A stretch of DNA of 64,000 nucleotides from Alphaproteobacteria bacterium (GTDB taxonomy: Bacteria; Pseudomonadota; Alphaproteobacteria; Reyranellales; Reyranellaceae). A program made the position numbers and the translations under genes. The first letter of the stretch is position 1. The number at the start of each line of letters is the position of its first letter. The notes below the pieces were generated by a model, which had not been told where the DNA came from, ran no database searches, and saw only the letters and a program-made list of their open reading frames with translations. The stretch spans positions 124,001 through 188,000 of the forward strand of contig JAHBYP010000009.1 in NCBI GenBank assembly GCA_019635875.1, in the 5' to 3' direction. Below are positions 1 to 64,000 of the stretch, in pieces.

Positions 1-845
1 GTGTGCGCTCCGTGCTCCGTCTCGATCGTCGCCATCTTCTGCAGCGGCGACGTCGCGAATACGTCGATCACGCCCGGATCGCCGACCGCGACATAGAGCT
101 GACGGCGTCGGCGGTTGAACCAGACGACGTCGGGCGCACCGCTCAGCCTCTTCTCGTCGAGCACCCCGCCTGAGCGCGCGTCGAACGTCACCAGCACGCC
201 GGCGTCGCAGGCACAGAACAGCCGCTGCGTCTCGAGATCGATATCGAGGCCGTGCGCGCCGGCGTGCGGAACAGCAATCGTGCGCGCGATGCGGTCAGGC
301 CGGCGCGCATCGATGACGACAATCTGGGAAGGTTCGGCGATGTTGACGTAGAACAGCCCGGTTGTCGGATCGAACACCGTCCAGCGCGTACGGCCGGGCA
401 CCGCGATCTCGCGCCGCACGGAGTCGCCGCCCAGCCAGACCATCGAGACCGTGTGTGTGCCCGGTGTCGCCTCGTCGCCGACATTGGCCGCGAGGACGAG
501 CCGGCGGCTGTGGTCGTATGCCAGGCCGTTGGGTCGCACGCCTACCCCCAGGCGACGCACCACGGGCTCGCGCCCGGGGACGAACACGCCGATCGTGTCG
601 GCGCCGCGATTCGACGAGAGGACGATCTGCCCCTCCTCGCTGACCAGCGCGCCGGCTGCGCCAGGCAGGTCGGGGATCGAATAAAGATACTCGCGGCGCA
701 GCGGATCGAGGACGTCGATGGCGTCATTCGCGGTGTGCGCGACGTAGACGTGACCGCTCGCGGCGTGCACCGCGGCGTGGTCGAAGCCGCCCCTGCCCTT
801 GTGCGGCGGCAGATCGACATGGCCGACGAGGTTTAGCACGCTCAT
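1..845 (-). CDS. YncE-like beta-propeller protein (3' end outside window)
   Basis: About 281 residues are visible and the frame runs off the left edge. Repeating blades of the type HVYVAHTANDAIDVLDP, VSEEGQIVLSSNRGADTIGVF and LVLAANVGD are typical of YncE/SMP-30-like seven-bladed propellers. No signal peptide is seen, so the protein is probably cytoplasmic. The ATG start is preceded by GGAGGG five bases upstream, and it overlaps the MATE gene stop by 4 bp (ATGA), so it is the last visible gene of the leftward superoxide dismutase/ChrB-domain/MATE operon. Its substrate is unknown. Propellers of this kind can be sensors, lactonases or scaffolds, and I do not choose between these. Confidence 0.75.
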   Translation of the reverse strand, partial: MSVLNLVGHVDLPPHKGRGGFDHAAVHAASGHVYVAHTANDAIDVLDPLRREYLYSIPDLPGAAGALVSEEGQIVLSSNRGADTIGVFVPGREPVVRRLGVGVRPNGLAYDHSRRLVLAANVGDEATPGTHTVSMVWLGGDSVRREIAVPGRTRWTVFDPTTGLFYVNIAEPSQIVVIDARRPDRIARTIAVPHAGAHGLDIDLETQRLFCACDAGVLVTFDARSGGVLDEKRLSGAPDVVWFNRRRRQLYVAVGDPGVIDVFATSPLQKMATIETEHGAH

Positions 846-2239
846 GGCGACCCTCCGGACGGACTGCGGGTGCGCAGCTGAAAGGCGATCGCGACAATCG
901 CGCCAGCCACCGCGAGGCCCAGCGCGGTCACGATGGCGAGGCCGGTCACGCCGCTTTCGGTGGCGTTGATCACGATCCAGCCGCCGACCGCGAGAAACAC
1001 CGCGCGACTGACGACGGCGACCAGCGGCCAGAATGTCTGGCCCATGGCCTGGAAGGCCTGGGTCAGCGTGTTGGTGCCGATGAAGGCGTAGCCAAGCGCG
1101 GCGACACAGAGATAAGCGGCAGCCGGTGCGGCGATGTTGGCATCCGTGGTGAACAGCGAGATCCACAGCCCAGGCCACAGGATCGCCAGCACCCCGACAA
1201 TGCCCGTCGCCGCTACCGCCAGCCCCGCGGCAATCCAGGCGATGCGCAAGGCGCGCGCCGTCTGGCCGGCACCGATATTGGTGCCGACCATTGCCACGAC
1301 GGTCGCGCCCAGCCCGAACACCAACGGGTACATCAGGTACTCGAGACGCACCGCCGCACCCACGCCAGCGAGCGTCGCCACACCCAGCGCGCCGGCATAG
1401 CTGGTCAGCAGTGCGAGCGAGACATTGTTGAGAATCGGCTGCAGCGACAGCGGCGCGCCGGTGCGAAGAATGTCGCGGAACAGCCGGCCGCTCAGTGTCA
1501 CGCTGCGCAGGGTCAGGCGTATCGGTGCCCGCCCCGATGCCAGGTACGCCGCGAGGAACAACGACGACGCAGTGAACGAGAACACCGTCGCGATGCCCGC
1601 ACCGGCAATGCCCAGGGCCGGCACCGGCCCCCAGCCGAACACGAGCAGCGGCACCAGGCCGATGTGCAGAATCTCGGCCGCGATATAGACCCAGGCCAGC
1701 ACACCCACTTGCCCCGTGCCGCGCACCACGCTGGTGAGCGCGCTCAGCAGCCAGTACGCGAATGCGCCGGCGAAGATGACGTTGGAGTAGTCGAGAGCCG
1801 CCACGAGGATCGCGCCACTTCCACCCAGCGCGCGATAGATCGCGGGACCGGCGGCCAGGAACACGGCGCTGAACAGGACCGCGACCGCGAGAGCGATAAT
1901 TAGACCGTGCACCGCAAGCGCTGCGGCTTCCTCGCGCCGGCCCGCGCCGATCGCGCGCGCGACGGCCGAGGCCATCGCGCCGCCCATGCTGAAGTTCGCC
2001 GTCTGCTGCATCAGCATCAGCAGCGGAAAGACAAGCGCCAGACCGGCCAGCGCGTCTGCGCCGAGCCGGCCGATGAAGTGCGCGTCGACCGTCGTGGTGA
2101 CGGTGATGAGCACGACATTGACCACGAGGTTGGGCACCGACAGCCGCAGCAACGTCGGCACGATCGGTCCCTCAAGCAGCAGGCGCGTGCGCGCTGCCGC
2201 CGCCGGCACGGCTGCCGGCTGCGTCGCGGCCATGCTCAT
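842..2239 (-). CDS. MATE family efflux transporter
   Basis: This 465-residue protein has about twelve hydrophobic segments. It contains the MATE-type motifs LSVPNLVVNVVLI near the N-terminus and GAPLSLQPILNNVSLALL in the second half, and both bundles are complete. The family exports cationic drugs or metabolites by proton or sodium antiport across the inner membrane. I chose the ATG at 2239, which has GAGG five bases upstream; the GTG at 2242 is an alternative. It starts just after the ChrB-domain gene and its stop overlaps the next start, so it is translated as part of the chromate-linked operon. Whether it exports anything related to chromate stress is inference. Confidence 0.85.
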   Translation of the reverse strand: MSMAATQPAAVPAAAARTRLLLEGPIVPTLLRLSVPNLVVNVVLITVTTTVDAHFIGRLGADALAGLALVFPLLMLMQQTANFSMGGAMASAVARAIGAGRREEAAALAVHGLIIALAVAVLFSAVFLAAGPAIYRALGGSGAILVAALDYSNVIFAGAFAYWLLSALTSVVRGTGQVGVLAWVYIAAEILHIGLVPLLVFGWGPVPALGIAGAGIATVFSFTASSLFLAAYLASGRAPIRLTLRSVTLSGRLFRDILRTGAPLSLQPILNNVSLALLTSYAGALGVATLAGVGAAVRLEYLMYPLVFGLGATVVAMVGTNIGAGQTARALRIAWIAAGLAVAATGIVGVLAILWPGLWISLFTTDANIAAPAAAYLCVAALGYAFIGTNTLTQAFQAMGQTFWPLVAVVSRAVFLAVGGWIVINATESGVTGLAIVTALGLAVAGAIVAIAFQLRTRSPSGGSP

Positions 2240-2246
2240 CACGGCC

Positions 2247-2699
2247 TCACATCTTCGGCGGCCAGTTGTGGGTCTCGCCCGTCAGGCTGCGGCACCACGC
2301 ATAGAGCGCGTCGTACATCACCATGCCGTGCTTCAGCATCTCGTGGTCGTCCTGGCAGATGTGACCCAGGCCGAGCGAGATCGCGAACAGGCCGGCCGAT
2401 TGCGGCGTCAGGTCGAGTCGCGAGGTGTCGGCACCGCGCACGATGTCGGCCAGGCGATCAAGGCCCGGCGCATCGAGCCGGTATTCGGCGATGAAGGCGT
2501 CGAAGCTGCACTTCTCCCCGACATGGCTGAACTTCACGCCGGGGATGTCGTAGGGCTCGGCCCCGGTCTCCTTGGCCACGGCGAGCACGCGCTCGGGCGG
2601 CACGTAGAGAAACTCCGGCTGCTTGTCGATGAAATGCGTGATCAGCCACGGACAGGCGATGCGGTCGATCTTGGGACGCTCGCGGGTAACCCACTTCAT
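2247..2699 (-). CDS. Stand-alone ChrB C-terminal-domain protein
   Basis: The 150-residue protein begins MKWVTRERPKIDRIACPWL and matches the C-terminal half of the full ChrB encoded at 3751 (WVTRRGVQIDRIASAWLIRRF). Shared features are the CPWLI/SAWLI helix, a FVP/YVP strand and a conserved HVGEKCSFDAF/HRGDRCTFEVL histidine-cysteine block. It lacks the N-terminal DNA-binding part of ChrB. Its ATG overlaps the stop of the upstream superoxide dismutase gene by 4 bp. Longer upstream readings in this frame are arginine-rich and overlap that gene, so they were rejected. A role in chromate response is inferred from context. The biochemical function of the domain is not known to me. Confidence 0.85.
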   Translation of the reverse strand: MKWVTRERPKIDRIACPWLITHFIDKQPEFLYVPPERVLAVAKETGAEPYDIPGVKFSHVGEKCSFDAFIAEYRLDAPGLDRLADIVRGADTSRLDLTPQSAGLFAISLGLGHICQDDHEMLKHGMVMYDALYAWCRSLTGETHNWPPKM

Positions 2700-3634
2700 G
2701 GTGTGTCTCCTTCCTGATGCGGTTCCGTCGGCATGCCGTCGGCGCGCCACGCGCCGATGCCGCCGGCGATGGTGACGGCGTCGAGGCCCTGCTCGCGCAG
2801 CTTGGCGGCGCAATCGCCGCCGATCTCGAAGCCCCAGGCGCAGTAGACCAGCGCCTTGGCGCCCTTGGGCAGCGTGGGCACGACCGCCTCCACCTGGCCG
2901 GGCGGTACGCGGCGCGCGCCGCGCAGGCGCACCGGCACGAGCGTGGCGTCGTCGGACTGGCGCGCGTCGATCACCAACAGGTCGGGATTGGCCTCGAGCA
3001 GCGCGCGAGCGGCTGCCGTGTCGATGGCGTGCGCCCTCGTCTCGGCATGTCTCCCCATGAATCTATCGGCGACACGCTGCCAGGAGAGATTGGCCATGAA
3101 GGCATTGACATAGGCGCCGACATTGGCGCCGAAGTCGATGTGATAGGAATGCTCGTACATATCGAGCGCCAGGATCGGCGAGCCGCCCGCGAGGCTGTGC
3201 GTGTGATCCGCTGCCCAGACGTTCATCAGCCGCCCGTCGCGCGGCGAGCGCGTCAGCAACACCCAGCCCGAGCCACCGCCCAGCGCCTTGCCCATGGCGA
3301 CGAACTCCGCGCGCCATCGGCCGACGGACCCGAAGTCACGCTCGATGGCCCGCGCCAGCTCGCCATCAGGGTCGCCACCCGGTCCGCCCAGTGCCTCGAA
3401 GTAGAGCTCGTGCAGGAGCATCGAGTTGGTGGCGATCAGCTCCTCGCGCTTCAATCCGTTCAGCCGAAAGCCGGGCGCACTCGTTGGATCGAGAACGGCC
3501 AACTCGCTGCGGATCGCGTTCAGGCGCCGCACCGCGCCGCCGTAGTTGTTCTCGTAGTGGCTGGTGATCAGCCGCCAGCTCATTCCGTTCAGACGCGCCG
3601 GCTTGAAGGAAATCGGTCGAGCGTACAAAGGCAT
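2696..3634 (-). CDS. Fe/Mn superoxide dismutase fused to a rhodanese domain
   Basis: The 312-residue protein has two domains. Residues about 1-190 are an iron/manganese superoxide dismutase with all four expected metal ligands: His26 in TSHYENN, His75 in LLHELYF, and Asp158 and His162 in LDMYEHSYH. Residues about 205-310 are a rhodanese fold with the active-site Cys265 in VYCAWGFE. Superoxide dismutases (ChrC) are known partners of chrBA, where they limit radicals formed during chromate reduction. The rhodanese part suggests sulfane-sulfur handling or thiol repair. The ATG is preceded by GAGGAG. The gene is first in a leftward operon, divergent from chrB. No export signal is seen. Confidence 0.9.
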   Translation of the reverse strand: MPLYARPISFKPARLNGMSWRLITSHYENNYGGAVRRLNAIRSELAVLDPTSAPGFRLNGLKREELIATNSMLLHELYFEALGGPGGDPDGELARAIERDFGSVGRWRAEFVAMGKALGGGSGWVLLTRSPRDGRLMNVWAADHTHSLAGGSPILALDMYEHSYHIDFGANVGAYVNAFMANLSWQRVADRFMGRHAETRAHAIDTAAARALLEANPDLLVIDARQSDDATLVPVRLRGARRVPPGQVEAVVPTLPKGAKALVYCAWGFEIGGDCAAKLREQGLDAVTIAGGIGAWRADGMPTEPHQEGDTP

Positions 3635-3646
3635 GGTCGCTCCTCA

Positions 3647-3666
3647 GTTGATATACTCGTTTCAAC
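3647..3666. promoter_or_regulatory. Candidate operator, inverted repeat GTTGA-N10-TCAAC
   Basis: In the 116-bp spacer between the divergent superoxide dismutase-rhodanese and chrB genes, GTTGA at 3647-3651 pairs exactly with TCAAC at 3662-3666. It lies just upstream of the leftward gene's ribosome binding site. ChrB proteins are chromate-responsive repressors, so a binding site in this spacer is expected. That this repeat is that site is inference. Confidence 0.35.
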
Positions 3667-3709
3667 GCAATGATACCCATGCGACCGGCGATGGCAAGGA
3701 AAAAGATAT

Positions 3710-3727
3710 AGGTGTTGCAAATTACCT
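3710..3727. promoter_or_regulatory. Candidate operator, inverted repeat AGGT-N10-ACCT
   Basis: A second dyad in the same divergent spacer has AGGT at 3710-3713 facing ACCT at 3724-3727. It surrounds a TTGCAA that could be a -35 element for chrB, with GATACA about 16 bp downstream as a poor -10. If real, the chrB leader would be only a few bases long. Confidence 0.25.
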
Positions 3728-3750
3728 GGTGACGATGATACAGATGCACC

Positions 3751-4752
3751 GTGACCACGCTGGAACACCCTCCTTCCCTGACCTGGCTGCTGTTGATCCA
3801 TCAGCTGCCGGCCAAGCCGCCCTATGCCCGAGTGAAAATCTGGCGCCGCCTCAAAGGCTTGGGCGCCGTCACGGTGAAGAATTCGGTGTACGCGCTGCCG
3901 AGCAACGCCGAGACTCGGGAGGACTTTGCCTGGCTGGTGCGGGAGATCGTCGAACTCGGCGGCGAGGCCTTCACCTGCGAGGCGTCGCTGGTCGACGGCC
4001 TCGACGACGGAGAGGTCCAGGCCCTCTTCGATGCCGCGCGCGACCAGGACTACGCCGAGATCTCCGAGACCGCGCGGGAGCTTGCCGCTCGCCGCGCAAG
4101 CCTCGAAACGGCCGAGCTGCGCGCCGACTTCACGGCGCAGGTAGCGCGCCTGCGCCGGCGTCTCGACGAGGTCATGGCGATCGACTTCTTCGGTGCCGAT
4201 GGCCGCGAGCCCACCAAGGGACTTGTCTCCGGCCTCGAGTCCGAACCACAACCGGAGGATCCAGCCATGGGCGAGACTTCAGCCGATGCCGGCACGGCCG
4301 GCGGGCCGAAGGGACGGGTCTGGGTGACGCGCAGGGGCGTGCAGATCGACCGCATCGCCTCGGCCTGGCTGATCCGCCGCTTCATCGACAGCGAAGCGCG
4401 CTTCAAGTTCGTGCCCGGCACCGGCTACGCGCCGCAACCCGGCGAGTTGCGCTTCGACATGTTCGAAGGCGAGTTCACCCATCGCGGCGATCGCTGCACC
4501 TTCGAGGTGCTGATCGGCGAGGTAAGGGCGCTGAGCGGCGCGGAGGATCCGGCGCTTGTCGCGATCGGCGAGATCATCCACGACATCGACCTGAAGGACG
4601 GCAAGTACGGGCGAGAGGAGGCCGCCGGCATCCGCACGCTGATCGCCGGCATAGCCGACTCCCATAAGGACGACGAGCAACGCCTGGCGCGCGGCGCCGC
4701 CGTGCTCGACGATCTCTATCAGTCCTTCCGGGGAAAGAGAGGCGGCAAATGA
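3751..4752 (+). CDS. chrB: Chromate resistance regulator ChrB
   Basis: The 333-residue protein has the two-part ChrB layout. The N-terminal region (WLLLIHQLPAKPPYARVKIWRRLKGLGAVTVKNSVYALP, written here as separate blocks WLLLIHQLP, RVKIWRRLK and KNSVYALP) resembles a PaaX/winged-helix regulator. A coiled helical linker follows at about residues 85-145, then the C-terminal ChrB domain from about residue 190. In known systems ChrB senses chromate and controls chrA. The start is a GTG. The stop overlaps the chrA start by 4 bp (ATGA), which indicates translational coupling. The C-terminal domain is duplicated as a separate gene across the divergent promoter. Confidence 0.92.
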   Translation: MTTLEHPPSLTWLLLIHQLPAKPPYARVKIWRRLKGLGAVTVKNSVYALPSNAETREDFAWLVREIVELGGEAFTCEASLVDGLDDGEVQALFDAARDQDYAEISETARELAARRASLETAELRADFTAQVARLRRRLDEVMAIDFFGADGREPTKGLVSGLESEPQPEDPAMGETSADAGTAGGPKGRVWVTRRGVQIDRIASAWLIRRFIDSEARFKFVPGTGYAPQPGELRFDMFEGEFTHRGDRCTFEVLIGEVRALSGAEDPALVAIGEIIHDIDLKDGKYGREEAAGIRTLIAGIADSHKDDEQRLARGAAVLDDLYQSFRGKRGGK

Positions 4753-6152
4753 CCGATCAGGCTCTGCCCGCCCGCCCGGCGGATGCGCCCGGCCACGGCG
4801 TGACCTTCGGCGAGGCGATGAAGGTCTGGCTGCGCGTCGCGGCCCTGAGCTTCGGCGGTCCCGCCGGACAGATCGCCGTCATGCACCGCATCATCGTCGA
4901 GGAGAAGCGCTGGATCGGCGAGACGCGCTTTCTGCAGGCACTGAACTACTGCACCCTGCTGCCCGGGCCGGAAGCACAGCAGCTCGCCACCTATATCGGC
5001 TGGCTGATGCACAAGACCAAAGGCGGGCTGGCGGCCGGCCTGCTCTTCGTGCTGCCCGGCCTGCTGTCGATCATGGCGCTGAGCTGGATCTACGTGATCT
5101 TCGGACAGGTCGGCATCGTGCAGGGCCTGTTCTTCGGCCTGAAGGCCGCCGTGCTGGCGATCGTCATCGAGGCCGTCGTGCGCGTCGGCAAGCGCGCGCT
5201 GAAGAACCGGGTGATGGTCGGCATCGCCGCCGCGGCATTCATCGCCATCTTCTTCTACGATGTGCCCTTCCCGCTGATCATCGTCATCGCCGGCGCGATC
5301 GGCTACATCGGCGGCCGCGCCGGCGCGGCGGCGTTCCTCGGCGGCGGCGGACACGGCAAGGTCGGCGACAGGCAGGTCGCCGATCGCGATTCGCTGCTCG
5401 GCGAGGAGACGCCCGCACATGCGCGTCCCAACCTGCGCTGGTCGCTGCGCATCAGCGCGGCGTTCCTGCTGCTGTGGCTGGGGCCGGTGGCGGCGCTGCT
5501 GGCTTTCCTGGGGCCGGACAACGTCTTCAGCAGCATCGCCGTCTTCTTCAGCAAGATGGCGATCGTCACCTTCGGCGGCGCCTATGCCGTACTGGCCTAT
5601 GTCGCGCAGCAGGCAGTCGACCAGTACCACTGGGTGACCGCCGGCGAGATGCTCGACGGCCTGGGCATGGCCGAGACCACGCCCGGCCCACTGATCATGG
5701 TGACGCAGTTCGTTGGCTTCCTCGCCGCCCATCGCGCGCCCGGCGGTTTGCATCCCCTGCTCGCGGCGACCCTTGGCGGCCTGCTGACCACCTGGGTGAC
5801 CTTCGCGCCCTGCTTCCTGTGGATCTTCTTCGGCGCGCCCTTCGTCGAGGCGTTGCGCGGCAACCGGGCGCTCTCGGCAGCGCTGGGCGCGATCACCGCG
5901 GCGGTGGTCGGCGTGATCCTCAACCTCGCGGTCTGGTTCGCGCTGCAGGTGCTGTTCAAGAGCCACGTGCCCGTGGGCTGGCTCGGCATGTCGCTGCAGG
6001 CGCCGGTGCTGTCGTCGGTCGACTGGCCGTCGCTTGCGCTCGCGGCGGCCGCGGCCATCGCGGTGTTCCGCTTCAAGGCCGGGATGATCCCGGTGCTGCT
6101 GGCCAGCAGCCTGGCCGGCATCGCCTGGCACTTCCTTCGTGGCGCGCTCTGA
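4749..6152 (+). CDS. chrA: Chromate efflux transporter ChrA, long-chain type
   Basis: The 467-residue inner-membrane protein has two homologous halves, the mark of long-chain CHR transporters. Each carries the family signature: ALSFGGPAGQ with LLPGPEAQQ in the first half, and FGGAYAVLAYV with AETTPGPLIMVTQFVGF in the second. ChrA exports chromate, driven by the membrane potential. It is coupled to chrB by a 4-bp overlap and ends convergently with the GST gene 5 bp away. A hydrophilic linker at about residues 195-225 separates the halves. Confidence 0.95.
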   Translation: MTDQALPARPADAPGHGVTFGEAMKVWLRVAALSFGGPAGQIAVMHRIIVEEKRWIGETRFLQALNYCTLLPGPEAQQLATYIGWLMHKTKGGLAAGLLFVLPGLLSIMALSWIYVIFGQVGIVQGLFFGLKAAVLAIVIEAVVRVGKRALKNRVMVGIAAAAFIAIFFYDVPFPLIIVIAGAIGYIGGRAGAAAFLGGGGHGKVGDRQVADRDSLLGEETPAHARPNLRWSLRISAAFLLLWLGPVAALLAFLGPDNVFSSIAVFFSKMAIVTFGGAYAVLAYVAQQAVDQYHWVTAGEMLDGLGMAETTPGPLIMVTQFVGFLAAHRAPGGLHPLLAATLGGLLTTWVTFAPCFLWIFFGAPFVEALRGNRALSAALGAITAAVVGVILNLAVWFALQVLFKSHVPVGWLGMSLQAPVLSSVDWPSLALAAAAAIAVFRFKAGMIPVLLASSLAGIAWHFLRGAL

Positions 6153-6157
6153 CGGCT

Positions 6158-6862
6158 TCAGGCAGCGGTCTTGTGCGCGCGGCCCATGCCATTGAACAGG
6201 TCAAGCATGCGGCCGATCCAGCCGTGCAGCGGGTCGTCGCCGGCCAGCAGCGGCACGGCGCAAACGGTCCGCACCCACATGAAGGCGCCCATCACGGTGT
6301 AGTCCGGATAGGCAGGCGCGGCACCGGAAATGAACGGCTGGTCGCGCAGTTGCTGGCGCAGCGGCTCGAGCGTTGCGCGCAGCGCCGGAATGCGCTGCTC
6401 GCGCGCGGCGCTCTGCGCCGCCTCCAGGCTCGTGCCCAGGCGCTTCTCGCGGCTCTCGCGGAAGTACGCCTGGTCGGCGGGATGGGCGGCGGCATGGATG
6501 TCGGCGACGACCAGCGGGAACAGCGCGCCGTGCAGGGTGACATTGGTCCAGGCGGCGACAAAACGCGCGAACGCCTTGCCGCGTTCGCCGCCCAGCAGCG
6601 CCGGGCCGTCGGTATAGGCCTCGTCGAGTTGCTCGGCGATGTCCCAGCTGTCCTTCACCACCTTGCCGCCATGGCCGGCGTCGACCATGACCGGCACCGT
6701 GCGGGCCTGAGCAAAGGCGATCTTGTCCTTCTCGGTGAATCCCACCGGCACTTCGTCCCAGCTGAGCCGCTTGTGGGCCAGCGCGAACTTGGCGCGCCAG
6801 CAGAACGGGCTGGGCCGCCGGCCGCCGGTGACGTCGAGGTCATAGAGGGTGATCGTAGCCAT
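6158..6862 (-). CDS. Glutathione S-transferase family protein
   Basis: The 234-residue protein has an N-terminal thioredoxin-like domain with SPFCWRAKFAL near residue 18, then RTVPVMVDAG and DSWDIAEQLDEAY, followed by an all-helical C-terminal domain. The pattern is closest to the LigE/LigF beta-etherase-like GST group often found in alphaproteobacteria. The substrate cannot be told from sequence. The ATG has GGAG five bases upstream. It is transcribed alone and faces chrA tail to tail. Confidence 0.85.
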   Translation of the reverse strand: MATITLYDLDVTGGRRPSPFCWRAKFALAHKRLSWDEVPVGFTEKDKIAFAQARTVPVMVDAGHGGKVVKDSWDIAEQLDEAYTDGPALLGGERGKAFARFVAAWTNVTLHGALFPLVVADIHAAAHPADQAYFRESREKRLGTSLEAAQSAAREQRIPALRATLEPLRQQLRDQPFISGAAPAYPDYTVMGAFMWVRTVCAVPLLAGDDPLHGWIGRMLDLFNGMGRAHKTAA

Positions 6863-6974
6863 GACGGCTCCATCGGTAGCGCGTGGCGCATCCTATCGAC
6901 GGCTTGTGCCACACGGAACAGCCGGATGCGTCTTGAGCGGGTAAACTGGCACCATCGACCACATGGAGAGCCCC

Positions 6975-7445
6975 GTGGCCAACGTTCCGTTTGTCGCTCC
7001 GTCCTCGATCCCCGAGAGCTGGCGCAGGACGCCGCTGCAGCTGGCCGGCACAGGCGAAGTCACGATGTACCGTGGCTTCTCGCGCAACGCGCAACGACGC
7101 ATCAACGAGCGCATGGTGGTGCGGCCCGAGCAGGACAGCGGCGGCATCTTCTCGCGCCGGCTCGACGCGGCGCACGACGCGATCTTCAACCAGTATGGCC
7201 GCAACCCGACTCTCGCCGGCCCGGAGGCGGGCGGCGTGGTGGCCGTCCACCTGAGCGCGGCGGATTGGAACCTGCTGGTACGGCAGAACGGTATCAGCGA
7301 GCGAGGCAACTACCCCGGCTTCTCGCGTCAGCTCAACTCGACCGAGATCCGCGTCAACTCGCCGGAAGCCGGCGAGCTGATCAACAACGCGCGGATGAGC
7401 CTGATCGCCCCAGACGGCCGCTACGACTTCCGCGGCCGGATCTAG
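6975..7445 (+). CDS. Uncharacterised 156-residue soluble protein
   Basis: I do not recognise this family. The protein begins with VANVPFVAPSSIPESW and carries the blocks MYRGFSRNAQRRI, GIFSRRLDAAH and NAGRISLIAP-like (read as NARMSLIAPDG). It has no signal peptide or membrane segment. I chose the GTG at 6975 because GGAG lies six bases upstream. An in-frame ATG at 6963 has no ribosome binding site. The TAG stop shares CTAG with the stop of the convergent 3-hydroxyisobutyrate dehydrogenase gene. The YRGFS motif faintly recalls folds such as ADP-ribosyltransferase-like ones, but that is not enough for a call. Confidence 0.65.
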   Translation: MANVPFVAPSSIPESWRRTPLQLAGTGEVTMYRGFSRNAQRRINERMVVRPEQDSGGIFSRRLDAAHDAIFNQYGRNPTLAGPEAGGVVAVHLSAADWNLLVRQNGISERGNYPGFSRQLNSTEIRVNSPEAGELINNARMSLIAPDGRYDFRGRI

Positions 7446-8329
7446 CCGCTCCTGCCGTCGATCATGCGGATGATGCCGGAGAAATCGACGGCGCCCGAAC
7501 CCGCGTTGACGAACAGGTTGTAGAGCTGCGCCGCCTCGGCGCCCATCGGCGTCGAGGCGCCGGCCGAGCGCGCCGCGTCCTGCGCCAGCATCAGGTCCTT
7601 GAGCATCATCGCCGCGGTGAAGCCGGCGGCGTAGTCGCGGTTGGCCGGCGATGCCGGCACCGGGCCGGGCACCGGGCAATAGCTGGTGAGCGCCCAGCTC
7701 TGGCCCGACGCCGTCGAGGCGATGTCGAACAGCTTCTGCGCATCGAGCCCGAGACGCTTGGCCATCATGAAGGCCTCGCAGGTGCCGATCATGGTGATGC
7801 CCAGCATCATGTTGTTGCAGATCTTGGCCGCCTGGCCGTTGCCGCTGGCACCGGCGTGCACGATGTTCTTCCCCATCTTCTCGAGGATCGGCCGGGCACG
7901 CGCAAAGGCCGTATCCGGACCACCGACCATGAAGGTCAGCGTGCCGGCCGCCGCACCGCCGACGCCGCCCGAGACCGGCGCATCGACCATGTCGAGTCCG
8001 GCCTTGGCCGCCGCCGCCGCGACGTGGCGCGCGCTGTCGACATCGATGGTCGAGCAATCGATCAGCAGCGCGCCCTTGGCCGCGGCGCCGAGCACCGAAC
8101 CCTCGTAGACCTCGCGCACGTGCTTGCCGGCGGGCAGCATGGTGATCACCACCTCGGCACCGCTCACCGCCTCGGCGATACTCGCGGCGCGCGACGCGCC
8201 CGAGGCGACGGCGGCCTCGACCGCCTTGGCCGCAAGATCGAACGCCGCGACCTGATGCTGCGCCTTGAGAAGATTGGCGGCCATCGGCCCGCCCATGTTG
8301 CCCAGTCCGATGAAGGCGATCCTGGCCAT
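7442..8329 (-). CDS. mmsB: 3-hydroxyisobutyrate dehydrogenase
   Basis: The 295-residue enzyme has an N-terminal Rossmann motif (FIGLGNMGGPMAANLL), the family's substrate-binding DAPVSGGVGGAAAGTL block and the catalytic lysine region GNGQAAKICNNM. It oxidises 3-hydroxyisobutyrate to methylmalonate semialdehyde in valine degradation. The upstream genes on the same strand encode the preceding steps, which supports this substrate over other beta-hydroxyacids. The ATG at 8329 has GGAG eight bases upstream. A GTG at 8335 is the alternative start. Confidence 0.92.
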   Translation of the reverse strand: MARIAFIGLGNMGGPMAANLLKAQHQVAAFDLAAKAVEAAVASGASRAASIAEAVSGAEVVITMLPAGKHVREVYEGSVLGAAAKGALLIDCSTIDVDSARHVAAAAAKAGLDMVDAPVSGGVGGAAAGTLTFMVGGPDTAFARARPILEKMGKNIVHAGASGNGQAAKICNNMMLGITMIGTCEAFMMAKRLGLDAQKLFDIASTASGQSWALTSYCPVPGPVPASPANRDYAAGFTAAMMLKDLMLAQDAARSAGASTPMGAEAAQLYNLFVNAGSGAVDFSGIIRMIDGRSG

Positions 8330-8342
8330 ATCCACTTCTCCC

Positions 8343-9425
8343 TCAGTCGAACGTCAGGTCGTTGGCGACCGGCTTGAAATGCGCCTCGACCATGTCGCGC
8401 GGGACTCCTTCGAGCGTCGCTGGGGTCCAGGTCGGCTTCTGGTCCTTGTCGATCAGCACCGCGCGCACGCCCTCGAAGAAGTCGTGGCCGGGCTTCATGC
8501 ATTCCTGCGACATGCGGTACTCGATGGTCATCACGTCCTCGAACGAGCGGTTGGCGCAGCGCGCCAGCTGCTCGAGCGTGATCTTCAGCGACAGCGGCGA
8601 CATCTTCTGCAGCACCGCGAGCTGCTTGCCGGCCCACTCGCCGCCGTGGGCTTTCAGCTTGGCGAAGATCTCCTCGACGCTGCCGGCCGAGAAGCAGCGG
8701 TCGATGTCCGCCATCATTGTCGGCAGAGTCGGTTGACCCGGATCCTCGGCGAAGGGCGCGACGATCGCGTCGATGCGCCGCGGCAGCGGCGTGCCTGACA
8801 GGTCGGCATTGGCCAACGCCTCGATCACCTGAGGCAGCCTGGCACTCGGCACATGGGCCTGCACGATGCCCGCCCAAAGCGCATCGGCGGCACGCAGGCG
8901 GTGACCGGTCAGTGCCAGGAACACGCCGAGAGCGCCCGGCAGGCGATTGAGGAAGTAGCCGCCGCCGACATCTGGGAACAGCGCGATCGCCGTCTCCGGC
9001 ATGGCGAACAGGAACTTCTCCGTGGCGATCGAGTAAGTGCCATGGACCGACAGGCCCACGCCGCCGCCCATGTCGATGCCATCGATCAAGGAGATCCACG
9101 GCTTGGCGAAGCGGTAGATGCGGCGATTGACGATGTACTCCTCGCGAAAGAAGTCGCGCCGGCCGGTGCCCGAGGGATTCTCCTTCGCCTCACGCGCGAG
9201 GAACGCCACGTCGCCACCGGCACAGAACGCCTTGTCGCCGGCACCGCGCACGATCACCGCCTTCACCTGGGGATCCTTCTCCCACTGCGGCAGCATGCGC
9301 TCCATCTCGCGGATCATGCCCACCGACAGTGCGTTGAGCGCCCGCGGCCGATTGAGCGTCATCAGGCCCAGGCCGTCCTTCACCTCGAACAGTATTTCAG
9401 CTTCCGACACGCTCGCACTCTCCAT
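8343..9425 (-). CDS. 3-hydroxyisobutyryl-CoA hydrolase
   Basis: The 360-residue crotonase-fold enzyme carries the oxyanion motifs FCAGGDV and DGIDMGGGVGLS, together with the hydrolase hallmark AMPETAIALFPDVGGGYFL and the extended C-terminal domain of HIBCH-type proteins. It releases 3-hydroxyisobutyrate from its CoA ester in valine catabolism. The start ATG overlaps the stop of the dehydrogenase gene by one base (TGATG), so the two are translated in series. A general enoyl-CoA hydratase is less likely given the length and the PETAIALFPDVGG block. Confidence 0.92.
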   Translation of the reverse strand: MESASVSEAEILFEVKDGLGLMTLNRPRALNALSVGMIREMERMLPQWEKDPQVKAVIVRGAGDKAFCAGGDVAFLAREAKENPSGTGRRDFFREEYIVNRRIYRFAKPWISLIDGIDMGGGVGLSVHGTYSIATEKFLFAMPETAIALFPDVGGGYFLNRLPGALGVFLALTGHRLRAADALWAGIVQAHVPSARLPQVIEALANADLSGTPLPRRIDAIVAPFAEDPGQPTLPTMMADIDRCFSAGSVEEIFAKLKAHGGEWAGKQLAVLQKMSPLSLKITLEQLARCANRSFEDVMTIEYRMSQECMKPGHDFFEGVRAVLIDKDQKPTWTPATLEGVPRDMVEAHFKPVANDLTFD

Positions 9426-10564
9426 CAACCCGTCATCAGCCGGCGCGCGATCACCACGCGCATGATCTCGTTGGTGCCCTCGAGGATCTGGTGCACCCGC
9501 AGGTCGCGCAGGTAGCGCTCCAGCGGGAAGTCCTTGAGGTAGCCGTAGCCGCCGTGCAATTGCAGCGCCTCGTTGACGATGCGAAAACCGGCATCGGTGG
9601 CGAAACGCTTGGCCATGGCGCTGGCCTGCGTCGCATCGGGCGACTTGGCGTCGAGCAGCGAAGCGGCCTTGTGGATCAACAGGCGCGCCGCTTCCAGCTC
9701 GGTCGCCATGTCGGCCAGCTTGAACTGTGTCGCCTGGAACTCGGCGATCGGCTTGCCGAACTGCTTGCGCTCGACGACATAGCGCGAGGCGGTCTCCAGG
9801 CAGGCGCGCGCGCCGCCCAGCGAGCAGGCGCCGATGTTGATGCGCCCGCCATCGAGACCGGCCATGGCGATGCGAAATCCGTGGCCCTCGGGCCCGATGC
9901 GGTTGGCTACCGGCACCCGGCAATTCTCGAAGATCACCGCCGCGGTAGGCTGGCTGTTCCAGCCCAGCTTCTCCTCCTGCTTGCCGAAGCTCAGGCCGGG
10001 CATGCCGTTCTCGACCACCAGGCACGACACGCCGCCGGCGCCCTCGCCGCCGGTGCGCACCATGGTGACGTAGATGTCGCTGCGGCCACCGCCGGAAATG
10101 AACGCCTTGGTGCCGTTGAGCACATAGTGGTCGCCGTCGAGCACCGCCTTGGTGCGCAGGCCCGCGGCATCCGAGCCGGCGCCGGGCTCGGTCAGGCAGT
10201 AGCTGGCGAAATGCTCCATCGAGCAGAGCCGGGGCAGGAAACGTTGGCGCTGCTCTTGATCGGCGAAGGCGTCGATCATCCACGCCGCCATGTTGTGGAT
10301 CGAGATGTACGCCGCGGTCGACGGGCAGGCGGCCGACAGCTCCTCCATGATCAGCGCGGCGTCGAAGCGCGACAGCGCGCTGCCGCCGACATCGTCGCGC
10401 ACATAGATGCCACCGAAGCCCAGGGCCGCCGCCTCGCGCAGCGTGTCGACTGGGAAGAACTTGTCGCGATCCCATTGGGCCGCGTGCGGCAGCATGCGAT
10501 CGCGGGCGAAGTTGCGCGCGAGCGTCTGGAAGGCGAGCTGGTCCTCGGAGAGGGCAAAATTCAT
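9425..10564 (-). CDS. Isobutyryl-CoA dehydrogenase-like acyl-CoA dehydrogenase
   Basis: The 379-residue flavoprotein starts [12 protein letters not shown] and contains [12 protein letters not shown], the substrate-loop [18 protein letters not shown] and the C-terminal [16 protein letters not shown], which are standard ACAD motifs. Its place directly before 3-hydroxyisobutyryl-CoA hydrolase and dehydrogenase genes points to isobutyryl-CoA as substrate (ACAD8 type). The ATG at 10564 is preceded by GGTGG. The 12 extra upstream codons in frame look unrelated. Electrons would pass to ETF, whose genes are not in the window. Confidence 0.88.
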
Positions 10565-10649
10565 CGGCGGCCACCATAGCCAGCGACTCCGGCCTGTCAA
10601 CGAAACGCAACCGCGCTATTCTGCAGGTGATAATGAAAAGGGGAGCGCG

Positions 10650-11180
10650 ATGGCGTGGCGTGCAATGACGGCCGAGGAAACCGCCAGCCGACCCGAGGCG
10701 CACCTCGGAGGCTCTTTGCTGCTGGTGGTGGTCTGCGCCGCGGCGCTGGCTGTCACCTTCGTGATCACAATGCTGCTCGCGATACTGATGGTGGCTTCGG
10801 GGACGTTGGGCCTGTCGGTGGGCAACCTCTTCAGGTCGGGGATGGCAGGGTTAGGCGCACTCTACGCCGTCCCAATGCTTTTCTTGCTGCTCTGGGCGTT
10901 GGCATTCTCGCTCATGACGCTCGTGCGCTCGCCATTCACGCCGAGCTTTGCCGCGGGCGGGCTCATTGGCTGGGTCGGGGTGCGCCTGGTGATCGGCATC
11001 ATCGGCCAGTTCTGGATCGCGAGCCGCTACAGCGGCGACGGCGGCGGTCTCGTCTTGCAATCGGTGCTGCCGATGCTGCTGGCCTTTGTCGGCGAGATCA
11101 TGCTGGTCGCCGGCTTCTGGATCTACATGCGCGACGGAGATCGGCCCAACGGCTACTATCGGCGTCTCGTCCGGGCTTGA
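10650..11180 (+). CDS. Small four-span membrane protein of unknown function
   Basis: The protein has 176 residues with four predicted membrane segments, at about residues 24-50, 68-92, 98-120 and 133-160. The short cytoplasmic tail ends GYYRRLVRA. The ATG at 10650 has AAAGGGGAG a few bases upstream. No family motif is recognised. It runs tail to tail with an exported-protein gene and the two coding ends overlap by 25 bp. It may be co-regulated with the valine genes, but it reads in the opposite direction from a shared 85-bp spacer. Confidence 0.7.
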   Translation: MAWRAMTAEETASRPEAHLGGSLLLVVVCAAALAVTFVITMLLAILMVASGTLGLSVGNLFRSGMAGLGALYAVPMLFLLLWALAFSLMTLVRSPFTPSFAAGGLIGWVGVRLVIGIIGQFWIASRYSGDGGGLVLQSVLPMLLAFVGEIMLVAGFWIYMRDGDRPNGYYRRLVRA

Positions 11181-11647
11181 GTGGCGGGCAGGCCGACGGT
11201 GGGCAGTTCGAGAAAGCACTCCTTCGGCGCCGGCGGCGCTTCCTCGACGCGGCGCAGAATGAAGGTCGAGCAAGCCGGACCTTCGACGCGGCCGACGATG
11301 TGATGACGCCCGCCGGCGAAGCGGCCGCGGAAGTTCACCGTGACGTAGCCCGACGGCCGCAGGATCCAGTGGCTTTCGTCGCTTTCCAGATTGATCGTGC
11401 CGGAAGCCGTCTCGACATGGCCGAGCATGGTGTAGCAGCCGACCGGCACACTGGGGTTCTCGGCCACCGGGTAGAAGTGGAACAGCGCCTCGGCACGCTG
11501 GTCGTCGCCGCGGATGGTCAGTGTAACGCCCGTCAGGCCCTGAGCGCAGTAGTAGGTGCCCTGCCAACGCCCGGCCAGACGGTCCTGCGCCGGCGCCGAT
11601 GTCGAAACCAGCAGCAGGGCCAGCAACACCACGACCAGCCGGATCAT
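11156..11647 (-). CDS. Exported protein of unknown function
   Basis: The 163-residue protein starts with a clear signal peptide (MIRLVVVLLALLLVSTSAPAQ). The mature part begins DRLAGRWQGTYYC and is rich in beta strands, with Cys residues in GTYYC, VGCYT, PACST and KECFL that could form disulfides. LAGRWQGTYYCAQGLTGVTLTI looks like a small lipocalin- or avidin-like barrel opening strand (read as LAGRWQGTYYC then GVTLTI), but I do not assign a family. The ATG at 11647 was chosen for the signal peptide; longer readings are arginine-rich and overlap hemB. Confidence 0.75.
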   Translation of the reverse strand: MIRLVVVLLALLLVSTSAPAQDRLAGRWQGTYYCAQGLTGVTLTIRGDDQRAEALFHFYPVAENPSVPVGCYTMLGHVETASGTINLESDESHWILRPSGYVTVNFRGRFAGGRHHIVGRVEGPACSTFILRRVEEAPPAPKECFLELPTVGLPATQARTRRR

Positions 11648-11701
11648 TCCCGCCCTCTCCCTGCGGCACGGCGAGGGCTTACGGGGCGGCGTTCCCTGCC
11701 C

Positions 11702-11707
11702 TATAAG
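11702..11707 (+). promoter_or_regulatory. Candidate -10 element for hemB
   Basis: TATAAG lies 24 bases before the hemB start. The hexamer 17 bp upstream of it (TTACGG) is a poor -35. Transcription would begin near 11714. Confidence 0.3.
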
Positions 11708-11727
11708 CTCGGCCAAGGGAGAGATAG

Positions 11728-12741
<1,014 letters not shown>

Positions 12742-12757
12742 CCGGCCGGCGCCGGCC

Positions 12758-13249
12758 ATGCGCCTGATCCCGTCGGCCCGCGCCTTGCTGATCGATCCGC
12801 AGGATCGCGTGCTGATGATGAAGCTCGCCGGGCGGCGCATCGTCGATCCCGCCGCGCGGTTGCGGCCGACCTTCTGGGTTACGCCCGGCGGCTCGCTCGA
12901 GCCCGGCGAGTCGTTCGAGGACGGCCTGCGCCGCGAGCTGCGCGAGGAGACCGGCCTGGAGGTCGGCGATGTCGGCCGCCACGTCTGGATCAGCGACAAG
13001 GAACTCGACATCGCCGGCGAGCGCGTGCTGACGCGCGCCCACGTCTACGCGCTGCGCGTGCCGGCCTTCGAGCCCGTCGTGCGCACCATGACAGCGGACG
13101 AGGCCGACGCTTTTCGCGGCTTCCGCTGGTGGTCGATCGACGACATCGCCAGTTCGCGCGAAACCTTCATACCGCGCGACCTCGCCGGCCTGATGCGTCC
13201 CCTGCTCGCCGGTGACTGGCCAACGGCGGCGATCCGGATCGCGCCTTAG
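12758..13249 (+). CDS. NUDIX hydrolase
   Basis: The 163-residue protein carries a complete Nudix box, GGSLEPGESFEDGLRRELRE followed by ETGL, in which the glutamates bind the catalytic metal. The start at MRLIPSARALLIDP gives a normal Nudix length. It hydrolyses a nucleoside diphosphate linked to another group, but the substrate cannot be inferred. It follows hemB by 16 bp and is likely co-transcribed. Its stop overlaps the convergent lipoprotein gene by 4 bp. Confidence 0.9.
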   Translation: MRLIPSARALLIDPQDRVLMMKLAGRRIVDPAARLRPTFWVTPGGSLEPGESFEDGLRRELREETGLEVGDVGRHVWISDKELDIAGERVLTRAHVYALRVPAFEPVVRTMTADEADAFRGFRWWSIDDIASSRETFIPRDLAGLMRPLLAGDWPTAAIRIAP

Positions 13250-13761
13250 AGGTTGCTCAGCCGCGGCCGGATCGCGTGTGCCGGCCCGGGCCCGATGGGC
13301 TCGATCGCGTCTTTGCGCCTGCCATCCGCATTGACGTCGGGCATAGCCGATGTCGGCTGGCCCTCCTGTGGAGCCTCCAGGCCGTCTGGCGTGCCGCCGG
13401 CGTTGCGCTCGCCCCGGGCGTTGAGCGCGGGCTGTGGCTTGGTGAAACCGGCGTCCCTCATGCACGAGTCGATGGCGGCATTGGCGGCGACCCCCTGCGC
13501 CGCGCCGTGCACCATCCCCACCACCAGCGCTCCTACGAGAATGCCGATCACGCCCCCGGACGAGGTCGCTTGCTGGTAGGCATGCGATGGTACTGGCCCC
13601 GACGTACGGGCGTTCGCCTCGGCCCTGCACTTGGCAAAGGTGGCGTCACGGTGCTCGACGCTGGCTTCCTCCTTGTTCCAGCTATCCGCCGTCGGCGCAC
13701 AGGCCGGCAGCATCGCGACAAGCGACATGGATACCGCGCAAACACGGATGGCGCGACGCAT
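13246..13761 (-). CDS. Putative lipoprotein with glycine-zipper segment
   Basis: The 171-residue protein has a lipoprotein signal ending MLPAC, with the lipidated Cys at residue 21. A hydrophobic glycine-rich stretch follows at about residues 68-95 (GGVIGILVGALVVGMVHG), resembling glycine-zipper outer-membrane lipoproteins. The C-terminal third is polar and proline-rich. The ATG at 13761 is preceded by GGGAGAGG. It is downstream of the repeat-protein gene on the same strand, about 70 bp away. The function is unknown; an envelope location is likely. Confidence 0.75.
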   Translation of the reverse strand: MRRAIRVCAVSMSLVAMLPACAPTADSWNKEEASVEHRDATFAKCRAEANARTSGPVPSHAYQQATSSGGVIGILVGALVVGMVHGAAQGVAANAAIDSCMRDAGFTKPQPALNARGERNAGGTPDGLEAPQEGQPTSAMPDVNADGRRKDAIEPIGPGPAHAIRPRLSNL

Positions 13762-13834
13762 ACCTCTCCCCCAATCAGTCTGCAGCGCAGCCAACAATTT
13801 AGGGCAGTATCGCGCGCGCGGCAATCAACCGATG

Positions 13835-14161
13835 CTACGGCACGCCAGGAAAGCTGTTGACGTACATGATCTTGACGTCGGGAAAGGACGTCACGAACTG
13901 GACCTTCAGGTCCGGCCAGGACGTGACCACCTGCCACTTGCCACAGGAATCGGGAAACGAGCCGACGTTCATGACCTTGAGGTCGGGAAACGAGTTGACG
14001 ATCTGCACCTTGATGTCGGGCGAGGAGGTCACGACCTGGACCTTGCCCCACAGCTTGCGGCCCTTGAAGGTGCAGTCCTTGCCCACCGCCTGCGCGCTCG
14101 CTTCGCCCGCGACGGCGGCCAGCGCCAGCATCGCTGCCACCGCGCATGTCACGCTTCTCAT
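13835..14161 (-). CDS. Small exported protein made of six 11-residue repeats
   Basis: The 108-residue protein has a signal peptide (cleavage probably after AGEASA, residue 23) and a short CTFKGRKLWG lead. Six near-identical units then run from residue 40 to the end: KVQVVTSSPDI, KVQIVNSFPDL, KVMNVGSFPDS (plus CG), KWQVVTSWPDL, KVQFVTSFPDV and KIMYVNSFPGV. The consensus is K-V-Q-x-V-x-S-x-P-D-x. Alternating hydrophobic residues and an SxPD turn suggest a small repetitive beta structure. Cys30 and Cys73 could pair. The start overlaps the stop of the upstream hydrolase by 4 bp (ATGA). I do not recognise the family. Confidence 0.85.
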   Translation of the reverse strand: MRSVTCAVAAMLALAAVAGEASAQAVGKDCTFKGRKLWGKVQVVTSSPDIKVQIVNSFPDLKVMNVGSFPDSCGKWQVVTSWPDLKVQFVTSFPDVKIMYVNSFPGVP

Positions 14162-15162
14162 TTCGTGATCTCCCCGATGAAGCGCTCAATCGCGCGATCA
14201 TGCCACGGCAGCGCGTGACCCGCGGCATGGAATCCGACATGGCCGCCGCCTTCGGCAAGCAGCGGCGTCAGATCGGGATGCGCCCTCCAGTCGAAGCCGC
14301 GATAGATCGCGATCGGTATCCACGGGTCGTCGCTCGCGGCGATCGCCAGCGTAGGCTTGCGGATGGCGGGCATGAATCTCAGGGCCTTGTTCTTCTCGTA
14401 GTAGTCCTCGGCGCCGGCGAAGCCGTGGCGTGGCGCGATGAAGACGTCGTCGTACTCCCATACCGAGCGGCAGCCGAGGATCGCGTCGCGCTCCGTCGCC
14501 GTCAGCCGCGCGCCCGCGGCCGTCGCCTCCGCTTTCATCTGCCCAAGGATGTAACGATGATAGAAGCGATTGCGTGGCCGCAGCATATGCTGGCAGGTCA
14601 CCGACAGATCCACCGGCGTGCACACGGTGGCCGCACCGATCAACGGCGCCGAAGCTCCCTCCTCGCCGAGGAACTTGAGCAGCATGTTGCCGCCCAGCGA
14701 GTAGCCGACGGCGAAGATCCCGTCCTTCGTCAGGCGGGGATCGAGCAGGCCGAGGACGGCGCGGAAGTCCTGGGTGCGGCCGGCGTAGTAGATGTCGCCG
14801 CAGGTCGTGCGCGACTCGCCGGCGGCGCGGAGGTTCAGCCGCAGCACCCGTCGGCCCTGCGACAGCATGTGACGTGCGGTGGTGCGCACGTAGGCGCTGT
14901 CCTCGCTGCCGGTCAGCCCGTGGATCAGGATCACCAGCGGGCCACCGCGATCGACCGCCGGCCGGTCGAGCCTGGCAAGCAGCGTGTCGCCACTGCCGTC
15001 GGCCATCGGCAGTCGGATGCGCTCGCTCGCCCCGGCGCCCAGGTGCGTCGTGGGCGGCAGGATGCGGTTGGCGATGGTCTGTAGATCGGCGGTCAGCCAG
15101 GGGAATCGCGGGCGAAACGGCTCGATGTCGAGAGCGACGGACATTGCGTCGAACAATACCAT
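14158..15162 (-). CDS. YheT-like alpha/beta hydrolase
   Basis: The 334-residue protein has the nucleophile elbow GYSLGGNM (Ser155), the oxyanion strand LVILIHGLTGSEDS and a late ASDDPWIP acid and GGGHVGF histidine, which complete a catalytic triad. The order and HGLTGSEDSAYVR block match the YheT/ABHD hydrolase group, which act as esterases of unclear physiological substrate. The ATG at 15162 has GGAGG five bases upstream. MSVALDIE at 15144 is a weaker alternative. It is translationally coupled to the exported repeat-protein gene downstream and divergent from a DMT transporter gene. Confidence 0.88.
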   Translation of the reverse strand: MVLFDAMSVALDIEPFRPRFPWLTADLQTIANRILPPTTHLGAGASERIRLPMADGSGDTLLARLDRPAVDRGGPLVILIHGLTGSEDSAYVRTTARHMLSQGRRVLRLNLRAAGESRTTCGDIYYAGRTQDFRAVLGLLDPRLTKDGIFAVGYSLGGNMLLKFLGEEGASAPLIGAATVCTPVDLSVTCQHMLRPRNRFYHRYILGQMKAEATAAGARLTATERDAILGCRSVWEYDDVFIAPRHGFAGAEDYYEKNKALRFMPAIRKPTLAIAASDDPWIPIAIYRGFDWRAHPDLTPLLAEGGGHVGFHAAGHALPWHDRAIERFIGEITK

Positions 15163-15201
15163 TGTTGCCTCCGTCGCAGGCGCCGGACATAACCTGCCAC
15201 C

Positions 15202-16080
15202 ATGGTCCGTCCATCCTTCGCCCTGGGCGTCGCCCTGGTCGCCGGCGCCGCTCTGTGCTGGAGCGTCGCCGGCGTCGTCACGCGCTCGCTGCAGGCCAAT
15301 CCGTGGGAGATCGTGTTCTGGCGCTCGGTGGTGATGGCCCTGACCATCGGCGGCTATCTCATGGTCTTCGATCGTGTCGCGACGCTCGACGCGCTGCGTC
15401 GCGCCTGGCGGGCGATGCTGCTGAGCGCCTTTTGCCTGTCGGGCGCCTTTGTTGGTTTCTTCGTTGCATTGCAGCACACCACCGTGGCCAACACGCTGGT
15501 GGTCACCGCCTCCGCGCCGCTGATCGCCGCCCTGCTGGCGCGCGTGTTTCTTGGCGAGGCGGTACGGCCGGCGACCTGGATCGCGATGCTCGCCGCGATC
15601 GGCGGCGTGGCGCTGACGGTCGTCGATTCGCTCGCGGGCACGGGCATCGTCGGCCCGCTCCTGGCGCTCCTTTGCGCCATCTGCTTCGCCGCCAACATGG
15701 TGGTGCTCCGGGCCCGGCCCGACGTGAGCATGATGTTCGCCGTAGTGCTGGGTGGCATCGTCTCGGCGCTGATCACCCTGCCCCTGGCCTGGCCCTTTCC
15801 GGCGCCGACCAACGAGATTCCTTGGCTTGCCTTCCTCGGCGTCGTGCAGCTCGGACTCGGTCTGGTGCTGTTCACCCTGGGCCTGCGCCACCTGCCGGCG
15901 GCAACCGCAAGTCTCGTCGGCCTGCTTGAGACCGTGCTCGGCCCGCTCTGGGTCTGGCTGGCCTTCAGCGAATCGCCTGGCCTCTACGGCTTCATCGGCG
16001 GCGGCGTGATCGTGGGAGCGCTGGCGCTCAACACCCTGTGGGAAATGCGCGCCGCCAGGCCACGGCTGGCGCCGGCCTAG
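15202..16080 (+). CDS. DMT superfamily (EamA) transporter
   Basis: The 292-residue inner-membrane protein has about ten membrane segments in two repeated EamA halves. Motifs include WSVAGVVTRSL, FWRSVVMAL, ANTLVVTASAPLIAALLARVF (read as NTLVVTASAPLIAALLA) and, in the second half, LPAATASLVGLLETVLGPLW. Such proteins export or import small metabolites, and the substrate is not predictable. It starts 39 bp from the divergent hydrolase gene. Confidence 0.88.
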   Translation: MVRPSFALGVALVAGAALCWSVAGVVTRSLQANPWEIVFWRSVVMALTIGGYLMVFDRVATLDALRRAWRAMLLSAFCLSGAFVGFFVALQHTTVANTLVVTASAPLIAALLARVFLGEAVRPATWIAMLAAIGGVALTVVDSLAGTGIVGPLLALLCAICFAANMVVLRARPDVSMMFAVVLGGIVSALITLPLAWPFPAPTNEIPWLAFLGVVQLGLGLVLFTLGLRHLPAATASLVGLLETVLGPLWVWLAFSESPGLYGFIGGGVIVGALALNTLWEMRAARPRLAPA

Positions 16081-16123
16081 CGGGCCACCCTTTCGCCATG
16101 CTCTCGCCGCAGGCTGGTGGCGC

Positions 16124-17224
16124 ATGAGGCGCGTCGTCATCGTTCTCAGCCTCGCCATCGCCGCACTGTTCGCGTTCGGCCACCCGCTGCGCTGGACGAC
16201 GGCGGCGTTGCTCATGTCCGACATCGCCGCCTCCGGCGAGCGATCGCTCTTCAAGCGCCTCACCGGAACGCCGCGCGAAGCCACCAGCACGCTGCGCAAC
16301 GTCGAGGTCGATCTCTACACGCCGGCCAGCGGCGCCCGGGCGAGTCTGGTGCTGGTCCCCGGCGCCGCGGTGCTCGGTCGCGACGAGCCACGCCTGCAGA
16401 ACCTGGCGCGCTCGCTGGCGCGCGTCGGCTTCCTGGTGATCGTTCCGGAATTGCCGGGCCCGCGCCGGTTGTCGCTGTCGCGCGCCGATGCCGATACCCT
16501 GGCGGAGGTGCTGCGCGGCGCCAACGCCAATCGCCCCTGGCTGCCTTCCGGCATCGCCGCGATATCCTACGGCGTCGGGCCGGCGATCATCGCCGCGCTC
16601 GAACCCGACCTCGTGTCCAAGGTCGACTTCATCATCGGCATCGGCGGCTACCACAGCACCGACAGCGTCATCCGGTTCCTGGTCACCGGCACCTTCCGCC
16701 GCGCGAACGATCCGCTGCTGCATCGCATGGGGCCGAACACCTACAGCCGCTGGGTGTTCTTGCAGGCCAATGCCGGCCGCCTCGAGGACGAGCGCGACCG
16801 CGACCTGCTGCGCTCGCTGGCCGATCGCCGGCTCGAGGACAGCACCGCCTCCTCTGCCGACGTTCGGGCGATGCTCTCGCCGCAGGGCCTGGCAGTGCTC
16901 GACCTGCTCGAGGAAACCGACCCGGCGAAACTGCCCGCCCTGATCGCGGCGCTGCCAGAGGCGGTGCGGCGCGACATCGATGCCTTGAACCTCGCGCTGC
17001 ACGACCTGAAGCCGCTGAAGGCGCGCCTGATCCTCGTGCATGGCCGCAACGATTCGATCATCCCCTACAGCGAGAGCGAGGCGCTGGCTGCCGCCGCGCG
17101 ACCCGGCGCGGCGAGGCTCTTCCTCGTCGATCGGATCGGTCATGTCGGCTTTTCCGCCGTCACCCTGGACAATGCCTGGGGTGTCTGGCGCGCCGTCGAC
17201 GCGGTGCTGGCCGAACGGAGATGA
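16124..17224 (+). CDS. Membrane-anchored alpha/beta hydrolase
   Basis: The 366-residue protein has an uncleaved-looking N-terminal hydrophobic segment (VVIVLSLAIAALFAFG) and an alpha/beta hydrolase core. Probable catalytic residues are Ser148 in AAISYGVG, an Asp in HGRNDSIIPY and a His in DRIGHVGF. The elbow AISYG departs from the GxSxG consensus at the first glycine. It follows the DMT gene by 43 bp on the same strand. A hydrolase acting near the membrane is likely; the substrate is unknown. Confidence 0.75.
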   Translation: MRRVVIVLSLAIAALFAFGHPLRWTTAALLMSDIAASGERSLFKRLTGTPREATSTLRNVEVDLYTPASGARASLVLVPGAAVLGRDEPRLQNLARSLARVGFLVIVPELPGPRRLSLSRADADTLAEVLRGANANRPWLPSGIAAISYGVGPAIIAALEPDLVSKVDFIIGIGGYHSTDSVIRFLVTGTFRRANDPLLHRMGPNTYSRWVFLQANAGRLEDERDRDLLRSLADRRLEDSTASSADVRAMLSPQGLAVLDLLEETDPAKLPALIAALPEAVRRDIDALNLALHDLKPLKARLILVHGRNDSIIPYSESEALAAAARPGAARLFLVDRIGHVGFSAVTLDNAWGVWRAVDAVLAERR

Positions 17225-17329
17225 TCGGGGCGCGCCCGCGACCAGGCAATTGCTGGCCGTAGCCCGGCGCACTATGTCTGGAAGGTCCATCTCGTCTGAG
17301 CTATGACACTCCCGATTCGAGGGAGTCGC

Positions 17330-18493
17330 ATGAGCGTTTCTGCCACCAAGGGCCCGCTGTCGGGCGTCACTGTAATCGACCTGTCGCGTATCCTCGCCGG
17401 TCCCTACTGCACCATGATGATGGCCGAGCTCGGCGCGCGGGTGATCAAGGTCGAGCCGCCCAAGGGCGGCGACGACGCGCGCGCCTATGGGCCGTTCATC
17501 GAGGGCCGCTCGATGTATTTCGCCTCGGTCAATCGCGGCAAAGAATCGATCGCGCTCGACCTGAAGCTGGATGCCGACCGCGCGATCTTCGAAAAGCTGC
17601 TGGCCAAGGCCGACGTCCTGGTCGAGAACTTCCGCCCCGGCACCATGGAGAAGCTGGGCTACGGCTGGGAACAGCTGCATCCAAGGTACCCGCAGCTGAT
17701 CTATGCCTCGGCCTCGGGCTTCGGCCACACCGGTCCGAACTCCAGGGACCCGGCCTACGACATGGTCGTCCAGGGCATGGGCGGCATCATGAGCGTCACC
17801 GGCTATCCCGAGGTACCGCCGGCGCGTGTCGGCATGTCGATCGGCGATATCGGCGCCGGCCTCTACACCGCCATCGCCGTCAACGCCGCGCTGCTGCACC
17901 GTTTCCGTACGGGCGAATCGACAAAGGTCGACATCGCGATGTTCGACTGCCAGATCGCGCTGCTGGAGAACGCGGTGATGCGCTACCAGGTCGAGCGCGA
18001 GATTCCCGGCCCGCTCGGTGCACGCCATCCCACGATCACGCCGTTCCAGGCCTTTCGCACCGCCGACGGCTTCCTGATCATTGCCGCCGGCAATGACGGG
18101 CTGTGGCTCAAGACCTGCGAGGCGCTGGGCCGGGCCGACATGGCGGCCGACCCCGCCTACAAGACCAATGCCCTGCGCCTGAAGAGCTTCGAGAAGATCC
18201 AGGGCGAGATCGAATCGGTGCTCAAGACCAACACCACCGAGCACTGGATCGCGGTCATCGGCAAGGCCGGCGTGCCGTGCGGGCCGATCAACAACATCGA
18301 GCAGGCGCTGGCTCACCCGCAGGTCGCGGCGCGCAACATGCTGGTAACGGTGCCCGACGGCAACGGCGGCGTGCTCAAGCTGGCCGGCAATCCGCTGAAG
18401 ATGTCGGCCTTCGCCGACGACACGACGCGCCCGCCCGCGCCCGACCTCGACAGCGACCGCGTGCGCATCGTGAAGTGGCTGGACGGGGCGTGA
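17330..18493 (+). CDS. CaiB/BaiF-type (class III) CoA-transferase
   Basis: The 387-residue protein begins GPLSGVTVIDLSRILAGPY, the usual opening of family III CoA-transferases. It contains KVEPPKGGDDAR, VENFRPGTMEKLG and SGFGHTGPNSRDPAYDMVVQ, with the catalytic aspartate in PAYD. These enzymes move CoA between carboxylic acids through an aspartyl-CoA intermediate. The ATG at 17330 has GGGAG four bases upstream and was preferred over 17303. The acid substrate is not evident from the neighbours. Confidence 0.92.
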   Translation: MSVSATKGPLSGVTVIDLSRILAGPYCTMMMAELGARVIKVEPPKGGDDARAYGPFIEGRSMYFASVNRGKESIALDLKLDADRAIFEKLLAKADVLVENFRPGTMEKLGYGWEQLHPRYPQLIYASASGFGHTGPNSRDPAYDMVVQGMGGIMSVTGYPEVPPARVGMSIGDIGAGLYTAIAVNAALLHRFRTGESTKVDIAMFDCQIALLENAVMRYQVEREIPGPLGARHPTITPFQAFRTADGFLIIAAGNDGLWLKTCEALGRADMAADPAYKTNALRLKSFEKIQGEIESVLKTNTTEHWIAVIGKAGVPCGPINNIEQALAHPQVAARNMLVTVPDGNGGVLKLAGNPLKMSAFADDTTRPPAPDLDSDRVRIVKWLDGA

Positions 18494-18509
18494 TCGCTCC
18501 CGTCGCAGC

Positions 18510-20927
18510 ATGAAGCGCCTGGGCCGCATCCTCGGCCGACTCGGCGGCGTGCTGGCCTCGCTGGTCATCGTGCTCGCGGTGATGGCTGCAGGCCTCTACT
18601 TCCATCTGCGCGGCTCATTGCCTTCGCTCTCCGGCAACCGCACCATCGCCGGCCTGCGGGACCGCGTGCAGATCGTGCGCGACACCAACGCGGTGCCGCA
18701 CATTTTCGCCAGTTCATACGAGGACGCGGCCCTGGCGCTTGGCTACGCCCACGCCCAGGACCGGCTGTGGCAGATGGAGTTCGGCCGCCGTGTCGGCGCC
18801 GGCCGCGTCGCCGAGATGCTGCCGCCGCTGGGCCCGCTCAAGCCGCTGCTCGATCTCGACCGCACCATGCGCGGTCTCGGCGTCTATCGGCGCGCGCAGG
18901 AAAGCGTCAACGCCCTGCAGCCGCGCACCCGCCGCATCCTCGAGTCCTACGCCCAGGGTGTGAACACGTATATCCGCGACCGCCAAGGCTCGTTCGGCCC
19001 GGAGTTCACGCTGCTGCAGGTGACACCCGAACCCTGGGCGCCGGCGGATACGCTGGTGATCGCCAAGCTGTTCGCGCTCAGCCTCGACGGCAACTGGCGG
19101 GCCGAGCTGATGCGCGCGCGCGTGATGCTGGCGCTGGGCGAGCAGAAGGCGCGCGAGCTCTTTCCCCAGCTCGACGATGCGCGCGACGCCACGCTATCGG
19201 TGGTCAATGAGGCACTGCGGTCGCTGCCGCTCGATCGGCTCTACGACGTCACCGAGCACGACGCGACGCGCAAGCGCGAGGCATCGAACGAATGGGTCGT
19301 ATCGGGCGCGCGCACGCGCTCGGGCAAGCCCCTGCTGGCCAACGATCCGCATCTCGGCCTCGCCGCGCCCGGCACCTGGTATCTCGCCCGCCTGGTTGGC
19401 CGGGATTTCGACATCCGTGGCGCCACCATGCCCGGGGCGCCGGCGATCCTGCTGGGCCACAACAACCGCATTGCCTGGGGATTCACCACCACCAACCTCG
19501 ACAGCCAGGATCTCTTCATCGAGAAGATCGATCCGACCAATCCCAACAACTACGTGACCCCCGACGGCTCGCGCGCCTTCGCCGTGCGCGAGGAGGTCAT
19601 CAACGTCCGCTTTGGCGACCCTGTGCGCCTGCGCGTGCGCGAGACGCGCCACGGTCCGGTGATTTCCGACGTGCTGGATCCCAAAGCCATCGCCGCGGCG
19701 ACACCCGCGGGCCATGTGCTGGCGCTCTCGGCCACCGCGCTCGATCCCGCGGACACCTCCGCCGAAGGCTTCCTCGAGATCGGTCTGGCGGCCAACTGGG
19801 AGCAGTTCCTCGCTGCAACGCGCAAGATCGTCAGCCCGATGCAGAACATCGTGTTCGCCGACATTGAGGGAAACATCGGCTTCATCTCGCCGGCACGCGT
19901 GCCGATCCGCCGCCGGGGCGACGGCAGCCTGCCGATGCCGGGGTGGACCGGCGAGTACGATTGGGCGGGTTTCGTGCCCTTCGAGGAGCTGCCGCGCGCC
20001 TTCAATCCGCCCAGCGGTGTGATCGTCAATGCCAATGCGCGTGTCACGCCCCAGGCCTATCGTCATTTCATCACCAGGGACTGGGTCGAACCCTACCGGC
20101 AGCGCCGCGCCGCGGCGATGCTCGCGGCCGCCCAGCGCCACAGCGTCGGCAGCATGATCGCGATGCAGGAGGACAACGTCTCGCCCGATACGGCCGACAC
20201 GCTGCCTCTGATGCTGGCGATCGAGCCGCGCAGTTTCCGCCAGGCCGCCGCCATCGACATGCTGCGCGCCTGGAACAGGCGGATGCTGGCCGACCGGCCG
20301 GAGCCGTTGATCTACAGCGCCTGGCTGCGCGAGCTGCACCGCGCGCTCTACTCCGACGAGCTGGGCGAGGACCTTTTCCGCGAGGTTTCCGGCCAGAGCG
20401 TCGCCTTCCTGGTCAAGACGCTGCGCGAGAACAGCCCGTGGTGCAACGACACGCGCACGCGCGAGGCCGAGACCTGCGCCGACATCATCGCACGGGCGCT
20501 CGACACGGCTCTGGACCAGCTCGTCGCACGCTTCGGCGCCAGCATGGAACGCTGGCGCTGGGGTGACGCGCATCCGGCGGTCCACCGCCATGTGCTGCTC
20601 GATGCCCTGCCGCTGGTACGCAACTTCGCCTCGGTTCGCTTTCCCTCGGACGGCGGCCCGCATACGCTCAACCGCGCCGCATACAGCGTACGCGATCCCT
20701 TCGGCGCCGTGCATGGCGCGACCTTGCGGGCGATCTACGATTTCGATGATCTCGACAACAGCCGCTTCGCCATCCCGCTGGGCCAGTCCGGCAACGTGCT
20801 GTCGCCGTGGTACCGGAACCTGGTCGACGGCTGGCGCCGCTTCGACTATGTGCGCATCGCGGGATTCCGCTTCGCCGTGATCAACCAGGGCATCGGCACT
20901 CTCAATCTCGCGCCACCGGCGAAGTAG
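18510..20927 (+). CDS. Penicillin acylase family Ntn-hydrolase
   Basis: The 805-residue precursor has an N-terminal membrane anchor or signal segment at about residues 12-32, then an alpha chain with VRDTNAVPHIFA and YAHAQDRLWQMEF. The predicted autoproteolytic site falls before Ser259 in REASNEWVVSG, which becomes the N-terminal nucleophile of the beta chain. GHNNRIAWGFTTTNLDSQDLF is the expected oxyanion and Asn region (read as HNNRIAWGFTTTN). The family cleaves amides such as penicillins or acyl-homoserine lactones in the periplasm. Its 3' end overlaps the convergent DUF4166 gene by 26 bp. Confidence 0.92.
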   Translation: MKRLGRILGRLGGVLASLVIVLAVMAAGLYFHLRGSLPSLSGNRTIAGLRDRVQIVRDTNAVPHIFASSYEDAALALGYAHAQDRLWQMEFGRRVGAGRVAEMLPPLGPLKPLLDLDRTMRGLGVYRRAQESVNALQPRTRRILESYAQGVNTYIRDRQGSFGPEFTLLQVTPEPWAPADTLVIAKLFALSLDGNWRAELMRARVMLALGEQKARELFPQLDDARDATLSVVNEALRSLPLDRLYDVTEHDATRKREASNEWVVSGARTRSGKPLLANDPHLGLAAPGTWYLARLVGRDFDIRGATMPGAPAILLGHNNRIAWGFTTTNLDSQDLFIEKIDPTNPNNYVTPDGSRAFAVREEVINVRFGDPVRLRVRETRHGPVISDVLDPKAIAAATPAGHVLALSATALDPADTSAEGFLEIGLAANWEQFLAATRKIVSPMQNIVFADIEGNIGFISPARVPIRRRGDGSLPMPGWTGEYDWAGFVPFEELPRAFNPPSGVIVNANARVTPQAYRHFITRDWVEPYRQRRAAAMLAAAQRHSVGSMIAMQEDNVSPDTADTLPLMLAIEPRSFRQAAAIDMLRAWNRRMLADRPEPLIYSAWLRELHRALYSDELGEDLFREVSGQSVAFLVKTLRENSPWCNDTRTREAETCADIIARALDTALDQLVARFGASMERWRWGDAHPAVHRHVLLDALPLVRNFASVRFPSDGGPHTLNRAAYSVRDPFGAVHGATLRAIYDFDDLDNSRFAIPLGQSGNVLSPWYRNLVDGWRRFDYVRIAGFRFAVINQGIGTLNLAPPAK

Positions 20928-22548
20928 GCATCAGCCAACCCTTGTAGGCGACGAGCCTGCCGAGCAGCGGCACGGCTATATCGACATCGAAGGTGAAGCG
21001 CCCGCGCCCGTCGATCCGCTCGCTCACATGCACGCGCGGCCAAAGTGCGCGCGGCAGGCGGATGCCCAGCACATAGGCCGCCGCGATGGCCTGCGACAGG
21101 CCATTGCCGTCCAGCGTATTGCGCAATGCGAAGGACAGGACGCCGAAGCGCTCGATTACAGTGCCCGTATCCGGCCCCTCGCCGGCGTATTGCAGCGAGA
21201 CGAACGGTCTGCCGGTGAACCATCGCCGCCAGCGCTCGACGCCATCGCGCGCCTCGAACTCGACCGTGACGTCGACATCCCGGGCCGCGCGCGGCATGCC
21301 GACGATGCGCGCGGCGATGAAGGCCAGCGGATTGGACGCGCCCACGATATCGGTGCGACCCGACCAGAGCGCGCGCGAGACATTGTCGTGCAACGCCCGG
21401 ATCGGTGCCGGCAGAACGGACCAGGCGCCGCACCCACAAACGCCTTCGTAGACCGGCCCGACTTCGTCCGACGCGGTGCGGATCGCCAGCCCTTCGGCGA
21501 CGGCGAGGATGTCGTCGAGCGCCAGCAGTCCGACGCAAGCCCGCGCGCCGCGCTCGGCGACGGAGCCGCGCTCCAAGCCACGGGCCAGCGCGACGGCGGC
21601 GAGCGTCGGCACCCATGGTCCGTCCCCAGACTCGGCGATCAGGCGCCAGCGGCGCGAGACGGCGCGGCCGTCCGCGTGACGGCCGGCGACATCGACCGCC
21701 ATGCCGCCATGGTCGGTGCCAAAAGCGCGAACGAGGTCGGCGGTCCAGACAAGGCTGACCACTGCCGGGGCCAGGGAACGCACCCAGCGCCAGCGCACCG
21801 GCCATGAGAGCAGCCACAGCCCCAGATGCAGGAGCGACAGTTCCAGCCCGGCATGGAACAAGACGCGCTCACGCACCTGGTAGCGTTCGGGGAAGATCGC
21901 GAGATCGGGCACGTCGCAGGCCGAGAACCAGCGGCGTCCCAGGGTCGGCAGTCGGCGACGATGCAAATCGTGCCAGCCAGGGACTTCGCACCATCGCCCA
22001 CCTCGCCACACACTTAGTGGACGGCCGACATAGCTCAGGATCGAGGCCACGGTGGCGCGGCCACGTGGCGCGCGATTGCCCGGCGTGATGGCGATGTCGA
22101 TTGCCTCGATGTCCGCGAGGCCCTCACGCAGCCGGTCGACAACGGCCGACGACAGCGCGGGGACCGTGCTCGCGCCGCTGGCGACCAGGACTCCAGCAGC
22201 GCCCGCCGCCTCATCGAGCGCGCCGATGCCGGCGACAAAGTCGCGCGCATCGGCAAGGTCGATGTAGTGGGCGCCCATCGCGATGCAGGCCGAGGCGACG
22301 GCATAGTCGCGGCCCTGGAACGGCCCGGCAGTATGGATGACCAGGTCGGGCCCGGTCGCGCGCAGCGCCTCATGCCAGTCGCCGGCGAGATCGAACGCGG
22401 CAGTCGTCACCCCGAGTTCCTGGCGCAGCCTCCCCAGCCTTGCGCGGTCGCGGGCGACGGCGGTGATCGCGATCGCGGGATCGCGCACCAGCAGCCGGCA
22501 GATGCGCGCGCCAAACAGGCCGGTCGCGCCCAGAACCGTAACCTTCAT
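20902..22548 (-). CDS. Saccharopine-dehydrogenase-like NAD(P)-binding protein with DUF4166 domain
   Basis: The 548-residue protein has an N-terminal Rossmann domain (MKVTVLGATGLFGARI, then HTAGPFQGRDYAVASACI and DARDFVAGI) like trans-acting enoyl reductases and saccharopine dehydrogenase-like proteins. A middle region with a hydrophobic stretch at about 235-260 leads into a C-terminal DUF4166-type domain from about residue 380, ending FDVDIAVPLLGRLVAYKGW. Its start overlaps the stop of the DCC gene by 4 bp. The two-domain arrangement is known in proteobacteria, but its reaction is not established as far as I know. Confidence 0.85.
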   Translation of the reverse strand: MKVTVLGATGLFGARICRLLVRDPAIAITAVARDRARLGRLRQELGVTTAAFDLAGDWHEALRATGPDLVIHTAGPFQGRDYAVASACIAMGAHYIDLADARDFVAGIGALDEAAGAAGVLVASGASTVPALSSAVVDRLREGLADIEAIDIAITPGNRAPRGRATVASILSYVGRPLSVWRGGRWCEVPGWHDLHRRRLPTLGRRWFSACDVPDLAIFPERYQVRERVLFHAGLELSLLHLGLWLLSWPVRWRWVRSLAPAVVSLVWTADLVRAFGTDHGGMAVDVAGRHADGRAVSRRWRLIAESGDGPWVPTLAAVALARGLERGSVAERGARACVGLLALDDILAVAEGLAIRTASDEVGPVYEGVCGCGAWSVLPAPIRALHDNVSRALWSGRTDIVGASNPLAFIAARIVGMPRAARDVDVTVEFEARDGVERWRRWFTGRPFVSLQYAGEGPDTGTVIERFGVLSFALRNTLDGNGLSQAIAAAYVLGIRLPRALWPRVHVSERIDGRGRFTFDVDIAVPLLGRLVAYKGWLMPTSPVARD

Positions 22549-22997
22549 TCCACGAACCGGCGGCTGATGTCGGGTGTCGGGACCAGGCACGAGTCGCGCT
22601 TGCCGAACAGGCGGTAACGGTTGTCGGCGATGGCGTTGTAGACACAGTCGGTCAACGCCAGCGGCAGGAACCGCAGAACCGTCAGCCACGGCCAGGGCCA
22701 GGGCAGATGACGCAGGATGGCGAAGAGCGCGCCCGACTTGAACCAGGCGCGGCCATCCTCGATCAGGATGCTGCTTTCGAAATCCGTCGTCGAGAGGCCC
22801 AGCCGCGAGAGCAGCGACTGGCCCAACGGTGTCTGCGCGGCAACGAAGCGGAACCGGGCCCGGGAATCGCGCCGGATGACGAAGGCGACGAAGCCCGAGC
22901 ACATCACGCAGACGCCGTCGAACAGGATCAGCGGCCCCACCACCGCCGGCGGCGGCAGGGCGGTTCCGTTCGGCGGCACGCGCCGTCGCGACGACAT
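22545..22997 (-). CDS. DCC family thiol-disulfide oxidoreductase-like protein
   Basis: The 150-residue protein carries the family opening LILFDGVCVMCSGFVAFVIRR (the DxCxxC motif as DGVCVMC), then FRFVAAQTPLGQSL and a C-terminal YRLFGKRDSC. The DCC group has a thioredoxin-like fold. I chose the ATG at 22997, which has AGGGG six bases upstream. An in-frame start at 23051 would add 18 residues. It is translationally coupled to the DUF4166 gene and diverges from bpt. Confidence 0.85.
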   Translation of the reverse strand: MSSRRRVPPNGTALPPPAVVGPLILFDGVCVMCSGFVAFVIRRDSRARFRFVAAQTPLGQSLLSRLGLSTTDFESSILIEDGRAWFKSGALFAILRHLPWPWPWLTVLRFLPLALTDCVYNAIADNRYRLFGKRDSCLVPTPDISRRFVE

Positions 22998-23156
22998 GGG
23001 GTGCCCCTTTTTCGTCCCTCGATCCTGCGCGTGAACATTGATCATTGCCATTGACAGGAAGCCGCATGTGGGAGCGATGCCGCGGACGAAGCGCTGGCCG
23101 TATCGCGATCGATGTGCCTACACTTCACTGTCGCCCACCACGTTCCGGCATACCAG

Positions 23157-23885
23157 ATGTTCATACGGCAAGCACAGGCCCCGCTGCGGTTCTTCCGAAC
23201 CACGCCGGCGCTGCGCTGCCCGTATCTCACGCACAAATTCGAGACCAAGCTGGTGACCGAGCTGGCGGGCCCCGATGTGCTCGATCTGCACGACCGCTTG
23301 ACCGATTCCGGCTTCCGCCGCTCGCACCATTTCGTCTACAAGCCGCTTTGCGATGGCTGCCGCGCCTGTGTGCCGGTGCGGGTGCCGTCCGGTGCGTTCG
23401 CGCCGAGCCGCTCTCAGCGACGCATCTGGCGCGCCAACGAGGGCGTGCATGCCGCGGTGGTGCCGGCGATGGCGACCAGCGAGCAGTTTGCGCTGTTCTC
23501 GCGCTACGTCGCCGCCCGCCACGGCGACGGTGACATGGCCGACATGGATTTCGACGACTACCGTGCCATGACCGAGGAGAGCCCGGTCGACACGCATCTC
23601 GTCGAGTTCCGCGACGGCGGGCCGGCCGGCCGGCTGATCGGCACCTGTCTGATCGATGCGCTGGGCTCTGGCCTGTCGGCGGTCTACAGCTTCTTCGATA
23701 CGCGCCAGCCACGCCGGGCACTGGGTGTCTACATGGTGATGTGGCTGATATCGGAGGCGGCCCGTCGCGGTCTGCCCTATGTCTACCTCGGCTACTGGAT
23801 CAGTGATTCGCAGAAGATGGCGTACAAGGTGCGCTACCGCCCGATCGATGCGCTGGGTGCCAATGGCTGGGAGAGGCTGGGTTAG
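23157..23885 (+). CDS. bpt: Aspartate/glutamate leucyltransferase (N-end rule)
   Basis: The 242-residue protein has the ATE_N motif LRFFRTTPALRCPYL with KPLCDGCRACVPVRVP, and the ATE_C motif region SAVYSFFDTRQPRRALGVYM and YVYLGYWISDSQKMAYK. These match the Bpt group, which transfers leucine from tRNA to proteins with N-terminal Asp or Glu and marks them for ClpAP. The start at MFIRQAQ gives the usual family length. An in-frame ATG at 23112 would add 15 residues. ClpS/ClpA genes are not in the window. Confidence 0.9.
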   Translation: MFIRQAQAPLRFFRTTPALRCPYLTHKFETKLVTELAGPDVLDLHDRLTDSGFRRSHHFVYKPLCDGCRACVPVRVPSGAFAPSRSQRRIWRANEGVHAAVVPAMATSEQFALFSRYVAARHGDGDMADMDFDDYRAMTEESPVDTHLVEFRDGGPAGRLIGTCLIDALGSGLSAVYSFFDTRQPRRALGVYMVMWLISEAARRGLPYVYLGYWISDSQKMAYKVRYRPIDALGANGWERLG

Positions 23886-23913
23886 CTGCGGCGCCGGCGC
23901 TCCCAACGACGCC

Positions 23914-24732
23914 CTACAGATGTTGGAACGCCGCCAGCAGCACCAACGCCACACTGCCCAGCATGATGCGATACCAAGCGAAGATGCCGAAGCCGTATCG
24001 GCTGACGAAGCTGACCACGGCGCGCACAACCAGCATCGCGGCCACGAAGGCCAGGACGAAGCCGACAACAATCAGGAGTATGCCGCCTGAATCGGCGCCG
24101 AGCGATGCGCGATTCTTGAACGTGTCGTAGACCGCCGCACCCAGCATCGTTGGTATCGCCAGGAAGAACGAGAATTCCGCCGCCGTCGCGCGATCAGCAC
24201 CGAAGACCCGGGCGCTCATGATCGTGGCGGCGGAACGCGAGGTGCCGGGGATCATGGCGAGGCACTGGAAGATGCCGATCTTCAACGCCAGCTTCCAGTC
24301 CATGTCGTCGACCCGCTTCACCGAGGGCCGGGGCGCGAAGCGCTCGATCAGCAGGATGACGAAGCCGCCCACGATCAACGCCACCGAGACGACCCAGGCG
24401 TTGAGCAATACTTCCTTGATCTGCCTATGGAACAGCACGCCGATCACGACGGCGGGCAGGAAGGCGATCACGATGTTTGCGGCGAAGCGCTGGGCCACCG
24501 GATCGCGGCGGATGTCGAGTGCCGTGCGCCACATCTTCGCGCGATAGAGCCAGCAAACCGCCAGGATGGCGCCAAGCTGGATGACGATCTCGAAGACCTT
24601 GCCCTTGGGGCCCTGGAAGCCGATCAGCTCCTGCATCAGGATGATGTGACCTGTCGAAGAGACCGGCAGGAACTCGGTCAGACCTTCGAGGATGCCGAGC
24701 AGCGCGGCCTTGAGGATGGTCAGGATGTCCAT
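23914..24732 (-). CDS. uppP: Undecaprenyl-diphosphatase
   Basis: The 272-residue inner-membrane protein has both BacA/UppP signatures, EGLTEFLPVSSTGHIIL near residue 17 and IPGTSRSAATIMSARV in the second half, and about eight membrane spans. It recycles the undecaprenyl carrier for peptidoglycan and is linked to bacitracin tolerance. The ATG at 24732 follows a GGCGGAGGCGG stretch. Longer readings run back into parC and were rejected. It lies 26 bp downstream of parC on the same strand. Confidence 0.95.
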   Translation of the reverse strand: MDILTILKAALLGILEGLTEFLPVSSTGHIILMQELIGFQGPKGKVFEIVIQLGAILAVCWLYRAKMWRTALDIRRDPVAQRFAANIVIAFLPAVVIGVLFHRQIKEVLLNAWVVSVALIVGGFVILLIERFAPRPSVKRVDDMDWKLALKIGIFQCLAMIPGTSRSAATIMSARVFGADRATAAEFSFFLAIPTMLGAAVYDTFKNRASLGADSGGILLIVVGFVLAFVAAMLVVRAVVSFVSRYGFGIFAWYRIMLGSVALVLLAAFQHL

Positions 24733-24758
24733 GCCGCCTCCGCCGCCGTCCACGCCGA

Positions 24759-26999
24759 TCAGAACTTGTTGGCCCGCGGTGAGCCGGACGGCGGCAGCCG
24801 TCCCGCCTGGGCCCTTTCGCCGATCCACTCCTTGAGCTCCGCCGCGCTTTTCGTGCGGCTTTGCCACGACAGGCCCTCGGACAGCTTGAACGCCCTGGCG
24901 TCCGACAGCCCGCCATCCTTGTGCTTCTGCAGGATCACGCCGCGGCCGCGCGCCATCTCGGGCACCTGCTCGATCGGGAAGACAAGCAGCTTGCGATTGT
25001 CGCCGATCACCGCGACGTGGTCGGCACCGTCGGGCACCACCGAGCAGACGGCGGCCTCCTCGTTGTCAGTGAGGTTGAGCACCTGCTTGCCGTTCTTGGT
25101 CTGCGCCACGACCTCGTCCTCGGGCACGATGAAGCCGCGTGTCTGGTGCGAGGCGACGAGGAAGCGCCGTCCGCCCTTGAGCACCAGCATCTCGACGATG
25201 TCCTGGTCGTTGGCGAGGTCGATCATCAGGCGCAGCGGCTCGCCATGGCCGCGTGCGCTGGGCAGCTTGTCGATGCCCACGGTGTAGAAGCGGCCGTTGG
25301 TGCCGAACACCAGCAGCTTGTCGGTCGACATCGCGTGCAGGGTGAACTTCTCGCGATCGCCTTCCTTGTACTTCAGATCGGCGGCGGCGGTCGGCTCGAG
25401 GTGGCCCTTGGCGGCGCGGATCCAGCCCTTCTCGGAGCAAACGACGGTGACCGGCTCCTTCTCGACGAAGGCCTCGATCGGCACGTCGATCGGCACGGGC
25501 GCGTCGGCGACCTCGGTGCGGCGACGACCCTCTTCGGTCTTCGCGCCGTACTTCCTGCGCAGCTCCTGGATCTCGCCGGCGATCGACTGCCACTGCGCCT
25601 TCTCGTCGGCGAGCAGCGCCTTCAAGCCCTTACGCTCCTCGGTCAGCGCCTTGTTCTCGCGCTTGATCTCGATCTCTTCCAGCCGGCGCAGGCTGCGCAG
25701 GCGCATGTTGAGGATCGCCTCGGCCTGTGCGTCGCTCAGCTTGAAGCGGCTCATCAGAACGGCCTTGGGCTCCTCCTCGCGGCGGATGATCTCGATCACC
25801 TCGTCGATGTTGAGGTAGGCGATCAGGTAACCGCCCAGCACCTCCAGCCGCCGCTCGATCGCCGCCAGCCGGTGCTGGGTGCGCCGCTGCAGGACGACGC
25901 GGCGATGGTCGAGAAAGGCCTGCAGCGCCTCGCGCAGGTCCATGACCCTGGGCGTCTGGTCGGCGTCGAGCACGTTGAGGTTCAGCGGGAATCGGCTCTC
26001 CAGATCGGTGAGCTTGAAGAGCTGCTCCATCAGCAGGTCGGCCGGCACGTTGCCGGTCTTGGGCTCGATCACCAGGCGGATATCGTCGGCCGATTCGTCG
26101 CGCACATCCTCGACCATCGGCAGCTTCTTGCCGTTGACCAGCTCGGCCAGCTTCTCGATCAGCTTGGCCTTCTGGACCTGGTACGGGATCTCGGTGATGA
26201 CGATGCGGTACTGGCCGCGCGGCAGCGGCTCCTTCATCCATCGCGCGCGCATGCGGAAGGAGCCGCGCCCGGTCCTGTAGGCCTCGATCACCGATTCGCG
26301 CGGCTCGACAAGGATGCCGCCGGTCGGGAAGTCCGGGCCGGGCACGTGCGCGACCAGGGTCTCGATGCGCGCGTTGGGCATCTTGATCAGATGCAGCAGC
26401 GCATCGCAGAGCTCGCCGACATTGTGCGGCGGGATCGACGTCGCCATGCCCACTGCAATGCCCGCCGCGCCGTTGGCCAGCAGGTTGGGGAAGGCCGCCG
26501 GCAGCACGACCGGCTCGGTCTCGGAGCCGTCGAAATTGGCGCGGAAGTCGACGGCATCCTCGTCGATGCCGCTGAGCAGCGCTTCCGACACCTCGGTCAG
26601 GCGCGCCTCGGTGTAGCGCATGGCCGCGGCGTTATCGCCGTCGATGTTGCCGAAATTGCCCTGGCCATCGACCAGGGGGTAGCGGATGGCGAAATCCTGC
26701 GCCAGCCGCACCAGTGCGTCGTAGATCGATTGGTCGCCGTGCGGATGCAGCTTGCCGATGACGTCGCCGACGACGCGCGCGCTCTTCTTGTAGGGTCCGT
26801 TGGCGTCGAGCCTCAGCTGCTGCATGGCGTACAGCAGCCGGCGATGCACGGGCTTGAGCCCGTCGCGCACGTCGGGCAGCGAACGCGCCATGATGGTGCT
26901 GAGCGCATAGGAGAGGTAGCGCTCGGAGAGCGCCTCGCCCAGCGCCACCGGCCGGATCGGGGGTGGCGGCGGCGCGGCCGTTACGGTCTTTTTCGCCAT
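24759..26999 (-). CDS. parC: DNA topoisomerase IV subunit A
   Basis: The 746-residue protein opens with the type IIA core ([20 protein letters not shown]) and has the catalytic Tyr129 in [10 protein letters not shown]. The quinolone-determining loop reads [10 protein letters not shown], with Gln90 where E. coli ParC has Ser80. The long coiled coil and short C-terminal beta-pinwheel fit ParC rather than GyrA, which lacks this length and the [10 protein letters not shown]-type blades. It decatenates chromosomes together with ParE, which is not in the window. A palindromic repeat lies upstream, between recO and this start. Confidence 0.95.
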
Positions 27000-27129
27000 T
27001 CTCTAGAGGGGCCGGTGGCCGCGAAGAACGGCCGCCGTTTCGTTGTTGTAGCGGATATTGCCTGCCTCAATAGGTCCGCGCGGCAGCCGAGGCAAGCGGC
27101 ATGTTTCCGCAGGTTTTCCGACCACAGTT

Positions 27130-27199
27130 CTGTCATCCCGAGCACAGCGAGGGATCTTGGTGCTGACGAAAAGATCCCTCGCTGCGCTCGGGATGCCAG
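27130..27199. repeat. Palindromic intergenic repeat, family A copy 1
   Basis: Left arm 27130-27158 contains a variant of the core CCCGAGCGCAGCGAGGGATC. Right arm 27171-27199 is its reverse complement with about two mismatches, around a 12-base loop. It lies between recO and parC and would form a long hairpin in the transcript. Two related copies occur at 27946 and 34334. Confidence 0.85.
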
Positions 27200-27205
27200 C
27201 AAAAC

Positions 27206-27931
27206 TTACTCCGACGCCTGCCGCTTGAGCGCATCAAGGAACCGGTCTCGGGCCGGCGGCAAGGGGCGATTGTGTGGCCAGAACACGTGCCGCTCGATGA
27301 AATAGCCGGTGAGTTCCAGCCCCATCAGCACGTCCTCGACACCCGCTGCGCCGCCCACCACCAGGAAGGACGGCAGCTTCAGCAGCCTGTCGGCATAGGG
27401 TGCCCCCGCCTCCTCGCTCACCGCGCGGCCGGTCTTGGGCGAGACATAGACGAGCCTGTCGGTCGCGCCCGTGGCGGCGCATTTCTCCAGGTCGAGGCCG
27501 AAGCCCAGCTCCTGCAACAGCCCCAGCTCCAGTCGAACCAGGATGCTGGGCCAGCCCTCGTGACCGATCGCGGTCATCAGCGCGACGAAACCGTCGTAGA
27601 TCGCCGAATGCGGCTCGCGCTCCGGCAGCGCGCCGTCGATCAGCGCGCAGGCGGCGCTCAGCCCGCTCAGCTCCAGTGCATCGTCGAGCGCACGCGCGGC
27701 ATGGGCGGCCAGCAGCTCGCCCCTATAGGTCCCGAGATGCTCGGCCAGGCGCGCGCGCCATTCGACGCGCACGAGATTGCCCGGCTGCCAGAGCGGCCGC
27801 TGCCGCGACGACATGCCCCCGTGAACCAGACCGGCATGCCGCCCGCGCTCGCGCGTCAGCAGCGTCGCGACGATGGCATTCTCGCCATGCTCGCGCGTGT
27901 GCAGGACGAAGCCATCGTCGATCCAGTCCAT
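27206..27931 (-). CDS. recO: DNA repair protein RecO
   Basis: The 241-residue protein starts MDWIDDGFVLHTREHGENAIV, an OB-fold opening typical of RecO (blocks GFVLHTREHGE and VATLLTRERGRHAGLVHGG). The helical C-terminal domain contains RLELGLLQELGFGLDLEKC, again characteristic. The zinc-binding cysteine set seen in some RecO proteins is reduced to the single LEKC Cys. RecO loads RecA at gaps with RecF/RecR. Its position after era matches the rnc-era-recO order. The ATG at 27931 was chosen; upstream codons lie inside a palindromic repeat. Confidence 0.93.
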   Translation of the reverse strand: MDWIDDGFVLHTREHGENAIVATLLTRERGRHAGLVHGGMSSRQRPLWQPGNLVRVEWRARLAEHLGTYRGELLAAHAARALDDALELSGLSAACALIDGALPEREPHSAIYDGFVALMTAIGHEGWPSILVRLELGLLQELGFGLDLEKCAATGATDRLVYVSPKTGRAVSEEAGAPYADRLLKLPSFLVVGGAAGVEDVLMGLELTGYFIERHVFWPHNRPLPPARDRFLDALKRQASE

Positions 27932-27945
27932 GTCACTACCAAGTC

Positions 27946-28025
27946 GTCGTCCTGAGCGAAGCGAAGGACCTTGCGGTGGTGCGCACACGCCATGCCGCGA
28001 GATCCTTCGCTTCGCTCAGGATGAC
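27946..28025. repeat. Palindromic intergenic repeat, family A copy 2
   Basis: Left arm 27946-27970 and right arm 28001-28025 are reverse complements apart from two positions. The core here is CCTGAGCGAAGCGAAGGA, a variant of the copy at 27130. It fills the gap between era and recO, including the bases just upstream of the recO start. Confidence 0.85.
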
Positions 28026-28035
28026 GGGGATGGGT

Positions 28036-28965
28036 TCAAGCATCGTACTCCAGCCCCCACGCCGTGTAGCGCGAGCGGTCGTCGGCCCAGTTGGCACTGA
28101 CCTTGACGTGCAGGAACAGGTGCACGGGATGGCCGACCACCTCGGCCAGCTCGCGCCGCGCGCGCGCGCCGATCGACTTGATCTTGGCGCCGCCCTTGCC
28201 CAGCACGATCGAGCGCTGGTTGTCGCGCGCGACATGGATGGTGCATTCGACTCGCGCGCTGCCGTCCTTCTTCTGCTGCCAGCCCTCGGTCTCGACCGCG
28301 ATCTCGTAGGGCAGCTCTTCGTGCAGCTGCTCGAAGACCTGCTCGCGCACGATCTCCGACGCCAGCTGCCGCATCGGCATGTCGGTGGTCTGGTCCTCGG
28401 GGAAGAGAAACGGGCCGGGCGTAGCCTGCGCGGCGACGTGGTCGAGCAGGTCGCCGACGCCATCGCCGTTGATCGCCGACACCAGGAAGGTGCGCTCGAA
28501 CGCCAGCGCCTGGTTGGTCTCGGCGACCAGCGCCAGCAGCTTCTCGCGCGGCAGCAGGTCGATCTTGTTGACGACGAGGATCTTGGGATCGGGCCGGCTC
28601 GCCAGCCGTTCGAGGATGGCGCGCACGTCCTCGCTCAGCCCCTTGGCGGCGTCGATCACAAGCAGGATGCGATCACCCTCCTCCGCGCCCTTCCAGGCCG
28701 CGGCGACCATGGCGCGCTCCAGCCGGCGCTTCTGGGTGCGGAAGATGCCCGGCGTGTCGAGGAACAGGATCTGCGCGCGCCCGCCGTCCGGCAGCTCGCG
28801 CATGGCGATGCCCATGATGCGCGTGCGCGTGGTCTGCACCTTGCGCGAGACGATCGAGACCTTGGCGCCGACCAGCGCGTTGACCAGGGTCGACTTGCCG
28901 GCGTTGGGCGCGCCGACCACGGCGACCACGCCGGCGCGGGTCTTCATCGCCGACTGGCCACTCAC
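28036..28965 (-). CDS. era: GTPase Era
   Basis: The 309-residue protein has the GTPase motifs GAPNAGKST (G1), DTPG (G3) and NKID (G4), then the C-terminal KH domain with RSIVLGKGGAKIKSIG. Era binds the 3' end of 16S rRNA and assists 30S assembly. The GTG start at 28965 overlaps the rnc stop by 4 bp (GTGA). MKTRAGVVA at 28947 is an alternative ATG. The rnc-era coupling is a widely conserved arrangement. Confidence 0.96.
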   Translation of the reverse strand: MSGQSAMKTRAGVVAVVGAPNAGKSTLVNALVGAKVSIVSRKVQTTRTRIMGIAMRELPDGGRAQILFLDTPGIFRTQKRRLERAMVAAAWKGAEEGDRILLVIDAAKGLSEDVRAILERLASRPDPKILVVNKIDLLPREKLLALVAETNQALAFERTFLVSAINGDGVGDLLDHVAAQATPGPFLFPEDQTTDMPMRQLASEIVREQVFEQLHEELPYEIAVETEGWQQKKDGSARVECTIHVARDNQRSIVLGKGGAKIKSIGARARRELAEVVGHPVHLFLHVKVSANWADDRSRYTAWGLEYDA

Positions 28966-29684
28966 CGCAGCGTTTCCAGCAGGGTCTGCGCGGCGATGCG
29001 CTCGGCCTCACGCTTGTTGCCGCCGGCGCCGCGCATGGCGGCATGTCCCTTGACCTCGACCTCGATGACGAACTTGGGCGCGTGCGCCGGCCCTTCACGG
29101 CCCACCTCGCGGTAGACCGGCAGCGGCAGGCCGCGGCCCTGCGCCCATTCCTGCAGCTCGGTCTTGGGATCGCGCGGCGGCTTGGGTGAGCCGGCGATCA
29201 GTGGCTGCCACAGCCGCTCGATGAAGCCGCGCGCTGCCTGAAGGCCGCCGTCGATATAGAGCGCGCCGATCACCGCCTCGCAGGCATCGGCGAGGATTGC
29301 CGACTTGTCGCGCCCGCCGGTGGCATCCTCCGACTCTCCCAGGATGAGGTCGCCGCCCAGCTCGATCTCGCGCGCCACCGCCGCCAGGGCGCCGGCGCGG
29401 ACCAGGGCGGCGTGGCGGCGCGCCAGCTCGCCTTCGCTCTCGGCCGGGAATTGCGCCAGCAGCATGTCGGCCACGACCAGCGACAGCACGCGATCGCCGA
29501 GGAACTCCAGCCGCTCGTTGCCGAAGCGGAACGCCGCGTCGACGCGCTGGCGCTCGGCGGCGCTGCGATGCGTCAGCGCCTCGTCCAGCACGGCGGCATT
29601 CCTGAAGCTGTGGCCGAGCAGCCCGGCCAGTCGCACATGCGCGTCGGCCGATCGGCGCCCGGTCTTGCGGCGCTCGGCCACCAC
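28962..29684 (-). CDS. rnc: Ribonuclease III
   Basis: The 240-residue enzyme has the RNase III signature NERLEFLGDRVLSLVVADML (acidic metal ligands) near residue 57 and ADACEAVIGALYIDGG in the same domain. A C-terminal double-stranded RNA-binding domain (DPKTELQEWAQGRGLP through GNKREAERIAAQTLL) follows. It processes rRNA precursors and double-stranded transcripts. The start is GTG at 29684 with GAGG five bases upstream. It lies 7 bp after lepB. Confidence 0.96.
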   Translation of the reverse strand: MVAERRKTGRRSADAHVRLAGLLGHSFRNAAVLDEALTHRSAAERQRVDAAFRFGNERLEFLGDRVLSLVVADMLLAQFPAESEGELARRHAALVRAGALAAVAREIELGGDLILGESEDATGGRDKSAILADACEAVIGALYIDGGLQAARGFIERLWQPLIAGSPKPPRDPKTELQEWAQGRGLPLPVYREVGREGPAHAPKFVIEVEVKGHAAMRGAGGNKREAERIAAQTLLETLR

Positions 29685-29691
29685 GGGAGCC

Positions 29692-30588
29692 TCAGTGAAT
29701 CGCCTGGCCGATGCGCGACCAGCGGATGCGGCCCTCGAAGGGCGCGGTGACGAAGTTGCCGATGCCGTCGAGAATGCGGCCGATCACGCCGAGAGAGACT
29801 CCGCTCAGCAGGCGCTCGGTGAAGCCCGGCTCGTAGCCGGTCTCGATGTAGGAGAAGAACAGGAACTCGGCGCGGCCGACCAGGTTCTCCATCGGCACAT
29901 ACCAGCCCTGGACCTTGGTCTCGACCTGGCGCATACGCCCGTCGGGCATGCGCTCCATCGAGGTGAGGAAGCTGCGGCTGTCGGCCGAGTTGTCGCGATT
30001 GTCGCCCATGACGAAGACGTGGCCGGGCGGCACCTTGAACACCTCGGTGTTGTCGAAGCGCTCGTTGTCAGACTCCTCGAGGATGCGATGCGACACACCG
30101 CCGGGCAGGGTCTCGCGATAAAGCGTGCTGCGCGTGGTCCCGCCGCCGCTGCCCTGCACGGTGTCGTCGATGCGTGCGCGCTCGACCGGCTTGTCGTTGA
30201 TGTGCAGGACGCCGCCCTTCACCTGCACCGTGTCGCCCGGCAGGCCGACGATGCGCTTGATGTAGTCCGTCCTGTGGATGCCTTCGCCCTGGTCGCCGGG
30301 GTACTTGAACACCGCGACGTCGCCGCGCCGCGGCGCGCTTTCCATGACCCGGCCCGAGAACGGCGCCAGCGACAGCGGGAAGGAGTGCCGGCTGTAGCCG
30401 TATGAGTATTTCGAGACGAACAGGTAGTCGCCGACCAGCAGGGTCGGGATCATCGAGCCGCTGGGGATGTTGAACGGCTCGAAGGCGAAGGTGCGAACGA
30501 CCAGCGCGATCAGCACGGCATAGACGACGGTCCGGATGGTCTCGCCCCAGCCGCCCTCGTCCTTGCTGTCCCGGTTTCTGCTCGCCAT
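29692..30588 (-). CDS. lepB: Signal peptidase I
   Basis: The protein has 298 residues from MASRNRDSKD. A single N-terminal membrane segment at about residues 18-35 precedes the catalytic domain. The nucleophile is Ser45 in PSGSMIPTL and the general base Lys111 in DYIKRIVGLPGD. FVMGDNRDNSADSR is the conserved GDNR block. It cleaves signal peptides at the periplasmic face. I chose the start at 30588 over upstream in-frame ATGs at 30600-30603 and 30744 because GGACGGCGGA immediately precedes it, though MMDGG at 30603 is possible. Confidence 0.94.
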   Translation of the reverse strand: MASRNRDSKDEGGWGETIRTVVYAVLIALVVRTFAFEPFNIPSGSMIPTLLVGDYLFVSKYSYGYSRHSFPLSLAPFSGRVMESAPRRGDVAVFKYPGDQGEGIHRTDYIKRIVGLPGDTVQVKGGVLHINDKPVERARIDDTVQGSGGGTTRSTLYRETLPGGVSHRILEESDNERFDNTEVFKVPPGHVFVMGDNRDNSADSRSFLTSMERMPDGRMRQVETKVQGWYVPMENLVGRAEFLFFSYIETGYEPGFTERLLSGVSLGVIGRILDGIGNFVTAPFEGRIRWSRIGQAIH

Positions 30589-30832
30589 TCCGCCGTCCAT
30601 CATCGCCTGCGCCGGCCGGACGGGGTCACCGGCCGACGGAGCGCGGATATAACAGGGATCGGGGGGCGAGTCCTGCTGATTTCCCTGAGATTTCCGGGGA
30701 TTCCCGCCTGCGTCACACGAACGCAGGCGATCCAGCACGGTCACAAATCAGGCGGTTGTCGCTTGCCTGCCCACCGCCCAGGCATCATCCCAAGCAGCGG
30801 CCAAGGTTGGAATTCTCCCTACGATTGCCGAC

Positions 30833-31231
30833 TCAAGCCGGCAGGGCCTCGATGACCACGAAGGCCTGGGCCAGCGGCCCGTCATCGGTGATGGTGACGT
30901 GGACCTCGACCCGCATGCCCGGCGGGGTGATCTCCTGAAGCCGGGCCAGCGCGCCGCCGGTCATGACCACGGTGGGCTTGCCGCCGCGCTGGTTGACCAC
31001 CCCCATGTCGCGCCAGAAGACGCCCCGGCGGAAGCCGGTGCCCAGGGCCTTGGAGCAGGCCTCCTTGACGGCGAAGCGCTTGGCGTAGCTCGCCGCCCGC
31101 ATCGCCCGGCCGTCCGATTTGGCCCGCTCGATATCGGTGAACACCCGGTGCGTGAAGCGGTCGCCGAAGCGCTCCAGGCTCTTCTCGATGCGGCGGATGT
31201 CGATCAGGTCGCTGCCGATGCCGATGATCAT
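30833..31231 (-). CDS. acpS: Holo-[acyl-carrier-protein] synthase
   Basis: The 132-residue enzyme has the AcpS start [16 protein letters not shown], with the metal-binding Asp, and [14 protein letters not shown] with the second acidic ligand. It transfers phosphopantetheine from CoA to acyl carrier protein. It sits between pdxJ and lepB, with about 245 bp before lepB that contain no gene I can support. Confidence 0.96.
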
Positions 31232-31252
31232 GCCCCGCCCATAGCGCGAAGC

Positions 31253-31999
31253 TCAGGCTTTCGCCACCCCGCGCGCGAAGTCCATGATCCGGCGCATCTC
31301 GCGGATCGCCGGCACGAATCCGACGAAGATCGCCTCGCCGACCAGGAAATGACCGATGTTCAGCTCCCGCACATTGGCGATGGCCGAGATCGGTGCGACG
31401 TTCTCGTAGTTCAGCCCGTGCCCGGCATGGCACTCCAGGCCCAGCGTCTCGCACAGCGCGGCCGCCTTCTGGATGCGCGCCAGCTCGGCGGCGCGCTCGG
31501 CACCCTCGATCTCGCAGTATCGGCCGGTGTGCAGCTCGACCACAGGTGCGCCCAGCGACACCGCCGCCTCGAGCTGCCGCGAATCGGCCTCGACGAACAG
31601 CGACACGCGGATGCCGGCATCGCGCAGGCGGGTCACGATCGGCTTGAGGTTGTTGTGCTGGCCGGCGGCGTCGAGCCCGCCCTCAGTCGTGCGCTCCTCG
31701 CGCTTCTCCGGCACGATGCAGGCGGCGTGCGGCCGGTGCTTGAGCGCGATCGCCAGCATCTCCTCGGTCGCCGCCATCTCGAAGTTCAGCGGCAGCGCGA
31801 CCTCGCTTACCAGCCGCGGAATGTCGGCGTCGATGATGTGCCGGCGATCCTCGCGCAGATGCGCGGTGATACCGTCGGCCCCCGCCTCCTTCGCCAGCAG
31901 CGCCGCACGCACCGGATCGGGCGTGCTGCCGCCGCGCGCGTTGCGCACGGTGGCGACGTGATCGACGTTGATCCCGAGGCGCTGATGGGCGGCGGTCAT
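31253..31999 (-). CDS. pdxJ: Pyridoxine 5'-phosphate synthase
   Basis: The 248-residue TIM-barrel enzyme has [16 protein letters not shown] at the N-terminus, then [16 protein letters not shown], the [10 protein letters not shown] block and [12 protein letters not shown]. It forms pyridoxine 5'-phosphate from 1-deoxyxylulose 5-phosphate and 3-amino-2-oxopropyl phosphate. The pdxJ-acpS pairing, 21 bp apart, is common in proteobacteria. Confidence 0.97.
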
Positions 32000-32088
32000 G
32001 GAGAGTCCGACAGGTTGATCGTCGCCGCGATGCTACGGAGACGTCCATTCAGCGTCCGCCAGGAGATTGTCCGCATTGTGGGACAAAG

Positions 32089-34269
32089 TCACATCCGCGC
32101 CCGCTCCACCGCATTGATCACCGGCGTCGCCCGCAGTGCCGCGGTGATCTCCGCCAGATGCCGCACGTCGTTGACCTCAATATCGACGATCATGTCGAAG
32201 AAGTCGGGCGAGCGGTTGACGATCTTGAGGTTGTTGATGTTGCCGTCGTTCTTGGCGATCACCGTCGTCATGCTCGACAAGGTACCGGGCTGGTTGGCCA
32301 CCGTGATCTTCAGGCGGCCGACATACTTGCCGATGTTCTCGCCGCTGGCCTGCCAGCCGACATCGATCCAGCGCTCGGGCGTGTCGGCGAAGCTCTCCAG
32401 GGTCTCGCAGTCGATGGTGTGGATCGTCACGCCCTTGCCCGTGGTGATGATGCCGACGATACGGTCGCCCGGCAGCGGGTGGCAGCAGCGCGCGAAGTGC
32501 ACCGCCATGCCCGGGATCAGGCCGCGGATGGCGATCGCGGTGCCCTTGCCATCGGCACCCGAATCGCCCTGGTCGCGCAGCCTGGCGCGGGCACGCGCCA
32601 ACGGCACGACGTCGGCGCCCTTGGCGCCGCGCGTGCGTTGCGCCTTCAGCCCGGGATAGACCGCCATCACCACGTCGCGCGCCGAGACGAGGCCGGCGCC
32701 GATCGCGGCGTGCAGGTCCTCGACGCTGGCCTGCTTGAAGTTGGCCAGCACGCCCTGCAGGCCCTTCTCGGTCTGCGTCTCGCCGCTGTCGGTGAAGGCG
32801 CGCGACAGCATCGAGCGGCCAAGGGTCAGATACTGCTCGCGCTGGCGCGTGCGCACGAAACGGCGGATCGCCGCCTTGGCCTTGCCGGTGACGACGAAGC
32901 GTTCCCATTCCGGTGACGGCGTCTGCGCCTTGGAGGTCGAGATCTCGACCTGGTCGCCGTTGCGCAGCTCGTGCCGCAGCGGAACGATGCGGCCGTTGAC
33001 CTTGGCGCCGACGCAGGTGTCGCCGATCTGCGAGTGCACGGCGTAGGCGAAGTCGATCGGGGTGGAGCCGCGCGGCAGGGTGATCAGCTCGCCCTTGGGC
33101 GTGAAGCAGAACACCTGGTCCTGGAACATCTCGAGCTTGGTGTGCTCGAGGAACTCCTCCGGGCCGGAGGCCTTGTCGAGGATCTCCAGCAGCTCGCGCA
33201 GCCAGCGGTACTGACGGCCCTCGGTATGGCTGTCGCCGTCCTTGTAGATCCAGTGGGCGGCGACGCCGTGCTCGGCCTCCTCGTGCATCTCGCTGGTGCG
33301 GATCTGGATCTCGATGCGATGGTTCAGCGGCCCGAGCACGCCGGTATGCAGCGAGCGGTAGCCGTTGGGCTTGGGCAGCGAGAGATAGTCCTTGAAGCGA
33401 TCCGGCACGACGCGGTAGCGCGCGTGAATTGCGCCCAGCGCCCCGTAGCAATCGGCGATCGTGCCGACCACGACCCGGAAGGCCATGATGTCGGAGAGCT
33501 GCTCGAACGAGACGTTCTTGCGCTGCATTTTGCGCCAGATCGAGTAGGGCGATTTCTCGCGACCGCTGACCTCGGCCTGCAGTCCCTGCTCCTTCAGCGT
33601 GGCGCCCAGCTCGGCGACGATGCGCGGCACGGCACTGCGGCCCCTCTCGCGCAGGAAGTCGAGCCGCGCCACGACCGATTGGCGGCCCTCGGGATTGAGC
33701 TCGGCGAAGGCCATGTCCTCGAGCTGGTCCTTGACGCGCTCCATGCCGATGCGCGAGGCGAGCGGCGCGTAGATGTCCATTGTCTCGCGCGCGATGCGGC
33801 GGCGACGTTCGTCCTCCTTGATGTAATTCAGCGTCTTCATGTTGTGCAGCCGGTCGGCCAGCTTGACCAGCAGCACGCGGATGTCGTCGGACATCGCCAG
33901 CACCAGCTTGCGGAAGTTCTCCGCCTGCTTGGTGCGGTCCGATTGCAGCTCCAGCCGAGACAGCTTGGTCACGCCGTCGACCAGCTTGGCGATCTTGGGG
34001 CCGAAGAGCTGCTCGATCTCCTCCAGCGTGGCGTCGGTGTCCTCGACCGTGTCGTGCAGGAGCGCGGTGACGATCGAGGCGCTGTCGAGCCGCATGTCGG
34101 TGAGGATGCCGGCGACCTCGAGGGGATGCGAGAAATAGGGATCGCCCGAGGCGCGCGTCTGCGCGCCGTGCTTGCGCAGGCCGTAGACATAGGCGCGGTT
34201 CAGCAGATCCTCGTCAGCACCGGGATCGTAGGCCTTGACGCGCTCAACCAGCTCGAACTGGCGAATCAT
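32089..34269 (-). CDS. spoT: Bifunctional (p)ppGpp synthetase/hydrolase (Rsh)
   Basis: The 726-residue protein contains, in order, an HD hydrolase domain (ALLHDTVEDT), a synthetase domain (SLPKPNGYRSLHTGV), a TGS domain (VFCFTPKGELITLPRGSTP) and a C-terminal ACT domain (RLKITVANQPGTLSSMT). Both catalytic cores look intact, as expected for the single Rsh enzyme of alphaproteobacteria. It makes and destroys the alarmone under starvation. I chose the ATG at 34269 (MIRQFELVERV). rpoZ, a ppGpp-relevant RNA polymerase subunit gene, lies upstream, separated by a palindromic repeat. Confidence 0.96.
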   Translation of the reverse strand: MIRQFELVERVKAYDPGADEDLLNRAYVYGLRKHGAQTRASGDPYFSHPLEVAGILTDMRLDSASIVTALLHDTVEDTDATLEEIEQLFGPKIAKLVDGVTKLSRLELQSDRTKQAENFRKLVLAMSDDIRVLLVKLADRLHNMKTLNYIKEDERRRRIARETMDIYAPLASRIGMERVKDQLEDMAFAELNPEGRQSVVARLDFLRERGRSAVPRIVAELGATLKEQGLQAEVSGREKSPYSIWRKMQRKNVSFEQLSDIMAFRVVVGTIADCYGALGAIHARYRVVPDRFKDYLSLPKPNGYRSLHTGVLGPLNHRIEIQIRTSEMHEEAEHGVAAHWIYKDGDSHTEGRQYRWLRELLEILDKASGPEEFLEHTKLEMFQDQVFCFTPKGELITLPRGSTPIDFAYAVHSQIGDTCVGAKVNGRIVPLRHELRNGDQVEISTSKAQTPSPEWERFVVTGKAKAAIRRFVRTRQREQYLTLGRSMLSRAFTDSGETQTEKGLQGVLANFKQASVEDLHAAIGAGLVSARDVVMAVYPGLKAQRTRGAKGADVVPLARARARLRDQGDSGADGKGTAIAIRGLIPGMAVHFARCCHPLPGDRIVGIITTGKGVTIHTIDCETLESFADTPERWIDVGWQASGENIGKYVGRLKITVANQPGTLSSMTTVIAKNDGNINNLKIVNRSPDFFDMIVDIEVNDVRHLAEITAALRATPVINAVERARM

Positions 34270-34333
34270 GCGTCGAATATAATCGCTGCGACGCGGGATC
34301 GCCACGCGTGGCGCTCGGCGCCGCCGCAATCGT

Positions 34334-34400
34334 TGTCATCCCGAGCGCAGCGAGGGATCCCGGCGGTATCCCGGATCCCCCGCTGCGATCGGGATGACAG
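34334..34400. repeat. Palindromic intergenic repeat, family A copy 3
   Basis: Left arm 34334-34360 holds the core CCCGAGCGCAGCGAGGGATC. Right arm 34373-34399 is the reverse complement with a few mismatches. It lies between rpoZ and spoT, just beyond the rpoZ terminator. Confidence 0.85.
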
Positions 34401-34413
34401 TCGGAAACGGCAA

Positions 34414-34442
34414 AGCGCCGGTCGGCGGACCCGACCGGCGCT
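34414..34442 (-). terminator. Likely intrinsic terminator of rpoZ
   Basis: A perfect 12-bp stem (AGCGCCGGTCGG pairing with CCGACCGGCGCT) with a 5-base loop lies 28 bp past the rpoZ stop. On the minus strand it is followed by TTTGCCGTTT. If efficient, it would separate rpoZ from spoT transcription. Confidence 0.75.
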
Positions 34443-34469
34443 CGCGAAAACGTAAGGTCCCTGACCGAT

Positions 34470-34838
34470 CTACGGCTGATCGGTATCGTCGTACTCGTCG
34501 GCGCCCGGCAGCGCGCGCGGCTGCGCGGCCTCGGCGCCCTGCTGCGCCAGTGTCGCGGCCAGTTCCTGCTCGAGCTCCAGCATTTCGCCGCCCTCTTCCG
34601 GACGGTCGATATCGGAGTGCTTCTGCAGGCCCTTGACGATCGACTCGCGCAGCACGTCGAGCTGCATCTTGGACTCGGCGATCTCGCGCAGGGCGACGAC
34701 CGGGTTCTTGTCGCGGTCGCGGTCGAGCATCAGCGGCGCGCCGGCCGAGATGTCGCGCGCACGCTGGGCCGCCAGCATGACGAGATCGAAACGGTTGGGT
34801 ACCTGGACGATGCAGTCTTCGACGGTGACGCGTGCCAC
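34470..34838 (-). CDS. rpoZ: RNA polymerase omega subunit
   Basis: The 122-residue protein has the omega signature [20 protein letters not shown] (positions 1-20), then [15 protein letters not shown] and [11 protein letters not shown]. The C-terminal tail is acidic and variable. It binds beta-prime and helps assembly and ppGpp response. The start is GTG, with a strong GGAGG six bases upstream. The rpoZ-rsh order is conserved in many proteobacteria. Confidence 0.97.
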
Positions 34839-34871
34839 TGAGGGCCTCCATCACGGCAAATGGGGAGCGCG

Positions 34872-34900
34872 GTGATACCGGCGGCAGGCGCCGATGGCAA
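34872..34900 (-). promoter_or_regulatory. Candidate rpoZ promoter
   Basis: On the minus strand, TTGCCA (34900-34895) and TATCAC (34877-34872) are spaced by 17 bp. They match the sigma-70 consensus at five and four of six positions. The start point would be near 34865, giving a leader of about 26 bases. Confidence 0.5.
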
Positions 34901-34904
34901 GCCT

Positions 34905-35411
34905 TCAGGCGGGCAGGCGCTCGGCCGCCTGGCCGGCCGGCAGGGCCGCAATCAGCGCGTCGATCGCCGCACCGGTGAGCGGATGCCGCCAGTCAGGCGC
35001 GATGTCCCGCAGGGGCAGAAGGACAAAGGCCCTTTCTTCAAGTTTCACATGAGGAATGATTGATATTCCTATATAATTCAACCGATTAATAATCGACCTA
35101 TAGTCAACGAGATCAAGGTCTATGAAGCGTGGGGCATTGCGAACCGAGCGCACGCGCCCGAAATCGTCCTCGATGCCATGCATTGTCGCCAGGAGGGCGT
35201 CGGGGCCCAGACCGGTGGCGACCTCGGCCACGGCGTTGATGTACCAGGGCTGGTCGGACGCCGGCACGGGCGCCGTGCGGTACCAGGGCGAGCGTCTGAC
35301 CACGCGGACACCGCGATCATTCAAGCGGGCGAGCGCGTGCCTCAAGGTTCGGGTCGGTGGCCCGAACTTCGGATGGGGAAGGTTGGCGCCCAGACCGATG
35401 TAGATGCTCAC
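34905..35411 (-). CDS. folK: 2-amino-4-hydroxy-6-hydroxymethyldihydropteridine pyrophosphokinase
   Basis: The 168-residue enzyme has the HPPK motifs IYIGLGANL, SPWYRTAPVP and RNAPRFIDLDLVDY (catalytic Asp pair). It phosphorylates the pterin precursor in folate synthesis. The start is GTG. Residues about 105-125 (SIINRLNYIGISIIPHVKLE) diverge from the usual family sequence, and the DNA there is much more AT-rich than its surroundings. The downstream end RAFVLLPLRDIAPDWRHPL is again normal, so the gene appears intact. Confidence 0.95.
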   Translation of the reverse strand: MSIYIGLGANLPHPKFGPPTRTLRHALARLNDRGVRVVRRSPWYRTAPVPASDQPWYINAVAEVATGLGPDALLATMHGIEDDFGRVRSVRNAPRFIDLDLVDYRSIINRLNYIGISIIPHVKLEERAFVLLPLRDIAPDWRHPLTGAAIDALIAALPAGQAAERLPA

Positions 35412-35622
35412 TGATTATTTCCCAAGCACTGTCAGCAGTTTATGACCGAGAACTGCGAGAAACGTCGAAGTCGTTGATAAATCGTCAACATCTTGCCGTC
35501 CGCAATTGACTCACGTACACTCAGTGGTAGTTTGCGTCGTTTCCGAATTGTCGGCGGCATGGAACCAACTGTGCCAGCCAACCAAGAATTACCTCCCCTC
35601 TGGACTCATAAGGATTAGTGCG

Positions 35623-36243
35623 ATGAAAAATCATTTCTACCCCGAAGAGCGCCTAGCCCTCTTCATCGACGGTGCCAATCTCTACTCTGCCGCCCGCGCC
35701 CTGGGCTTCGATATCGACTACCGCAAGCTGCTGAAGGTCTTCCGCGACCGCGGCCGACTGGTGCGTGCCTACTACTACACGGCGCTGGTCGAGGATCAGG
35801 AATACTCGCCCATCCGTCCGCTGGTCGACTGGCTCGACTACAACGGCTACACGATGGTGACCAAGCCGACCAAGGAATTCACCGACGCCATGGGGCGTCG
35901 CAAGATCAAGGGCAACATGGACATCGAGCTGGCCATCGATGTCCTGGAAATGGCCGAGCATCTCGACCACGTCGTGGTGTTCTCGGGCGACGGCGACTTC
36001 CGCCGCCTGGTCGAAGCCGTGCAGCGCCGCGGCCTGCGCGTCTCGGTGGTCAGCACCATCAAGTCGGCGCCCCCGATGGTCGCCGACGAGCTGCGTCGCC
36101 AGGCCGACGAGTTCATCGAGCTGGCCGAGCTGGCGCCGCTGATCGCGCGCTCCGCCGCCGACCGCCCGTCGCGCCAGACCAGCCCGATCCAGCGGCCGGA
36201 CGCTGATGCCGACGACGACGGCCAGATGGTGCGCTCAGCCTGA
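35623..36243 (+). CDS. NYN-domain (LabA/DUF88-like) putative RNase
   Basis: The 206-residue protein has the PIN-like NYN fold: LALFIDGANLYSAAR with Asp16, KGNMDIELAIDVLEMA, and VVFSGDGDFRRLVEAVQRRG carrying the second acidic pair. These form a probable metal-dependent nuclease site. The C-terminal 40 residues are polar and disordered. The ATG at 35623 has AGGA upstream and follows a 211-bp AT-rich spacer shared with folK. In-frame upstream codons from 35506 do not resemble the family. Its RNA target is unknown. Confidence 0.9.
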   Translation: MKNHFYPEERLALFIDGANLYSAARALGFDIDYRKLLKVFRDRGRLVRAYYYTALVEDQEYSPIRPLVDWLDYNGYTMVTKPTKEFTDAMGRRKIKGNMDIELAIDVLEMAEHLDHVVVFSGDGDFRRLVEAVQRRGLRVSVVSTIKSAPPMVADELRRQADEFIELAELAPLIARSAADRPSRQTSPIQRPDADADDDGQMVRSA

Positions 36244-36270
36244 GGCGGCCTCCCTCGACCGGATCGACGA

Positions 36271-36290
36271 AAGGGGGCTGCGGCCCCCTT
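36271..36290 (+). terminator. Candidate terminator after the NYN gene
   Basis: AAGGGGGC pairs with GCCCCCTT across a TGCG loop, an 8-bp stem 27 bp past the stop, followed by CTCATTT. It lies just before the UDG start, so the two genes may be separate transcripts. Confidence 0.6.
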
Positions 36291-36313
36291 CTCATTTGCC
36301 TAATGTCCGCGCC

Positions 36314-36967
36314 GTGTCCGACAGCACCACCTTCACCCCGCCCTCGCGTGACTGCCCGCTCTGTCCGCGACTGGTCGATTTCCGCCACCTGCATCGCGCC
36401 GAGCACGCCGACTGGCACAATGCGCCGGTGCCCTCCTTCGGGCCGATCACCGCGCGGCTGCTGATCGTCGGCCTGGCGCCTGGCCTGCGCGGCGCCAACC
36501 GCACCGGGCGGCCCTTCACCGGCGACTACGCTGGCGACCTGCTGTACTCGACCCTGCTGAGATTCGGCCTGGCGCGCGGCACCTTCCGCGCCGATCCGGG
36601 GGACGGGCTGGAACTGCTCGATTGCCGCATCGCCAACGCCGTGCGCTGCGTGCCGCCCGAGAACAAGCCCCTGCCCACGGAGTTCGGTCACTGCCGGCCG
36701 TTCCTGGTGAGCGAGATCGCCAGCATGCCAAACCTCAAGGTGCTGGTGGCGCTGGGCAAAGGCGCGCACGACCAGGCACTTCGCGCACTGCATGTGCGGC
36801 CGGCCGGCAGGTTCCCCTTCGTCCATAATCGCCTGCACGATCTGCCCAGCGGCCTGGCGCTGGCCGACAGCTACCACTGCTCGCGCTACAACACGAATAC
36901 CGGGCGCCTGACCGAGGCCATGTTCCACGACGTGTTCCGGTCCGTCCTGGAGCGTCTGGCGGGCTGA
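36314..36967 (+). CDS. Uracil-DNA glycosylase, family 5 (UdgB type)
   Basis: The protein has 217 residues from a GTG. The active-site motif is GLAPGLRGANRTGRPFTGDY at about 53-72, the UdgB form with no catalytic Asp/Asn of family 1. The second motif is HCSRYNTNTG near the C-terminus. Cysteines in DCPLC (residues 14 and 17) and in the NAVRCVPP region could bind the [4Fe-4S] cluster of families 4 and 5. It excises uracil and deaminated purines from DNA. The start has no good ribosome binding site, so the exact N-terminus is uncertain. Confidence 0.9.
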   Translation: MSDSTTFTPPSRDCPLCPRLVDFRHLHRAEHADWHNAPVPSFGPITARLLIVGLAPGLRGANRTGRPFTGDYAGDLLYSTLLRFGLARGTFRADPGDGLELLDCRIANAVRCVPPENKPLPTEFGHCRPFLVSEIASMPNLKVLVALGKGAHDQALRALHVRPAGRFPFVHNRLHDLPSGLALADSYHCSRYNTNTGRLTEAMFHDVFRSVLERLAG

Positions 36968-36987
36968 CGCCACGCCGCCGCCGGCGT

Positions 36988-37590
36988 ATGCTGCGCCCTG
37001 AAATGCCCGACAAAGACCCCCTGCTGGAAGCGGCCCTATCGCATCATCGCCAGCCGCATCGCGCCTATCACGACGAGCGCCACGTGCTCGAGCTGCTGGA
37101 GCTTGCGGCCGAGCACACCCCCGATCTGACCGAGACAGAGCGGCTCGCCATCCTGTTCCACGACGCCGTCTATGTGCCCGGGGCCCCCAAGGGCATGAAC
37201 GAGACCCTCTCGGCGCTGCTGATGCGCGCCACGGTGGCCGGCCTGGTGCGCGCCGGCACGATCCCGGCGCCGCCGCAGCAGATGATCGACGACGCCGCGG
37301 CGATCATCGAGGCCACGACACATGTCGATCCGCCGTCGCCGGCGGCCGAGCGCGTCTGCGACCTCGACCTGTGGCGCCTGGCGGCGCCGTGGGAGGAGTT
37401 CCAGCAGCACAGCGCCGACATCGACCGCGAGTTCCGCCATCTCTACCCGCCGGGCGATTCGTGCAAGCTGGCGCGCAAGGAGTTCTACCGCTCCATGCTG
37501 GAGCGCGAGCACGTGTTCCACACGCCGTACTTCCGCCAGCGCTTCGAGCCGATCGCGCGCGCCAATTTCCGACGCGCGCTGCAGGCATAG
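36988..37590 (+). CDS. HD-type metal-dependent phosphohydrolase
   Basis: The 200-residue protein has HRAYHDERHVLELLELA, then LAILFHDAVYVPG (the HD pair) and CDLDLWRLA (the distal Asp), consistent with an HD metal site. This pattern is common in small predicted HD phosphohydrolases annotated without a substrate. Start codons at 36988 and 37003 are both possible. It lies 20 bp after the UDG gene on the same strand, so the two may be co-transcribed. Confidence 0.85.
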   Translation: MLRPEMPDKDPLLEAALSHHRQPHRAYHDERHVLELLELAAEHTPDLTETERLAILFHDAVYVPGAPKGMNETLSALLMRATVAGLVRAGTIPAPPQQMIDDAAAIIEATTHVDPPSPAAERVCDLDLWRLAAPWEEFQQHSADIDREFRHLYPPGDSCKLARKEFYRSMLEREHVFHTPYFRQRFEPIARANFRRALQA

Positions 37591-37591
37591 C

Positions 37592-38071
37592 TCAGGCCGC
37601 CAACGCCTTCTCGACCGCGCCGGTCACTTCCTTCGACATCGGAGCAACGCGGCTCGACCAGGCCTCAAGCAACTGGCCGTCGCGGCCGATCAGGTACTTG
37701 TGGAAGTTCCAGCGCGGCGCGGCGCCTTCGCCGAGCTCCGACGCTATCCAGCAATAGAGCGGATGCGCTGAAGCGCCGATCACCGCCTGCTTGGACGTCA
37801 TCGGGAAGGTCACGCCGAAGCGCGTTTCGCAGAAGGCACGGATCTGCTGCTCGCTGCCCGGTTCCTGGGCACCGAAATCGTTGGACGGCACGCCAAGCAC
37901 GACGAGACCCTTCGGGCCATAGGTTTCGTGCAGCTTCTGCAGGTCGGCGTATTGCGGCGTGAACCCGCAGGCCGAGGCGACGTTGACCAGCAGCACCGGC
38001 TTGCCAGCAAAGCGGCTCATCGGCAGGTCGGCGCCGTCGATGTCGGTGAAGGTGAAATCGGTTGCCGGCAT
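37592..38071 (-). CDS. Glutathione peroxidase family protein
   Basis: The 159-residue thioredoxin-fold enzyme has the peroxidatic Cys35 in NVASACGFTPQY, the GVPSNDFGAQEPG block with its conserved Gln, and WNFHKYLIGRDG with the conserved Trp and Asn. It reduces hydroperoxides using glutathione or thioredoxin. It uses cysteine rather than selenocysteine. AAGGAG precedes the ATG. It is 22 bp downstream of a molybdoenzyme gene. Confidence 0.95.
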   Translation of the reverse strand: MPATDFTFTDIDGADLPMSRFAGKPVLLVNVASACGFTPQYADLQKLHETYGPKGLVVLGVPSNDFGAQEPGSEQQIRAFCETRFGVTFPMTSKQAVIGASAHPLYCWIASELGEGAAPRWNFHKYLIGRDGQLLEAWSSRVAPMSKEVTGAVEKALAA

Positions 38072-38093
38072 CTTCTGCTCCTTTGGGACCGCT

Positions 38094-38774
38094 TCAGCTC
38101 TCCGTGTCGTAGCGCTGCTCGAGCCACGGATCGCCGTGATTGTGATAGCCGCGCACTTCCCAGAATCCCGGCTTGTCGTGCTGGCTGAACTCGATGCGCT
38201 TGATCCACTTTGCGCTCTTCCAGAAATAGAGCTTGGGCATCACCACGCGCACCGGCCCGCCGTGCTCCTGGCTGATCGGCTCGCCATTCCACTTGATCGC
38301 CAGCAGGACATCGTCGTCGGCAAAGCAGTCGAGCGGCACGTTGGTCGTATAGGTGTCATAGGAATGGAAGATCACGTGCCGTGCCTCGGGCTTCGGCTTG
38401 ACGACATCGAGGATATGCCGCGCGCTCACGCCCTCCCAGTCGTTGTCGTAGCGCGACCAGGCGGTGACGCAGTGGATGTCGCTGCGATGACGCACCATCG
38501 GCTCGTCGGTGAACTCGCCCCACTTCCACACTGTGGGGATCTCGACGAGCCCGTCGATGGTGATGCGCCAGATGCTGGTGGGGATGTCGGGCTGCACGCC
38601 GAGATCGAGCACCGGCCAGTTCTGCACCAAGCGCTGGCCCGGCGGCAGACGGTTGGCGCGACGCAAATCGGCCGCGCCGGTCAGCAAGCGGCCGTCACGC
38701 GCCCATTTCTGCTTGCTGTCGATCAGCTTATCCCTGATCCGGCCGAACAAGCCGACACTGTCATCGTCCTGCAT
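38094..38774 (-). CDS. Sulfite-oxidase-like molybdopterin oxidoreductase
   Basis: The 226-residue protein has the oxidoreductase molybdopterin-binding fold. The likely molybdenum ligand Cys102 lies in DIHCVTAWSRYD, followed by SYDTYTTNVPL and GGPVRVVMPKLYFWKSAKW. It lacks a Tat signal, a haem domain and a dimerisation domain, as in short YuiH-like cytoplasmic members. Its substrate is unknown. It is transcribed with the glutathione peroxidase gene and sits after a nested palindrome. Confidence 0.85.
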   Translation of the reverse strand: MQDDDSVGLFGRIRDKLIDSKQKWARDGRLLTGAADLRRANRLPPGQRLVQNWPVLDLGVQPDIPTSIWRITIDGLVEIPTVWKWGEFTDEPMVRHRSDIHCVTAWSRYDNDWEGVSARHILDVVKPKPEARHVIFHSYDTYTTNVPLDCFADDDVLLAIKWNGEPISQEHGGPVRVVMPKLYFWKSAKWIKRIEFSQHDKPGFWEVRGYHNHGDPWLEQRYDTES

Positions 38775-38801
38775 CACCACCGAACTCCGTCGCTCGCCTT
38801 C

Positions 38802-38933
38802 CCTTCCCCCGGAGGGGGAAGGTGCCCGAAGGGCGGAAGGGGGATGTCGAAGACGGACTCCTGCGTTCGTCCTCGACATCCCCCATCCGTCATCGCGCTT
38901 CGCGCGCTGCCACCTTCCCCCTCCGGGGGAAGG
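38802..38933. repeat. 132-bp nested palindrome, family B intergenic repeat
   Basis: Outer arms 38802-38824 and 38911-38933 are perfect 23-bp inverted repeats, each itself near-palindromic (CTTCCCCCGGAGGGGGAAG). Inner arms 38839-38855 and 38868-38884 (GGGGGATGTCGAAGACG) are reverse complements with one mismatch. It is the whole spacer between the acyl-CoA ligase and molybdoenzyme genes. The form suggests a non-autonomous REP/MITE-like element. No other copy is in the window. Confidence 0.85.
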
Positions 38934-38944
38934 TAGGCAAGACG

Positions 38945-40477
38945 TCAGATCGTGCGGCCCGCCTTCTCCCAGTAGGGCTGGCGGAGCTTGCGCTTGAAGA
39001 TCTTGCCGGAATCCTCGCGCGGCAGCTCCGGCGTAAATTCGACGACCTTGGGGATCTTGTACTTCGCCAGTCGCTCCGCAAGATATGCGCGCACGTCGCC
39101 GGCGCCGATGGCATTGCCGTCGATCGGCTGGATATGAGCGCAGATCGCCTCGCCGAATTCCTCGTCGGGAATGCCGAACACGGCACAGTCGCGCACGCCG
39201 GGCATCTGGATCAGCACCGACTCGATCTCCGCCGGATAGATGTTCACGCCGCCGGAGATGATCATGTCGCGCTTGCGATCGCACAGGAAGACGTAGCCGT
39301 CGGCGTCCATGTAGCCGACATCGCCGACCGTCACGAGATCGCCCAGCGCCACGTCGCGGCGCTTTGCGTCGTCGTTGTTGTAGGTGAAATCGCTCAGCCC
39401 GGGCGCCTTGAGGTAGATCTCGCCCACCTCGCCCTGCTTCACGTCGCGGCCCTGCTCGTCGACGATGCGCAGGATGCCGCCGGGCACCACGCGGCCCACC
39501 GTGCCGGGCTTCTTCAACGCCTCCTCCGAGGTGTGCCAGACCACGACACCGGTCTCGGTGGCGCCGTAGTACTCGTTGATCACCGGTCCCCACCACTCGA
39601 TCATGCCGCGCTTCACCGCGGGCGCGCAGGGCGCGGCGCCATGGGTCAGGAAGCGCAGCGAGGAGACGTCGTACTTCCCCTTCACCTCCTGCGGCAGGCG
39701 CAGCAGGCGCACGAACATGGTGGGCACGATGTGCATGTGACTGACCTTGTGGCGATCGATCAGCCTGAGCATGTCCTCGGCCTCGAAGCGCGGCTGCAGC
39801 ACGATGGTCAGCCCCAACCGCGCCGCGACCATGCCGTAGGCCGCGGGCGCGGAGTGGTACATCGGCCCGTTCATCAGGACGACAGTGCCGGGGTCGGCCC
39901 TAAGATCCCAGACCACCGCGACCTGATCCATCATCGATTGCTGCACCTCGGGCGGCGTCGGCCGCCGCCGCACGCCCTTCGGCTTTCCGGTGGTCCCAGA
40001 GGTGTAGATCATGCTGCCGCGCGACGCCGGCGGCGGCTGCATATGCGGCGTGGCGGCGGCGAGAAAGTCGTCCCAGGCGGTGACGCCGTCAGGCACATTC
40101 GCCTGCTCGTCGCCGACGGCATACGCCGCGGCGATCTCCGGCGGCGTCTCGACCGCCAGCACCTTCACTCCGGCGGGGATCGCGTCCCTCACCTTCGCCA
40201 GCAGATCGGCATGTGCCACCAGCGCCTTGGCGCCGCTGTCGCTCAGGATGTAGCCCGCCTCCTCGCCGGTGAAATGCCAGTTGATCGGCACCGCATAGGC
40301 GCCCAGCAGCGAGGCCGCCATATTGGCCTCGAACAGCTCGAGATCGTTGCGCAGCAGAAGCGCAATCGAATCGTCTTCGCCCACGCCCAGTGCCTTCAGC
40401 GCGCCGGCCGCCCTGGCCGCGCGTGCCGCCAGCGCGACATGCGAGCGTTCGCGCTCGCCCGAGATGATGCGGCTCAA
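38945..40477 (-). CDS. Acyl-CoA synthetase (AMP-forming ligase)
   Basis: The 510-residue enzyme has the ANL-family motifs SMIYTSGTTGKPKGV (P-loop), NEYYGATETG, VGDVGYMDADGYVFLCDRKRD (split as GDVGYMDADGY and FLCDRKRDMIISGG) and the C-terminal Lys in EDSGKIFKRKLR. It activates a carboxylic acid to its CoA ester. The start is an unusual TTG with GGAGG five bases upstream. It follows the periplasmic binding protein gene by 10 bp. The acid is unknown, but it may be the ligand of that binding protein or a product of it. Confidence 0.92.
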   Translation of the reverse strand: MSRIISGERERSHVALAARAARAAGALKALGVGEDDSIALLLRNDLELFEANMAASLLGAYAVPINWHFTGEEAGYILSDSGAKALVAHADLLAKVRDAIPAGVKVLAVETPPEIAAAYAVGDEQANVPDGVTAWDDFLAAATPHMQPPPASRGSMIYTSGTTGKPKGVRRRPTPPEVQQSMMDQVAVVWDLRADPGTVVLMNGPMYHSAPAAYGMVAARLGLTIVLQPRFEAEDMLRLIDRHKVSHMHIVPTMFVRLLRLPQEVKGKYDVSSLRFLTHGAAPCAPAVKRGMIEWWGPVINEYYGATETGVVVWHTSEEALKKPGTVGRVVPGGILRIVDEQGRDVKQGEVGEIYLKAPGLSDFTYNNDDAKRRDVALGDLVTVGDVGYMDADGYVFLCDRKRDMIISGGVNIYPAEIESVLIQMPGVRDCAVFGIPDEEFGEAICAHIQPIDGNAIGAGDVRAYLAERLAKYKIPKVVEFTPELPREDSGKIFKRKLRQPYWEKAGRTI

Positions 40478-40487
40478 TGCGGCCTCC

Positions 40488-41693
40488 TCAGCCAGCCTCG
40501 ATGACGTCGCCGATCAGACGGTAGGACGTGCCGTCGAAGCGCTGCAAGCGCAGCTTCTGGTAGGGCTTGTAGTCGTTCGCCGAGGTGTCGAGCGTGATGC
40601 CCGGCAGGGTCAGCGGCGAGGTGTATCCCTTCAGGCTCGCGGCCTGCTTCATGACGTTCTCGCGCGTCAGCTCGTCGCCGCACTGGCGCAGCACATGGGC
40701 GATCAGGTGGCCGTAGGTGAAGCCGGCGGCGGCGAAGGAATCGTGCGGATTGAGCTCCGGTGCCCAGCGCTTGATGAAGGCGTAGTACTCTTTCATCCCG
40801 GCGTCGTCCTCCCAGGCTGGATCGCCCGGGCTCTTGGCGTTCGCCGCGGTGATCACGCCGGTCGCGGCGTCGGTACCGGCCGGACGCAGCACGCCGACGA
40901 CCGAGGACGAGCCCACTGGCAGGTAGACCTGGGCCTTCCAGCCGAGCTCGCGCGCCTTGCGGATCGCCTGCGTCGCATGCTTGCCCGTGGCGATGACGAA
41001 CAGTGCGTCTGCGTTGCTGGCGCGCAGCTGGATGACCTGCGAATCGACCGTTGGATCGGTCGTCTCGTAGGTCACCTCGGCCACGATCATGTCCTTGGCC
41101 TTCGCACCGAGCGCGTGGCGGAAGCCCTCGGCGTAGTCCTTGCCGAAATCGTCGTTCTGGCGAAGCAGCGCGATCCTGGCATTGGGCGTGCTCTGCAGGA
41201 TGTGGCGCGCGTAGACCTCGCCCTCGGTCTCATAGGCGATCATCCCCATCATGGTCCAGGGATGGTTCTTGGGATCGTTCCATTGCGAGGCGCCCGTCAG
41301 AATGAACAGCTGCGGCACCTTGCGCTGATTGAGATAGCGATGGATCGCGCGGTTGGTGGCGGTGCCCAGTGTATTGACGATGGCCAGCACCTTCTCGCTC
41401 TCGACCAGCTGGCGCGTCATCTCCACGGTCTTGGGCGGGCTGTAGCCGTCGTCGAGGCTGACCAACGTCACCTTGCGGCCGTTGATGCCCTTCTGCGTCT
41501 CGTTGAGCATGCGGAAATACGCCGCCTGCGACTTGCCGACGACACCCAGAGCCGAGACCGGGCCGCTATAGGGCATGCTCTGGCCCAGCCTGATCTCGCT
41601 GTCGCTGGCGCCGGGCCCATAGCTCTTGGCCCAGGCGGCGCTGCCGACTACCGGTACCGCCAACGCGCCCAACGAAAATGCACGTCGCTTCAT
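40488..41693 (-). CDS. ABC-type substrate-binding protein, branched-chain amino-acid (LivK) type
   Basis: The 401-residue protein has a signal peptide (MKRRAFSLGALAVPVVGSAAWA) and a type I periplasmic-binding fold starting IRLGQSMPYSGPVSALG, with VTLVSLDDGYSPPKTVEMTR and VLAIVNTLGTATNRA. This is the LivK-like Peripla_BP_6 group, which binds branched-chain amino acids, amides, urea or aromatic acids. Liv permease and ATPase genes are absent nearby. The start overlaps the TetR gene stop by 4 bp. Confidence 0.92.
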   Translation of the reverse strand: MKRRAFSLGALAVPVVGSAAWAKSYGPGASDSEIRLGQSMPYSGPVSALGVVGKSQAAYFRMLNETQKGINGRKVTLVSLDDGYSPPKTVEMTRQLVESEKVLAIVNTLGTATNRAIHRYLNQRKVPQLFILTGASQWNDPKNHPWTMMGMIAYETEGEVYARHILQSTPNARIALLRQNDDFGKDYAEGFRHALGAKAKDMIVAEVTYETTDPTVDSQVIQLRASNADALFVIATGKHATQAIRKARELGWKAQVYLPVGSSSVVGVLRPAGTDAATGVITAANAKSPGDPAWEDDAGMKEYYAFIKRWAPELNPHDSFAAAGFTYGHLIAHVLRQCGDELTRENVMKQAASLKGYTSPLTLPGITLDTSANDYKPYQKLRLQRFDGTSYRLIGDVIEAG

Positions 41694-42331
41694 GACTGTC
41701 CCCTCCTCTCGCGTTTCTTCGGCGCCTCGTCCTTCGCCGCGCGCGCGCCGCGCGCGATCAGCCGCATGGTCGCGGCGTGCAGATCGCGGAACCCCGCATC
41801 TTCGCTGAGGAAGCCGGCCAGACGCAGCACCACCAGGCCATGCACCGCCGCCCACATGGCGTAGCCGACGATACGTGCGTCGCCCTCGACCAGCCCGACC
41901 GAAGCCATGTCCTCGGCCTGCCGCGTGATGAAGCCGCGCGCCCGCTTGGACTCCCGCGCCAACTCGGGATGCTCGGTGTCCTCGGCGCGGTGGTGGTCGA
42001 ACATGATGCGGTAGGCTGCCGGGTTGGCGAGCGCGAAGTCGAGATAGGCCTGGCCCACGGCGCGAGCCCGCCTCGCCGGATCGGCGTGCCGTCCGGCCTC
42101 CGCTTCCAGCGCGTCGGCAAAGCGCCGGAAGGCGTCGGCGCGCACCGCCGCCAGGATCTCGTCCTTGTCCTTGAAGTAGCGGTACGGCGTCTTGGGACTG
42201 CAGCCCAGGTCGTCGGCGAGCTGGCGCATGGTCACGCCGTCATAGCCGTAGCGCGCGAAGCGCTCGGTCGCGACGCGACAGAGCTCGCTGCGGAAACCCG
42301 CGATGTCCTCGGCGGATAGGATCTTGGGCAC
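41690..42331 (-). CDS. TetR family transcriptional regulator
   Basis: The 213-residue protein has an N-terminal TetR helix-turn-helix (ATERFARYGYDGVTMRQLADDLG, read as ERFARYGYDGVTMRQLA, then SPKTPYRYFKDKDEILAA). The C-terminal ligand-binding domain includes AYLDFALANPAAYRIMFDH, which is common in TetR_C regulators of lipid or aromatic metabolism. The start is a GTG. A TTCAC-AGC-GTGAA palindrome lies 10 bp upstream, which suggests autoregulation of the tetR, binding-protein and ligase operon. Confidence 0.92.
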   Translation of the reverse strand: MPKILSAEDIAGFRSELCRVATERFARYGYDGVTMRQLADDLGCSPKTPYRYFKDKDEILAAVRADAFRRFADALEAEAGRHADPARRARAVGQAYLDFALANPAAYRIMFDHHRAEDTEHPELARESKRARGFITRQAEDMASVGLVEGDARIVGYAMWAAVHGLVVLRLAGFLSEDAGFRDLHAATMRLIARGARAAKDEAPKKRERRGQS

Positions 42332-42340
42332 GGCCTCTTT

Positions 42341-42357
42341 AATTCACAGCGTGAACT
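42341..42357. promoter_or_regulatory. Candidate TetR operator
   Basis: TTCAC-AGC-GTGAA (with AA before and CT after) is a perfect 5-bp dyad with a 3-bp spacer. It sits 10 bp upstream of the tetR start and in the 103-bp spacer shared with the divergent marR gene. Dyads of this size and position are typical of TetR autoregulation. No binding data are available. Confidence 0.5.
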
Positions 42358-42434
42358 GATAGTCAACCCAAGCTTCCGGTCCTATAGATTGCACAATACT
42401 TGCGTACGGCACTATCTCGGCCTATATCCTGCCG

Positions 42435-42881
42435 ATGCCGGCCCCCTCCTTTGCCGCGGTCATCCACCTGCTGCGCGCCCAGGCCGCTATCGCCGACCGC
42501 TTCTCCCGCGGGCTGGGCGTCCTGCACGGCCTGGGCCTCAACGAGGTGCTGCTGCTGATGCATCTCGAGCGCGCACCCTCGAACCGGCTCAGCCGCGTCG
42601 ACCTCGCCCAGCGTCTGAGCGTCAGCCCGTCGACCGTCACCCGCATGACCTCGCCGCTGGAAAAGATCGGCATGGTCGGCCGGCAATCCAACCCGCGCGA
42701 TGCGCGGCTGGCCTATGTCGTGCTGACCGCCGGCGGCCGCAAGGCGATCGCCAATGCCCGTGCCTCGCTGGAGCAGATGGCCGAGGGCGTCTTCCGCGAC
42801 CGCTGGGCCGACGAGGAGATCGCCACGCTGGCGTCCCTGCTCGCCCGCCTCACGTCAGGCCAGCCCGGCGACATCGCCTGA
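42435..42881 (+). CDS. MarR family transcriptional regulator
   Basis: The 148-residue protein has the MarR winged-helix core: LGLNEVLLLMHLERAPSNRL, LAQRLSVSPSTVTRMTSPLEKIGMV (recognition helix VSPSTVTRM) and the wing NPRDARLAYVVLT. The flanking helices would form the dimer interface. It diverges from the tetR operon, and TTGC repeats at about 42382-42398 in the shared spacer may be part of its site. A P-loop protein gene follows 13 bp downstream. Confidence 0.92.
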   Translation: MPAPSFAAVIHLLRAQAAIADRFSRGLGVLHGLGLNEVLLLMHLERAPSNRLSRVDLAQRLSVSPSTVTRMTSPLEKIGMVGRQSNPRDARLAYVVLTAGGRKAIANARASLEQMAEGVFRDRWADEEIATLASLLARLTSGQPGDIA

Positions 42882-42894
42882 ACAGAGTCCCCTG

Positions 42895-43386
42895 ATGATC
42901 CTGCACCTTATCTGCGGCTCCACCGGCGCCGGCAAGACGACATATGCACTGGAGCTCTGCCGGCAGACCGGCGCGGTCCACTTCTCGATCGATGAGTGGA
43001 TGGTGAGCCTCTACGGCCCGGATGCGCCACAACCGCCGGACTGGGGCTGGATTTCCACACGCGTGCGCCGCTGCGAGGATCTCATCGCGATCCTGGCGCT
43101 GCAAACCGCGGGCCGCGGTGTACCAGCCGTGCTGGATCTCTCATTCCTGCGTGCCGCCGACCGTAAGCGCTTCGCCGACAAGGCGCGCGAGGCCGGCGTG
43201 CCGGTCAAGCTGCACCATGTCGATGTCGCGGCGGATGAACGCTGGCGCCGCGTGCAGGAGCGCAATGACCGCAAGGGCGAGACCTATCGACTCGCCGTCA
43301 CGCGCTTCATGTTCGATGGCATCGAGTCGATATGGCAGCCGCCCGGCACGGACGAGATGGCTGCTCTCGACGGCGTGCGGGTCTGA
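42895..43386 (+). CDS. P-loop kinase-like ATP-binding protein (AAA_33 type)
   Basis: The 163-residue protein starts MILHLICGSTGAGKTTYALEL, a Walker A motif (GSTGAGKT), followed by FSIDEWMVSLYG, and AVLDLSFLRAADRKRF as the Walker B region. An arginine-rich lid reads RWRRVQERNDRKGE. It resembles small predicted kinases of the zeta-toxin/AAA_33 group that phosphorylate small molecules or nucleic acids. No antitoxin-like partner is adjacent. It probably shares a transcript with the MarR gene. Confidence 0.85.
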   Translation: MILHLICGSTGAGKTTYALELCRQTGAVHFSIDEWMVSLYGPDAPQPPDWGWISTRVRRCEDLIAILALQTAGRGVPAVLDLSFLRAADRKRFADKAREAGVPVKLHHVDVAADERWRRVQERNDRKGETYRLAVTRFMFDGIESIWQPPGTDEMAALDGVRV

Positions 43387-44559
43387 TCAGGCGGTTTCCT
43401 CGAACAGCTCGCGGCCGATCAGCCAGCGGCGGATCTCCGAGGTGCCGGCGCCGATCTCGTAGAGCTTGGCGTCGCGCAGGAAGCGGCCGGTGGGATAGTC
43501 GTTGATGTAGCCGTTGCCGCCGAGGATCTGGATGGCGTCGAGCGCGATCAGGGTGGCCTTCTCGGCGGCATAGAGGATCGCGCCGGCGGCGTCCTTGCGC
43601 GTGGTCTTGCCGGCGTCGCAGGCCCGGTTGACCGCGTAGACGTAGGCGCGCGCGGCGTTCATCACGGTGTACATGTCGGCGACCTTGCCCTGGATCAGCT
43701 GGAAGGTGCCGATGGGCTGGCCGAACTGCTTGCGTTCGTGGATGTAGGGCACGACCACGTCCATGCAGCTCTGCATGATGCCCAACGGGCCGGCCGCCAG
43801 CACCGCGCGTTCATAGTCGAGGCCGGACATCAGCACGTTGACGCCCTTGCCGACCTGGCCCAGCACGTTCTCCTCGGGAATCTCGACATCCTCGAACACC
43901 AGCTCGCCGGTCGAGGAGCCGCGCATGCCCATCTTGTCGAGCTTCTGCGCCACCTTGAATCCCTTGAATCCAGTCTCGACGACGAAGGTCGTCATGCCGC
44001 GAGGACCCGCCGCCGGATCGGTCTTGGCATAGACGACGATGACCTGCGCGTCGGGGCTGTTGGTAATCCACATCTTCGTGCCGTTGAGCACGTAGCGATC
44101 GCCCTTCTTCTCGGCGCGCAGCTTCATCGACACCACGTCGGAGCCGGCGCCAGTCTCGCTCATGGCGAGGCTGCCGACATGCTCGCCGGAGATCAGCTTG
44201 GGCAGATACCGGCGTTTCAGCTCGTCGCTGCCGTTGCGGCGAATCTGGTTGACGCAGAGGTTGGAATGCGCGCCGTAGCTCAGGCCGACCGCCGCCGAGC
44301 CACGGCTGATCTCCTCGACCGCGATCGCCTGCTCGAGATAGCCCAGCCCGGCGCCGCCATATTCCTCCTCGACCGTGATGCCCAGCAGGCCCAGCGCACC
44401 CATCCGCGGCCACAGCTCGCGCGGGAAGCGATCGGTCCTGTCGAGCTCGTTGGCGATCGGTGCCACGTCGTCGGCGGTGAAGCGCTGCACCGTCTCGCGA
44501 ATCGCATCGGCGGTCTCGCCCAGCATGAAGTCGAAGGGCGGCATGCGGTTGGAAATCAT
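43387..44559 (-). CDS. ivd: Isovaleryl-CoA dehydrogenase
   Basis: The 390-residue flavoprotein has [15 protein letters not shown] and the C-terminal [16 protein letters not shown]. The catalytic Glu250 lies in [18 protein letters not shown]; a base at this place is the mark of isovaleryl-CoA dehydrogenases, whereas most acyl-CoA dehydrogenases use a later Glu. Here the C-terminal position reads YEIGAGTSE, with no Glu at the usual site, which fits. It acts in leucine degradation. Methylcrotonyl-CoA carboxylase genes are not adjacent. Electrons go to ETF. Confidence 0.94.
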
Positions 44560-44799
44560 GATCGCAACGGTTCCTCGTGACGCTTGGAGGGCATGATCCA
44601 CGAAATCATCGCGCCTGTCGGCCTGAATCGACGAGCTGTGCAGGGTCCTATCCCCTCGGCTGGCGGCAGCGACGCGCTTGCGCCCGCAAGGCTGCCGGGA
44701 TCCGGCTGCCCTGCAACAGTCAGTCGCGATCGCCTGGGCGGCGCGGTCGGAAAGGCACGGGCCGAACGGCTGGGGCGGTTGGTCCAATCCGCACTGGCC

Positions 44800-46182
44800 C
44801 TAAAGCAGAAAGACTGCCGCAAGCCCCAGGAAAGCGCAGAAGCCTACCACATCGGTCACGGCCGTCAGGATCACGGTGGACGACACCGCGGGATCCACCC
44901 CGGCCCGACGCAGGCCCAACGGTATCAACGCGCCTGAGAATGCGGCGATGACCAGATTGATGATCATCGCGGCGGCGATCACCAGGGCGATGCGCAGGTC
45001 ATCGAAGCGCAGCCAGGTGATGGCCCCGAGCAGCAGTGCGAAAGTGAAGCCGTTGGCGCCACCGACGAACAGCTCCTTGATCACGAAGCGCGCGACATTG
45101 GCGATGGTAAGCTCGCCCATTGCCAACGCGCGCACCGCAACGGTGACGGTCTGCATGCCGGCATTGCCGCCCATCGAGGCGACGATCGGCATCAGCACGG
45201 CCAGCGCCACGATCTTCTGCAGCTCGTCCTCGAACTGGCCGATTGCTAGCGAGGCCAGCAGCGCCGTGCCGAGATTGACCAGCAGCCACCAGAAGCGCTG
45301 GCGCGCCGTGCGCACCATGGGCGCGTGGACGTCATCCTCGCGCACGCCACCCATCTTCAGCAGATCGTCCTCAGCCTCCTCGTCGATGACATCAAGCACG
45401 TCGTCGACCATGATCACGCCCAGCAGGCGGTCCGAGGAATCGATCACCGGACAGGACACCAGATTCTGGTCGCGGAAGATGTGCGCGACCTGCTCCTGCT
45501 CCGTCGTCACCGGGATCGAAGGAATGTCGGGGTCCATGATCTCGATGATCGGCACCGGGCGCTTGGTGCGCAGCATGCGGCCCAGCGCGACCGATCCCAA
45601 CAAACGGCGTTGCTCATCGACAACGAAGAGGTCGTAGACGTCGTCCGGCAGATCGGTGGCCTCGCGGCAGTAGTCGATGACCTGGCCGACGGTCCACGTG
45701 CTTGGCACCGCCACAAGCTCGCGCTGCATCAGACGGCCGGCAGTGTACTCCGGATAGGCCAGCGTCGCCTCGATCGCCGCGCGCTCGTCGGCCGGCAGCG
45801 CCGCCAGCACCTGCGCGCGTTCCTCGTCGGGCAGGTCCTCGATGATGTCGGCAGCGTCGTCCGTATCGAGCTCGCGCGCCGCCTCGGCGATGTCCCTGGG
45901 CTCGAGCGCCTCCAGCACCTCGTCGCGCACGTCATCATCGAGCTCGACCAGGGTTTCGGGGTCGAGGTCGCGCTTCAGGATGCCGATGAGCTGGTTCCGC
46001 GCGTCCGAACGGACCTGCTCCAGCAGGTGAGCGACGCCGGCCGGACTCAGATCGGCGGCGATGGCGCGAATCTCGTCGACTCGTCCATGTTCGAGGTGCT
46101 CGAGTACGGTGCGCAGCAGCGTCTCGGTTACCTCCTCCAGGCTCTCACTTTCCTCGCCGGGAGCGCGCGCAGTGTCGGCCAT
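44800..46182 (-). CDS. mgtE: Magnesium transporter MgtE
   Basis: The 460-residue protein has an N-terminal superhelical MgtE_N domain (about residues 30-130, with [18 protein letters not shown]), a CBS pair at about 140-260 and a C-terminal channel domain with five membrane segments ([21 protein letters not shown] is read as [14 protein letters not shown]). It is a gated magnesium channel in the inner membrane. The acidic cytosolic domains sense magnesium. No M-box-like leader is visible in the 72-bp spacer upstream, so transcription control here is unclear. Confidence 0.95.
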
Positions 46183-46254
46183 GGCGGTCTCCTTGGTACG
46201 CTATCTCTCTCTCGGCCTTCCCCGACAGTGGGGGTAGGCAGGAACGGTGGCCGA

Positions 46255-48537
<2,283 letters not shown>

Positions 48538-48569
48538 GTTTCCTCCCGGGTATGCACCCCAAACAAAGC

Positions 48570-48592
48570 GGCCGCCCCTGATCGGGGCGGCC
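48570..48592 (-). terminator. Likely terminator of the tRNA-Leu transcript
   Basis: A 9-bp stem (GGCCGCCCC / GGGGCGGCC) with a 5-base loop lies 36 bp past the tRNA 3' end on the minus strand. It is followed by GCTTTGTTTG. Confidence 0.7.
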
Positions 48593-48627
48593 TCCTTGTC
48601 GCATCTTGCCGGTTACGAACGGATGAT

Positions 48628-48712
48628 TGGTGCGCCCGAGAAGACTCGAACTTCCACGGTGTTACCCGCCAGCACCTCAAGCTGGTGCGTCTACCAATTC
48701 CGCCACGGGCGC
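48628..48712 (-). tRNA. tRNA-Leu (anticodon GAG)
   Basis: The minus strand folds into a complete 85-base cloverleaf. The acceptor stem is GCGCCCG/CGGGCGC, the anticodon stem CCAGC/GCTGG with loop TTGAGGT gives anticodon GAG, a variable arm typical of type II tRNAs follows, the T-loop is GTTCGAGTC, and the 3' CCA is encoded. It reads CUU and CUC leucine codons. A hairpin terminator follows. Confidence 0.97.
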
Positions 48713-48837
48713 AAACACCGATCGGCCGGCCTGGATGCCCGGTCGGGCCTGTCGGCCAAACCGGCCGGGGAGATAGCAAATCGCCCCTCTGGAGGCAACG
48801 GTTTGACCGTCCCAGGCCGAAAGCCTATCTCACGGCC

Positions 48838-49533
48838 ATGGAATGGCGGGTCGAGGACCGGCTGGTGCCCTATCCCGAGGCCCTGGCGACGATGGAAGCC
48901 CGGGTGGCGGCGATCCGCGCCGGCACGGCCGCCGAGCAGGTCTGGCTGCTGCAGCATCCCCCGCTCTATACCTCGGGGACCAGCGCCAGGACGGCCGACC
49001 TGCTGAGCCCCGATCGCTTCCCGGTCTACGCAGCCGGCCGCGGCGGGCAGTACACTTATCACGGCCCCGGCCAGCGCGTGGCCTATGCCATGATCGACCT
49101 GCGCCGGCGCCGCAGCGACGTGCGCCGCTATGTCCACGACCTCGAGGAATGGATCATCCGCGCCTTGGCCCGGTTCAACGTCACCGGCGAGCGCCGGTCG
49201 GACCGCATCGGCGTCTGGGTGGCGCGCCCGGACAAGCCGCCGATCCTGGCCCCTGATGGCACGACGCTGCCGGCCGAGGACAAGATCGCCGCCATCGGCG
49301 TGCGCGTGCGCCATTGGGTGGCCTTCCACGGCATCTCGATCAACGTCGACCCCGACCTCAGCCATTTCCAGGGCATCGTGCCCTGCGGCATCCAGGGCTA
49401 CGGCGTGACCTCGCTGGTCGATCTCGGCCTGCCCGTCACCATGGCCGATCTCGACGTCGCATTGCGCCAGGCGTTCGACGAGGTGTTCGGCCCGTCCGCA
49501 GCGAATTGTCAGGCGCCCGTCTTCATCCGATAG
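48838..49533 (+). CDS. lipB: Lipoyl(octanoyl) transferase
   Basis: The 231-residue enzyme begins [20 protein letters not shown] and has the LipB motifs [17 protein letters not shown] and [15 protein letters not shown]. The catalytic pair is the Lys in [14 protein letters not shown] and the Cys in [15 protein letters not shown]. It moves octanoate from ACP to lipoyl domains. The ATG at 48838 was chosen from the family N-terminus. The much longer open frame upstream is antisense to mgtE and maeB. Its 3' end overlaps the convergent ATC hydrolase gene by 25 bp. Confidence 0.95.
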
Positions 49534-49994
49534 CGGAAATCGCAGTACGGCGCGCCCTTCATGATGGTCTGGGTGCGCGTGAACTCGATCTCCGGGCCGC
49601 CGACGTCGGCGATGTGGAAGTCGATCTCGCACAGCAGGATCGTGCCGAGATCGGGCTCGCCCAGCGCCTTGAAGAACTCGGCGTAGCGGCAACGCGTGAT
49701 GTTGTAGTCGCGCGCCTCGGCATCCTCGCGCAGCATGTCGCGCTCGACCGAGTCACCGATCCGCGGGCGCAGATCGGCCCAGATGGCGTCGAATCGCTGC
49801 TTCGGCCCGCCCGTTTCAGCCGCGCCGATGCGGTGATAGAGGCCCTTCGACCACTCGCGCAGCGCCCCGCCGACGAGGCGGTTGGCGCGCTCCGCGCCGA
49901 GCTCGGCCCGCAGCGTCTTGAGCACCGGCACCAGCACGCGCGCCTGCGCCTTCACCTCGTCCATCAGCGACACCTGGGATGCGATCTCGGTCAT
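49509..49994 (-). CDS. L-2-amino-thiazoline-4-carboxylate hydrolase-like protein
   Basis: The 161-residue protein has [20 protein letters not shown] and a C-terminal [12 protein letters not shown], the paired Cys blocks of the ATC-hydrolase family. In characterised pathways the enzyme opens 2-amino-thiazoline-4-carboxylate on the way to cysteine, but many relatives have unknown substrates. AGGAGG precedes the ATG. It closes a tight cluster with acylphosphatase and a TSUP transporter. Confidence 0.8.
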
Positions 49995-50008
49995 GCCCGT
50001 CCTCCTGC

Positions 50009-50278
50009 TCAGAGCGTGGCGATTTCTCCAAAGCCGGGGCCTACCGTCTCGACGGCGTCCTCGACATCCACCGAATCGACCCGCGCCGCACGCGGGCCCC
50101 GGCGGCAGGCGAGGATGAAAAGGTTCAGCGCATCCTGCGGGCCGGTTGCGACGGCTTCGACCGAGCCGTCGCTGCGGTTGCGCACCCAGCCCTTCAGGCC
50201 GAGCGCCCGCGCCTGGCCGACCGCCCAGTAACGGAAGCCGACGCCCTGCACGCGGCCGCGGATGCGCAGCCTCTTCAT
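50009..50278 (-). CDS. acyP: Acylphosphatase
   Basis: The 89-residue protein has the full acylphosphatase signature GRVQGVGFRYWAVGQA, with the catalytic Arg, and GWVRNRSDGSVEAVATG, with the catalytic Asn. It hydrolyses acyl phosphates such as carbamoyl phosphate. It sits 13 bp after the TSUP gene and 14 bp before the ATC hydrolase gene. Confidence 0.95.
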   Translation of the reverse strand: MKRLRIRGRVQGVGFRYWAVGQARALGLKGWVRNRSDGSVEAVATGPQDALNLFILACRRGPRAARVDSVDVEDAVETVGPGFGEIATL

Positions 50279-50291
50279 GCCGCCCCTCCGG

Positions 50292-51044
50292 TCAGCCGGC
50301 GATCGCGCGCCAGCCGTTCTGCAGCGTAAGCACCACGCCGGAGGCCAGCAACAGGCCGAGCACGACGATGCGGAACGAGGCCGGCGGAATGTGTCGCGTG
50401 GCGATGGTGCCGATCCAGGCGCCGGCGATCAGGCAGGGCAGCATCCAGGCCCAGCGCCACAGCGTGGTGGAGCCGATGTAGCCGGCCCAGGCCACCATCC
50501 CCAGCGCTACGATCTGGCTGGCCGAGTTCAGGATGGTCATCAGGCCGCGGTGGCGCTGCTTGTCCCAGCCGCGCAGCACGCCCCATACCGCCGGCACCGC
50601 GCCGGTCAGCCCGGCCAGCCCGCCCATCACGCCGCCCACGGCGCCGATCGCGGCATCGGCCAGCTTGCCGCCGCCCTCGACGCGCAGGCGCGTGCCCATC
50701 GCCAGCTGGAACAGCGCATAGGCGATCAGCAGCAGGCCGAAGCTGAGCCGGAACAGGTCGAGGTCGGTGTGGGCGATCAGCCAGACGCCGAGCGGCAGAC
50801 AGACCAGCGAGGCGCCGAGCATGGGAAACAGCGTCGGCCAATCGACCGTGCGCCACACCGTGGGCACGGCGACGCACTGCGACACCACGGCGCCGAACAG
50901 CACCAGGGGCGTCAGCTCCGAAAGCGGGAACAGCCACACCCAGAAGGCGATCGACACCAGCGCGTAGGCAAATCCCGACAAGCCGGAGACGAAGGCGGCG
51001 ACGAAGGCCCCGGCGAGGAATACGGCGAGATCGGTTGGAGACAT
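50292..51044 (-). CDS. TSUP/TauE-SafE family membrane transporter
   Basis: The 250-residue protein has about eight membrane segments in two TauE/SafE halves (FVSGLSGFAYALVSIAFW, and GAVGGVMGGLAGLTGAVPAVWG in the second). The family exports sulfite, sulfoacetate or other organosulfonates. AGGA precedes the ATG. Its downstream partners include an ATC-hydrolase-like protein, which would fit sulfur metabolism, though this is inference. Confidence 0.85.
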   Translation of the reverse strand: MSPTDLAVFLAGAFVAAFVSGLSGFAYALVSIAFWVWLFPLSELTPLVLFGAVVSQCVAVPTVWRTVDWPTLFPMLGASLVCLPLGVWLIAHTDLDLFRLSFGLLLIAYALFQLAMGTRLRVEGGGKLADAAIGAVGGVMGGLAGLTGAVPAVWGVLRGWDKQRHRGLMTILNSASQIVALGMVAWAGYIGSTTLWRWAWMLPCLIAGAWIGTIATRHIPPASFRIVVLGLLLASGVVLTLQNGWRAIAG

Positions 51045-51054
51045 CTAGTCTTCC

Positions 51055-51103
51055 TGGGACCGCCGGCTCAAGGCAGGAGGCCGGCGGGACGCCGGCGGTC
51101 CCA
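51055..51103. repeat. Perfect 13-bp hairpin immediately after pccA
   Basis: TGGGACCGCCGGC at 51055-51067 and its exact reverse complement at 51091-51103 flank a 23-base loop. It begins directly at the pccA stop and ends just before the TSUP start. No T-run follows on the minus strand, so it is more likely a repeat element or an RNA-stabilising hairpin than a simple terminator. Confidence 0.7.
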
Positions 51104-53175
<2,072 letters not shown>

Positions 53176-53176
<1 letters not shown>

Positions 53177-55263
53177 CAAACCGGATTGGGCTGAACGGGC
53201 AGGTCGAGCGCGCGCACCACGAAGGCCAGGCGCTCGGCGACCTCGATCAGGATCTTGTAGCGACCGGAGGCGCCGCCATGGCCGGCCTCCATCTCGGTGT
53301 GCAACAGCAGCACGTTGTCGTCGGCCTTGGTGGCGCGCAGCTTGGCCACCCATTTCGCCGGTTCCCAGTACGTCACGCGAGGATCGTGCAACCCTGCCGA
53401 CACCAGCGTCGGCGGATAGGCCTGCGCCTCGACGTTGTCGTAGGGGCTGTAGGTCTTCATGTAGTCATAGAATTCCGGCTCGGCCGGATTGCCCCACTCG
53501 ACGAATTCGGGCGGCGTCAGCGGCAGGGTCGCATCGAGCATGGTCGACAGCACGTCGACGAAGGGCACCATCGCCAGCACCGCGCCGAAGAGATCGGGCC
53601 GCATGTTGGCCACGGCGCCCATCAGCATGCCGCCCGCGCTGCCGCCCATCGCCGCGATACGGCCGGACGCGGTGCGCCTGTTCTCGACCAGGTATTCGGC
53701 GCAGGCGATGAAGTCGTCGAAGGTGTTGCGCTTGTTCAGCAGCTTGCCGGTCTCGTACCAGGCGCGCCCCATCTCCTGCCCGCCCCTGATATGGGCGATC
53801 GCCCAGGCCATGCCGCGGCGCAGGAAGGGAATGCGGTTGGCCGAGAAGCCGGCGTCCATCGAGGCGCCGTAGGAGCCGTAGCCATACAGCAGCAGCGGCG
53901 CCTCGCCGTGCTGCGGCGTATCGCGGTGGCGCACGAGCGAAATCGGCACCTTCACGCCGTCCTTCGCCGTCGCCCACAGGCGCTCGACGACATAGGCCGA
54001 CGGGTCGTGGCCCGGAACCCGGGTCTCCTGCACGACGTCGAGGCGCGAGGCCGCGACGTGATAGTCGTACCAGGTGCGGGGCCGCGCCGGCGATTCGTAG
54101 ACCAGGCGCAGAGTCGGCCGATCCCATTGATGGCCGCCCATCGCCGAAACCGTGAAGGCCGGATCGGGGAACGTCACCACGCGGCCGCCGGCGGCGCTGT
54201 CGTGCCCGCCGGGCACGACGCGCACGCGCTTGAGGCCCTCGGCGCGCTCGACCATCCACCAGAAATCGCGCGCCGCGCCATGCCCGGCGATGAAGACGTC
54301 GTCGGAGGGCGGTACGACCTCGCGCCAGTTGGCCTCGATAGGCTCGGACAGCGGCGCACGAACGATGCGGAAGTTCAGGTGCCTGTCGTTGGTGCGGATC
54401 AGCAGCTCCTCGCCGCGATCCGCAACGTCGTATTCGTGATCGGCGCGGCGCGGCAGGATCAGGCGCGGCGGCCGCGTCGGATCGTCGAGCGGAATCAGCC
54501 GCGTCTCGCTGCTGTTCTTGGCCGCCGATTCGATCATCAGGAATCGGCCGGACGCGCTCTCGCCGATGCCAAGGAAGAAGGTTGGATCCGCTTCCTCGTA
54601 GATGATCGGATCCTCGTCCGTCGCCCCGCGCTCGTGGCGGTGCAGCCAGCGCGGCCGCTGCTTTTCGTCCTGGCGGATGTAGAAGAGCGAGCGCGAATCG
54701 CTCGACCAGCCAAGGCCCGGCGAGCACTCGACCTTCAAGGTCTCGGCATCGATTCCCGTGTCGAGATCGCGGATCCGCAGCCGCAGGCGTTCCGAACCAT
54801 CACGATCGTCGAGGATGGCCAGCCAGCGATGATCGGGCGAGACCGCCCAGTCGCGAACGGCATAGAACGACTGCCCTGCCCCCTCGACATTGGCGTCGAG
54901 GAAGACCTGCTCGGGATCGCCGGGCGTCGCACGGCGATACCACAGCGGATACTCCTTGCCCGGCACGAAGCGGTGGCCGTACCAGCGGCCGTGCAGCCAC
55001 TCCTGCGGCGCGCTGTCGTCGGGGATCACCAGCGCCTTGAATTCCTCCAGCAGCGCCGGCCGGATGTCGCCCGCGCCGCCCAGCACCGTGTCGCAGTAAG
55101 CGTTCTCGGCGCGCAGATAGGACAGCACCCGCTCGTCCTTGACGTCGGGGTAGCCGGGATCGCGCAGCCAGTGCCATGGATCGTCGCGCCCGTCGGCGTG
55201 GCGATGCCGCACGCGTGCCGCCAGCGGCGGCGGCGCGAAGGCGGACTGGCGAAAGGTCTTCAC
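53176..55263 (-). CDS. S9 family peptidase, oligopeptidase B-like
   Basis: The 695-residue serine peptidase has an N-terminal beta-propeller and a C-terminal alpha/beta-hydrolase domain. The nucleophile lies in [14 protein letters not shown], with [17 protein letters not shown] and the C-terminal [12 protein letters not shown] His as further markers. Oligopeptidase B cleaves short peptides after basic residues. The GTG start overlaps the pccB stop by 4 bp, and its stop overlaps the pccA start, so it is translated between the two carboxylase subunits. Confidence 0.93.
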
Positions 55264-56792
55264 AGCGGGATGTTGCCGTGCTTGCGCCAGGGGTTGTCGA
55301 GCTTCTTGCTCTTAAGCAGCTCCAGCGCCCGGCACACACGGCGGCGCGTGCCGTGCGGCATGATGACGTCGTCGATGAAGCCGCGATTGGCCGCCACGAA
55401 AGGATTGGCGAACTTCTCGCGGTACTCCTTCTCGCGCGCAGCGAGCTTGGCGGCATCGCCGATGTCGGAACGGAAGATGATCTCGACTGCGCCCTTGGCG
55501 CCCATGACCGCGATCTCGGCGCCCGGCCAGGCGTAGTTCATGTCGCCACGCAAATGCTTGGACGCCATGACGTCGTAGGCGCCGCCATAGGCCTTGCGCG
55601 TGATCACCGTGACCTTCGGCACCGTGGCCTCGGCGTAGGCGTACAGAAGCTTGGCGCCGTGCTTGATGATGCCGCCGAATTCCTGCGCCGTGCCCGGCAG
55701 GAAGCCCGGCACGTCGACGAAGGTGACGATCGGGATGTTGAAGGCGTCGCAGAAGCGCACGAAGCGGGCGGCCTTCTTCGAGGAATCGATGTCGAGGCAG
55801 CCGGCCAACACCATCGGCTGGTTGGCGACGAAGCCGACCGTGTCGCCGTTCATGCGCCCCAGGCCGATGACGATGTTGCCGGCGTAGTCGGCCTGCAGCT
55901 CGAAGAAGTCGCCCTCGTCGCAGACCTTCAGGATCAGCTCCTTGATGTCGTAGGGCTTGTTCGGGTTGGCCGGCACCAGCGTGTCGAGCGAGGGATCGTC
56001 GCGCATCGAATCGTCCGCGGTCGGCCGGTGCGGCGCCTTCTCGCGGTTGTTCAGCGGCAGGAAGTCGTAGAAGCGGCGCAGCTGCAGCAACGTCTCGATG
56101 TCGTTCTCGAAGGCGAGGTCGGCGACGCCGGATTTCGTGGTGTGGGTGATCGCGCCGCCCAGCTCCTCCTGGGTCACCGTCTCGTGCGTCACGGTCTTCA
56201 CCACGTCGGGGCCGGTGACGAACATGTAGGAGCTGTCCTTCACCATGAAGATGAAGTCGGTCATGGCCGGCGAATAGACCGCGCCGCCGGCGCACGGGCC
56301 CATCACCACCGAAATCTGCGGAATGACGCCCGAGGCCATGACGTTGCGCTGGAACACATCGGCATAGCCCGCCAGCGAGTCGACGCCCTCCTGGATGCGC
56401 GCGCCGCCGGAATCATTGAGCCCGATCACCGGCAGGCCGTTCTTCATCGCCGTGTCCATGACCTTGCAGATCTTGCCGGCATGGGCGGCCGACAGCGCGC
56501 CACCGAACACCGTGAAGTCCTGGCTGAACACCATCACCGGCCGGCCATTGATCTTGCCGTGGCCGGTGATCACGCCGTCGCCGGGGATGCGGTTCTCGGC
56601 CATGCCGAAATCGGTACTGTCGTGCTCGACGAACATGTCGAACTCCTCGAAGGAGCCCTCGTCGAGCAGGACCTCCAGCCGCTCGCGCGCCGTCAGCTTG
56701 CCCTTGGCGTGCTGCGCCTCGATGCGGCGCTCACCGCCGCCCAAGCGCGCCGCGGCCCGCTTCTTCTCGAGCACCTGGAGGTTTTCCAGCAT
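55260..56792 (-). CDS. pccB: Propionyl-CoA carboxylase beta subunit
   Basis: The 510-residue carboxyltransferase has [19 protein letters not shown] and [19 protein letters not shown] in the N-terminal half, and [20 protein letters not shown] with [16 protein letters not shown] in the C-terminal half. These are the crotonase-like CoA- and biotin-binding blocks of PccB. It transfers carboxylate to propionyl-CoA, giving methylmalonyl-CoA. The ATG at 56792 was preferred over 56837. It is the first gene of the pccB, peptidase, pccA series. Confidence 0.95.
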
Positions 56793-56946
56793 GAGCGATC
56801 CCCGATCCTTCGGCCTTGCGCAGGTCACCCAAGGCACACGCTATGCCATTGGCCGCCCGACGAAAAACGCCTGCCCATAGCACCGCCTTCCGCGAAGCGC
56901 CAGCCGCGCGCGACCGCCCTGCGGACGCCCGCCTGCCCGCTGTGGC

Positions 56947-58143
56947 ATGCTACCCGACATGCACGTTCTTGCGCTCATCGCTGCCCTGTTGTTCGCCCTC
57001 GGTGCCGCCCTGCGGATGGGCACCGACCTGTCCGCCATCTTTCTGCGCTACGCGGCGATGACCCCGCTTTCCGAACCGCCGTGGCTGGCACAGACGGTCG
57101 CATCCCTGCTTGTTGCCGGTGCACTGGTCGGCCTGCCGCTGCAAATCCGCATCGCGGCTGACCGATCCGACCAGGCACGGCCAAAGCTGTTCGCCGGCGC
57201 GGGCGCGCTGGTCTCCGTCGTGATCATCATTCTGTCGCTTGTCGTGATCGGCCTGCATGGCGACCTGCCGATGCTGCAGATGATCGTGCTGCGGCAGGGG
57301 TTGGACATGGGCGGGCAACTCGGCGCCATGCCGGTTCTGCTGATGCTGAGCGGCATGGCGGCGATCGCCGGGCGTCTGGCGCCGAGCGCCGGTGCGCTGC
57401 TGGCGGCGCCGCTGATCATGCTGGGTGCCATGGCGCTGACCCTCGAGGTCAGCATCGTCGGCGCGGCGCTCACCGCGATGCTGTTCCTGCTGCTGTGCGC
57501 CGCCGCCCTGCTGCCGGCCGCGATCCTCGGTCGCCGCCCGGCACTGGCGGTCTGGCCGATCGCCGCCGTCAGCGTCTCGGCATTCGGGCTGATCCTGCAT
57601 CCCGGCCTGCTCACGCCCGGCGAGCTGACGGCGCTGCTGGCGACGGCCGCCATCGTGGTCGGCGCCACTGGTCTTGTCGGCGCGAGCCCCGAACGGCGCC
57701 GCGCTTGGCTCGAGCGTGCCGCGGGCGAGCTTGGCGCCATTGTCCTGGCGCTCGCGGCGCTCAATCTCATGAGCTTCCTGATCACGGCGGTGCCCTGGAT
57801 CGTCGACGGCAAGCGGGCGCTGGCGGGCGTGACGCCGGCGATGATGCTGGCCGGGACCTTCATCGCCTACATCGTCGTCGCGGCCTTCACCGGACCGCTG
57901 ACCGGCGTGGCCGTGGTGCTGATCATGATATCGGCGACCTACGGCGCCGGCGTACCGGCCGACATCCTGGTCGTCGGGCTGGCGATCGCCGCCCTGCAGA
58001 ACATGGTCGGGCGCGGCACGGCGCGGCAGTCGCCGCAGGGCGAAGCGGTCGCCCTGCCCGCACGACAGGCGGGATGGACCCAGACACTGATCATCTTCAT
58101 CGTGATGGCGCTTGGCGCCGCCATAGTCCTGGGCTGGATCTGA
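56947..58143 (+). CDS. Multi-span membrane protein, distantly TRAP large-permease-like
   Basis: The 398-residue protein has about ten to twelve membrane segments. The C-terminal third (AGVTPAMMLAGTFIAYIV, FTGPLTGVAVVLIMI, GVPADILVVGLAIAALQ) resembles the corresponding part of DctM-type TRAP permeases, with the intramembrane polar GP region. The N-terminal part shows no clear match. No periplasmic binding protein is adjacent. A start at MHVLALI (56959) is also possible. The function is not assigned. Confidence 0.75.
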   Translation: MLPDMHVLALIAALLFALGAALRMGTDLSAIFLRYAAMTPLSEPPWLAQTVASLLVAGALVGLPLQIRIAADRSDQARPKLFAGAGALVSVVIIILSLVVIGLHGDLPMLQMIVLRQGLDMGGQLGAMPVLLMLSGMAAIAGRLAPSAGALLAAPLIMLGAMALTLEVSIVGAALTAMLFLLLCAAALLPAAILGRRPALAVWPIAAVSVSAFGLILHPGLLTPGELTALLATAAIVVGATGLVGASPERRRAWLERAAGELGAIVLALAALNLMSFLITAVPWIVDGKRALAGVTPAMMLAGTFIAYIVVAAFTGPLTGVAVVLIMISATYGAGVPADILVVGLAIAALQNMVGRGTARQSPQGEAVALPARQAGWTQTLIIFIVMALGAAIVLGWI

Positions 58144-58145
58144 GG

Positions 58146-58973
58146 TCAGCGCGCCCGGTAGACGCAGTTCCAGACGTGCGCGCGCATGAAGGCGTCGAGC
58201 GCCGAGCGGCTGCCATTGAACGCATTGCGGTCGATCGGCTTGCCGTCGATGCGCGATTCCGGCAGCAGCGCGGTCGCCGAGCGATCACCGTCGGTGTACT
58301 GCCACAGCGCGAAGCTGCGCCACGGCAGACCGTCGAGCCGCGGACCCGAACCGTCACGCAGCAGGCCGCCGCCCTCGGCCCGCAGGCTGGCGATCCAAAG
58401 CGGCTGGCTGCCAAGCAACTCCCAGAGACCCGGCCGCTCGGCGATGTCGCCCCGTCGATCCTTCAGGAAGTTCTCGTAGCTGTAGACCAGGATGGGCCTG
58501 CCGGTGCGCGCGATGACGCGGCGGATGAAGCCGCCCAGCTCGACGGCAGGCATGAAATTGTCCGGGTCGCTGCTGGTGGGCTCCCAGTCGACGGCCAGCA
58601 GAATGCGCCGACTGGCCGACGGCAGGCGCTCGCAAGCCGCCTTCACGACCTTGAGGAAATCGTCGGCCTGCTGACTGCCGGTGCCGGTGCGGGTGCCGAC
58701 GTGGTAGGCGCCGAGCCCGAGCCCGTGCGCCGCCGCCTGCGCCAGCCGCTCCTCGAAGCGGAAGTCGGCGTCGCTGAAATTGCCGACATCGAGCCCGATG
58801 GTGGCGCGGTGGATGATGATCGACACGGCATGCCGCGTCCGCATGCGCGCGTCGATCGTCACTTCGTTGTGGCTCGACAGATCGATGACGCTGGTCGTGA
58901 GTTGCTGCGCCGGCGCCTCGCCCGGCGCGAGGAAGCCCACGGCCAGCGCCAGGGCCCTAACGCAACCGCGCAT
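58146..58973 (-). CDS. Exported GH25-like glycoside hydrolase (lysozyme fold)
   Basis: The 275-residue protein has a signal peptide (MRGCVRALALAVGFLAPGEA, residues 1-20) and a GH25-type TIM barrel. It starts SVIDLSSHNE, continues with GLGLGAYHVGTRTG and ILLAVDWEP (Asp129 and Glu131 as likely catalytic acids), and ends LWQYTDGDR. GH25 enzymes cut peptidoglycan glycan strands. Its 5' end overlaps the ATP12 gene by 17 bp, so it ends the AsmA, ATP12 and GH25 operon. It is convergent with the membrane-protein gene, 2 bp apart. Confidence 0.85.
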   Translation of the reverse strand: MRGCVRALALAVGFLAPGEAPAQQLTTSVIDLSSHNEVTIDARMRTRHAVSIIIHRATIGLDVGNFSDADFRFEERLAQAAAHGLGLGAYHVGTRTGTGSQQADDFLKVVKAACERLPSASRRILLAVDWEPTSSDPDNFMPAVELGGFIRRVIARTGRPILVYSYENFLKDRRGDIAERPGLWELLGSQPLWIASLRAEGGGLLRDGSGPRLDGLPWRSFALWQYTDGDRSATALLPESRIDGKPIDRNAFNGSRSALDAFMRAHVWNCVYRAR

Positions 58974-59670
58974 CGTCCAGCAACTCGAGGAAACGCGCAG
59001 CGGCCTGGATGTCGGCGCGCAGGCGCTGATGACGCGATGTCGCTTCGGCATCGGCACCCCAGCGCTCGATCTCGAACAAGGCATCGAGCTCGGCGGCTTC
59101 GAACGCCGCGGCGCCGTCGAGGCGCCGGTCCGAGACGGCGAGCGCCAGCACGACCGAACCCATCCAGGTCGTGAGGTTGTAGAGCGCCGCCAGCGCAAGG
59201 TCGCCATGCGCGGCCACCGCCTGGCGGACGCAGTCGATCGCATCAGGCGACTGCGTGCGCAGCATCACGCCCGACGCCGGCTCCAGCCGTGCATCGTGGC
59301 GTTCACCGAGCCATGACAGCAGCGGATCCCAGACCTTGCACTGCCGAGTCACCAGCGAATCCGGGTCGGTGGCGCGATAGCACAGCAGGTCGGAACCGGC
59401 GTACTTGGTGGTGTCGGCAATGACCTTGTCGCGCTGCCCCGGCACGCGCTCCAACCCGGTCGCCGCCAATCGCATCAGCGGCATCTGCAAGGGCTTGATC
59501 TCGCCTCCCGCGGGCTGCGCCTGCCACTCCTCGGCGATGGCGCGCGCCAGATCCTGCTTCGGCACGACGATCGGCGTGCCACCGGGTGCACGGATCGGCT
59601 TGCCGTCGAGGCGTATGTCGAAGCCACCGTCGACTGCCGACGCGCTGGCCGTGGAGTAGAATCGCTTCAT
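58957..59670 (-). CDS. ATP12 family F1-ATPase assembly chaperone
   Basis: The 237-residue protein has the ATP12 pattern: FDIRLDGKPIRAPGGTP, LARAIAEEWQAQ, DTTKYAGSDLLCYRA and WMGSVVLALAV. In mitochondria ATP12 protects the alpha subunit during F1 assembly, and homologues are typical of alphaproteobacteria. The ATG overlaps the AsmA stop by 4 bp. No atp genes are in the window. Confidence 0.93.
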   Translation of the reverse strand: MKRFYSTASASAVDGGFDIRLDGKPIRAPGGTPIVVPKQDLARAIAEEWQAQPAGGEIKPLQMPLMRLAATGLERVPGQRDKVIADTTKYAGSDLLCYRATDPDSLVTRQCKVWDPLLSWLGERHDARLEPASGVMLRTQSPDAIDCVRQAVAAHGDLALAALYNLTTWMGSVVLALAVSDRRLDGAAAFEAAELDALFEIERWGADAEATSRHQRLRADIQAAARFLELLDDARLR

Positions 59671-61745
59671 CGCGGACGACGCGGCGGGCGCGGTGGACGA
59701 TCGATCGGGATCGCCGGTGGCTGCGGCAATTGCAGGCGCATCAACGGCCTCAGGCCGTCGATCCGCGCGGCGACGCGGGCGCAGGCATTGGGCGACGCAG
59801 CACTGCCGGCGTCACCGGGCGGTCTTCGGCCCGACGCAGCAATCGCTGCGGTCAGGCTTGGGATACGCACCTGCGGCGGCACGCCGGCGGGCAGCTTGTT
59901 GGCACCCATATCTACGTTACCGGAGACGCGCGCGAGGTTGCCCTTGATGCGCAACGGCACGGCGATCTGCATCAGCGCCACCTCGCGCGGCTCCGACCAC
60001 AGGACGACCTCGAGCTGCTCATTGCGCATGTGCAGATAGCCGCCGCCAACGGCGGTGAAGCGCGGCGCATCGAGCGCGAAGCGGCGCATGCTGGCCACGC
60101 CATTGTTGATGTCGATGCGGCCACCAATGCAGTTGATGTGGCCGTTGCCGGGTTCGCCGAAGGCAAGCAGCTTCGACCATTGCGGCGGGAAGACGGGCAG
60201 CGCGTCCGGCGCCATCACGCCCGACGAAGCCGCGAACTCGACACTGCCGGAGGCCACCCCCATTGCGTCGCGCAGCGAACGACCGGTGCCGCGCAGGCGA
60301 AGGTCGATATCGACCGCCAGATCGCTGAAGCCGGTACCGAAGCCCAGCAGGGTGAGGATCTCATTGAGGGGCACGCGCGACGAGGAGGCATTGATCGTGG
60401 TGACCGGATTGTTCGGCGCGACGTCAATCTGGATGTCGAAGCCCGCCTGGCCACCGCCGATGGTAGCCGCCGGGCGCAGCGTCAGCTTGCCGTTGCTGAG
60501 CGCCAGCGCAATCGACAGATCCTGCACCTTCACCGACATGCCGCCAAGCTCGGCGATCTTGACGCTGACCGATGCGTTCCATCGCCGGATCATCTCAAAC
60601 GGATAGGGATCGGCCGGGATCACTCGCTGATCCGCCGAGGGTGGCGGGGGCACCGTCGCACCCGGTGGAAGGACGGGGCTGACGCCAGGCTGGGCGACCA
60701 TGGGCTGGGGCGTCCGCGCGCGCAGATCGGCGAGCTCGACCTTGTCGGCGGCCAGGTTGAGGGCAATCATCGGGCGATTCTGCCGGTCCTTGCGCAGGGT
60801 AACGTCTCCCTTGGCGACGCTCGAGCCGATGCGCAGCTCGACGATCTCGACCTTTGTAACGGCGCGCGGATTGGAAAGCTTGAAGGTCAGGGCAACGGGC
60901 GCGGTTTCCGGAAACGGGAACCCCAGCAGCGGCGCCAGCGCGGCCATCGAGCGGGCCTCGATCGAGCCGCTGACGCCCACCGCCTTGCTGGTCGCGGATC
61001 CGCTGATGGAAACGGGGCCCGCCCCGAACGTGCCCTCGAGCTTCAGCTCGCCGGGCAATCCCCGCATCCAGCCATCGAAGGTGCCGGCACGGCCGGCGAG
61101 TACGATCGGCTCACCGCCATTGATCTTGCCGGCGAAGTCGATGGTGAACGGCGAGTTGGTCGCCGAGGCCATGCCCGCGAAGCGCTCGATGGCCACGACC
61201 AGGGTCTGGCGGTCAGCGGTCTCGCGCAGAGTGAGCGTCGAGTTGTTTGCCTCGATGCGATTGATCCAGGGAAGAGTGGGGATCGTACGCACGCGCAGCG
61301 AGCGGCGCTCGCTGGGATGCGGCCCCGAACCTTCCACCGGTGGCGTCATTTCCAGGTTCGAGCGGCCACTGGCATCGCGCTCCACCAGAATATCGGCGCC
61401 GGCCAGCTCGACGCGACCTATGCGCAGCTCGCCCAGCAGCAGAGAGACCGGATCGAGGTGCAGAATCAGCCGGCTGATGCGCGCCATCTCCGGCCGGCTG
61501 CCGCCTTCCATGTTCGATACCGTGACGTTCTCCGCCACCGCGGAAGGCGACAGGGTGAAGTTGACGCGGAGCTGTCCCCTGATCACCAATTCACGGCCCG
61601 TGGCGCGGCGCACCTGGTCGACGATCTGGTTCTGGTAGCGGCTCAGATCGCGCGTACTGGCCCAGACATAGAGGCCAGCCGGCGCCAGCAGGGCCAGGAG
61701 AAGGCCCGCGCATGCGAAGATCAGCCAGCGTCTGAGACGTCCCAT
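59667..61745 (-). CDS. AsmA family protein
   Basis: The 692-residue protein has an N-terminal membrane anchor (WLIFACAGLLLALLAPAGLYV), then RATGRELVIRGQLRVNFTLSP and a long beta-rich body. It has the AsmA_2-like C-terminal block VDIDLRLRGTGRSLRDAMG. AsmA-like proteins span or face the periplasm and are tied to lipid transport and outer-membrane homeostasis. The C-terminus is proline/arginine-rich (PIDRPPRPPRRPR). It is the first gene of a three-gene overlapping operon. Confidence 0.9.
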   Translation of the reverse strand: MGRLRRWLIFACAGLLLALLAPAGLYVWASTRDLSRYQNQIVDQVRRATGRELVIRGQLRVNFTLSPSAVAENVTVSNMEGGSRPEMARISRLILHLDPVSLLLGELRIGRVELAGADILVERDASGRSNLEMTPPVEGSGPHPSERRSLRVRTIPTLPWINRIEANNSTLTLRETADRQTLVVAIERFAGMASATNSPFTIDFAGKINGGEPIVLAGRAGTFDGWMRGLPGELKLEGTFGAGPVSISGSATSKAVGVSGSIEARSMAALAPLLGFPFPETAPVALTFKLSNPRAVTKVEIVELRIGSSVAKGDVTLRKDRQNRPMIALNLAADKVELADLRARTPQPMVAQPGVSPVLPPGATVPPPPSADQRVIPADPYPFEMIRRWNASVSVKIAELGGMSVKVQDLSIALALSNGKLTLRPAATIGGGQAGFDIQIDVAPNNPVTTINASSSRVPLNEILTLLGFGTGFSDLAVDIDLRLRGTGRSLRDAMGVASGSVEFAASSGVMAPDALPVFPPQWSKLLAFGEPGNGHINCIGGRIDINNGVASMRRFALDAPRFTAVGGGYLHMRNEQLEVVLWSEPREVALMQIAVPLRIKGNLARVSGNVDMGANKLPAGVPPQVRIPSLTAAIAASGRRPPGDAGSAASPNACARVAARIDGLRPLMRLQLPQPPAIPIDRPPRPPRRPR

Positions 61746-61792
61746 CGTGCGCCAGATGCGCCTGCCGGGGGCTGGCGGCGCTTGTCTCTTGG

Positions 61793-62791
61793 TTAGCGGG
61801 TGCCCGGCGCCACGTCGCGCGGCGAGGAGAACCCGAATGCAGTCATAGTACGACGAAAATGCGGCGGCGGTTCGGCAAAGAGGTCGAGCCGGCCGCTTCG
61901 CGGATGCGGCATGACGAGGCGGGCGGCGTGCAGGTGCAGCCCCGCTTCAGCCTCCGACGGCAGCCCCTCGGTGCCCGGTCGTGGACCGTATTTGACGTCG
62001 CCGAGGATCGGTGTGCCCAAGGCCGCGCAATGGGCGCGCAGTTGATGCGTCCGTCCGGTCAGCGGTCGCAGCACCGCCAGTGCGACATGCTTGCCCACGG
62101 TGTCGGCGACCACGTAGTCGGTGATCGCATCGTCGCCCTCCTCGTGGTCCACCGCCATCGCCTCGCGACCGCGGCGGCCCACGGCGGTCTTGGCCAGCGG
62201 CAGATCGATGCGGCCCCGCTCGGCCTTGGGCACGCCGACGAGGATGGCCCAATAGAGCTTGGTGGTGTCGCGACGGCGGAACGACTCCGCGAGCTTGGCG
62301 GCCGCCCCGGCGGTGCGGCCGAGCACCAGCAGGCCGCTGGTGTCGCGATCAAGACGATGCACCAGGCGCGGCCGCTCCGTGGCCTCGAATTTGAGCGAAT
62401 CGAGCATGCCGTCGACGTGCACCGAGGTGCGGCTGCCACCCTGAACCGCCAGGCCGGGCGGCTTGTTCAGGACCAGGACCAGCGGGTCGCGATGGACGAT
62501 GCGGGACTTGAGGTCTTCGATCAGCCCCGGCGGCGCGGAGATGGCGCGCTTTTGCCCGTCGGCGGGCTGGATTTCCAGAGGCGGGATGCGGATCACCTGG
62601 CCGGCGGCCACCCGGTCGCCCGACTTGGCGCGCTTGCCGTCGAGACGGATCTGGCCACCGCGCAGCAACTGCTCCAGCCGCCCATGGGTCAGTCCGGGAT
62701 GATGGCGGCGGAACCAGCGATCGAGGCGGATCTCGGCATCGTCGGCCTCGACCGTGACCTGCTGGACGCCAGGCGCGCCTGTGTCGCTCAT
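61793..62791 (-). CDS. RluC/RluD-type RNA pseudouridine synthase
   Basis: The 332-residue enzyme has an N-terminal S4 domain (EIRLDRWFRRHHPGLTHGRL) and a catalytic domain with VLNKPPGLAVQGG and the catalytic Asp148 in HRLDRDTSGLL, followed by RPLTGRTHQLRAH. It isomerises uridines in 23S rRNA. The exact target positions cannot be told apart among RluC-like members. The ATG at 62791 gives the family's N-terminus. It diverges from the dienelactone-hydrolase gene, 48 bp away. Confidence 0.92.
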   Translation of the reverse strand: MSDTGAPGVQQVTVEADDAEIRLDRWFRRHHPGLTHGRLEQLLRGGQIRLDGKRAKSGDRVAAGQVIRIPPLEIQPADGQKRAISAPPGLIEDLKSRIVHRDPLVLVLNKPPGLAVQGGSRTSVHVDGMLDSLKFEATERPRLVHRLDRDTSGLLVLGRTAGAAAKLAESFRRRDTTKLYWAILVGVPKAERGRIDLPLAKTAVGRRGREAMAVDHEEGDDAITDYVVADTVGKHVALAVLRPLTGRTHQLRAHCAALGTPILGDVKYGPRPGTEGLPSEAEAGLHLHAARLVMPHPRSGRLDLFAEPPPHFRRTMTAFGFSSPRDVAPGTR

Positions 62792-62839
62792 GGCGCGAGG
62801 GTATCGCATGGACGGGGTCCCGCCGGCTATCGTCGGCCG

Positions 62840-63754
62840 ATGGGTGACCTGGACCTGACCGCCGAAATCGAGCGGCTCGCTTTCGAGACGTTGACCCCGG
62901 TGGCGCCGCTGGCGCCGCCGGCGGCGACCGTCACGGCCCGGCTGTTCCGTCCGGACGGCCACGCTCGACCGGCGCCGGCCATGGTGATCCTCAGCAGCAG
63001 CGCCGGCGTGCAGCGGCATCGCGAGCTCTACTATGCCCGACGCCTGGCCGAGGCGGGCGTCGCCGCCTGCGTGGTCGACAGCTTCGGCCCGCGTGGCGTG
63101 CGCTCGACCGTGGCCGACCAGTCGAGGGTTTCGGCCTTCCAGATGGAATGCGATGCGGTCGCCGCCCTGCGCCTGCTGCGCGAGGACCCGGCGATCGACG
63201 GCGGGCGCATCGGTGTCATGGGCGTATCCAAGGGCGGCGTCGCAGCGATCAACAGCGCCATCGCCGTGCGCCGGGCCTGGCGCGGCGTCGATGACGACTT
63301 CGCCCTGCATGTCGGCATCTGCCCGGGCTGCGTGGCGCAGCATCGCAATGCCACGACCACCGGCCGGCCGGTCTTCTTCATGCTGGCGCGCCACGACGAC
63401 TACACGCCGGCGCGTTTCGCCATCGACTATGCCCAGCGCATGCGCGCCGCCGGCAACAGCGCCATCCGCGTCAAGGTCTACATGGCACACCACGGCTGGG
63501 AATCGATCGGTCCTGTCTACGCGATCGCCAACGCGCAGAACTATTCACGCTGCGCCAACCTGATCGAGGACGACGGTCGGCATTTCGTGGCGGCGGCCGG
63601 ACGCGCCATGAGCGAGGCCGAGTACCGGCAATGGGTCCGCGACAACAACCTGCTGGATTTCGGCGCCCATGCCGGCGGCGGGTCGGCGTCGCTCAGAGAT
63701 CGGGCCACCGAGGACTTGCTGGGGTTCCTGGCAGTGCACGGGTTCAGGCAGTGA
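62840..63754 (+). CDS. Dienelactone hydrolase family protein
   Basis: The 304-residue protein has the alpha/beta-hydrolase motifs PAMVILSSSAGVQRHRELYY, VVDSFGPRGVRST, the nucleophile elbow GVMGVSKGGVAAI (Ser130) and a distal HHGWES. The D-S-F-x-P-R-G pattern matches a subgroup of DLH proteins of unknown substrate. No signal peptide is present. The stop lies about 70 bp before an exported-protein gene with its own promoter. Confidence 0.88.
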   Translation: MGDLDLTAEIERLAFETLTPVAPLAPPAATVTARLFRPDGHARPAPAMVILSSSAGVQRHRELYYARRLAEAGVAACVVDSFGPRGVRSTVADQSRVSAFQMECDAVAALRLLREDPAIDGGRIGVMGVSKGGVAAINSAIAVRRAWRGVDDDFALHVGICPGCVAQHRNATTTGRPVFFMLARHDDYTPARFAIDYAQRMRAAGNSAIRVKVYMAHHGWESIGPVYAIANAQNYSRCANLIEDDGRHFVAAAGRAMSEAEYRQWVRDNNLLDFGAHAGGGSASLRDRATEDLLGFLAVHGFRQ

Positions 63755-63766
63755 CACTGCGCGCCT

Positions 63767-63795
63767 TTGCAGGCGGCCGAGCGTTCACATATAAA
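63767..63795 (+). promoter_or_regulatory. Candidate promoter for the last gene
   Basis: TATAAA at 63790-63795 matches the -10 consensus at five of six positions. TTGCAG (63767-63772) 17 bp upstream is a partial -35. Transcription would start near 63802, giving a leader of about 24 bases to the TTG start. Confidence 0.5.
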
Positions 63796-63825
63796 TGGGC
63801 CCACAAGACAAGGGGGAGTAACACC

Positions 63826-64000
63826 TTGAGGCTCTTTTCTGGCGTGGCGGCACGTGTTGCATCCCTCGTGCAACTTGTTGCCCTTGCCACCGGCTTCGTG
63901 GCGATCCTCGCCGTCTCGGCGGCAGCCCAGGGCGACGTGGTGTCCCTGGCCCTGCGCGAACGGGTCAAGCAGGCGGTCCAGGCCAGCACGGACTACGCCG
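63826..64000 (+). CDS. Exported protein, N-terminal part only
   Basis: An open frame runs to the right edge from a TTG start with AGGGGGAG seven bases upstream. The first 35 residues form a signal peptide (RLFSGVAARVASLVQLV, then ALATGFVAILAVSAAAQ). The visible mature part is GDVVSLALRERVKQAVQAS. The LALRERV start recalls periplasmic peptidoglycan-acting proteins such as L,D-transpeptidases, but 24 mature residues are too few for a call. Confidence 0.7.
   Translation, partial: MRLFSGVAARVASLVQLVALATGFVAILAVSAAAQGDVVSLALRERVKQAVQASTDYA

Follow-up and report, generated by a model that had tools for sequence, protein, structure and literature searches.

What is the small protein made almost wholly of six near-identical units that is encoded on a contig of a Reyranellaceae bacterium (Alphaproteobacteria), and what could it do outside the cytoplasm? 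Its gene lies in the window analysed here, a stretch of 64,000 nucleotides of contig JAHBYP010000009.1 (assembly GCA_019635875.1). The first-pass annotation, made from the DNA letters, described an exported repeat protein and knew of no named family with this repeat. We find that the protein has a homolog of known fold and belongs to a family, widespread in bacteria, that carries no curated name.

The Gene, Its Signal Peptide and the Repeat Array

The 108-residue product reads, in order, MRSVTCAVAAMLALAAVAGEASA / QAVGKDCTFKGRKLWGK followed by six 11-mers, the third of which is written VMNVGSFPDSC-GK (Table 1). The 11-residue consensus K-V-Q-x-V-x-S-x-P-D-x occurs six times. The six units share a mean pairwise identity of 0.527; in 20,000 shuffles of the residues the mean was 0.086 (sd 0.020, maximum 0.188). 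This contrast (53% versus 8.6% +/- 2.0) bears out the six near-perfect repeats described initially. The translation likewise confirms the CG insert proposed behind the third repeat. Tandem Repeats Finder detects DNA-level periods of 33 and 105 in the array, the former being one repeat and the latter the half-array of three repeats plus insert. Cys30 and Cys73 are the sole two cysteines of the mature chain.

The N-terminal signal peptide of the first reading is correct by sequence, and a simple hydrophobicity rule finds a hydrophobic, signal-peptide-like N-terminus in 152 of 159 members of the family. To judge from these N-termini, export of the repeat protein is well supported.

Table 1. Features of the repeat protein gene and its neighbors in the window.
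Feature	Coordinates	Strand	Evidence and remarks
Exported six-repeat protein CDS	13835..14161	-	108 aa; stop TAG at 13835-13837; phmmer PDB 8iwa E=1.3e-13, phrog_6462 E=3.5e-33
Sec-type signal peptide, residues 1-23	14093..14161	-	Sequence; likely cleaved after ASA-Q; without lipobox
N-terminal cap CTFKGRKLWGK, residues 30-40	14042..14074	-	Contains conserved Cys30; conservation in family alignment
Repeat 1, VQVVTSSPDIK	14009..14041	-	Repeat identity versus shuffles; family alignment
Repeat 2, VQIVNSFPDLK	13976..14008	-	Repeat identity versus shuffles; family alignment
Repeat 3, VMNVGSFPDSC	13943..13975	-	Last residue is conserved Cys73
G74-K75, the 2 residues that the CG insert adds to the step from one three-repeat half to the other	13937..13942	-	Kept in nearly all relatives
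Repeat 4, WQVVTSWPDLK	13904..13936	-	First residue is invariant Trp76 (family alignment)
Repeat 5, VQFVTSFPDVK	13871..13903	-	Repeat identity versus shuffles; family alignment
Repeat 6, IMYVNSFPGVP	13838..13870	-	Invariant FPG (F104 P105 G106) replaces FPD
YheT-like alpha/beta hydrolase	14158..15162	-	Abhydrolase_1 E=1.1e-14; NF008218 150.8 bits, below cutoff 267
Lipoprotein-like gene, LPAC motif	13246..13761	-	Downstream; not conserved beside the repeat gene

Homology to a Knotted Ureaplasma Protein

Complex knots are rare among proteins. To our knowledge, the knot seen in the crystal of UU089.1 is the most complicated in any protein, and experimentally it comes from this single Ureaplasma protein. 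UU089.1/Q9PR55 (8iwa, 8iwb, 8jrm) is the sole PDB sequence match of the repeat protein (phmmer E=1.3e-13, profile E=5e-18). The phmmer alignment lays query residues 30-97 onto residues 18-85 of the UU089.1 chain with 53% identity over 68 residues, thereby spanning the knotted core 27-83. Common to both proteins (PDB 8iwa, 8iwb, 8iwc, 8jrm, 8w68) are the 11-residue unit x-K-V-Q-x-V-x-S-F-P-D and an insert near the boundary of the third and fourth units. By these alignments the repeat protein is a relative of the 7_1-knotted UU089.1/Q9PR55.

The 7_1 knot of Q9PR55, with a core at residues 27-83, was predicted by Brems et al. (PMC9278004) and confirmed by X-ray crystallography (PMC13352647, PMC11223836); the NMR entry 8jrm bears the title 'Solution structure of a 7_1 knotted Q9PR55'. 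Q9PR55 is an 89-residue protein that aligns over five units, has a longer third unit and, within the alignment, is devoid of the conserved Cys pair, whereas the window protein has six units, a signal peptide, the FPG end and the Cys pair. A homolog of Q9PR55 with 48% identity to it, P73136, was predicted to form a 5_1 rather than a 7_1 knot (PMC9278004). At 112 residues, P73136 would have room for a signal peptide and six units.

The absence of a named family therefore holds for Pfam and NCBIfam, neither of which gives a match, and has to be amended for the solved relatives UU089.1/Q9PR55, for PHROGs phrog_6462 and for the sister architecture PF19647/DUF6150. The searches thus lead to a family whose fold is characterized and whose function is not. 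An exported protein with a regular beta repeat could also be an ice-binding, adhesive or structural protein without relation to knots. We find this highly improbable: Pfam, NCBIfam and the PDB give no match to such families, the PDB match to UU089.1 weakens the idea and the number of repeats never grows.

A short protein without signal peptide in a Myxococcota sample genome (L240) is closer to the UU089.1 type than to the six-repeat type.

Distribution and Fixed Repeat Number

A profile-guided scan of GTDB genomes yielded at least 382 genomic loci, 80 of which were kept. They are found in Alpha-, Beta- and Gammaproteobacteria, Myxococcota, other deltaproteobacteria, Spirochaetota, Bacteroidota and Negativicutes/Synergistes. 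Carriers among the sampled genomes are 6/398 in Pseudomonadota, 10/296 in Bacteroidota, 25/198 in Spirochaetota, 28/193 in Myxococcota and 65/250 in Negativicutes. Occurrence is patchy, with between about 1.5 and 26% of the genomes sampled in a searched group carrying the family, yet it lacks a Pfam or NCBIfam name; Pfam, NCBIfam and PADLOC scans return no credible family for the repeat protein or its relatives. Within its own taxonomic family the gene is present in three genomes of each of two genera (labelled g1 and g4) and absent from the listed genomes of a third (g3).

PHROGs v4 has a cluster that matches the window protein, phrog_6462 (E=3.5e-33, profile positions 8-103 of 103), and its profile matches all 94 aligned members, window protein included. 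The cluster is one of phage proteins and is annotated as of unknown function, while the members found here are mostly chromosomal.

The alignment is nearly gapless: residues 28-106 are free of indels in 93 of its 94 members, the exception being one viral sequence, and W76, F93 and F104-P105-G106 are invariant. Only a handful of the 158 distinct sequences differ by indels in the repeats. Since there are almost no gaps or insertions across the repeats, their number is essentially fixed at six, unlike that of an open-ended solenoid. Variation in repeat number, which had initially been proposed as something to check between strains, is not seen, nearly all 158 sequences being without indel inside the array.

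Sutterella has, some 1.4 kb away from the complete gene, a second copy (L017:2355-2702, + strand) whose signal peptide is the same but which holds the first and last repeat only (DCTYKGKKLYGKIQIVNSFPDIKIRYVTSFPGPVK). It looks as if four repeats had been lost.

Predicted Structure and Chain Path

AlphaFold2 gives a pLDDT of 86.9 for the precursor and of 95.6 with pTM 0.82 for the mature chain, reaching about 96 over the repeats. The all-beta model displays six short strands (4-5 residues) spaced by 11 residues, with a longer step only at the insert, in support of the compact beta repeat with SxPD turns that had been thought plausible. Below an E of 0.001, Foldseek matches Q9PR55 structures only (E about 1e-5, probability 1.00). 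Superposition in sequence register (64-73 columns, 46-50% identity) has an rmsd of about 10 A, with TM about 0.36 over 73 columns, and that on 8iwb_F (68 columns, 44% identity) has an rmsd of 3.3 A and a TM of 0.64 by target, apparently in a register shifted by one repeat; both registers were assigned by arithmetic from column counts and identities rather than read from a printed alignment. As the model fits Q9PR55 well only in the apparently shifted register, the backbone path of Q9PR55 may not be shared by the six-unit family, a difference already reported for P73136. AlphaFold can misplace chain crossings and is unreliable on them (PMC10672856).

The chain could have a simpler path than Q9PR55 while being related to it, as an unknotted triangular beta-solenoid of two coils, with repeats 1-3 stacked on repeats 4-6. 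The rmsd of 10 A in sequence register and the even spacing of the strands, broken only at the insert, would agree with such an arrangement. We consider it unlikely: over the entire knotted core (Q9PR55 27-83) the protein shares 53% identity with a chain that is knotted in the crystal, about five repeats superpose on that chain at 3.3 A, and the repeat number is fixed here but usually varies in solenoids. Homology to Q9PR55 leads us to regard the window protein as probably knotted.

The Cysteine Pair

Among 158 distinct sequences Cys30 and Cys73 are both present in 117, both absent in 41 and never found one alone, counts whose statistical weight is less than they suggest because the tree of these short sequences contains few independent events (about 4 switches, only 1 of them forced by well-supported branches). 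A Cys30-Cys73 disulfide had initially been raised as a possibility. As the two residues are kept or lost together, the bond is likely, and this covariation supports it well.

Likeness of the Repeats Within a Protein

Different repeats within one protein are more alike than repeats compared between proteins, an excess found mainly at positions 5 and 6 of the unit (ratios 1.93 and 1.26). Turn variants illustrate this likeness within single chains: TAFPD is found in all six turns of one member (L061) and EHFPD in most turns of another (L081). Codon identity at same-residue positions of different repeats is 0.540 versus 0.521 expected. Codon sharing so near expectation indicates that the likeness is kept mainly by selection and leads us to reject recent repeat duplication or gene conversion as its main cause. 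Such selection would be expected if positions 5 and 6 packed on each other around a pseudo-symmetric core, as they may do.

In Burkholderia stagnalis (L010:3900-4243) IAPx replaces the SFPD turn in nearly all repeats.

Genomic Surroundings

The window copy sits among hemB, NUDIX and YheT genes, and the end of the YheT-like gene overlaps the start codon of the repeat gene as ATGA. A promoter and terminator scan around the repeat gene found neither. The translational coupling to the YheT-like gene highlighted initially is real and recurs, as ATGA overlap or close coupling, in 6/6 carriers of the same taxonomic family; it turns out to be a trait of the local lineage and not a functional partnership across the family. 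The repeat protein could be a partner of the hydrolase, for instance a secreted regulator or substrate carrier, an idea favored by this coupling and by an alpha/beta hydrolase lying directly downstream in some Leptospiraceae. Most genomes of the own family, however, have the YheT-like gene without the repeat gene, and tblastn of YheT over the loci found none beside the repeat gene outside that family; alpha/beta hydrolases are, moreover, very common. We regard such a partnership as very unlikely. In the other genomes of the own family, among them one (L117) from a genus that also has carriers, the YheT-like gene occurs without the repeat gene, which makes the latter accessory there. Four genomes of genus g3 (L123, L124, L125, L126) have two tandem YheT-like genes.

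The lipoprotein-like gene that was noted downstream does begin 73 bp after the repeat gene, but it is not adjacent to it even within the same genus and was rejected as a partner. Elsewhere the neighbors include glutamate dehydrogenase, transhydrogenase, PALP enzyme, guanylate cyclase and MFS genes. They change from lineage to lineage, and a conserved operon partner was rejected accordingly.

A scan with the family alignment found members on 14 viral contigs, whereas an earlier scan of viral contigs with a single protein as query gave no match. In Leptospira, 10 prophage contigs (L093-L102, about 5950-6267) and one plasmid (L009:3935-4249) carry the repeat gene inside a tail baseplate operon, with a phrog_5564 gene on one side; on the other, the repeat gene directly precedes baseplate J and overlaps it by 4 bp. 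On a further viral contig (L103:6001-6354), a member that lacks the Cys pair is flanked by baseplate hub genes of opposite strand. These placements and the existence of phrog_6462 would suit a protein derived from or serving phages, such as a tail-module gene or a moron retained by some hosts. Against such an origin, the genomic loci inspected have ordinary chromosomal neighbors, as has the window copy with hemB, NUDIX and YheT, and tblastn of the repeat protein against 50,697 GenBank phages gave no match. We think it rather improbable. A search of a viral-structure library with the repeat protein matched nothing.

A Stable Exported Accessory Protein?

We favor, with a probability of roughly 70%, the hypothesis that the window protein is a Sec-exported, disulfide-locked, probably knotted and very stable non-enzymatic periplasmic protein of the UU089.1/Q9PR55 family, serving as a binding or protective accessory encoded by a single gene. 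The chain would cross the membrane unfolded through Sec and lose its signal peptide. Its six beta units, each a 5-residue strand with an SFPD turn, would then fold outside the cytoplasm as two mutually packed three-unit laps joined at the CG insert, and a disulfide between Cys30 of the cap and Cys73 at the lap junction would close the fold and keep the ends from slipping out. The expected product is a small rigid domain resistant to protease and unfolding. That neither catalytic-looking residues nor partners are conserved speaks against an enzyme and against a subunit of a complex. We propose a binding or protective role because there are neither conserved enzyme-like residues nor a fixed operon partner; the gene may spread on its own, as an accessory, among bacteria and some phages.

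The family provides many exported relatives of a complex-knot protein, with a covarying cysteine pair that may form a disulfide and a built-in repeat. It makes testable whether a knot can be tied outside the cytosol, whether a disulfide locks it and what purpose a knot has. A bolder and doubtful extension is that the six-unit exported family forms a knot other than that of Q9PR55 (5_1, or above 7_1, for example with nine crossings). On this view unit number would determine the knot, and bacteria would tie and disulfide-lock it outside the cytoplasm after Sec export. If true, this would be a natural series in which knot complexity tracks repeat number.

A Sister Architecture in Bacteroidota

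PF19647 (DUF6150), presumably the model renamed 'Septknot, 7(1) septoil knot' in a later Pfam release, has no match in the window protein or its genome at the curated cut-off of 27 bits; for the 94 relatives, it does not rank within the top 25 families by frequency. It was therefore ruled out as the family of the window protein. Its Bacteroidota members (L244-L249) share with the window family a signal peptide, six units, an insert only after the third, a Trp starting the fourth unit and a Gly in the sixth turn; they differ by a 13-residue unit with a YxSQAD turn. The two profiles align in phase, with a weak score (E=0.019, probability 2.5%). It is the architecture, not this score, that makes a common origin likely. 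One sequence (L253) has five DUF6150 units in a protein without N-terminal signal peptide.
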